DNA of 31,089 nt. It comes from Halobacteriales archaeon SW_9_67_25 (GTDB lineage: Archaea > Halobacteriota > Halobacteria > Halobacteriales > Haloarculaceae). How positions within the stretch are numbered: the first letter of the stretch is position 1; each line of letters begins with the position of its first letter. The position numbers and the translations under genes are program-made. Under the pieces are notes generated by a model that was given only the letters and a program-made list of their open reading frames with translations, searched no databases and had not been told where the DNA came from. The DNA lies in contig PXSU01000103.1 of assembly GCA_003022745.1 (NCBI GenBank), positions 1-31,089 on the forward strand, given 5' to 3'. Shown piece by piece: positions 1 to 31,089 of this stretch.

Positions 1-408
1 CTCCGCTATCGACCCCCGGCCGGAGACGATGCCGTCGTGACTGGCCGCCGTCGGCACCGAGACGAACCCGCAGCCGTGGTCGTCGGCAGCCATCTTCGCG
101 ATGTCGATGGCTTTCCCGCCGCCGACGCCGACCAGGTAGCCCGCCTCGTAGTCCTCAGCCGCGTCGATCACGCGCTGGACGGCGCCGAAACTCGCCGTCT
201 CGACGACCAGTACTTCGGGTTCGACGCCCGCGTCGCGGAACTGTTCTACGAGGGGCTCGGCGGCCACCGCCCGCGGTGTCGGGCTCGTCACGAGCAGGGG
301 CGTCCCGGCGAGGTGCAACTCCTCTATCGCCTCGACGGTCCGGTCGAGAACACCGTGCCCCACGAGGACGTTCCGGGGGAGGCGTATCCAGGTCGATTTC
401 TCGAACAT
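1..408 (-). CDS. egsA: sn-glycerol-1-phosphate dehydrogenase, N-terminal part
   Basis: This enzyme reduces dihydroxyacetone phosphate to sn-glycerol-1-phosphate, the backbone of archaeal membrane lipids; it is cytosolic and NAD(P)H dependent. The 136 visible residues begin MFEKSTWIRLPRNVLVGHG, the usual haloarchaeal start, followed by the nucleotide-binding stretch GVGGGKAIDIAKMAADD near residues 92-108 and VPTAASHDGIVSGRGS near 118-133, which belongs to the substrate and metal region of the family. The gene runs off the left edge, so roughly the C-terminal 60 percent is missing here. The ATG at 408 is chosen because it gives the family N-terminus. The gene lies downstream of a small membrane-protein ORF on the same strand. 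Identity is firm from family recall; activity cannot be judged from a fragment. Confidence 0.93.
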   Translation of the reverse strand, partial: MFEKSTWIRLPRNVLVGHGVLDRTVEAIEELHLAGTPLLVTSPTPRAVAAEPLVEQFRDAGVEPEVLVVETASFGAVQRVIDAAEDYEAGYLVGVGGGKAIDIAKMAADDHGCGFVSVPTAASHDGIVSGRGSIAE

Positions 409-445
409 ACGTCACCCTGGAAAGCCACCGGTGTTAACAGTTCGG

Positions 446-637
446 CTACGGCGGCCGGTACCCGAACCGCCGGTAGAGGACGTACAGCACGAGCACCACC
501 AGGCCGCCCCACAGCAGGGCCGTCCCGAAGGTCCACTGACTGGAGACGCCGACGGTCCCGCCGGTCGCCGTCTGGACCACCATCAGCCGAGAGTTGTTCG
601 ACCGCCACAATGAAACCTCGGGGCGCGTGCGGTCCAT
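446..637 (-). CDS. small single-span membrane protein, hypothetical
   Basis: A 63-residue ORF from ATG 637 (a start at 712 would add 25 residues but would run into repeat-element sequence). The N-terminal 35 residues are polar (LWRSNNSRLMVVQTATGG), followed by one hydrophobic span, FGTALLWGGLVVLVLYVLYR, and a short basic tail, giving a predicted N-out/C-in or tail-anchored topology. I do not recognise the family. It may be the C-terminal remainder of a longer membrane protein, because the region just upstream is a truncated palindromic element (about 676-738) behind gltB. It sits between gltB and egsA on the same strand. Coding status is moderately supported by the clean hydrophobic segment only. 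Confidence 0.45.
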   Translation of the reverse strand: MDRTRPEVSLWRSNNSRLMVVQTATGGTVGVSSQWTFGTALLWGGLVVLVLYVLYRRFGYRPP

Positions 638-675
638 ACGCCAGAGGGTCCCGTCCCGGATGTCCCTGCCAGCCA

Positions 676-738
676 CTACCGGAACGACCGCACGCAGTAT
701 CGCGGTCGACACGGAACCGAGACGACAGCAATCCGTAT
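676..738 (-). repeat. truncated copy of the TIR/hairpin element
   Basis: Read on the minus strand from 738, the sequence starts atacggattgctgt (738-725), then has an inverted repeat around 685-708 (cgaccgc...gcggtcg). This matches the left end and central hairpin of the complete element at 30207-30288. The far terminal repeat is absent, so this copy looks 3'-truncated, with the boundary near 676 uncertain. Its first base is the last base of the TGA stop that ends the gltB C-terminal frame. Confidence 0.75.
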
Positions 739-3700
739 CAGTCGTCGGCCTGCCCGCGCACCTGTTCGCCCGTGCCAGCGGAGGGGATCGCTGCGCTGGG
801 CAATTCGGTACGGACGTCGTCGCGCTGGCGGTCCGCGATGACCTCGGCGTAGGCGTCGGGCATCACCTTGGTGAAGTTCTCGATCTCCTCGTCCCACTCC
901 GCGAGCAGCTTCCTGGCGCGCTCGGAGTCGGTGTAGGCCGGTCTCTGGGCTCCAGGCCGGACAGGAGCGTCACCATCCCGGTGTTGGCCCGCTCGTGGAA
1001 GGTCCCCTCGGGATCGTAGACGTAGGCGACGCCTCCGGACATGCCGGCCGCGAAGTTCTTGCCCGTCTCGCCCAGGACGGCGATGACGCCCCCGGTCATG
1101 TACTCGCAACCGTGGTCCCCGACGGCCTCGACGACGCCCTTCGCGCCCGAATTGCGGACCGCGAATCGCTCGCCTGCGACGCCGTTGACGTAGGCCTCCC
1201 CCTGGGTCGCGCCGTAGAGGGCGACGTTGCCGACGAGGACGTTCTCGCCCGCGGCGTAGCCGGCGTCCGCAGGCGTCCGGACCACCAGTTTCCCGCCCGA
1301 GAGCCCCTTGCCGACGTAGTCGTTCGCGGTGCCGACCAGGTCCATCGTCACGCCGTCCTGGAGGAACGCGCCGAAGCTCTGGCCCGCGGCGCCCGAAAAG
1401 CGGACCGTGATGGTGTCCTCCGGGAGCCCCTCCACGCCGTACTCCCGCGAGACCCGGTTCGAGAGTGTCGCACCCACCGCGCGGTCGACGTTCGAGATGT
1501 CCATATCGAGCGTCACGGGCTCGCCGTGGTCGAGGGCGTCCCCGGCGGCCTCGAGTATCTCCCAGTCGAGTTGCTCCTCGACGTCGTCGTTCTGGGGCCG
1601 GGACTTGTACCGGTCGACATCGTAGTCGCTCTCGGGGTCGACCAGGACCGACGAGAGGTCGAGTTTCCGGGCTTTCTCCTGGGTGAGGTCCGTGCGCTGT
1701 TCGAGCGTGTCGGCGCGCCCGACCATCTCCGCGACCGTCCGGAAGCCGAGTTCGGCCATGATCTCCCGGAGTTCCTGTGCCACGAACGTCATGTAGTTGA
1801 TGACGTGCTGGGGCTGGCCGGGGAACCGCTCGCGGAGTTTCTCGTTCTGGGTGGCGACGCCGACCGGACAGGTGTTCTCGTGGCACTGGCGGGCCATCAC
1901 ACAGCCCGACGTGACCATCGAGGCGGTCCCGAAGGCGTACCCCTCCGCGCCCAGCAGCGTCGCGATGGCGACGTCCCTGCCCGTCTTCAGCCCGCCGTCC
2001 GTGGTGACCCTGATGCGGTCGCGCAGCCCCGTCGAGACGAGCATCTGGTTGGCCTCGGCGAGGCCGAGTTCCCAGGGCACGCCCGCGTTCTTGATGGAGG
2101 TCTTGGGTGAGGCACCGGTCCCGCCCGAGTGGCCGGAGATGTGGACCTTGTCCGCCATCGCCTTCGCCACGCCGGCGGCGATGATGCCGACGCCGTCCTC
2201 GGCGACGAGTTTGACGTTGACGTCGGCCTCCGGGTTCGCGGCCTTGAGGTCGTGGATGAGTTGCTTCAGATCCTCGATGGAGTAGATGTCGTGCAGCGGC
2301 GGCGGCGAGATGAGCCCCACGCCCGGGGTCGCGTAGCGGACGTGGGCGATCATCTCGTTTACTTTCTTGCCCGGGAGGTGTCCGCCCTCGCCGGGCTTTG
2401 AGCCCTGGGCCATCTTGATCTGGAGTTCGTCGGCGCTCGCAAGGTACGTCGAGGTGACGCCGAACCGCCCCGAGGCGACCTGCTTGGTCGAACACTCCTT
2501 CTCGGTGTCGAAGCGCTCTGGCGGTTCGCCCCCCTCGCCAGTGTTCGCGGAGGCCCCCAGCCGGTTCATCGCGATGGCGTTGTTCTCGTGCATCTCCGGC
2601 GAGAGAGATCCGAGACTCATCGCGGCCGTCTCGAAGCGGGTGACGATCTCCTCGATGGGTTCGACCTCCTCGATGGGGACCGGGTCACGCCCGGCGGTGT
2701 CGAACGCCAGGAGGCCACGGAGTGTGTGGAGTTGTTCGTTCTGGTCGTTTATTTTCCCGGCGAACTCCCTGTACTGTTCGTAGTCGCCCATCCGGACGGC
2801 CTGCTGGAGCGTGCCGACGGTGTCGGGGTTCCAGGCGTGGAAGATCCCCCCCGAGCGGTTCTCGTACTCGCCGACCCGCTCCATCTCGGGTTCGTCGTCG
2901 CCCCAGGCGATCTCGTGGCGCTGCTCGAGGTCGGACTCGAGTTCCGCGATGCCGATGCCCTCGGTGCGGTTCTCGGTCCCCTCGAAGTACTCCGTGACGA
3001 ACGCCGAGGAGAGCCCGACCGCCTCGAAAATCTGGGCACCCTGGTAGCTCTCTACCGTCGAGATGCCCATCTTCGCCATCGTCTTGAGCAGGCCGTCCTC
3101 GACGGCGTTGATGTAGGCGTCGATGGCTATGGAGGGGTCCGCGCCGTCCGGGCCGGCCACGAGGTCCTCGATGGTCTGGTAGGCCAGGTAGGGATTGACC
3201 GCGCCGGCGCCGTAGCCGATCAGCGTCGCGAAGTGATGGACGGCCCGCGGGTCACCTGACTCGACGACGATGCCGACGTGGTTGCGGAGGCCGTTGCGCA
3301 CGAGGTGGTGATGCACCCCGGAGGTCGCCAGCAGGCTCGGAATGGGCATCCGGTCGGGGCCGGCGTTCCGGTCCGAGAGCACGATCACGTCGTAGTCGGT
3401 CGCCGCCTCGCTGACCGTCTCGCGGACGCGCTCGACCGCGGATTCGAGGTCGAACTCGTCGGGATCGTACGTGATGTCGACGACCTTCGTGGACATCCCG
3501 TTCTCAGCCAGGGTCTTGATGTCGCTCGTCTCCTGGTCGGTGAGAATCGGCGAATCGAGCACCAGCTGGCGGGCGTGTTCGGGCGTCTCGTCGAGCAGGT
3601 TGCGCTGGTGGCCCAGCCGCGTCTCCAGGCTGGTGACGAGTTCCTCGCGGATGTAGTCGAGCGGCGGATTCGACACCTGCGCGAACAGCTGTTTGAAGTA

Positions 3701-5260
3701 GGTAAAGAGGGGACGGTTGAACTGCGAGAGCACCGACAGCGGTGTGTCGTCACCCATCGACCCGACGGGGTCTTTGCCCTTCTCGGCCATCGGCTCCAGC
3801 AGGTGGTCGACCTCGTCGTAGGTGTAGCCGTAGGCCGCCTGGTGGGAGCGCAGTCGGCCGACCTCCCTGCGCGGGAGGTTGTCTTCACCCGTCGCGATGT
3901 CGGCCAGTTCGACCTGTTCGCGCTCGATCCACTCGCCGTACCTCTCGTCGGTGATACCCTCGAAGACCTCCTCGTCGGGGACGACCCGTCCCTCCTCGGG
4001 ATCTGCGAGGAAACACTGGCCGGGGTTGAGGCGACCACGCTCGACGATCTCGGACTCGTCGTAGTCGAGTGCGCCCGCCTCCGAGGACATCACGAGGGTG
4101 TCGTCCTCGAGGATGTCGTACCGGCAGGGCCGGAGACCGTTCCGGTCCAGCACTGCACCGACTCGCTGGCCGTCGGTGGCGGCCACGAGCGCCGGACCAT
4201 CCCAGGGCTCGACGAGAGAGGCGTGGTAGTCGTAGAAGTCACGACGCGCGCCGCCGACGCCGTTGGCCTCGCCGCGCCACGCCTCGGGGATGAGCAACCG
4301 GAGCGCGTGTGGGAGGTCCCGTCCGCCCAGCATCAGCAACTCCAGGGCGTTGTCGACGCTTGCGGTATCGGACTGATCCGGGTCGTCGATGATGGGCGTA
4401 ATCTTCCCGATATCGTCCCCGAAGTCCGGCTGTGAAATGTCCGTCTCCCGTGCGCGCATCCAGTTGATGTTGCCCTGGATGGTGTTGAACTCGCCGTTGT
4501 GGATGATCCGCCGGTAGGGGTGTGCGAGGTGCCAGGCGCCCAGCGTGTTCGTCGAGAACCGGGCGTGGACCATCACGAACGTCGAGACCAGCCGTCCGTC
4601 CCCGAGGTCGGCGAAATAGTCCGTGAGCTGGTCGGGGGTGAGCAATCCCTTGTAGACGACAGTGTCGGGGTCGAGCGAGACGATGTAGAAGCGCTCGTGC
4701 CCCGGCGGTCGGTCCGCCTCGACGGCGTTCTCGACGGTCCGCCGGGCGACGTACAGCCGCCGGTCGAAAGCGTCGCCGGTCTCGCCGTCAGCCGGCCGGA
4801 CGAACACCTGCTGGATGTCCGGTTCGGACTCCCGGGCAGTCCGGCCGAGGTCCGAGTTGTCCGTCGGGACGGACCGCCAGGCCAGCACCTCCAGGCCCTC
4901 CGCCGTGAAGTGTTCCTCGAAGAGCCTCTTCAGGCCCTCCCGGGGGCCGTCCGCTTGCGGAAAAAAAAGCGTGCCGACGGCGTACTCGCCGGGCTCGGGC
5001 AGCTCCACGTCGAGTTCGGCCTGGAAGAATTCGTGGGGAATCTGGAGCATGATTCCGGCGCCGTCACCGGTGTTTTCCTCGGCGCCGGTGGTGCCGCGGT
5101 GTTCCATGCACTCGACGAGGTCGAGGCCGTCAGCGACGACCTCGTGGCTCGCCCCGCCGTCGAGGTCCATTACCACCCCGACGCCGCAGTTCGCCCGTAC
5201 GTCTGCGGGGTCCGCGAGGCCGTTGGTGCCCGCGGTCCCGCCCGTGTGGTGGTCTGACAT
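738..5260 (-). pseudogene. gltB: glutamate synthase large subunit, frameshifted near the C-terminus
   Basis: The large subunit of glutamate synthase transfers the amide nitrogen of glutamine to 2-oxoglutarate. The start is ATG 5260, giving a 24-residue propeptide before the Ntn nucleophile Cys25 (RANCGVGVV). The glutaminase domain (about 25-430) is followed by the central and FMN-binding synthase domains, with the Fe-S cysteines in CHENTCPVG at about 1118-1133, and a glycine-rich GXGXG beta-helix at the end. That frame reads family-like sequence to LLSGLE (about 955), then enters nonsense and stops at 863. The true C-terminus (AYTDSERARKLLAEWDEEI onward) continues in another frame from 938 to the stop at 738. 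The link segment expected before AYTDSER is also missing, so a small deletion, not only a one-base indel, is likely. No gltD is in the window. It may be a real lesion or an assembly error. The enzyme could be active only if the C-terminus is dispensable. Confidence 0.85.
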
Positions 5261-5312
5261 TGTACCACAGTTGGTCCGCATCCATAAGAGGGTAGTCCTC
5301 TTACACCAATAG

Positions 5313-5321
5313 AGTATTAAA
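5313..5321 (-). promoter_or_regulatory. TATA-like box upstream of gltB
   Basis: On the minus strand TTTAATACT lies in the only AT-rich patch before gltB, 53-61 nt upstream of the ATG, which would give a leader of about 30 nt. The assignment is by composition and spacing only. Confidence 0.4.
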
Positions 5322-5413
5322 CCCACATAAGGACATATTAATTTACTCCAATGCGTATAAATATTTCCGAGAGTAACTGCGGGACGGACCGCGAAAGTCG
5401 TCGAGTACCGGTA

Positions 5414-6871
5414 TCAGTACGACTTCGCGAAGTAGGCCGTCTCCCCGGCGTCGGCCCCGCAGATGGCACACTCGTCGTGGATAGGTTCGGCGTCGCGGTC
5501 GAGCGGGACCATGACGATGTCGGCGGCAACGGGTTCTTTGATCGGCTCCTCGCAGGCCGGGTCGCCACACCAGCCACACTTGACGTAGCCGCCGTGCTGG
5601 CCGATGGTGCCGAGTATCTCCTCGCGGCTCTCTGCCTCGCGGATCTCCCCTTCGAGGGTCTCTTCTGCGCGGGCGTACAGTTTCCCGTAGACGGTGTCGA
5701 GGTGTTCCTCGACGGCCTTGACCGCGCCCGCGCGGTCGACTGGGAGGGACTCGCCGTCGGGCCGGTGAACGAGGGTGACCTCCCCGTCTTCGACCTCGTT
5801 TGGGCCGACCTCGATCCGGAGGGGGATGCCCTTGAGTTCCCACTCGTTGAACTTGAAGCCGGGATTGCGGTTCTCGCGGTCGTCCAGTTTCACGCGGACC
5901 CCTGCCGCCTCGAGGTCCTCTGCGAGTTCCGTGGCGTAGCCGACCACCGATTCCTTGTTCTCGGCCCCCCAGATGGGGACGACCACGACCTGCGTGGGCG
6001 CGACGGTGGGCGGCAACACGAGGCCCTGGTCGTCGGAGTGGGTCATGATCAGCGCGCCCAGCGCCCGCCAGGAGACACCCCACGAGCAGGTGTGTGCGAG
6101 GTGGGTGTCCTCGTCCTCGTCGACGTACTCGATGTCGAACGCCTCGGCGAAAGACGTGCCGAGGTTGTGGCTGGTCGCCCCCTGGACGCTCTTGCCGTCG
6201 GGCATCAGCGCCTCGACGGTCGTGGTGGTGTGTGCGCCGGGGAACTTGTCGTGGGGCGGCTTGCGGCCCCGCAACACCGGCATTGCCAGGACCTCCTCGT
6301 AGAGGCGCTCGTACTGGTCGAGGCGCAGGAGCGTCTCCTGGCGGGCCTCCTCGTGGTCGTGGTGGGCGGTGTGACCCTCCTGCCAGAGGAACTCCTTCGT
6401 GCGGAAGAAGGGTTTGGTCTCGGTGGCCTCCCACCGGACGACCGAACACCACTGGTTGAGCCGCAACGGGAGGTCGCGGTGGCTGCGGACCCACTGGCTC
6501 ATGTAGGGCGCGATGATGGACTCGCTGGTCGGGCGCACCGCCAGCCGTTCCTCGAGTTCGTCGTAGCCGCCGTGGGTCACCCACGCCACCTCCGGGTCGA
6601 ACCCCTCGACGACCTCCTTCTCGCGTTCGAGATAGTTCTCCGGGATGAACATCGGGAAGTAGGCGTTCCGGACGCCGGTGTCCTTGAACCAGCCGTCGAG
6701 GTACGACTGGAGGCGTTCCCACACCTCGTAGCCCCGCGGCCGGGTGACGATGAACCCGCCCATCGGCGCGTAATCCGCGAGTTCGGCCTTCTGGACGACC
6801 TCGGCGTACCAGTCGCCGGTGGCGTGTTCCTTGGACTCGGTGATGCCGAGTTCCTGCTCCGGATCGCTCAT
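5414..6871 (-). CDS. proS: prolyl-tRNA synthetase, archaeal/eukaryotic type
   Basis: A class II aminoacyl-tRNA synthetase that charges tRNA-Pro in the cytosol. The protein is 485 residues from ATG 6871 (MSDPEQELGITESKE), the usual length for the archaeal form without an editing insertion. Class II motif 2 is visible as RWEATETKPFFRTKEFLWQE, preceded by RPTSESIIAPYMSQW, and HTAHHDHEEA follows. The C-terminal domain carries paired cysteines (CGWCGDPACEE and CAICGAD), consistent with the zinc-binding domain of archaeal-type ProRS, and ends in tyrosine (AKSY), a hallmark of this subgroup. Much longer upstream reading is open in this frame (to 7375), but it overlaps the neighbouring gene and lacks family similarity. 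It lies 153 bp upstream of gltB on the same strand. No defects seen. Confidence 0.97.
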   Translation of the reverse strand: MSDPEQELGITESKEHATGDWYAEVVQKAELADYAPMGGFIVTRPRGYEVWERLQSYLDGWFKDTGVRNAYFPMFIPENYLEREKEVVEGFDPEVAWVTHGGYDELEERLAVRPTSESIIAPYMSQWVRSHRDLPLRLNQWCSVVRWEATETKPFFRTKEFLWQEGHTAHHDHEEARQETLLRLDQYERLYEEVLAMPVLRGRKPPHDKFPGAHTTTTVEALMPDGKSVQGATSHNLGTSFAEAFDIEYVDEDEDTHLAHTCSWGVSWRALGALIMTHSDDQGLVLPPTVAPTQVVVVPIWGAENKESVVGYATELAEDLEAAGVRVKLDDRENRNPGFKFNEWELKGIPLRIEVGPNEVEDGEVTLVHRPDGESLPVDRAGAVKAVEEHLDTVYGKLYARAEETLEGEIREAESREEILGTIGQHGGYVKCGWCGDPACEEPIKEPVAADIVMVPLDRDAEPIHDECAICGADAGETAYFAKSY

Positions 6872-6933
6872 ACCGGTCTGTCCGCGGGCGCGAGTATAAA
6901 CCCGCTGTCTCGGACCGGAACGTCCCGTCCTCC

Positions 6934-7413
6934 TCAGACCGAGAACGGACTCTCCGAGGCGGTCCAGTCCCACCCGGGCAGACGGGTCTGGAAGCCCGCC
7001 GCGAGCGCGGCGTCGAGGTCGTCCGCGCCGGCCGCCTCGGTCGCGTCGCCGTGGGTGTGGACGTCCGCGTAGTGGAATGTCGCTTCCCCGAGCAGGCGCA
7101 GCGGCTGGGTGCCCGCGATCATCCCCGCGAGTTCGCGGCCAAGCAGTTCGTCTATAATAAAGCCCGGGTAGTCGCCCTCGACATCCAGTTCGCGCAGGAG
7201 CGCTGCCAGGGCGGCGACGTTGAGCGCCAGGTCGCCGTCGGCGAAGACATCGTCGACAGCGTCGTGGTACTGTTTCGACGATACCTGGCCGACGTCGGTC
7301 CCGAACAGGTCCCCGAGGTCGGCGCGGACGTCGTTTATCAGCGGGACCACAGTGGGGGCACGCTCGCGCACCCACTCGTGTTCAGCGCGGACGGTATCCG
7401 GCGTCACTCGCAT
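6934..7413 (-). CDS. conserved haloarchaeal protein of unknown function
   Basis: A 159-residue acidic soluble protein beginning MRVTPDTVRAEHEWVRER. There is no signal peptide, no transmembrane span and no cysteine cluster. It is mostly helical in appearance, with leucine/alanine-rich segments (LALNVAALAALLRELDV) and a histidine-containing patch (FHYADVHTHGD) that could bind a metal, although this is not shown. I do not recognise a named family. It is transcribed toward proS with a 62-bp gap and may be cotranscribed with it. Codon usage and acidity match the neighbours, so it looks like an intact core gene. A TATA-like box about 41-49 nt upstream (7454-7462, read on the minus strand) is shared with the divergent fttA side. 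Confidence 0.75.
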   Translation of the reverse strand: MRVTPDTVRAEHEWVRERAPTVVPLINDVRADLGDLFGTDVGQVSSKQYHDAVDDVFADGDLALNVAALAALLRELDVEGDYPGFIIDELLGRELAGMIAGTQPLRLLGEATFHYADVHTHGDATEAAGADDLDAALAAGFQTRLPGWDWTASESPFSV

Positions 7414-7453
7414 GAGTCAGACCGGGCGTCGCGGGTTGTAACGTTTGGGAAGA

Positions 7454-7462
7454 CTTTTATAA
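7454..7462. promoter_or_regulatory. AT core usable as TATA box in both directions
   Basis: The sequence cttttataa reads TTATAAAAG on the minus strand, 41-49 nt from the ATG at 7413. On the plus strand it would set a start of transcription near 7487 for fttA, leaving a leader of about 160 nt. It is the only clear TATA-like core in this divergent gap; direction of use is inferred. Confidence 0.5.
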
Positions 7463-7645
7463 CGAGAGGGAACTACGGTGGTATAGATCGGTTTTCCGGG
7501 CAGTTTCGCTCGGAGATAGTACCCGCGCGAGCGGGCGACACCATCACCGAGAAATGACTGGTCCTACTGCTCCGTCCTGCTACGATGGGTCGGTGATTCG
7601 CGCCGAGACACGTGTCGGCAGCCACGGGGCCTGGATTTCGAGACT
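7463..7645 (+). other. long 5' leader region of fttA
   Basis: About 180 nt between the TATA-like core and the fttA ATG with no convincing small ORF. Unlike the leaderless genes around it, fttA may be made with a long leader, unless a second promoter closer to the ATG is used; I see no strong TATA-like core nearer than 7462. Confidence 0.3.
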
Positions 7646-9571
7646 ATGAGTACGGTAGACCACCAACTCGAGGAGATACGAGCAGAGATTACGAGCGAAG
7701 TCCCGAGCGACATCACGATCACCGAGGTCACCTACGAGGGCCCGGAACTTGTGGTGTACACACGGGATCCGCGGACGTTCGCACGGAAAGGCGACCTGAT
7801 CCGCCAGCTGGCATCGAAGCTCCGCAAGCGGATTACGGTCCGGCCCGACCCCTCGGTGCTGTCCCCGCCGGCCGACGCCCGGGACCGCATCCGTTCGGTC
7901 ATCCCGGCGGACGCGGGCGTGACCGACCTGGATTTCCACCCCGACACGGGCGAGGTGGTCATCGAGGCCGAGAAGCCGGGCATCGTCATCGGCCGCCACG
8001 GTTCGACCCTCCGGGAGATCACCCAGGAGGTCGGCTGGACGCCGGAGGTGGTCCGCACGCCGCCAATCGAATCCTCGACCGTGACCAACGTCCGGAACTT
8101 CCTCAAACAGGAGCGCGAAGAGCGCCGGGACATCCTCGAACGGATCGGCCGGCAGATCCACCGCGAGGAGATGTCCGACGACCAGTACGTCCGCATCTCG
8201 ACGCTTGGCTGTTGCCGCGAGGTCGGCCGGGCCGGGTTCGTCCTCTCGACGCCCGAGACGCGGGTGCTCATCGACTGTGGCGACAAACCCGGCGCCGAGG
8301 GTGAGGTGCCCTACCTCCAGGTGCCCGAGGCGCTGGGTGCCGGTCCAAGCAACATCGACGCCGTCGTCCTGACCCACGCCCACCTGGACCACTCCGCGCT
8401 CGTCCCGTTGCTCTACAAGTACGGCTACGACGGCCCCATCTACACCACCGAGCCCACGAGGGACCTGATGGGCCTCCTCCAGCTGGACTACCTCGACATC
8501 GCCGCCAAGGAGGGCCGCACGCCGCCCTACGAGTCCGAGATGGTCCGGGACGCCATCAAACACACCATTCCCCTCGAATACGGCGACGTCACCGACATCG
8601 CGCCCGACATCAAGCTCACGCTGCACAACGCCGGCCACATCCTGGGGTCGTCGATCTGTCACTTCCACATCGGGGACGGTCTCTACAACGTCGCCTTCAC
8701 GGGCGACATCCACTACGACGACACCCGCCTGTTCAACGGCGCTGTCAACGAGTTCCCCCGGGTGGAGACGCTCGTCCTCGAGTCGACCTACGGCGGGCGC
8801 AACGACTACCAGACCGACCAGAAAGACTCCGAGCGGAAGCTCAAACAGATCATCGAGAACACGTTACAGCGCGGGGGGTACGTCCTCGTGCCCGCATTCG
8901 CCGTGGGCCGCTCTCAGGAGATCATGCTCGTCCTCGAGGAGGCGATGCGAAAGGGGGAACTCCCGACGGTGCCGATCCACCTCGACGGGATGATCTGGGA
9001 GGCGACGGCCATCCACTCGACCTACCCCGAGTACCTCCGGGACGGCGTCCGGGACCGTATCTTCCACGAGGACGAGAACCCCTTCCTGGCAGAGCAGTTC
9101 AACCACATCGACGGCGGCGAGGAGGAACGCCGCGATGTCGCCGACGGCGACCCCTCGATCATCCTCTCGACGTCGGGCATGATCGAGGGAGGGCCCATCT
9201 TCTCGTGGCTCGAACACCTCGGGGCCGACGAGGACTCGACGCTCACCTTCGTCAGTTTCCAGGCACAGGGCACCCTGGGGCGGCGCATCCAGAGCGGCCG
9301 CCGTGACCTCCCCCTCGAGAACGACGACGGCCGCGGGCGCCACAGCAGCATGACCCTGAAAATGAACGTCGAGACGGTCGACGGCTTCTCGGGCCACGCC
9401 GACCGGCAGGGCCTGGAGAATTTCGTCCGGACGATGAACCCCCGCCCCGAGAAGGTCCTCTGTGTCCACGGCGACGAGTCCAGTGTCCAGGACCTTTCCT
9501 CGGCGCTGTACCACGAGTTCAACATGCGCACCTTCGCGCCGAAGAACTTGGAGACGTTCCGGTTCGTCTAG
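7646..9571 (+). CDS. fttA: transcription termination ribonuclease FttA (aCPSF1), KH/MBL/beta-CASP
   Basis: The archaeal homologue of CPSF73; it cleaves nascent RNA at U-rich sites and terminates RNA polymerase. 641 residues, normal for the family. The order is two N-terminal KH domains (about 1-70 and 75-145; GRHG at 116-119), a metallo-beta-lactamase core with the metal motif THAHLDH at 243-249, the histidine motif NAGHILGSS and the aspartate motif FTGDIHYDD, then a beta-CASP insertion (ESTYGGRNDY onward) and the C-terminal GFSGHADRQG and CVHGDESS motifs. All metal-binding motifs are present, so the enzyme should be active. The ATG at 7646 gives the family start MSTVDHQLEEIRAEI. The stop TAG overlaps the stop of the convergent amidohydrolase fragment within a shared CTAG (9568-9571). 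Confidence 0.97.
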   Translation: MSTVDHQLEEIRAEITSEVPSDITITEVTYEGPELVVYTRDPRTFARKGDLIRQLASKLRKRITVRPDPSVLSPPADARDRIRSVIPADAGVTDLDFHPDTGEVVIEAEKPGIVIGRHGSTLREITQEVGWTPEVVRTPPIESSTVTNVRNFLKQEREERRDILERIGRQIHREEMSDDQYVRISTLGCCREVGRAGFVLSTPETRVLIDCGDKPGAEGEVPYLQVPEALGAGPSNIDAVVLTHAHLDHSALVPLLYKYGYDGPIYTTEPTRDLMGLLQLDYLDIAAKEGRTPPYESEMVRDAIKHTIPLEYGDVTDIAPDIKLTLHNAGHILGSSICHFHIGDGLYNVAFTGDIHYDDTRLFNGAVNEFPRVETLVLESTYGGRNDYQTDQKDSERKLKQIIENTLQRGGYVLVPAFAVGRSQEIMLVLEEAMRKGELPTVPIHLDGMIWEATAIHSTYPEYLRDGVRDRIFHEDENPFLAEQFNHIDGGEEERRDVADGDPSIILSTSGMIEGGPIFSWLEHLGADEDSTLTFVSFQAQGTLGRRIQSGRRDLPLENDDGRGRHSSMTLKMNVETVDGFSGHADRQGLENFVRTMNPRPEKVLCVHGDESSVQDLSSALYHEFNMRTFAPKNLETFRFV

Positions 9572-10060
9572 TCGTCGGCCGTCGCTTCTGCCGGGTCGAC
9601 GACCTCGCCCCCGACCACTGTCATCGCCACGTCGATGTCGGTGATTTCGTCGTCGGGCACATTCCAGGGCGAGGCCTCCAGAACTGTGAAGTCCGCACAC
9701 TTCCCACGCTCTACCGCCCCCATCCGCTCTTCGTCGAACCCCGCGTAGGCGGCCCCGTGGGTGTAGGCCCGGACGGCGTCAGTGACCGAGAGACGCTGTG
9801 CCGGTTCGGGCGCGGTGACGGTCTGCTGGATGCCGTACAGCGGGCCCATCGGCATACAGTCGCTGCCGAAGGCGAGGGTTGCGCCGGCATCCTGCAACGC
9901 GCCAAACCGGTTCGAGTCCCGGCGGCGCTCGACGCCCAGCCGGGCGTCGTACAGTCCTCCCTCGCGGGCCCACTTCAGGAAGTTCGGCTGTGCCGAGACC
10001 ACGACCTCCGAGTCTCCCAGCCGCTCGACCAGCCCTTCGAGGTCCTTCGCCCGCACGGCC
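9568..10060 (-). pseudogene. C-terminal fragment of a YtcJ-like amidohydrolase
   Basis: The reading frame is coherent from about 10047 to the stop at 9568 and matches the end of metal-dependent amidohydrolases of the YtcJ (amidohydrolase 3) type: VVVSAQPNFLKWAREGG, ALQDAGATLAFGSDCMPMG with the late metal aspartate, YTHGAAYAGFDEERMG and GKCADFTVLE. The family is usually about 500 residues or more; here only about 160 remain and the N-terminal metal ligands are absent. The ORF can be extended to an ATG at 10203, but that part is arginine/alanine-rich sequence unlike the family and contains a hairpin at 10062-10080. It is read as a truncated remnant. The stop overlaps that of fttA. Confidence 0.75.
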
Positions 10061-10061
10061 A

Positions 10062-10115
10062 GCGAGACCTCCGGTCTCGCGCTGCTCGCTCCGCTGCGCT
10101 CCTCGTCCCTCGCGC
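10062..10115. repeat. perfect hairpin plus GC-rich periodic tract at the amidohydrolase break
   Basis: gcgagacc-tcc-ggtctcgc (10062-10080) is a perfect 8-bp inverted repeat, immediately followed by a tract of imperfect ctcgctccg/ctgcgctcc repeats to about 10115. It lies where similarity to amidohydrolase stops, so it may be part of what replaced the N-terminal half. Tracts like this are common in haloarchaeal genomes (recall). Confidence 0.5.
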
Positions 10116-10269
10116 AATGTCGTCGCGGCACGGAGGCCGCGACAGCGCGCGCCAACCGCACGGCCGGGGGCTTTCTTGCCGGTGACCCCTGCCAGACAGT
10201 CAATCAAGTTAACGGTGCCCTCCGCGCCGGTCCGGCACCCTTAGGATGGCCGCCCCCGAGGATGCGCGC

Positions 10270-11505
10270 ATGACGGACCCAGCGGACCTCGCACGGCGAG
10301 TGCGCGAGGGCGATATACGCCTCTACGAACTCGAAGAACACGCCGACCCGGAGACTGCGGCCGCGGCGCGGCGCCATCTCGTCGAGAGCGAGACCGACGC
10401 CGACCTCGACACGGTCGGGGACTACGCCTTCGCGGCCGAAGACGTCGACGCGAACGTCGAGAACCTCCTCGGTGCGGCCCAGGTCCCGATGGGCGTGGCC
10501 GGCCCCGTCACCGTCGGCGGGAGCGCCGCCGACGGCCAGTACTACCTCCCGCTCGCCACGACCGAGGGTGCACTGGTCGCCAGCGTCAACCGCGGGCTCT
10601 CTGCCATCCGCGCGGCCGGCGGCGCCACGGCCCGGGTCACCGACTCGGGGATGGCCCGCGCGCCCGTCTTTCGCGTGCGGGACGTCGCCGAGGCACAGGC
10701 GGTCGTCGAGTGGGTCCGCGAGCACACCGCCGACTTGCGGGCGGCCGCGGAGTCCACCACCAGCCACGGCGAACTCCTGGCGGTCGATCCCTACGTGGTG
10801 GGTGACTCCGTCTTCCTGCGGTTCGTCTACGACACGAAGGACGCGATGGGGATGAACATGGCCACCATCGCGACCGGCGAGGCCGCCGAGGTGGTCGAAC
10901 GTGAGACCCCCGCCGACCTAGTGGCGCTGTCGGGGAACCTCTGTACCGACAAGAAGCCCGCCGCCATCAACGCTGTCGAGGGCCGGGGCCGGACCGTCAG
11001 TGCCGACGTCGTCCTGCCCCGCGAGTACGTCGAGGAGACGCTCAAGACCACCCCCGAGGCGATGGTCGAGGGCAACACGCGCAAGAACCTCGTCGGCAGC
11101 GCCAAGGCCGCGTCGCTTGGCTTCAACGCCCACGCCGCCAACACCGTCGCCGCCGTCTTCCTCGCGACTGGCCAGGACGCCGCCCAGGTCGTCGAAGGGG
11201 CGAACGCAATCACGACCATGGAGGTCCGCGAGCGGGGGGATGGCGACGACACCGACGGCGACCTCTACGCGAGCGTCTCGCTTGCCTCCCTGGAGGTCGG
11301 CACCGTCGGCGGTGGCACGGGACTGCCGACCCAGTCGGCCGCCCTGGACGTGCTCGGACTGGGTGGGGGCGGCGACCCGCCCGGTGCGAACGCGGACGCG
11401 CTCGCGGAGGTCATCGCGGTGGGTGCGCTGGCCGGCGAACTCTCGCTGGTCGCCGCCTTCACCTCCAGACACCTCGCGAGTGCCCACGCGGAACTGGGGC
11501 GGTAA
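10270..11505 (+). CDS. hmgA: 3-hydroxy-3-methylglutaryl-CoA reductase, class I
   Basis: This enzyme reduces HMG-CoA to mevalonate with NADPH, the committed step to isoprenoid lipid chains, and is the target of mevinolin/lovastatin in haloarchaea. 411 residues from ATG 10270 (MTDPADLARRVREGD), chosen over the in-frame ATG at 10246 because it matches the family start. Soluble catalytic domain only: ENLLGAAQVPMGVAGP (about 64-79), catalytic Glu in TTEGALVASVNRG (about 98-109), cofactor-site DAMGMNM (191-197), catalytic Lys in TDKKPAAIN (226-234), a glycine-rich GTVGGGTGLPTQ and the C-terminal catalytic His region SRHLASAH. All key residues are present. The amidohydrolase remnant is divergent upstream, so the promoter must lie within the preceding roughly 200 bp. 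Confidence 0.97.
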   Translation: MTDPADLARRVREGDIRLYELEEHADPETAAAARRHLVESETDADLDTVGDYAFAAEDVDANVENLLGAAQVPMGVAGPVTVGGSAADGQYYLPLATTEGALVASVNRGLSAIRAAGGATARVTDSGMARAPVFRVRDVAEAQAVVEWVREHTADLRAAAESTTSHGELLAVDPYVVGDSVFLRFVYDTKDAMGMNMATIATGEAAEVVERETPADLVALSGNLCTDKKPAAINAVEGRGRTVSADVVLPREYVEETLKTTPEAMVEGNTRKNLVGSAKAASLGFNAHAANTVAAVFLATGQDAAQVVEGANAITTMEVRERGDGDDTDGDLYASVSLASLEVGTVGGGTGLPTQSAALDVLGLGGGGDPPGANADALAEVIAVGALAGELSLVAAFTSRHLASAHAELGR

Positions 11506-11569
11506 CGCCTTCGACGACAGCGCTGACCGCGCGCAACGACACCGGCGGTAGCGGATCTGGACACCACAC

Positions 11570-11577
11570 TTTTGTAT
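11570..11577 (+). promoter_or_regulatory. TATA-like box of the VapB-VapC fusion gene
   Basis: tttttgtat-like core (ttttgtat) 25-32 nt before the GTG at 11602, the spacing of a leaderless haloarchaeal transcript. This supports the GTG start over the ATG at 11572, which would lie inside the box. Confidence 0.55.
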
Positions 11578-11601
11578 CTACACGTACTTGTCGGTGTAAC
11601 T

Positions 11602-12150
11602 GTGGTGTCGAAGAACATTACGGTCACCGAAGACGCCTACAATCGTCTCAAGGCACTCAAACGCGACGACGAGAGTTTCAGCGACCTCGTCGTTCGGCTG
11701 ACCGAGAACACCGACCCGATGGCGTTCGCCGGCTCGTGTCCCGGCCTCGGCGAGACGAACTGTTTGGATAGTTCCTACGTCGTGGACTTCCTCGATCCCC
11801 ATCAGGATCATCACGAGGCAGCGGTGGGATGGATGCGCGACCACTCCGGGGAATCCCTGGCCGTTCCCACCATCTGTGCCTTCGAGGTGCTCCGCGGGAC
11901 GGCCCGTGCGGGCGAGGAACGGTTCGACCGCGCCGTCGGCTTTCTCCGGACGCTGACGGTGCTCGACCTCGACCTCGACGCAGCCATCGCGGCAGGAGAA
12001 CTGGACGGTCGTCTCCACGCAGGCGGCAGGCCGCTCGGGGCCAGGGACACGCTCGTTGCGACGGCAGCACGACAGCACGGCTACGACCTCCTCACCCGCG
12101 ACCGGGACTTCGAGGCGGTCCCCGACCTCGATGTCACGTTCTACGACTAG
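11602..12150 (+). CDS. in-frame VapB-VapC fusion (antitoxin N-terminus + PIN-domain RNase)
   Basis: Residues 1-51 are the N-terminal part of a haloarchaeal VapB-like antitoxin (VSKNITVTEDAYNRLKALK, then SCPGLGE at 45-51). Residues 53-182 are a complete VapC PIN domain with its acidic residues at D56 (CLDSSYVVD), E95 (CAFEVLRG), D149 (GARDTLVAT) and D167/D169 (TRDRDF). In this family, VapB normally continues for another 25-30 charged residues before a separate vapC start. Here those residues and the toxin start codon are missing and the two frames are joined, which suggests an in-frame deletion. VapC enzymes are RNases. Whether the fusion is active, self-inhibited by the remaining VapB head, or simply dead is unknown. 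GTG at 11602 is preferred. The stop overlaps the convergent gene within CTAG (12147-12150). Confidence 0.85.
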   Translation: MVSKNITVTEDAYNRLKALKRDDESFSDLVVRLTENTDPMAFAGSCPGLGETNCLDSSYVVDFLDPHQDHHEAAVGWMRDHSGESLAVPTICAFEVLRGTARAGEERFDRAVGFLRTLTVLDLDLDAAIAAGELDGRLHAGGRPLGARDTLVATAARQHGYDLLTRDRDFEAVPDLDVTFYD

Positions 12151-12637
12151 ACCAGCCGATACCTGCCGGCTGACTCGCTGACCCGTCCAGAACGGACGAG
12201 TTTCTCCAGCGTGCGCCGCGCGTCTTCGGGCTGTACACCGTGTTCGTTGGCGTACTCCACGACGGCAGCCTCCTCGGGGGCGTCGCACTCGCGGAGCGCG
12301 TCCAGGACGACTTCTTTGCGGCTTCGGCTCCCGGCCCCAGCCCCCCCGTCGTGCGGCCCGCTGCCTCGTCCACTTCGTCGTCGATGCCTGCCTCGTCGAT
12401 CCGTTCCTCCAGTTGTGCGAACGAATCGAGTTCGGCGAAGGCGTCGTCGTGGCCCTGCCGGGCGGCCAGCATCGAGGCCCGGACCTCCCGGGCGTGGTCG
12501 GGGTCCTCCGTCGTGACGAACTGCTTTCGCTTCTCGTGGGCGCGGGTCTGCCCGCAGGTGGGACACTGACTCGTCTCCGGGCGTCCCTCCAGAACCCACA
12601 GCGAGGAACATTCCGGACACCCCACGACCGCGTACAT
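12147..12637 (-). pseudogene. zinc-ribbon/winged-helix protein with a one-base frameshift
   Basis: The N-terminus from ATG 12637 (MYAVVGCPECSSLWVLEGR) is a zinc ribbon with two CxxC pairs (CPEC, CPTC), followed by a helical middle (AARQGHDDAFAELDSF). The frame then reaches a run of seven G on the coding strand (12341-12347 on the plus strand) and leaves the family. The true C-terminus, SRSRKEVVLDALREC to SGRVSESAGRYRLV, a winged-helix-like tail, is in another frame and ends at 12147. Adding one G to the run restores a continuous protein of about 163 residues. The layout matches what I recall as the haloarchaeal DUF5817 family, probably a nucleic-acid-binding protein of unknown role. The homopolymer makes a sequencing error as likely as a true mutation. 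Confidence 0.8.
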
Positions 12638-12703
12638 ACCTGTTGGGTGCAGCCGGACCGACAAGAATCCACCGGCAGGAAGTCAGTTAATCGAACCAGT
12701 CCG

Positions 12704-13337
12704 TCACGTGTCCGGAGTGACGTCGGGAAGTACGACATCGAGGAGCGCCGACCGGAACGCCGCGACGGTCTGGTAGCGGTCGGCGGGCTTTTTTGCGATG
12801 GCCGTCAGGACGACGTCGTCGAGTGCCGCTGGCAGGTCGGCGACGCATCGTGACCGGCCCGGACGAGTCGGTGTCGTCGGTCGTGACGAACCAGGAGACC
12901 GGCGTCGGGCGGGCGGTCGCGGCGACGTCACCTGGCGACACCATCTCGACGGTGACCAGTCGGTCCCGTATCGTCGGCCGAACCGGGCGCAACGTCCACC
13001 GGACTACCCCGTCAAGGGGCGAGGACCGCCACCGGGCGAGCGCGGCGTCGACGCTCTGTACGACGACGGCGAGACCGAGAAGCGTCGCCAGGCTGGCACG
13101 CCCGTCCGGGAGCGCGACGCCGTTGACCGACAGCGCGAAGGCGAGCGCGACAGCGACGACGCCGACGACCAGGTAGTCGAGCCAGACCAGAAACGAGCAG
13201 AGCACGTAGACCCACGCCGGGTACTGACCGTTCCTGGGCGCGTCCGGGAGTACGGCGGTCACGTCCTCGCGTTCGGCCCGGCGCACGCGGTCGGGAAAGA
13301 CTGCAACCCGGAGCCAGCCGATGGTGGGCCTACTCAT
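12704..13337 (-). pseudogene. membrane protein joined out of frame to a protein-kinase C-lobe remnant
   Basis: From ATG 13337 the frame encodes a polar N-terminus, two hydrophobic spans (about residues 44-70, VYVLCSFLVWLDYLVVGVVA; and 82-100) and a soluble stretch to about VSWFVTTDD. After about 12850 that frame becomes arginine-rich nonsense to its stop at 12687. In the neighbouring frame, 12704-12840 reads DLPAALDDVVLTAIAKKPAD then RYQTVAAFRSALLDV, the end of a Hanks-type Ser/Thr kinase C-lobe with its invariant Arg before the last helix. No other kinase motif (HRD, DFG, VAIK lysine) occurs nearby. I read this as a gene that lost its kinase core by a deletion that also shifted frame. Identity of the membrane part is unknown. 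Confidence 0.6.
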
Positions 13338-13608
13338 CCGCGGTCCCCCTGGCCCACGCCGTCGCGTACACCCCGACAGCGTCGCTACACATGTCGACGA
13401 GTGCGACCCCGGCGAGCAGCGTCGTGACCGGGACGCCCTCGCCGGCGGCCGCGACCGATACCGGATCGAGCGTGATCACGGGCACCGGCGACACTGCCGC
13501 GTCGAGAGCGAGGAGGAAAGCGACCGTGACCGCCGGGTGATAGGTGAGTTCGACGACACCGAGCAGGTCCCAGAGGAACTCGTCGGACTTGGCTGTCTCG
13601 TCGTTCAT
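13330..13608 (-). CDS. small membrane protein, hypothetical
   Basis: A 92-residue ORF from ATG 13608 (MNDETAKSDEFLWDLLG) with two hydrophobic segments, around residues 26-42 (PAVTVAFLLALDAAVS) and 58-82 (VTTLLAGVALVDMCSDAVGV). The longer upstream reading to 14184 is antisense to the flavin reductase and is not accepted. Its last 8 bases overlap the start of the next gene on the same strand (13337), so the two were probably cotranslated. I do not recognise the family; the partner downstream is itself a broken membrane protein with a kinase remnant, so this gene may have lost its functional context. Confidence 0.55.
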   Translation of the reverse strand: MNDETAKSDEFLWDLLGVVELTYHPAVTVAFLLALDAAVSPVPVITLDPVSVAAAGEGVPVTTLLAGVALVDMCSDAVGVYATAWARGTADE

Positions 13609-13652
13609 CGCCACGGCTTCGGCCCCCGGCCACAAAAGGTCGACTCCGGGGG

Positions 13653-13659
13653 ACATATA
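13653..13659 (+). promoter_or_regulatory. TATA-like box of the flavin reductase gene
   Basis: catatag lies 25-31 nt before ATG 13684, consistent with a leaderless transcript. Confidence 0.5.
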
Positions 13660-13683
13660 GGGCCGCCCCGCGAGTAGTCTCCC

Positions 13684-14157
13684 ATGGTAGACGGCGATAT
13701 CTTCAGGCGGATAATGGGAAACTTCGTGACCGGCGTGACGGTGATGACGCTGCCCGAACCACACGGCATGACCGCGAACGCGGTATCGAGCGTCTCGCTT
13801 GACCCGCCGCTCGTACTGGTCTGTGTCGACCACGACACCGAGTGCTACGAGCTCCTCGAGGGCGGGACCGATGCCTACTGCCTGAACATCCTCGCCGAGG
13901 ACCAGCGCGAGTTGGGAGAGTACTACGCGGACATGCTCGACCTCGCGGAGGACCCTTTCGAGAGCCGTCCGATGACGGCCGCGGAGACGGGGGCGCCGGT
14001 CTTCGAGAACGCTATCGGCTACCTGGACTGTACCGTCGAGGCAGCCCACGAGGCCGGCGACCACACCATCTACGTCGGCCGCGTCGAGGCCGGCGAACTC
14101 CTCGACGGCGAGGCCGACCCGCTGCTCTTCTTCCGCGGGCAGTGGGCCGAACTCTAG
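13684..14157 (+). CDS. flavin reductase-like FMN-binding protein
   Basis: A 157-residue single-domain protein of the flavin reductase-like, FMN-binding split-barrel family. The family reduces flavins with NAD(P)H or acts as the reductase partner of flavin monooxygenases. Visible signatures are FRRIMGNFVTGVTVMTL (about residues 7-23), HGMTANAVSSVSLDPPLVLV (27-46), the flavin-phosphate region of this family, CLNILAEDQRELGEYYA, and the C-terminal FFRGQWAEL. The length is normal and no motif is missing. The next plus-strand gene is a decayed transporter, and no monooxygenase is nearby, so the substrate cannot be inferred. Start supported by a TATA-like box 25-31 nt upstream. Confidence 0.88.
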   Translation: MVDGDIFRRIMGNFVTGVTVMTLPEPHGMTANAVSSVSLDPPLVLVCVDHDTECYELLEGGTDAYCLNILAEDQRELGEYYADMLDLAEDPFESRPMTAAETGAPVFENAIGYLDCTVEAAHEAGDHTIYVGRVEAGELLDGEADPLLFFRGQWAEL

Positions 14158-14234
14158 GACCGCGCTGTCGGGGTGTGACGACACGACCGGCAGACCCCCG
14201 AGGATTGATTACCGCCCGTACCGACCGGAGTGAC

Positions 14235-14621
14235 GTGACCGAGGACGGATCGACGCCAGCCGACGACCGAACGCGCCGAGGGGACGGTGGGACGGAGGAC
14301 GCCCTCTCGGAGCGGACGCGCCGGTACAGGGTGTTGTTCCTGCTGGCGGTCGCCGAACTGCTCGCGATGACGCTGTGGTTCAGCGCCTCGGCCGTCGGGC
14401 CGGAACTCGCGGCGGCCTGGGGGCTCACGGCGGCCGAGACCGCGTGGCTGACCAACGCCGTCCAGCTCGGGTTCGTGTGGGGGTTCGTCATCGTCGCCGA
14501 CTCCGCGCAGTTCTCGACTGCTGTCTCCGAACTGGCCGACGACTCCTACGTCGGGACGGCCGCCATGCTCTACCTCCGTCGGCTGCCCGAATCCCGGCAG
14601 CTGGCCGGTGGCGCCGGCTGA
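14235..14621 (+). pseudogene. MFS transporter reduced to 128 residues by internal deletions
   Basis: A GTG-started ORF that stays open but strings together pieces of a roughly 400-residue major facilitator transporter. It contains the cytoplasmic N-tail and first span (YRVLFLLAVAELLAMTLWFS), the ASAVGPELAAAWGLTAAETA loop, the start of the second span (WLTNAVQLGFVWG), then directly FVIVADSAQFSTAVSELADD and SYVGTA, which lie late in this transporter family, then an ending AMLYLRRLPESRQLAGG that resembles the extreme C-terminus. At least two in-frame deletions (near 14478 and 14562) are implied, removing some eight or nine spans. It cannot transport. The substrate of the parent is unknown. The assignment of pieces is from family recall and would need alignment to an intact homologue. 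Confidence 0.7.
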
Positions 14622-14868
14622 CCGGACCGGGAGAATCGCCCGTCTTCGATGGAGGCTCTTGCCTAATCTGATGAAACAATAGTCATCTGCTAGTAATGCT
14701 ACTGCACAACCACCGCATAACATTACTTGATCGGCGGCTACCTGAATCCTGCTAGTGCAGCATCAGTATATAAACAGACAGTAAAAAAAGACGATAGAGG
14801 GGTTAATACGGCTGTGTTCAAAAGCAAAAATACGATGAAAGAAATAAAATGCTCCGGAGTCAAAATAT
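14622..14868 (+). other. AT-rich intergenic edge of the low-GC island
   Basis: GC falls sharply from about 14660. No gene is seen. It holds a direct repeat ctgctagt at 14687-14694 and 14749-14756, each followed by sequence that partly forms an inverted repeat (tgctactgcac versus gtgcagca), and a strong TATA-like box at 14767-14774. The repeats could be an operator for the downstream operon or a trace of insertion; neither is proven. Confidence 0.5.
14767..14774 (+). promoter_or_regulatory. TATA-like box for the Panacea-like/MazF-like operon
   Basis: tatataaa, the best match to an archaeal TATA box in the island, lies about 95-102 nt before ATG 14869, predicting a leader near 70 nt. The direct repeats just upstream would be placed suitably for autoregulation. 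Confidence 0.5.
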
Positions 14869-15897
14869 ATGCACATGCTCACTCTAGGGGATGAGGAACC
14901 CCTCCTCTTGGACATAAAAGAGGGAGTCCAGCATGCCCTCTATATTGGTAAGCAGGAGAGACGATTTACCCAGGACGAAATCCGGCTTGATAAGATTCGT
15001 CTCAACAAGCTTCAGTATATCGTCAATGAAGACCGTGACCTGGGACTCACCTTCGGCTGGTTCAAATACGGCCCTGCCCCTGAAGACGTTACAACAGACA
15101 CCGGAGTAGAACTGAGTCCTCAACCGGGAGACGCTATTCCGCACTTGGACGAGAGTAGACTGCCAAGCAAAGATTTCCTCTCAACCGAAGCATTTGCCTA
15201 CTACTTCCTCCGAGAGCTTGACGATGAGTTTGACAGAATCGTGACTGCAGAGAAGACGAAAGTCTACTTGGAAGAGTTCTATGATGAGTATGCGTCTAAA
15301 GATGAATATGCCGCTAGATTCACTGATTTGTACAAAGCTAGTGCCTGTCTTCAGCAGACGCTTGATAAAATCGGAGACGGAACCGATTGGCATCAGAACT
15401 CAACAGAATACTATTATGAACTGGACGGGAATTTCTTGCCAGTGAGTGAGGAAATAAAAAAGCACGAATCCTTAGAGCACACTCTGGAGCCGCTTGAAGA
15501 ATACAGAAAGCTGCTGACTAGTATCATCTCGGAAGCTGACACGGAGGAAGAACTGTCAGCTGGACAGCAGGCATTCATTACTAACGCGATTCGGAAGTTC
15601 TACAATACGGTTTGGGACTTTGTGGCCCAAGAAATCTCTCTGGAGACGATGCGGGGCGAGAATGTGGATGAACTACGTCCCGGTGTTGAGGCTACTGCGG
15701 AAAAATACCGGAAAGGCTCATGGAAAGCCGAACTAGAATCTCTAGCGGAGAGAAGAGAGTCGGTTGGGTTAGAACCCGAGATAGAAGATATGGAAGAACT
15801 TGAGTCGGGGGGAAACGAGCAAGATGATGGGCAGTCGCTGGACAAGGAAATGGTTAAACGCATCTCCCAGATGGGAGCAGAGGTGATTAGTGAGTGA
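14869..15897 (+). CDS. Panacea-like protein, candidate antitoxin partner of a MazF-like toxin
   Basis: A 342-residue, acidic, helix-rich protein in low-GC DNA. Residues 37-71 (DEIRLDKIRLNKLQYIV, then GWFKYGPAPEDV) resemble the Panacea/SocA core: a KLQKLxY-like helix followed by a KYGP turn. The rest is charged helical sequence with possible coiled coils (about 110-330) and a negatively charged tail (EDMEELESGGNEQDD). No membrane span. Its stop codon overlaps the GTG start of the MazF-like gene by GTGA (15894-15897), the usual coupling of toxin-antitoxin pairs. Panacea domains are known as antitoxin modules that pair with unrelated toxins. The present protein is longer than typical antitoxins, so it could also be a larger regulator or a phage-defence component. 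An alternative start is the ATG two codons downstream. Domain assignment is tentative; the operon structure is directly visible. Confidence 0.65.
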   Translation: MHMLTLGDEEPLLLDIKEGVQHALYIGKQERRFTQDEIRLDKIRLNKLQYIVNEDRDLGLTFGWFKYGPAPEDVTTDTGVELSPQPGDAIPHLDESRLPSKDFLSTEAFAYYFLRELDDEFDRIVTAEKTKVYLEEFYDEYASKDEYAARFTDLYKASACLQQTLDKIGDGTDWHQNSTEYYYELDGNFLPVSEEIKKHESLEHTLEPLEEYRKLLTSIISEADTEEELSAGQQAFITNAIRKFYNTVWDFVAQEISLETMRGENVDELRPGVEATAEKYRKGSWKAELESLAERRESVGLEPEIEDMEELESGGNEQDDGQSLDKEMVKRISQMGAEVISE

Positions 15898-16265
15898 GTT
15901 TCCCTGAATACGGGGATCTCATTCACGTTGATTTTACACCATCTGAAGATTCCGAACCGGGGGAATTTGAGGACCCGCATCCCGCAGTTGTAGTCCAATA
16001 CACTAGCTCCGATGATAGAGCAGTAGTCGTTGCTCCAGTTTCATCGCGTGACAAGCAAAGCCGCTCTCGTGAAGTCAGACTTCCCGGAACGATCGACGGA
16101 TTAGACAGCGACTCAGTAGCTATCCTGAATTTAATAACTACTGTATCATTTGAGGGGCGAGTGAAACCGGAGGACGATGATTCAGATTCTTGGCGTCTCG
16201 GGAAGATCCCGCCGCAGAAGATGGAAGAGATACAAGAAAAAGTTGAACGATTGTTCCGAATCTGA
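15894..16265 (+). CDS. MazF/PemK-family toxin-like endoribonuclease
   Basis: A 123-residue protein with the MazF/PemK layout: GDLIHVDFTPSEDSEPGEFE (7-26, the barrel start and first loop), PAVVVQYTSSDD (30-41), VVVAPVSSRDK (44-54), a DSVAILNLITTVSFEGRV stretch matching the family's xQxRTxD-like region, and a C-terminal helix ending LGKIPPQKMEEI. MazF enzymes cut single-stranded RNA. The family Arg that precedes Pro in the RPAxVV motif is His29 here, and the usual Thr/Ser of the second catalytic strand could be Ser50 or Ser51. The start is GTG 15894, overlapping the upstream gene by 4 nt. Low-GC composition like its partner suggests transfer as a pair. Confidence 0.85.
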   Translation: MSFPEYGDLIHVDFTPSEDSEPGEFEDPHPAVVVQYTSSDDRAVVVAPVSSRDKQSRSREVRLPGTIDGLDSDSVAILNLITTVSFEGRVKPEDDDSDSWRLGKIPPQKMEEIQEKVERLFRI

Positions 16266-16534
16266 TTATATACCTAATCGGTAGATACTCTCTCGATAAA
16301 GGGCTTCAATATCCTCATAGTGGGCGTGAAGATCGGAGTCAATCGGTTCACGCATTGACCCCTTCTCGCCCGAATTACCGCTATCTACCTCTGTGCTGAA
16401 AATGGACCTACATCTTGCACGGCCCGTCCTAACAGAAACCCCCAGAAGCCCAATAACTCTGTTTCGCTATCTTCAGTAAGAGCCAGTCGATAAAATTCAG
16501 GGTGACGCGCGCAGACTTTCGCATCTAATGATAG
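16266..16534 (-). pseudogene. C-terminal remnant of an accessory protein with a frame change
   Basis: On the minus strand two adjoining frames read like protein. From about 16534, LSLDAKVCARHPEFYRLALT then EDSETELLGFWGFLLGRAV runs to a stop after SAQR. In the shifted frame, FSTEVDSGNSGEKGSMREP then IDSDLHAHYEDIEALYRESI ends at a TAA (16266-16268). Adding one T to the TTTT run at the crossing (coding strand, near 16389) joins them into one C-terminus of about 88 residues. An in-frame TAG at 16535-16537 and the lack of a start codon mean the rest is missing. It shares the lower GC of the toxin pair. I do not recognise the family; it is convergent to the MazF-like gene and may be what is left of an earlier island gene. 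Confidence 0.5.
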
Positions 16535-16559
16535 CTACTCAAACGGAGAGCAGACTGCG

Positions 16560-17822
16560 CTACGCCAGTTCTTCGATGTTCTCGGCGACGGCGGCGGCGT
16601 ACTCGCTGGTGGCGAGTTTCTCGCCGCCCTCGATCTGGCGGTGGAGGTCGTAGGTCACCCGCTTGTCGGAGATGGTCGCCTCACAGGCGTCCCTGACCAG
16701 TTCGGCAGCGTCAGTCCAGCCCATGTACTCGAACATGATCGCCCCGGAGAGCATCATCGCGGTGGGGTTGACCTTGTCCTGGCCGGCGTACTTGGGTGCC
16801 GAGCCGTGGACGGGTTCTGCCAGGCACAACGCGTCCCCGAAGTTCGCGCCGGGCGCGATGCCCAGCCCGCCGATCTGGGCGCCACAGGCATCGGAGAGGT
16901 AATCGCCGTTGAGGTTCGGCAATGCCATGACGTCGTACTGTTCGGTCCGGGTCAGCACCTGCTGGAGCATGTTGTCGGCGATGCGGTCGTTGACCACGAC
17001 GGCGTCGTCTGGCTGTTCGCCGTCGCGTTCCTCCCAGAGGGTGTTCTCGGTGATGACCTCGTCGCCGTACTCCTCTTCGGCGACCTCGTAGCCCCATTCG
17101 CTGAAGGCTCCCTCGGTGAACTTCATGATGTTGCCCTTGTGGATCAGCGTCACGGAGTCGCGGTCGTGTTCGAGGGCGTAGTCGATTGCCTTCCGGACCA
17201 GCCGCTTGGTGGCGTGCTCGGAGATGGGTTTGACGCCGATGCCGACCGCCCCGTCGTGGATAGTCTCGTCGAAGCCCATCTCGTCTTCGACGAACTCCCG
17301 GACCTGTTCGACCTCGTCGGTACCCGCTTCCCACTCGATGCCCGCGTAGACGTCTTCGGTGTTCTCCCGGAAGCTGATCATGTCCATCTGTTCGGGATTC
17401 GAAACCGGCGAGGGAACTCCCTCCAGGTGGTAGGTGGGCCGGACGTTGGCGTAGGTGTCCAGCGTCTGCCGGAGCGCGACGTTCAGCGACCGGTAGCCGA
17501 CGCCGACGGGAGTCGTGAGCGGTCCCTTGATGGCCACGCGGTGTTCGCGGATGGCCTCGATGGTCTCGCCGGGGAGGTTCTCGTCGTACTTCTCGCGGGC
17601 ACTCTCTCCGGCGTAGATCCGCATCCAGGCGACGTCCCGGCCGGTCGCCCGTGCCGCCGCCGTCAGGATCTCCTTGGCCGCCGGTGCGACATCCTGGCCG
17701 ATGCCGTCGCCATAGAGGATGGGAATGATCGGGGTGCCCGGGACGTCGAGTTCGTCGGTTTCCTCGTCGACTACCCGGATCCGCTCGCCCTCGTCGGGTA
17801 CCTCGATCTTGTCGTAGGACAT
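16560..17822 (-). CDS. icd: isocitrate dehydrogenase, NADP-type
   Basis: TCA-cycle enzyme converting isocitrate to 2-oxoglutarate and CO2. 420 residues from ATG 17822 (MSYDKIEVPDEGERIRV), the usual length for the bacterial/archaeal dimeric enzyme. Signatures: PILYGDGIG (about 34-42), the substrate loop GPLTTPVGVGYRSLNVALRQ (about 99-118), the Tyr/Lys region ENTEDVYAGIE and HKGNIMKFTEG, the metal aspartates in NDRIADNMLQ and NLNGDYLSDACG, and the cofactor-site LAEPVHGSAPKYAGQ. The C-terminus (EYAAAVAENIEELA) is intact. It is a monocistronic-looking minus-strand gene directly bordering the low-GC island at its 3' end, so the island inserted, or remained, just downstream of icd. Confidence 0.97.
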   Translation of the reverse strand: MSYDKIEVPDEGERIRVVDEETDELDVPGTPIIPILYGDGIGQDVAPAAKEILTAAARATGRDVAWMRIYAGESAREKYDENLPGETIEAIREHRVAIKGPLTTPVGVGYRSLNVALRQTLDTYANVRPTYHLEGVPSPVSNPEQMDMISFRENTEDVYAGIEWEAGTDEVEQVREFVEDEMGFDETIHDGAVGIGVKPISEHATKRLVRKAIDYALEHDRDSVTLIHKGNIMKFTEGAFSEWGYEVAEEEYGDEVITENTLWEERDGEQPDDAVVVNDRIADNMLQQVLTRTEQYDVMALPNLNGDYLSDACGAQIGGLGIAPGANFGDALCLAEPVHGSAPKYAGQDKVNPTAMMLSGAIMFEYMGWTDAAELVRDACEATISDKRVTYDLHRQIEGGEKLATSEYAAAVAENIEELA

Positions 17823-17970
17823 ATGAAGGTGGCTTGCTCGGCCGCCTGTAAAGACATGCCGCTTTCGTCGAACGGGTGAAACTCCGCCCCGTCCGGGTCA
17901 TACTGCCGGCAGTCTCGGCCTCCAGCACGGGAGCGCCACCTCTATTTCCCGTCCGGTCGTGGGGACACCC

Positions 17971-18465
17971 ATGCACGTCCTCGCCCACGGCGGTGCCGGA
18001 AGCGCACCCGACAATCCCCGGACGCGACGCGAGAGCCTGCGGGCAGCCACGGCTGCCGGTGCCGACACGGGAACACCGAAAACTGCCGTCGTCGCGACGG
18101 TCCGTCACCTCGAATCCGACCCGCAGTTCAACGCTGGCGTCGGGATCGCCGTCCAGAGCGACGGGACAATCAGGACCGACGCGGGACTGATGACCGGCGA
18201 CGGCACTGCCGGCGCGGCCTGTGCGATGCCGGGCGTCGAGCACGCCGTCGAGGTCGAGGCAATCGCGCGGTTCGGGCTGGCCCGCCGGGCTGTCGCGGCT
18301 GTGGAGGACGGCGCCGCTCCTGCCGGTGCGGCCGGGGAAACCATCGAGCGGTTCGCCGCCGAGACCGGCGGGACTGCGGGCGTGATCGTCCTCGGCCGGT
18401 CGGGCACGACGGGGGAAGCCCACAACGCCGAGGCGATGCAGACAGCGACACACGGCGACCAGTGA
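17971..18465 (+). pseudogene. isoaspartyl peptidase/L-asparaginase remnant lacking the catalytic Thr
   Basis: The 164-residue ORF has the N-terminus of plant-type asparaginase/isoaspartyl aminopeptidase (MHVLAHGGAGSAPDNPRTR), the conserved NAGVGIAVQSDGTIRTDAG and GAACAMPGVEHAV. It then jumps at about residue 93 to the C-terminal helix (EAIARFGLARRAVAAVEDG) and the end TAGVIVLG and NAEAMQTA. Intact members are near 290-300 residues and mature by cleavage before a Thr that is both the nucleophile and the new N-terminus of the beta chain; that segment (usually G-T-V-G-A) and the GGxxxxxxGxGE region are absent. The deletion keeps frame, so a protein may be made but cannot be catalytic. The ATG at 17971 is preferred over GTG 17959, with an AT patch about 30 nt upstream. 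Confidence 0.8.
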
Positions 18466-18527
18466 CCCTCTGACCGCGACGTGTGGCGAACAGTAAGCCT
18501 TTCTCCCCGACCGTCGAAGAACGGGGC

Positions 18528-19418
18528 ATGAGCGACGTGGACCTCAGCGAGGAGCAGTACGAGAAACACCGCGAGGCCGGCGAGATACTCGCGACGGTGC
18601 GCGAGGAGGTGACCGACCGCGTCGAGGTGGGCGCGAGCCACCTCGAAGTGGCCGAGTACGCCGAGGACCGCATCCGGGAACTGGGCGGCGAGCCGGCCTT
18701 CCCGGTGAACATCTCCATCGACGAGGAGGCCGCCCACGCCACGCCGGGTGCGGACGACGAGACCACCTTCGGCGAGGAGATGATCAACCTCGACATCGGT
18801 GTCCACGTCGACGGCTGGCTGGCCGACTCCGCCGTGACGGTCGACCTCTCGGGGCACCCGGACCTCGTCGAGGCCTCGGCGGAGGCCCTGGAGGCGGCAC
18901 TCGACGTCGTCGAGGCGGGCGTCGAAACCGGCACGGTTGGCCGGGTCGTCGAGGAGACCATCGACGGCTATGGCTACAACCCCGTCGTGAACCTCACCGG
19001 CCACGGGCTGGGTCACTGGGAACAGCACACGGAGCCGAACATCCCCAACCGCGCGGTCACCCAGGGCGTGGAACTCCAGGCCGGGGACGTCGTGGCCATC
19101 GAACCGTTCGCGACCGACGGGGGCGGCAAGGTCAGCGAGGGTAGCGAGGAGGAAATTTACGCCCTCGAACGGGAGGCCTCTGTCCGCAACCGCCAGGCGC
19201 GGGAGGCCCTCGAACAGATCACCGACCAGTTTCGCACCCTGCCCTTCGCGACCCGGTGGCTCGACGTCTCGCGGGCCTCGATGGCGCTGCGCCGCCTGAA
19301 ACGCCAGGACATCGTCCACGGCTACCCGGTGCTTAAAGAGGACGACGGCTGTCTGGTCAGTCAGAAAGAACACACTGTCATCGTCACCGAGGACGGCTGT
19401 GAAGTGACCACGCAGTAG
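18528..19418 (+). CDS. map: methionine aminopeptidase, type II
   Basis: Removes the initiator methionine from nascent proteins in the cytosol; dinuclear metal enzyme. 296 residues from ATG 18528 (MSDVDLSEEQYEKHREAG), normal for archaeal MetAP2-like enzymes without the eukaryotic N-extension. Metal ligands are visible: Asp in NLDIGVHVDGW and ADSAVTVDL, His in GHGLGHWEQH, Glu in VAIEPFATDG and Glu in VSQKEHTVIV. The helical subdomain insertion typical of type II lies between the His and last Glu regions. An in-frame GTG at 18483 is disregarded because it adds non-conserved residues. It follows the asparaginase remnant on the same strand with a 62-bp gap. Intact. Confidence 0.96.
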   Translation: MSDVDLSEEQYEKHREAGEILATVREEVTDRVEVGASHLEVAEYAEDRIRELGGEPAFPVNISIDEEAAHATPGADDETTFGEEMINLDIGVHVDGWLADSAVTVDLSGHPDLVEASAEALEAALDVVEAGVETGTVGRVVEETIDGYGYNPVVNLTGHGLGHWEQHTEPNIPNRAVTQGVELQAGDVVAIEPFATDGGGKVSEGSEEEIYALEREASVRNRQAREALEQITDQFRTLPFATRWLDVSRASMALRRLKRQDIVHGYPVLKEDDGCLVSQKEHTVIVTEDGCEVTTQ

Positions 19419-19439
19419 TCGTCTGTCTCGCCAGCGACG

Positions 19440-19640
19440 TCAGGCGTTGTTCATCCGCGTCTGCTCGATGTCCCCGCAGACCTGGCACTCGCTGATCCGG
19501 TAGGGCTCGCGGGAGTACTGTGCGTTCTCTGCCTGTCTGCTCTCCGTGAGGATCTTCACCGAGATGGTATGGAGGGTCTGCCGGTCACACTCGTCGCACT
19601 CTTCGGTCAGGTCGTCGATGTCGTTGGTCGTCGTTGCCAT
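19440..19640 (-). CDS. small haloarchaeal zinc-ribbon protein
   Basis: 66 residues from ATG 19640 (MATTTNDIDDLTEECDEC). Two CxxC knuckles, CDEC near residue 15-18 and CQVC near 53-56, with a beta-rich centre (QTLHTISVKILTES) make a zinc beta-ribbon. Such one-domain ribbons are common and highly conserved in haloarchaea; their function is unknown, with nucleic-acid or protein binding as the usual guess. The much longer ORF reading upstream is antisense to the HIT gene and rejected. A TATA-like tract 28-36 nt upstream supports this start and a leaderless transcript. Convergent with map (21-bp gap). Confidence 0.85.
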   Translation of the reverse strand: MATTTNDIDDLTEECDECDRQTLHTISVKILTESRQAENAQYSREPYRISECQVCGDIEQTRMNNA

Positions 19641-19901
19641 CGTACTCGCTACGAGGGGAGCACACTGCATAAAAAAGAGCGACCGTCCATTCCGTTCAGG
19701 CCCGTCGGTCCTGCCGGGGACCGAAACCGGCCGCAGACGGCTGAGAGACAGTCCGGAACGCCGTTCAACGGTTTCGATTCCCGTCAAGTGCGAACAGTTT
19801 TCGCTGAACGGCCGAAAACTATATATATTAGAATCTGTCGGCGGACAGGCAGTGCGGGGGGAGGGACAGGGGTTATACTGCCGGGCGTCGGACGGTCGGC
19901 C
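19641..19901. other. divergent promoter region with three AT-rich cores
   Basis: Contains cataaaaaa at 19668-19676 (minus-strand TATA for the zinc-ribbon gene), atatatatta at 19821-19830 and ttatac at 19873-19878, the last placed 24-29 nt before the HIT ATG at 19902. The middle core at 19821 fits neither start closely and could drive a longer HIT leader or a small RNA; no ORF is visible. Confidence 0.5.
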
Positions 19902-20360
19902 ATGGACCGGGTGTTCGCCCCGTGGCGGATCGAGTGGGTCGAGCGGCCGGAGCGCAACGAGGACATCGAGGGCTGTGTCTTCTGTACCCTGCCCGAACGC
20001 GAGGCCGACAGGGAGAACAACCTCCTCGCGCGGGGCGACCTGGCGTACGTCCTGCTCAACAACTACCCCTACAACCCCGGTCACGCGATGGTCATCCCCC
20101 ACGAGCACACGGGCGAGTACCGCGACCTCGACGCGGAGACGCTGCTCGCGAAGGAGCGACTCCTCCAGCGGACCGTCGAGGCGATGGACACGGCACTCTC
20201 CCCCGACGGCTACAACGTCGGGTACAACCTCGGGTCGGGGGCCGGTGGCTCCATCGACGACCACCTGCATGCCCACGTCGTCCCGCGGTGGGCGGGCGAC
20301 ACCAACTTCATGCCCGTCGTCGGCGACACCAAGGTCATCACGGGCGGGCGGTCGTCGTGA
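19902..20360 (+). CDS. HIT-family nucleotide hydrolase/transferase, altered C-terminus
   Basis: A histidine-triad protein of the Ap4A-hydrolase/phosphorylase-like branch (MDRVFAPWRIEWVERPE start). Zinc-site cysteines occur in GCVFCTL (about residues 25-31), followed by NNYPYNPGHAMVIPHEHTGE and the catalytic triad HLHAHVVPRW (about 123-132), with GDTNFMPVVGDTKV after it. Members act on dinucleoside polyphosphates or nucleotide adducts. In homologues I recall, the protein continues with a helix after GDTKV (LPE/ALxxTY...); here it ends in ITGGRSS, and 13 bp after the stop a palindromic element begins (20374). The tail may have been lost. The active-site residues are all present, so function may persist. 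Leaderless start. Confidence 0.88.
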   Translation: MDRVFAPWRIEWVERPERNEDIEGCVFCTLPEREADRENNLLARGDLAYVLLNNYPYNPGHAMVIPHEHTGEYRDLDAETLLAKERLLQRTVEAMDTALSPDGYNVGYNLGSGAGGSIDDHLHAHVVPRWAGDTNFMPVVGDTKVITGGRSS

Positions 20361-20373
20361 CGGGCGACGGCTG

Positions 20374-20453
20374 ATACTGTCGGTTATAAGCGCGTGAGTA
20401 ATATCGACCCCCCGTGGGGTCGGATATCTTCACGTAGTTGTAGCCGACAGTAT
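20374..20453. repeat. 80-bp palindromic element, second terminal-repeat type
   Basis: Terminal inverted repeats atactgtcgg (20374-20383) and ccgacagtat (20444-20453) flank a central hairpin cgacccc-ccgt-ggggtcg (20405-20422), which is itself bordered by AT-rich bases. Size and plan match the element at 30207-30288, but the terminal sequences differ. It lies just behind the HIT gene stop and ahead of the CDF gene. Confidence 0.75.
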
Positions 20454-20530
20454 GACCCGCCCCACCCCGGAACTGCCCGCGCCACGCCGCGTGCGAAAAC
20501 CCTTTGTCGGGGACCCCGAACCGGCAGTCG

Positions 20531-21460
20531 ATGTCGCGGACCAGCGCGCTCCGGCGGGTCGGCCTGCTCGTGCTGGGAGTCAACGCCGCGCTGTTCGCCG
20601 CCAAGGGGATCATCTACCTCGAAACCGGGAGCCTGGCCGTGGGCTCGGAGGCTGCCAACAGCCTCGCGGATGCCGTCTACAGCCTGGTCATCGTCGGCGG
20701 ACTCTACCTGACGACCCGGCCCCCGGACTTCGAGCACCCGCACGGCCACGAACGCATCGAGCCGTTCGTCTCGCTGTTCGTCGCCGTCGGCATCTTCGCG
20801 GCCGGCGGGGTCGTTCTCTGGCAGTCGGCGGGGTCGCTACTGTCGGGGTCGGTCACCGTGGCCCGCGGACCGGCCGCTGCAGGGGTCCTTGCTGGCGCGG
20901 CCGCAGTCAAGTTCCTCCTCTACCGGTACTGCCTGCAGATCGGTACCGAGCGCAACTCCCCGGCGCTGGTCGCGACCGCGGTCGACAACCGCAACGACAC
21001 CCTGACCGCCGGGGCGGCGCTGGTGGGCGTTCTCGGTGCACAGGTCGGCTATCCGGTACTCGATCCCCTCGCCGCCGGCGTCGTCGCGGTGGGGATCCTC
21101 TATACCGGCGTCGGGGTGGTGCGGGACAACGTTCGCTACCTCGTCGGCGAGGCGCCGCCCGAGGACCTCCGTGCCGAGATCGTCCGCCGGGCGCTGGCCC
21201 ACCCCGACGTGGAGGGCGCCCACGACGTCATCGCCCACTACGTCGGCCCCGAGATCGACGTCAGCCTCCACATCGAGGTCGAGGGCGACCGCACGATCCG
21301 GGAGGCCCACGACATCGAGACCGAAGTGATGGAGGCCATCCAGGACCTCCCGGAGGTCGACGACGCCTTCGTCCACGTCGACCCAAAGGAGGCCGGCGAG
21401 TGGAAGACCGACGAGGAGGTCGACCGCCTCGTGGGCGGAGGGCGCGAGGGCGACGGATGA
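20531..21460 (+). CDS. cation diffusion facilitator (CDF) metal transporter
   Basis: A 309-residue membrane protein exporting divalent metal (Zn, Mn, Fe or Co class) in exchange for protons. The transmembrane domain of about six spans starts at GLLVLGVNAALFAAKG (11-26). The span II metal site region is NSLADAVYS (43-51); the II-III loop has HPHGHERIEP (69-78), a CDF signature; span V has DNRNDTLTAG (152-161). The C-terminal cytoplasmic domain (about 210-300) has HDVIAHYVGPEIDVSLHIEV, typical of the dimerising metal-sensing fold, and an acidic tail. The metal-site pattern with asparagines (NxxxD, DxxND) resembles iron/manganese-type members more than classical HxxxD zinc exporters, but the substrate is inference. 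ATG 20531 is preferred over 20504, which lies outside conserved sequence. Confidence 0.92.
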   Translation: MSRTSALRRVGLLVLGVNAALFAAKGIIYLETGSLAVGSEAANSLADAVYSLVIVGGLYLTTRPPDFEHPHGHERIEPFVSLFVAVGIFAAGGVVLWQSAGSLLSGSVTVARGPAAAGVLAGAAAVKFLLYRYCLQIGTERNSPALVATAVDNRNDTLTAGAALVGVLGAQVGYPVLDPLAAGVVAVGILYTGVGVVRDNVRYLVGEAPPEDLRAEIVRRALAHPDVEGAHDVIAHYVGPEIDVSLHIEVEGDRTIREAHDIETEVMEAIQDLPEVDDAFVHVDPKEAGEWKTDEEVDRLVGGGREGDG

Positions 21461-21472
21461 GGCGTCCGGTCG

Positions 21473-22735
21473 TTACGCGACCAGTTCGCCCAGCGCGTAG
21501 ACGGTGTTGTGGCCTGTGATCTCGGCGTCGACGACGTCACCGAGTTCGACACCCGCGCGCTCGGCGCCCGGAATCGCCACCTGCCGGTAGGCGCGGTCGT
21601 AGCCGACCATCGAGTCCTCGGTGCCGTCCTCGACGACTAGCACCTCGCTCTCCCGGCCGACCATCGACTCGTGGGCGGCGCCGACGACGTCCATCTTGAC
21701 GTCGGTCATCTCCGAGGAGCGCTCCTTCTTGAGGGTCCCCCCCAGCCCGTTCATGTCGGCGGCGTCGGTGCCGGGTCGCTTCGAGAAGCGGGTGACGTTG
21801 ATCTTCTCGGGACGGGTCTCCCGGAGTAGGGCCAGTGACTGCTCGAAGTCCCGTTCCGTTTCGGCCGGGAACCCGACCACGAAGTCCGTCGCGAGCGTCC
21901 AGTACCCGAGGTGGGCGTCGAACGTCTCGACGACCTCGCGGAACTCTTCGACGCGGTGCTGGCGGCGCATCTCCGCGAGCACGTCATCGCTGCCCGACTG
22001 GACCGGGGCGTGCAGGAAATTGTACAGCTTCTCGTTCCCGGCGAAGACCCGCGCCAGTTCCTCGCGGACGCCGTGGACACCCCGTGGGTTGGCCATCCCG
22101 ACCCGCACCCGAAAGTCCCCGTCGATGGCACAGATCCGCTCCAGGAGTTCGGGCAACAGGCTCTCGCCGTGGTTGCGGTCCCAGCCGTAGACGCCGGTGT
22201 CCTGGCCCGTCACGCGGATCTCCTTCGCGCCCGCGTGGACGAGTGCGCGGGCCTTCTCGACGTTCTCTTCGACGGGTGGCGAGTCGATGCGGCCCGTCGC
22301 GTGCTTGGTGATGCAATACGAGCAGTCGCTCATGCAACCGCGGGCGATGGGGAGGATGCCGACCACGCCGTCCAGTACGGGTTCGGTATCGGGCGTCGAG
22401 GTCGGACACTCGCCGTTCAGGACGTGAGCGGGAACGTCGTCCCAGTGGAGAATCTCGGCGTCGACGCCGGCGTCGCGGAAGGTCTCGCCCTGCGCGAGGG
22501 CCATACAGCCCGTGACAACGAGGTCGGCGGGGGTCTCCTCGTCGAGTTCCCGCGCCCGCCGGAGCATCCGGTGTTCGGTCGTCTCGACGACGGTGCAGGT
22601 GTTGAGGATGGCCACGTCGGCCGCCTCCGGCGCGGACGCGGGGCGGTGTCCCCCCGCCCGGAGGGCCCGCTCGATGGCGCGGCTCTCGCCGCGGTTCGAG
22701 GTACACCCGTACGTCTCGATGTGGTAGCGGGCCAT
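21473..22735 (-). CDS. tRNA t6A37 methylthiotransferase (MtaB/CDKAL1-like)
   Basis: A radical-SAM enzyme that adds a methylthio group to N6-threonylcarbamoyladenosine at position 37 of tRNAs decoding ANN codons. 420 residues from ATG 22735. The N-terminal UPF0004 domain carries the auxiliary cluster cysteines C11 (IETYGCTSN), C47 (LNTCTVV) and C77 (VTGCMAL). The radical-SAM motif CxxxCxxC is at 134-141 (GCMSDCSYC). A conserved VTGQDTGVYGWD, PVQSGSD and VGFPAET follow, and the C-terminal TRAM domain covers about 355-420. Complete, with all six cluster cysteines. It is convergent with the CDF gene (12-bp gap) and divergent from the spermidine-synthase-like gene. Confidence 0.94.
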   Translation of the reverse strand: MARYHIETYGCTSNRGESRAIERALRAGGHRPASAPEAADVAILNTCTVVETTEHRMLRRARELDEETPADLVVTGCMALAQGETFRDAGVDAEILHWDDVPAHVLNGECPTSTPDTEPVLDGVVGILPIARGCMSDCSYCITKHATGRIDSPPVEENVEKARALVHAGAKEIRVTGQDTGVYGWDRNHGESLLPELLERICAIDGDFRVRVGMANPRGVHGVREELARVFAGNEKLYNFLHAPVQSGSDDVLAEMRRQHRVEEFREVVETFDAHLGYWTLATDFVVGFPAETERDFEQSLALLRETRPEKINVTRFSKRPGTDAADMNGLGGTLKKERSSEMTDVKMDVVGAAHESMVGRESEVLVVEDGTEDSMVGYDRAYRQVAIPGAERAGVELGDVVDAEITGHNTVYALGELVA

Positions 22736-22816
22736 ACTTCCGGGTAGGTCCGGGCGGGCAAAAACTCGGTGTTTCGGACACCACCGTTATTGCTCGCCGG
22801 CAGCAAGGGCGGGTAC

Positions 22817-24328
22817 GTGCCGTCCGACCGCCAGCCCCCAGTCGCACAGGTCGTCCCGACCCGCGTCGAGGCCGCGGTGTTCGTCTCGGGGGGCGCCAGC
22901 ATGGGCCTGGAGATCGTCGCCGGCCGCCAGCTCGCGCCGGCGTTCGGGTCCAGCGTCTTCACCTGGGGCAGTATCATCGGCGTCTTCCTCGCGGCGCTGG
23001 CGCTTGGCTACTGGGTCGCCGGCCGCCGGGCGGCCGAGCACGCCTCCCGGAGCGCTCTCGGGGCCGTGTTCGTCGGCGCGGCGCTGTACGTCGCGGTCCT
23101 GCTCGTGTTCGCAGAGCCGTTCCTGGGATACGTCCAGGGGCTCGGCCTTCCAGCCCGGTTCGCCCCGATCCTCCCGGTGGCGGTGCTCTTCGGCCCGCCG
23201 ACAGCCCTGCTCGGGTTCGTCAGCCCCTACGGGGCCGAACTGGTCGACGCCGAGAGCACCGGCGACGCATCCGGTCGGGTCTACGCACTGGGGACCGCAG
23301 GCTCCATCCTCGGTGCTTTCGCCACCACCTTCCTGCTCGTGCCAGCCCTCGGCGTCCTCCGCATCGAACTGGCCTACGGCCTCCTGCTCGTCGTCACGGC
23401 ACTCGTCCTCGCTCCCCGGCAGTCGAGACAGACGGGGGCGGCCGTCCTCGTGAGCGTCGCGCTGGTCGGCGACGGCGTCCCCCACAGCGCGATGTACCTC
23501 GACCGGCCCGACCGGTACGTCTTCGAGTACACGCGGTACTTCCACCTCTCGATGCTGGCCGTCGACGACCCCGAGGCGGTCGACCGCGTCCTCTTCGTCG
23601 GGGGCGGTGGCTTCTCGGGCCCGAAGCGGTTCCTCTCGGAGTACGACGTCACCGTCGACGTCGTCGAAATCGACCCTGCGGTGGTCGACGCTGCCGAGAC
23701 CTACTTCGGCGTCCGCGAGTCCGACCGGCTGAACGTCCACATCATGGACGGCCGCGAGTACCTCCAGAAGACGGACCACACCTACGACGTGGTCGTCCTC
23801 GACGCCTACCGGGCCGACCGGGTGCCATACCACGTGACGACCGTCGAGTTCATGGACCTCGTCAGCAGCCGCCTCGACGCCGATGGGGTCGTCGTCGCGA
23901 ACGTCATCTCGGCCCGCGAGGGCCCGCAGTCCCAGTTCTACCGCTCCCAGTACCACACGATGGACCGCGCGTTCCCGAACGTCTACAGCTTCCCGACCAG
24001 CGAGTCCGGCGTCCTCCAGAACATCGAACTCGTCGCTTCGAAGAACCCGCGGACCCTCTCGCAAGCCGAGTTCCGCGGGCGCACCCGCGAGCGCGATATC
24101 GGTATCGACCTCTCGGACGAAATCGGCAACTACCGGGGGTCGGTCCGTGTCGACGACGCGCCGCTGTTGCGCGACGACCACGCGCCCGTCGACAGCCTGC
24201 TCGCCAGCCAGGTCGACATGCAGTACGTCGTCGAACGCACCGACGAGAACGGGTCCGTCTCGGCTGCGGGCTCGGTTCGACCCCCGCCCGCCGGCGCTAG
24301 TCCACCAGCAGCACCCGCAGGTCCATGA
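22817..24328 (+). CDS. membrane-anchored spermidine synthase-like protein, probably internally deleted
   Basis: 503 residues from a GTG at 22817 (the ATG at 22769 overlaps the divergent promoter; a TATA-like ttatt core lies about 25-33 nt before the GTG). The N-terminal half has about six or seven hydrophobic spans (GLEIVAGRQLAPAFGSSVF and AALALGYWVAGRR are typical of SpeE-like membrane proteins). The C-terminal half is a Rossmann aminopropyl/methyltransferase-like domain: VLFVGGGGFSGPKRF, VDVVEIDPAVVDAAE, HIMDGREYL, VVVLDAY. Between the last span and the domain, the N-terminal beta structure of the synthase (about 40-50 residues before DGVPHSAM) seems missing. Thus an in-frame deletion is likely. 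Acceptor and product are unknown; many such haloarchaeal proteins are not proven spermidine synthases. The last 10-15 residues read across the 3' end of the opposite glycerate kinase remnant. Confidence 0.8.
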   Translation: MPSDRQPPVAQVVPTRVEAAVFVSGGASMGLEIVAGRQLAPAFGSSVFTWGSIIGVFLAALALGYWVAGRRAAEHASRSALGAVFVGAALYVAVLLVFAEPFLGYVQGLGLPARFAPILPVAVLFGPPTALLGFVSPYGAELVDAESTGDASGRVYALGTAGSILGAFATTFLLVPALGVLRIELAYGLLLVVTALVLAPRQSRQTGAAVLVSVALVGDGVPHSAMYLDRPDRYVFEYTRYFHLSMLAVDDPEAVDRVLFVGGGGFSGPKRFLSEYDVTVDVVEIDPAVVDAAETYFGVRESDRLNVHIMDGREYLQKTDHTYDVVVLDAYRADRVPYHVTTVEFMDLVSSRLDADGVVVANVISAREGPQSQFYRSQYHTMDRAFPNVYSFPTSESGVLQNIELVASKNPRTLSQAEFRGRTRERDIGIDLSDEIGNYRGSVRVDDAPLLRDDHAPVDSLLASQVDMQYVVERTDENGSVSAAGSVRPPPAGASPPAAPAGP

Positions 24329-24432
24329 CGTTCGTCCCCGTCGGGGAGGGGGTGGCCGGCCCCGAGCACGCGCAGGCCGTCGACCTCGCGGGCCTGGCCG
24401 CGTTTCTCCGCGATCACCCCCTCCGTGACGCG
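24297..24432 (-). pseudogene. glycerate 2-kinase (MOFRL type) remnant
   Basis: Two short pieces of a glycerate 2-kinase. From the fusion point at about 24432 the frame reads RVTEGVIAEKRGQAREVDGL then RVLGAGHPLPDG, the N-terminal substrate region of the family. At about 24335-24345 the frame changes to PTGTNVMDLRVLLVD and a TAG (24297-24299), the family's extreme C-terminus. The roughly 350 residues between, and about 70 at the start, are gone. The enzyme would have made 2-phosphoglycerate from D-glycerate and ATP. It is joined in frame to the enolase-like remnant upstream. The junction lies within a C/G run (ccccgacgggg) that both sides share. Confidence 0.75.
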
Positions 24433-25124
24433 GTCGCCGACCACCTGGACGTCGAGACGGTCGGTCAGCTCCGCGAACCCGGCGACGTCCGCCTCCTGGA
24501 GGGGGTCCTCCAGCGAGACGACCGGATAGCTCGCGACGAGTTCCTCGTAGAGGGCCAGCAGGTCGGCCCGCTCTATCTCCTCGCCGGACAGGTCGTAGCG
24601 GTCGGTCACGGGGTCGTAGAAGTGCGTCGCGGCGACGTCGGCCGCGAGGGCGAACGAGTCCCCGTAGCCCAGTTCCTCGACGGCCGCCCACAGGCACTCG
24701 AAGGCCTCGCGCGGGTCGTCCATCCCGACGGGGTTGTACCCGCCCTCGTCGCCGACGTTGCGCGAGGCCACACCGTACTCCCGCTCGACGATGTCCCCGA
24801 GTTCGTAGTAGACCTCGGCACCCATGCGGATGGCCTCGGCGAAGGAGTCGGCCCCGACCGGCCCCGGAGGTCGGGCGCGACCCGCTCTTCGATTGCCGCG
24901 ACGGCTGTCCTGACACCCCGGCCCCGGTAGCGGTCGCCGCCGTCCCGCGCCTCGACCGCCTCGCGGTCGCCCCGGGAGCGCCCCACGGGTACGTCCGCCG
25001 TCCCGCGTCCCGCCGTCGTCTCGACGGTCACCCGGAGCGTGGGTTCGAGCCGGTTGTCGAGTATCCCGCGCGCACGCACGGTTACGATTTCCGTCGCCTG
25101 GCCTGCGCCGGTCGCCGTCCTCAC
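24433..25124 (-). pseudogene. enolase paralogue with an internal deletion and lost C-terminus
   Basis: The start is a GTG (25124) overlapping the upstream dehydrogenase stop by GTGA. The N-terminal domain reads RARGILDNRLEPTLRVTVET, PVGRSRGDREAVEARDGGD and RYRGRGVRTAVAAIEERVAP. At about 24855-24872 the frame changes and similarity resumes further along with FAEAIRMGAEVYYELG, NVGDEGGYNPVG (enolase barrel), DVAATHFYD, VVSLEDPL with a metal Glu/Asp, and VQVVGD. There it passes straight into glycerate kinase sequence. About 80 residues are missing in the middle and the catalytic Lys and late metal ligand region are missing at the end. The loop GRSRG in place of the usual SGASTG suggests the parent was a divergent enolase-like paralogue rather than the housekeeping enzyme. 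Non-functional. Confidence 0.78.
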
Positions 25125-26092
25125 GGTGCCAGCACCTCGTTTTTCAGCTCCGCCGACCCGTCCCCGCGGAGGCGACCGACGTTCTCGGCGAGCAGGTCCG
25201 CCAGCCGCGGCCAGTGCTGTGGGGAGTGGCCGGCATTGTGGGGCGTGAGGAGAACGTTCTCGAAGCGCCACAGCGGGTGGTCGCCCGGCAGGGGTTCGGG
25301 ATCGACGACGTCGAGTGCCGCCCCGCGGATGGACTGTCGTTCCAGCGCAGCCGTCAGTGCCTCCGTGTCGACGACCTTGCCCCGGCCGACGTTCACGAGG
25401 ACGGCCTCGGGGGGCAGCGTCGCGAACGCCGCCTCGTCGATGAGGCCACGGGTGGTCTCGGTCAGCGGGCACGCCAGAACGACGTACTCACTCCGGGCCA
25501 GCGCCTCGTGGACCGCCCGCTCCTCGTAGCCGACCACCTTGTCCGCGGGGCCGCCCTTCGACGGGGTGTGCCGGACGCCGACGGTCTCGACGCCAAAGCC
25601 CTCCAGGCGCCGGAGCGTCGCGGTGCCGATCGAGCCCATGCCGACCACCGTGACGGTGCTGCCCCGGAGTTCGTAGCCCTGGAAGTGACGCCACTCGCGG
25701 TTTCGGGTGCGACGCAGTCCCTCGTGGAGGCGCCGGGCGAAGGTCAGGACGAACCCGATGACGGTCTCGGCGATGTTCGGCGCGTGGATGCCGGCCGCGT
25801 TTGTCACGGCGACGCCCTGCTCTTCGAGCGCATCGAGCGGGAGGTGTTCCGTCCCGGCCCACGAGCAGGCAAACAGCTCCAGGTCCATCGCCCCGGCGAG
25901 CACTTCCCGGTCGACGTCTTCGCCGGTGGCGACAGCGGCGTCGGCGACGTACTCGCGTTCTTCGTGAGGTGTCCGGGCAAGCCGGACCTCGCAGTCGTGC
26001 AGTCGCTCGCGTAACTCCGCGGCGTACTCGCGTGCCGGCAGTCCGTGTGTCGTGTCCCTGAACACGACGATGGTGGTCGCTGGCTCGGTCAT
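25121..26092 (-). CDS. D-2-hydroxyacid dehydrogenase (glycerate/hydroxypyruvate-type)
   Basis: An NAD(P)-dependent dehydrogenase of the D-isomer-specific family, 323 residues from ATG 26092 (MTEPATTIVVFRDTTHGLP). Signatures: the coenzyme-binding VVGMGSIGTATLRRLEGFG, catalytic Arg in VNVGRGKVVD, Glu in VDPEPLPGDHPLW and His in TPHNAGHSPQHW. Catalytic triad intact. Substrates of this family include hydroxypyruvate, glyoxylate and phosphoglycerate; the downstream glycerate kinase and enolase-like remnants make hydroxypyruvate/D-glycerate the most likely, but only by context. deoC lies 28 bp upstream on the same strand and the enolase-like gene overlaps its stop by 4 nt, so this is the middle of an operon whose tail has decayed. 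It is now the only intact enzyme of the presumed glycerate-to-PEP route. Confidence 0.9.
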   Translation of the reverse strand: MTEPATTIVVFRDTTHGLPAREYAAELRERLHDCEVRLARTPHEEREYVADAAVATGEDVDREVLAGAMDLELFACSWAGTEHLPLDALEEQGVAVTNAAGIHAPNIAETVIGFVLTFARRLHEGLRRTRNREWRHFQGYELRGSTVTVVGMGSIGTATLRRLEGFGVETVGVRHTPSKGGPADKVVGYEERAVHEALARSEYVVLACPLTETTRGLIDEAAFATLPPEAVLVNVGRGKVVDTEALTAALERQSIRGAALDVVDPEPLPGDHPLWRFENVLLTPHNAGHSPQHWPRLADLLAENVGRLRGDGSAELKNEVLAP

Positions 26093-26120
26093 ACCCCCAC
26101 CTCGGACTCGACGTATACAA

Positions 26121-26765
26121 TTACTCCGGCGCGTCGGTAGCCTCGCGGTACTCGCGGACGATGACGTCGCCACTGGAGGCACCGATCCGCCCGGCGCCAG
26201 CCTCGAACATCGCCCGCGCCCGGTCCCAGGAGCCGACGCCACCGCTGGCTTTCACGGGCAGGTACTCGCTCATGACTGCGACGTCCCCGACCGTCGCGCC
26301 GCCCTCGGAAAAGCCGGTGGCGGTCTTGACGAACGCGGCGCCGGCATCGACGACGGCCCCGCAGGCCCGCCGGAGTTCCCCCTCTTCGAGCAGCGGCGCC
26401 TCCACGATGACCTTCACCGGGACCGGGACCGCCGCGACCACCTCGGCGATGTCTTCCCGGAACGTCACGTCCTCGCCTTCCCGGAGTCGTCCGACGTTCG
26501 CCACCACGTCGATCTCGTCTGCGCCGGCGTCCCAGGCGTCCGTGGCCTCGGCACACTTCGCCTCGGTCGTGTGCTGGCCGTGCGGGAAGCCCACGACCGT
26601 CACGAGATTGACGTTCGCGTACTCGTCGGCCTCCTCGACGTAGCACGGCGGGATGCAGGCATGCATCCCCTCGCGGAGCGCGGCGTCGAGGACGGCAGTC
26701 ACGTCGTCGAAGGTGGTCGTCGGGCCGAGCACGGTGTGTTCGATGCGCGACGGGACGTCGTCCAT
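26121..26765 (-). CDS. deoC: deoxyribose-phosphate aldolase
   Basis: Cleaves 2-deoxyribose-5-phosphate to acetaldehyde and glyceraldehyde-3-phosphate in nucleoside catabolism. 214 residues from ATG 26765 ([15 protein letters not shown]), usual for the archaeal class I enzyme. The TIM-barrel signatures are [32 protein letters not shown] (proton-relay region), the Schiff-base Lys in [15 protein letters not shown] and the second lysine in [11 protein letters not shown]. All present. A longer reading upstream is rejected; a TATA-like CATATTTGG lies 24-32 nt before the ATG (plus-strand 26789-26797), fitting a leaderless transcript. It heads the operon with the hydroxyacid dehydrogenase. A nucleoside phosphorylase, which supplies the sugar phosphates, lies 1.2 kb away on the other strand. 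Confidence 0.95.
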
Positions 26766-26788
26766 GCATCCCCTATGTGCAGCGGAGA

Positions 26789-26797
26789 CCAAATATG
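26789..26797 (-). promoter_or_regulatory. TATA-like box of deoC
   Basis: CATATTTGG on the minus strand, 24-32 nt before ATG 26765; spacing fits leaderless transcription. Confidence 0.5.
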
Positions 26798-26894
26798 TGC
26801 AGGGGCACTGGAGGTGTGGCCGAGAGCGACCGCGTCCCGGACCACGGGACCGCCAGCCACAAGAGGTTTGACCGCGGGTGGTCGACGTCTCCGC

Positions 26895-27758
26895 ATGGTC
26901 GTACCGTTCGAGGGGTTCGTCGTCCCGTCGCCGCTGTACACGGCGGTGTTGGTGGTGGGTGCGGTGGCCGTGGGTGCCGTGCTGGCCAGACTCCGACCAC
27001 GGGTGACCGACCGGGTCGTGCTTGCGTTCGCCCCGTGGATGGTGGCCGGCGCGGCGTTCCACGTCCTCTACCAGGTCGGCCGGCAGTCAGGGGGCGTCTA
27101 TTCTCCAGTCTTTGAACCCTTCTTCTCCGCACCCGCCGTCTACGTGACGACGTTCGTCCTCATGGGTGCCGTCTGGGGCACAGCCTCGGCAGGCACGGAC
27201 ACGAACGGGACGGCTCCCGCGTCCCGGGACGCCGTCCCGCAGTACCTCGGGGGGGTGGGACTCGTCGTGATGGTGGTCCTGGTCGTTCTGGTGGTCAGGC
27301 AGGGACAGACTGCCAGCGCCACGCTCAGACCGGTCTTCCCGCTCGTCGGTCTGGTGCTCTCGGTCGTCTTGACGGGTGTCCTCTACGTCGTTCTCGACCG
27401 CCGGCGACCGGCCGTCCTCGCCGAGACTGGGTACGCTGGCCTGCTGGTGCTGTTCGCACACGTCTTCGACGGTGTCACGACGACCATCGGCGTCGACGTC
27501 CTCGGCACCGGCGAGCGGTCGGCCCTGCCCGCACGCATCATGGACCTGGCCGGAGCCTTGCCGACCGCCCAGTACATAGGGTCCGGGTGGCTGTTCGTCG
27601 TCGTGAAGATACTCGTCGCCACTGCCGTCCTCGCGTTCTTCGTGGACTTCGTCCGCGAGGAACCGGTTCAGGCGAACCTCCTGCTCGCCGTCGTCGCGGC
27701 CGTCGGCCTCGGCCCCGGCACGAACAACTTCCTGCTCTTCCTCGCTGGTGGGGGATGA
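26895..27758 (+). CDS. DUF63 family membrane protein
   Basis: A 287-residue polytopic membrane protein of the archaeal DUF63 family, unknown function. About eight hydrophobic spans: for example [19 protein letters not shown] (15-33), [64 protein letters not shown], and the C-terminal [20 protein letters not shown] and [16 protein letters not shown]. The conserved [14 protein letters not shown] near residue 195, the motif I associate with DUF63, is intact. ATG 26895 gives the expected start [13 protein letters not shown]; the longer upstream ORF is antisense to deoC. It may overlap a following 58-residue membrane ORF by 11 nt. Confidence 0.9.
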
Positions 27759-27924
27759 GGTTGCGAAACCGTCTTCCGTGGGGGCCCTCCCGACACCACG
27801 CCAGGTCACCATCATCGTCGTCAGTGTCGTCGTCCTCCTTGCGTCTCACCGGGCACTCCTCGCCCTCTTCGAGCGGTTCGTCGGTCTCACACAGGTACCC
27901 GAAGACAGCCGAGAGAGCACCTGA
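27748..27924 (+). CDS. probable small single-span membrane protein
   Basis: A 58-residue ORF from GTG 27748 (or GTG 27778), overlapping the end of the DUF63 gene by 11 nt in a different frame. After a polar start ([18 protein letters not shown]) it has one hydrophobic span, VTIIVVSVVVLLASHRALLA, then LFERFVGLTQVPEDSREST and a TGA at 27922-27924. The composition (hydrophobic span followed by an acidic tail) reads like a real haloarchaeal small protein and the overlap suggests translational coupling with DUF63. I know no named family. The alternative is a non-coding gap before the phosphorylase. Confidence 0.5.
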   Translation: MGDEVAKPSSVGALPTPRQVTIIVVSVVVLLASHRALLALFERFVGLTQVPEDSREST

Positions 27925-27995
27925 GGTCGGTCCGAACTGCATTCCGCCCGGCGAGAACCCGGCCGAGTTTTGTACGCGCCCTTCGAACCCCGGGC

Positions 27996-28769
27996 ATGGC
28001 CAAGCAACCACACCTGCTCGTCGAGTCCGGTGACCTGGCCGACGTCGCGCTCGTACCCGGCGACCCGGGCCGCGTCGACCGCATCGCCGGCCACTGCGAG
28101 GACGCCACGACCGTCGCAACGAACCGGGAGTACAAGGTCGTCAACGCCACCTACGAGGGCCGCGACCTGACAGTCTGTTCGACCGGCATCGGTGCGCCGT
28201 CGGCGGCCATCGCGGCCGAGGAGCTACACGCGGTCGGCGTCGAGACGCTGATCAGGGTCGGCACGACGGGCGCGCTCCAGCGGGGTATCGAGATCGGCGA
28301 CATGGTCGTCGCCACCGGCGCCGCCAAGGACGAGGGCACCACCAAACGCTACGAGTCCGCGACCGTGCCCGCGGTGCCCGACTACGAGGTGCTGTCGGCG
28401 CTCGTCGACGCCGCGCGTGATAATGAGGAGCGCGCGGCCGAGCAGGCCGCGAACGGGGCGAGCGGCGGCGCCGCGAGCCGAGTCCACGTCGGCCCGGTCG
28501 CGACGGACGACGCCTTCTACGCCGAGACCGACGAGTACGTCGCCGCCTGGGAAGAGGAGGGCCTGCTGGCCGTCGAGATGGAGGCCGCCGCACTGTTCAC
28601 GCTCGCGCGCCGGAAGGGGATCGCCGCTGGCGCCATCTGCACTGTCGATGGCAACCTCGTCGAGGGGACCCAGAAGGGCGAGACCGACGAGGAGGAACTG
28701 CCCGCGAAAGCCAAGAACAACGTCGACCGCGCCATCCGAATCTCGCTGGACGCCGTGACACGACTCTGA
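27996..28769 (+). CDS. nucleoside phosphorylase (uridine phosphorylase-like)
   Basis: Phosphorolyses (deoxy)nucleosides to base and pentose-1-phosphate. 257 residues of the NP-I family: VALVPGDPGRVDRIAGHC (about 17-34, phosphate site), CSTGIGAPSAAIAAEEL (about 62-78), IRVGTTGALQ (about 87-96) and VEMEAAALFTLARRKG (about 193-208) with the ribose-binding Met-Glu. A glycine/alanine/glutamate-rich insertion around residues 143-165 (NEERAAEQAANGASGGAAS) is a typical haloarchaeal surface loop. The exact base specificity cannot be read from the sequence. ATG 27996 has a TATA-like tttgta core about 25-30 nt upstream. Works with deoC in nucleoside salvage, or in the archaeal pentose bisphosphate route for ribonucleosides. 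Intact. Confidence 0.92.
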   Translation: MAKQPHLLVESGDLADVALVPGDPGRVDRIAGHCEDATTVATNREYKVVNATYEGRDLTVCSTGIGAPSAAIAAEELHAVGVETLIRVGTTGALQRGIEIGDMVVATGAAKDEGTTKRYESATVPAVPDYEVLSALVDAARDNEERAAEQAANGASGGAASRVHVGPVATDDAFYAETDEYVAAWEEEGLLAVEMEAAALFTLARRKGIAAGAICTVDGNLVEGTQKGETDEEELPAKAKNNVDRAIRISLDAVTRL

Positions 28770-28800
28770 GACGCCCCACATGCCCCGCCGGGGGAGGCGC

Positions 28801-29589
28801 TTACAGCCCGCCCCCACCGTCGACCGGGACGGTGGCGCCGTTTATGAAACTCGCGTGCTCGCTCACGAGGAACGTCACCAGTTTGCCCAAATCGAGGGGG
28901 TCCCCGGGTTCGTCGTAGGGGTTCCCCTGGAGCGTGGCGGCCCACGCTTCCGCCGGGTCCTCGAAGCGGCCCGCCCGGACTTCCTCGACCAGCATACCCT
29001 CCAGGTCCTCGGTTTCGTGTGGGCCGGGCACCACGGCGTTGACGCGGACCGCCGGTGCGAGCGTGCGCGCCTGCGTCTCGGTGATGCCCTGGACGGCCCG
29101 GCCGAAGGCAGTCGCGACGGAGAGCTCCTCGGCCAGCGCCGGGATGGTGGGGTTCGTGACGTTGACGACCGAGCCGTACTCGGAGGCCCCGAGTTCGTCG
29201 CGGGTCTCGCGCATCGCCCAGACAGCGCTCATGAACAGCCGGTCGAACCCCCGGAACCAGTCCTCGTCGGACACGTCCAGAGCACCCACAGCCTCCAGGG
29301 GTCGGGGCCCGGTGACGAGGTGGTCGATACCGCCGTACTGCTCGACGGTCCGCTCGACCAGTGCCGCCACGTGCTCGGGGTCGCGGACGTCTACTTCGAG
29401 CCCGAAGATTTCGCCCTCGCCCAGCGCGTGCAGGCGGTCGCTGGCGTAGGCCAGGTCGTCCAGGTTCGGGGCCGCCAGCGCGACCCTCGCGCCCTGCCGG
29501 GAGAACGCTTCCGCGCAGGCGTGGCCCAGCCCGGTTGCGCTGCCCGTCACCAGCGCCACGTTCCCGTCGAGTCCGAGGTCGATGTCCAT
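28801..29589 (-). CDS. short-chain dehydrogenase/reductase-family protein without the YxxxK motif
   Basis: 262 residues from ATG 29589 (MDIDLGLDGNVALVTGSAT), a Rossmann-fold SDR with the cofactor glycine motif TGSATGLG (about 15-22), an LEVDVRDPEHV acid-loop region, and the C-terminal FINGATVPVDGGGGL. The usual NNAG is VTGPRP, and the catalytic Tyr-x-x-x-Lys is replaced: the aligned stretch is SVATAFGRAVQGITETQA, with Arg at the Lys position and Thr at the Tyr position. I recall a haloarchaeal SDR subgroup with a similar substitution (SNSVRMSV), so this is probably an inherited feature rather than decay. Whether it catalyses a redox reaction is open. It is convergent with the nucleoside phosphorylase (31-bp gap). 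Confidence 0.82.
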   Translation of the reverse strand: MDIDLGLDGNVALVTGSATGLGHACAEAFSRQGARVALAAPNLDDLAYASDRLHALGEGEIFGLEVDVRDPEHVAALVERTVEQYGGIDHLVTGPRPLEAVGALDVSDEDWFRGFDRLFMSAVWAMRETRDELGASEYGSVVNVTNPTIPALAEELSVATAFGRAVQGITETQARTLAPAVRVNAVVPGPHETEDLEGMLVEEVRAGRFEDPAEAWAATLQGNPYDEPGDPLDLGKLVTFLVSEHASFINGATVPVDGGGGL

Positions 29590-29781
29590 GCCCGTCCGTC
29601 CGGCAACCACGCGTAAAACGTTCATGCCCGCACCGCTCCCGGTCGGTTCCGGGAACCGGGTGCCCGCCGACGAACACAACACATCATATTTTCATACTTT
29701 TGTGCGTAGTAACTATTATAGGCAATCCCGGCCAAGCGGAGATGTCGCGTCAAGTTGCGAACTGGCGCGTCAGTTCCTACA

Positions 29782-30207
29782 ATGTCACAAGAACACAAGG
29801 ATCTCATCAGACGCTACCTGAACGCGTTCAACGAGCGAGACAGAGACGCGCAGTCGGAACTTCTCGCCGACGACGTCGTCGAACACGGCATCCACGACGA
29901 ACTCCACGGCCCCGAGGAAATCATCGAGCGCCTCGACGCCCACTTCCAGGCGTTCCCGGACTACTCGGGCGAGGCTGGCAGCGTCGTCGCCGAAGGCGAC
30001 ACCGTCGCAGTGCAGTACACGGCAAAGGGGACACACACGGGCGAGTACCAGAACGTCGAGCCCACCGGCCACACCGTCGAGTGGACCGGGCTGGCGATGT
30101 ACCGTGTCGAGGACGGACAGATCGCCGAGATCTGGATCGAGGAGGACAGGCTCGGGCTTCTCCAGCAACTCGAACTCGTCGAGCCGCCGAGTCATCTCCG
30201 GATCTGA
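29782..30207 (+). CDS. SnoaL-like/ester-cyclase family protein
   Basis: 141 residues from ATG 29782 (MSQEHKDLIRRYLNAFNER), a one-domain cone-shaped NTF2/SnoaL-like fold. Typical signatures are LLADDVVEHGIHDELHGPEE (substrate-cavity region), FQAFPDYSGEAGSVVAEGD, VAVQYTAKGTHTGEYQ and the last strands MYRVEDGQIAEIWIEEDRLG. The family includes polyketide cyclases, but most members have no known substrate. The final residues LLQQLELVE are the usual ending. Its TGA stop shares its last base with the left end of the palindromic element (30207). An AT-rich patch at about 29708-29720 (actattatag) suits a promoter with a leader of about 40 nt. Confidence 0.85.
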   Translation: MSQEHKDLIRRYLNAFNERDRDAQSELLADDVVEHGIHDELHGPEEIIERLDAHFQAFPDYSGEAGSVVAEGDTVAVQYTAKGTHTGEYQNVEPTGHTVEWTGLAMYRVEDGQIAEIWIEEDRLGLLQQLELVEPPSHLRI

Positions 30208-30288
30208 TACGGATTGCTGTAGTTCATTACTGGATCGACCGCAATACGGCGTGCGGTCGACCTGGAAAATAGCCACAGCAATCCGTAT
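30207..30288. repeat. 82-bp TIR/hairpin element, complete copy
   Basis: Perfect 14-bp terminal inverted repeats atacggattgctgt (30207-30220) and acagcaatccgtat (30275-30288) enclose a central hairpin cgaccgcaatacggcgtgcggtcg (about 30235-30259, imperfect centre). It carries no ORF. The same left half occurs at 676-738. The architecture is that of a small non-autonomous (MITE-like) or palindromic intergenic element. No target duplication could be recognised. Confidence 0.8.
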
Positions 30289-30522
30289 GACGGCGGCTAC
30301 CTTCTCGTAGGCAGGACGTTCTCCTTTCGAGCGGTCGGCACCGAAAACGAAGTGGTCGCGATCAGCAGTGTTGAGGCCGGGGAGGACAGCGAGGCGCGAA
30401 GCGCCTCTGGCCGTGCGAACGGCAAAGCCGTGAGCAGAAGCCGACACCCCGCACCACAAATCACAAGACAGTAGCCGACCGACTCTCAAACTATTAAGTA
30501 CCGTCAAACTAACACCTGAAAT
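30289..30522 (+). other. TnpB upstream region with hairpins and a TATA-like box
   Basis: No confident gene. It contains two perfect hairpins, gaggcgc-gaa-gcgcctc at 30391-30407 and cggc-aaa-gccg just after (about 30420), and an AT-rich core actattaagt at 30490-30499, 24-33 nt before the expected tnpB start. The hairpins might be the left-end palindromes of an IS200/IS605-group element. An open frame of about 50 codons ending at about 30474 has no recognisable product. Confidence 0.4.
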
Positions 30523-31089
30523 ATAGAGGTCAGACGCACTGCGCCAGTCAAGCTCGTTGTTCCCGACGAGTATCACGATTGCCTCCATGAAACCGCCGAC
30601 CAATTTCTCTACTGCGCGAACGAGGCCAGTGACTACTGCTGGGACAACACCGACTACGAAGACTGTATCACCTCGAATGTGACAGCCAGAGACGCACTCT
30701 ACGACCGTCTCCGCGAGGAAACAGACCTTACAGCAAATCTCGTCCAAGAAGCTATCCGGCGTGCCGTCCACGCCGTCGACAGCGGCGTAGACCGCTGGAA
30801 GAAGGGCAAACGAACGAACAAGCCAGAGTTTACCTCCTGGAGTATAGTCTACGACAAGCGCAGTGCGACCTTCTACCGGAACAAAATTTCTCTTTCCACG
30901 GTGAATAGTCGCATCGAGTGCGACTTTGAACTGCCAGCAAACAGTCCAACACCATACGAAGAGTACGTCCTGTCCGAAGACCACGAGTTTCGGACGAGTA
31001 CACTCCAGTACGACCAAGCCACCGACGAGTTTTATTTCCACATCAAAACACGAAAGATCGATGAAGATGGTGAAGCTGTTGAGATCGAG
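30523..31089 (+). mobile_element. tnpB: IS200/IS605-group TnpB (RNA-guided nuclease), N-terminal 189 codons, start codon ATA
   Basis: The frame reads EVRRTAPVKLVVPDEYHD, FLYCANEASDYCWDN, ETDLTANLVQEAIRRAV, VDRWKKGKRTNKPEFTSWS, VYDKRSATFYRNKISLST and EYVLSEDHEFRTSTLQYDQ, the N-terminal wedge domain of haloarchaeal TnpB, and continues past the window edge. TnpB is an RNA-guided DNA endonuclease of transposons and the ancestor of Cas12; its RuvC residues lie beyond the edge. Where relatives start MEVRRTAPVKL, this copy has ATA (30523-30525) in place of ATG, and no other in-frame start occurs for a long stretch. It may be translated from a non-standard codon or be silent. No tnpA is seen. Confidence 0.85.

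Follow-up and report, generated by a model that had tools for sequence, protein, structure and literature searches.

A two-gene locus in a low-GC stretch of haloarchaeal DNA probably constitutes a type II toxin-antitoxin module (probability roughly 0.8), in which a putative antitoxin of the DUF8098 family would bind and silence a predicted MazF-type RNase. The locus lies in a stretch of 31,089 nucleotides from Halobacteriales archaeon SW_9_67_25 (contig PXSU01000103.1), analyzed in full and referred to here as the window. Its MazF partner is clear. The other gene belongs to an antitoxin family without described function, which is probably a remote relative of Panacea and is associated with several toxin folds. 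The module is a well-supported toxin-antitoxin candidate.

A two-gene cassette within a low-GC block

A preliminary description of the window had reported two genes overlapping by GTGA, the first encoding 342 residues. Both are present, at 14869-15897 (342 aa) and 15894-16265 (123 aa), and the 4-nt overlap falls at 15894-15897. The features of the locus are as follows.

14640-16560, no strand: low-GC block containing the module (GC 0.475, against 0.675 in the remaining window)
14828-14868, + strand: upstream promoter-like element (AAATACGATGAAAGA.ATAAA...), from an alignment of 8 upstream regions
14869-15897, + strand: putative antitoxin of the DUF8098 family (342 aa, or 340 aa if the start is 14875)
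14884-15078, + strand: Panacea-like core, residues about 6-70 (DIKEG..AL, KLQYIV, LTFGWFKYGPAP), from hhalign of A3 against A6
15184-15759, + strand: helical bundle domain, residues about 106-297, common to the family alignment
15844-15894, + strand: C-terminal tail, residues 326-342, motif ISQMGAEVI, candidate toxin-binding element
15894-16265, + strand: MazF/PemK-type protein, putative toxin (endoribonuclease), 123 aa, PF02452
15978-15983, + strand: His29-Pro30 at the usual catalytic Arg-Pro position, aligned to the VRP of MazF in 4of1

Among 32 homologues aligned with the large protein, most begin at the position of its second ATG (14875, MLT...). Eight aligned upstream regions share the element ATGAAAGA..TAAA about 30-45 nt 5' of the start, which reads as a BRE and TATA box for a leaderless message from 14875. 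Given the homologue starts and a promoter-like element at leaderless spacing, 14875 is the likelier start than 14869.

The two genes have a GC content of 0.484, which upholds the drop in GC first described. The edges of the low-GC block, where an abrupt change of composition had been noted, do not bound what is conserved. In blastn comparisons with eight related loci, the left limit of similarity lay at 14827-14834 in seven (at 14827-14828 in six of the eight) and at 14875 in one (L004). In four loci the right limit coincided with the toxin stop (16261-16263); three extended slightly past it (16321-16366), and L004 stopped short, at 16149. The conserved unit is thus a cassette of ~1.44 kb (about 14828-16265), narrower than the low-GC block, and its edges differ from those in composition. 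Repeats were considered as markers of the block ends, and just short, weak and unconvincing pairs were seen. Across ten MazF loci measured, the module has a GC content of 0.43-0.51 and the flanks mostly 0.58-0.71, the exceptions being L022 (0.48-0.52, nearly as AT-rich as the module) and one flank of L014 (0.53). The right-hand end of the window (30251-31089) also has a reduced GC, of 0.53-0.56.

The 67 homologues of the large protein, the PF02452 match of the small one and the conserved adjacency of the two genes indicate that the arrangement is not due to chance. The idea that the genes form a unit is supported in the shape of a two-gene, patchily spread module.

A MazF-type protein with histidine at the catalytic arginine position

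The assignment of the small protein as MazF/PemK-like is confirmed by its PF02452 match (4.9e-14; 52.9 bits, with a cut-off of 23.1) and by profile matches of A5 to MazF entries in the PDB, down to 3.6e-6. In place of the RPA of ordinary MazFs, each of the 10 module MazFs aligned has PHPA. At the second site, Ser stands for Thr in nine of these ten, with Thr in L006. Two other haloarchaeal MazFs read TRPA.

The DUF8098 family

The 67 homologues of the large protein are 33-90% identical, and the precomputed annotation of every one contains PF26400, a family named DUF8098 in some source names. A profile of the close family (A1, an alignment of 33 sequences) matches 61 of the 391 genomes from the window's class. 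A wider profile (A3, 61 family members), scored on the 7997 candidates sharing most words, returned 119 proteins, all of them with PF26400. Across the phylum it matches 17 of 246 genomes, and four of these have nothing below phylum rank in common with the window. The AlphaFold2 (AF2) model of the large protein has a mean pLDDT of 83.7, with low confidence at residues 72-80 and in the tail from 306. At 340 aa and almost all-helical in this model, the protein is indeed bigger than a normal MazE or PemI, as first noted.

Searches with the large protein gave nothing usable from Pfam, NCBIfam, PADLOC or PHROGs; weak hits to helical proteins (DruH3 at 0.016, for example) were set aside. No close relative was confirmed in a scan of IMG/VR, and a phage collection held no match for the window's large protein. 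No function is attached to DUF8098 in the resources consulted; the antitoxin role and the relation to Panacea are proposals made here. A literature search, covering few subscription papers, which bounds the novelty, found no paper on DUF8098, and the name is absent from the text of PMC10440598.

Partner genes across the family

In 64 of 66 DUF8098 loci, a downstream gene starts within 20 bp, the search for partners covering the downstream side only. These partners comprise 44 PIN-like proteins, 12 MazFs, four proteins of RelE fold and four single ones. Duplicates (L001-L005, L007, L011, L031 and L038) were dropped before counting, and a second fragment of L073, followed by a transposase-like ORF, was not counted as a locus. 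The two loci L063 and L067 have no partner, and L067's own DUF8098 frame is short, as is that of L035, which lies beside an ORF of no assigned family. The RelE fold of the third partner (four members) was assigned from a structure model and PDB match: Foldseek gave no match at E<=0.001, but toxins of the RelE superfamily make up almost all of the top-ranked rows, whose E values run from 0.012 to about 0.2. Kinase matches in a PDB profile search with this four-member family were set aside as chance, and the fold model was used instead. Directly 5' of the DUF8098/RelE-fold pair of Halorutilus lies a DUF433/DUF5615 pair (L005:9201-9808), itself likely a toxin-antitoxin pair.

Some MazF match occurs in 55 of the 391 genomes. 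Eleven of these matches have E<1e-19, and all 11 adjoin a DUF8098 gene. The remaining MazFs in those genomes are distant (29-37% identical), and the two that were read carry the usual RPAVV. The neighborhood survey suggested at the outset thus shows conserved adjacency, whether counted from the large protein (64/66 loci) or from the close MazFs (11/11).

In a quick, midpoint-rooted tree of 64 rows (without L010 and L073), the window groups with 11 MazF-linked and four RelE-linked rows (SH-aLRT 98). The label PIN-like, which in the tree and motif counts denotes every locus not otherwise listed and includes L057, with no BLAST link to the PIN-like cluster, applies to 44 of the remaining 49 rows, so that the older partner may be PIN. 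Partner labels change seven times on the tree, the least possible number being six; they follow the tree closely, which implies few events of partner exchange. The motif count leaves out L010, and the distance comparison L010 and L018. The DUF8098 family looks like a promiscuous antitoxin, and its PIN-like and RelE-fold partners elsewhere, which the preliminary description had missed, are the stronger evidence for a Panacea-like role.

A likely remote relation to Panacea

The large protein had been described as having a Panacea-like core. Profile-profile comparison and ranked HMM searches support this, but the Panacea Pfam model (SocA_Panacea, PF13274) matches none of 61 DUF8098 members at E<=0.1. 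The window protein has no match to it at E<=1, nor do six relatives. Across the genomes of 58 relatives, PF13274 matches two, neither of which has a DUF8098 match. A Foldseek search of the DUF8098 model against PDB and BFVD gave no match at E<=0.001 and returned common helical bundles; the VIA rows for the model are likewise generic helical bundles. A sequence search of the PDB turned up no Panacea chain, so the absence from these results of the Panacea fold (helices 1-7 and two strands) carries no weight. With neither a Pfam match in the 61 members nor a Panacea PDB structure found by sequence, the proposed relation is a remote one and is not based on fold.

Panacea loci for the alignments were taken from genomes of the phylum, of which 31 of 246 match. 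Of the 31 fetched loci, 26 entered a trimmed alignment (omitting L095 and L103-L106) and 23 of these the alignment A6 (also omitting L079, L082 and L101). By hhalign, DUF8098 scored 33.7 against the trimmed alignment (E 5.4e-4, probability 30%), and A3 scored 35.6 against A6 (E 4.4e-4, probability 34%) over 55 columns (query columns 19-78), or 37.1 on match columns only. The aligned stretch takes in the DIKEG..AL and KLxY helices and the strand that precedes GP. Column shuffles of the Panacea alignment, a lenient control, reached at most 20.1 (n=200) and 20.6 (n=150; mean 11.5, sd 2.2). Reversed Panacea alignments scored 12.4 and 13.7, and decoy (partner) families, only four in number, at most 22.0. 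The close family A1 alone scored 26.9 against Panacea (probability 4%), with a shuffle maximum of 19.3. When a Panacea HMM was run over 4385 ORFs of DUF8098 loci, DUF8098 proteins took ranks 1-20 (best E 0.02), these being kin of each other, not independent and individually not significant. With an HMM based on A6 the separation from other ORFs was poorer than with the trimmed HMM, an ORF outside DUF8098 taking rank 3. In the reverse direction, the top two places among 684 ORFs searched with the DUF8098 profile went to Panacea proteins (E 5e-4 and 1e-3), with most other Panacea proteins at noise level.

On these comparisons, remote homology between DUF8098 and Panacea is likely. That DUF8098 is an antitoxin family unrelated to Panacea, its KLxY...YGP likeness having arisen by convergence, we judge unlikely, even though it would account for the lack of a Pfam Panacea match, for hhalign probabilities of 34% and, in the close family, 4%, for the lack of fold evidence and for a reverse search that lifts just two Panacea proteins to near E 1e-3. 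Convergence fits less well with scores far above the 200 and 150 shuffles and the four decoy families, or with an aligned stretch that is the Panacea core itself; the top 20 places among 4385 ORFs point the same way, within the limits given above. As a separate observation, several long Panacea-matching frames from other genomes of the phylum (L093, L094, L096-L099 and L101; 345-380 codons) have C-terminal halves that look alike by eye and represent another enlarged Panacea form.

The C-terminal tail

The final residues of DUF8098 proteins vary with the partner. A tail motif (hydrophobic-S/T-x-x-small-small-acidic-small-I/L), fitted by eye on the same data that it describes, occurs in 11 of 11 MazF-linked tails but in none of the 54 other tails, and the 66 proteins do not contain it at any other place. 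AF2 predicts a tail helix at 326-341, mostly at pLDDT under 50. The RelE-linked members, neighbors of the MazF-linked group on the tree, are without the motif, which leads us to hypothesize that it is a MazF-binding element. Among proteins of unknown partner, the motif is found in 52 of 67 close homologues from a first search (and absent in 15) and in none of 56 new proteins from a second. In later records, it is present in the MazF-linked proteins of Haladaptatus and Haloarcula hispanica, which are closely related to L006 and L009, but absent from the proteins of Archaeoglobus veneficus pleomorphic virus 1 (AvPV1) and Halobacterium salinarum.

Replicons and flanking genes

Copies of DUF8098 are found on the H. 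hispanica plasmid pHH126 and on a Haladaptatus plasmid, each with a partner annotated PemK/MazF, and on H. salinarum pHSAL2, with a partner that has no annotation. AvPV1 encodes a family member next to a neighbor that is PIN-like by eye. The DUF8098-like/PIN-like (by eye) pair of an archaeal pleolipovirus record, gp21/gp22 (L154:5902-7315), is annotated as hypothetical. Among 72,556 plasmid records, two match the window protein and 18 match P0068, all of them typed as non-mobilizable.

Four of six ORFs tested in the window's flanks match Pfam, as flavin reductase, isocitrate dehydrogenase, M24 peptidase and truncated asparaginase. The asparaginase ORF (17959-18465, 168 aa, Asparaginase_2) lies directly 5' of the M24 peptidase; its best stretch is the first third of the model, and it looks truncated. 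Immediately left of the low-GC block, ORF 14240-14620 has a transporter-like start (by eye), an unrelated-looking end and no Pfam match; it is perhaps truncated.

Proposed mechanism and alternatives

The analysis establishes gene anatomy, family assignments, conserved adjacency, varied partners, patchy spread and tail-partner association; neutralization by direct binding, RNase activity, contact through the tail and sensing by the head are inferences. The 123-aa MazF-fold endoribonuclease would cut RNA and so stop translation, and DUF8098, encoded first in the same probable operon, would bind and silence it. The Panacea-like core and helical bundle would form a constant platform, probably reading an activating cue, and the exchangeable C-terminal tail would make contact with whichever toxin is present, here MazF, in the way that a C-terminal segment serves MazE-type antitoxins. 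The toxin would be released if DUF8098 were lost or if it responded to a cue, for example infection, stress or loss of the replicon.

Because His replaces the catalytic Arg in all 10 aligned module MazFs and Ser replaces Thr in nine, RNase activity is not assured. According to PMC7354611, the catalytic residues of Bacillus MazF include Arg25 and Thr48, and mutations at these sites cripple known MazFs. The small protein might then be no longer a toxin, being inactive or a regulator in a module kept for DNA or RNA binding. We regard this as improbable, since the same source describes Lys for Arg and Ser for Thr in Mycobacterium tuberculosis MazF4 and MazF7, where the residues are still important for activity, and since the module MazF is conserved in sequence, not decayed, with an unbroken ORF in 10 of 11 genomes. 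The active site may be His-based. Far less probable still is a reversal of roles, in which DUF8098 is harmful and its small partner restrains it. Such a reversal would suit L073, where a transposase-like ORF splits the DUF8098 gene and the PIN-like partner ORF is still open, but the partners belong to three known toxin folds, and in L018 an open DUF8098 frame stands beside a MazF cut to 89 aa (L018:2535-2801; both are open in its relative L017). The broken copies point both ways, so their polarity is not clean. The module could also act in antiviral abortive infection, DUF8098 sensing a product of infection and releasing the RNase, which would be a use of the same toxin-antitoxin mechanism and not a different one. 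PMC10440598 links Panacea-containing modules to phage defense and proposes Panacea as a sensor, the Haladaptatus plasmid copy is near a type I restriction HsdR-domain gene, and the pleolipovirus record contains the pair noted above, DUF8098-like and PIN-like (by eye). We nonetheless find an antiviral role somewhat doubtful, as all four Pfam-matched flanking ORFs (of six tested) belong to metabolic or housekeeping families, the neighbors at other copies are unrelated and PADLOC gave no usable match.

Beyond the toxin-antitoxin reading that we prefer, a broader proposal is offered tentatively, at a little under even odds. DUF8098 may be a second, archaeal superfamily of hyperpromiscuous antitoxins split from Panacea, with a constant sensor head and helical platform and exchangeable, toxin-fitted tails (for PIN first, then for RelE-fold and MazF toxins), distributed over plasmids, viruses and chromosomes of one archaeal phylum.

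Comparison with known systems

If the toxin-antitoxin reading is true, a function would be given to a Pfam family of unknown function carried by 61 of the 391 genomes from the window's class, and the idea of promiscuous antitoxins would extend to a large archaeal form. The family would also offer a natural series (the same platform, three toxin folds and differing tails) for studying how one antitoxin handles unrelated toxins, with copies in cultivated species such as H. hispanica and H. salinarum.

Among the closest known systems is Panacea (PF13274, DUF4065, PanA), in which one antitoxin family stands beside several unrelated toxin folds, as DUF8098 does with PIN-like, MazF and RelE-fold partners; profiles align a helix, the KLxY helix and the strand before GP. 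According to PMC8832971, PemK-like and predicted MazF-like toxins have already been reported beside Panacea, and two Panacea proteins are on haloarchaeal plasmids. The earlier view that a large Panacea form paired with MazF is undescribed must therefore be narrowed to the DUF8098 form, for which no paper was found. According to PMC10440598, added domains can do the neutralizing in some PanAs, Panacea is suggested as a sensor and the gene order varies. DUF8098 differs in its length (~340 aa, including a tail and a large domain of helices), in the lack of a match to the Pfam Panacea model and in having its partner downstream in 64 of 66 loci, a count from genomes of one phylum in which just the downstream side was searched. 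The module resembles MazEF and PemIK in its PF02452 toxin, in having the antitoxin gene first and in its overlapping genes. MazE is a short antitoxin, whereas the putative DUF8098 antitoxin is helical and 340 aa long, and the module toxin carries His in place of the catalytic Arg.
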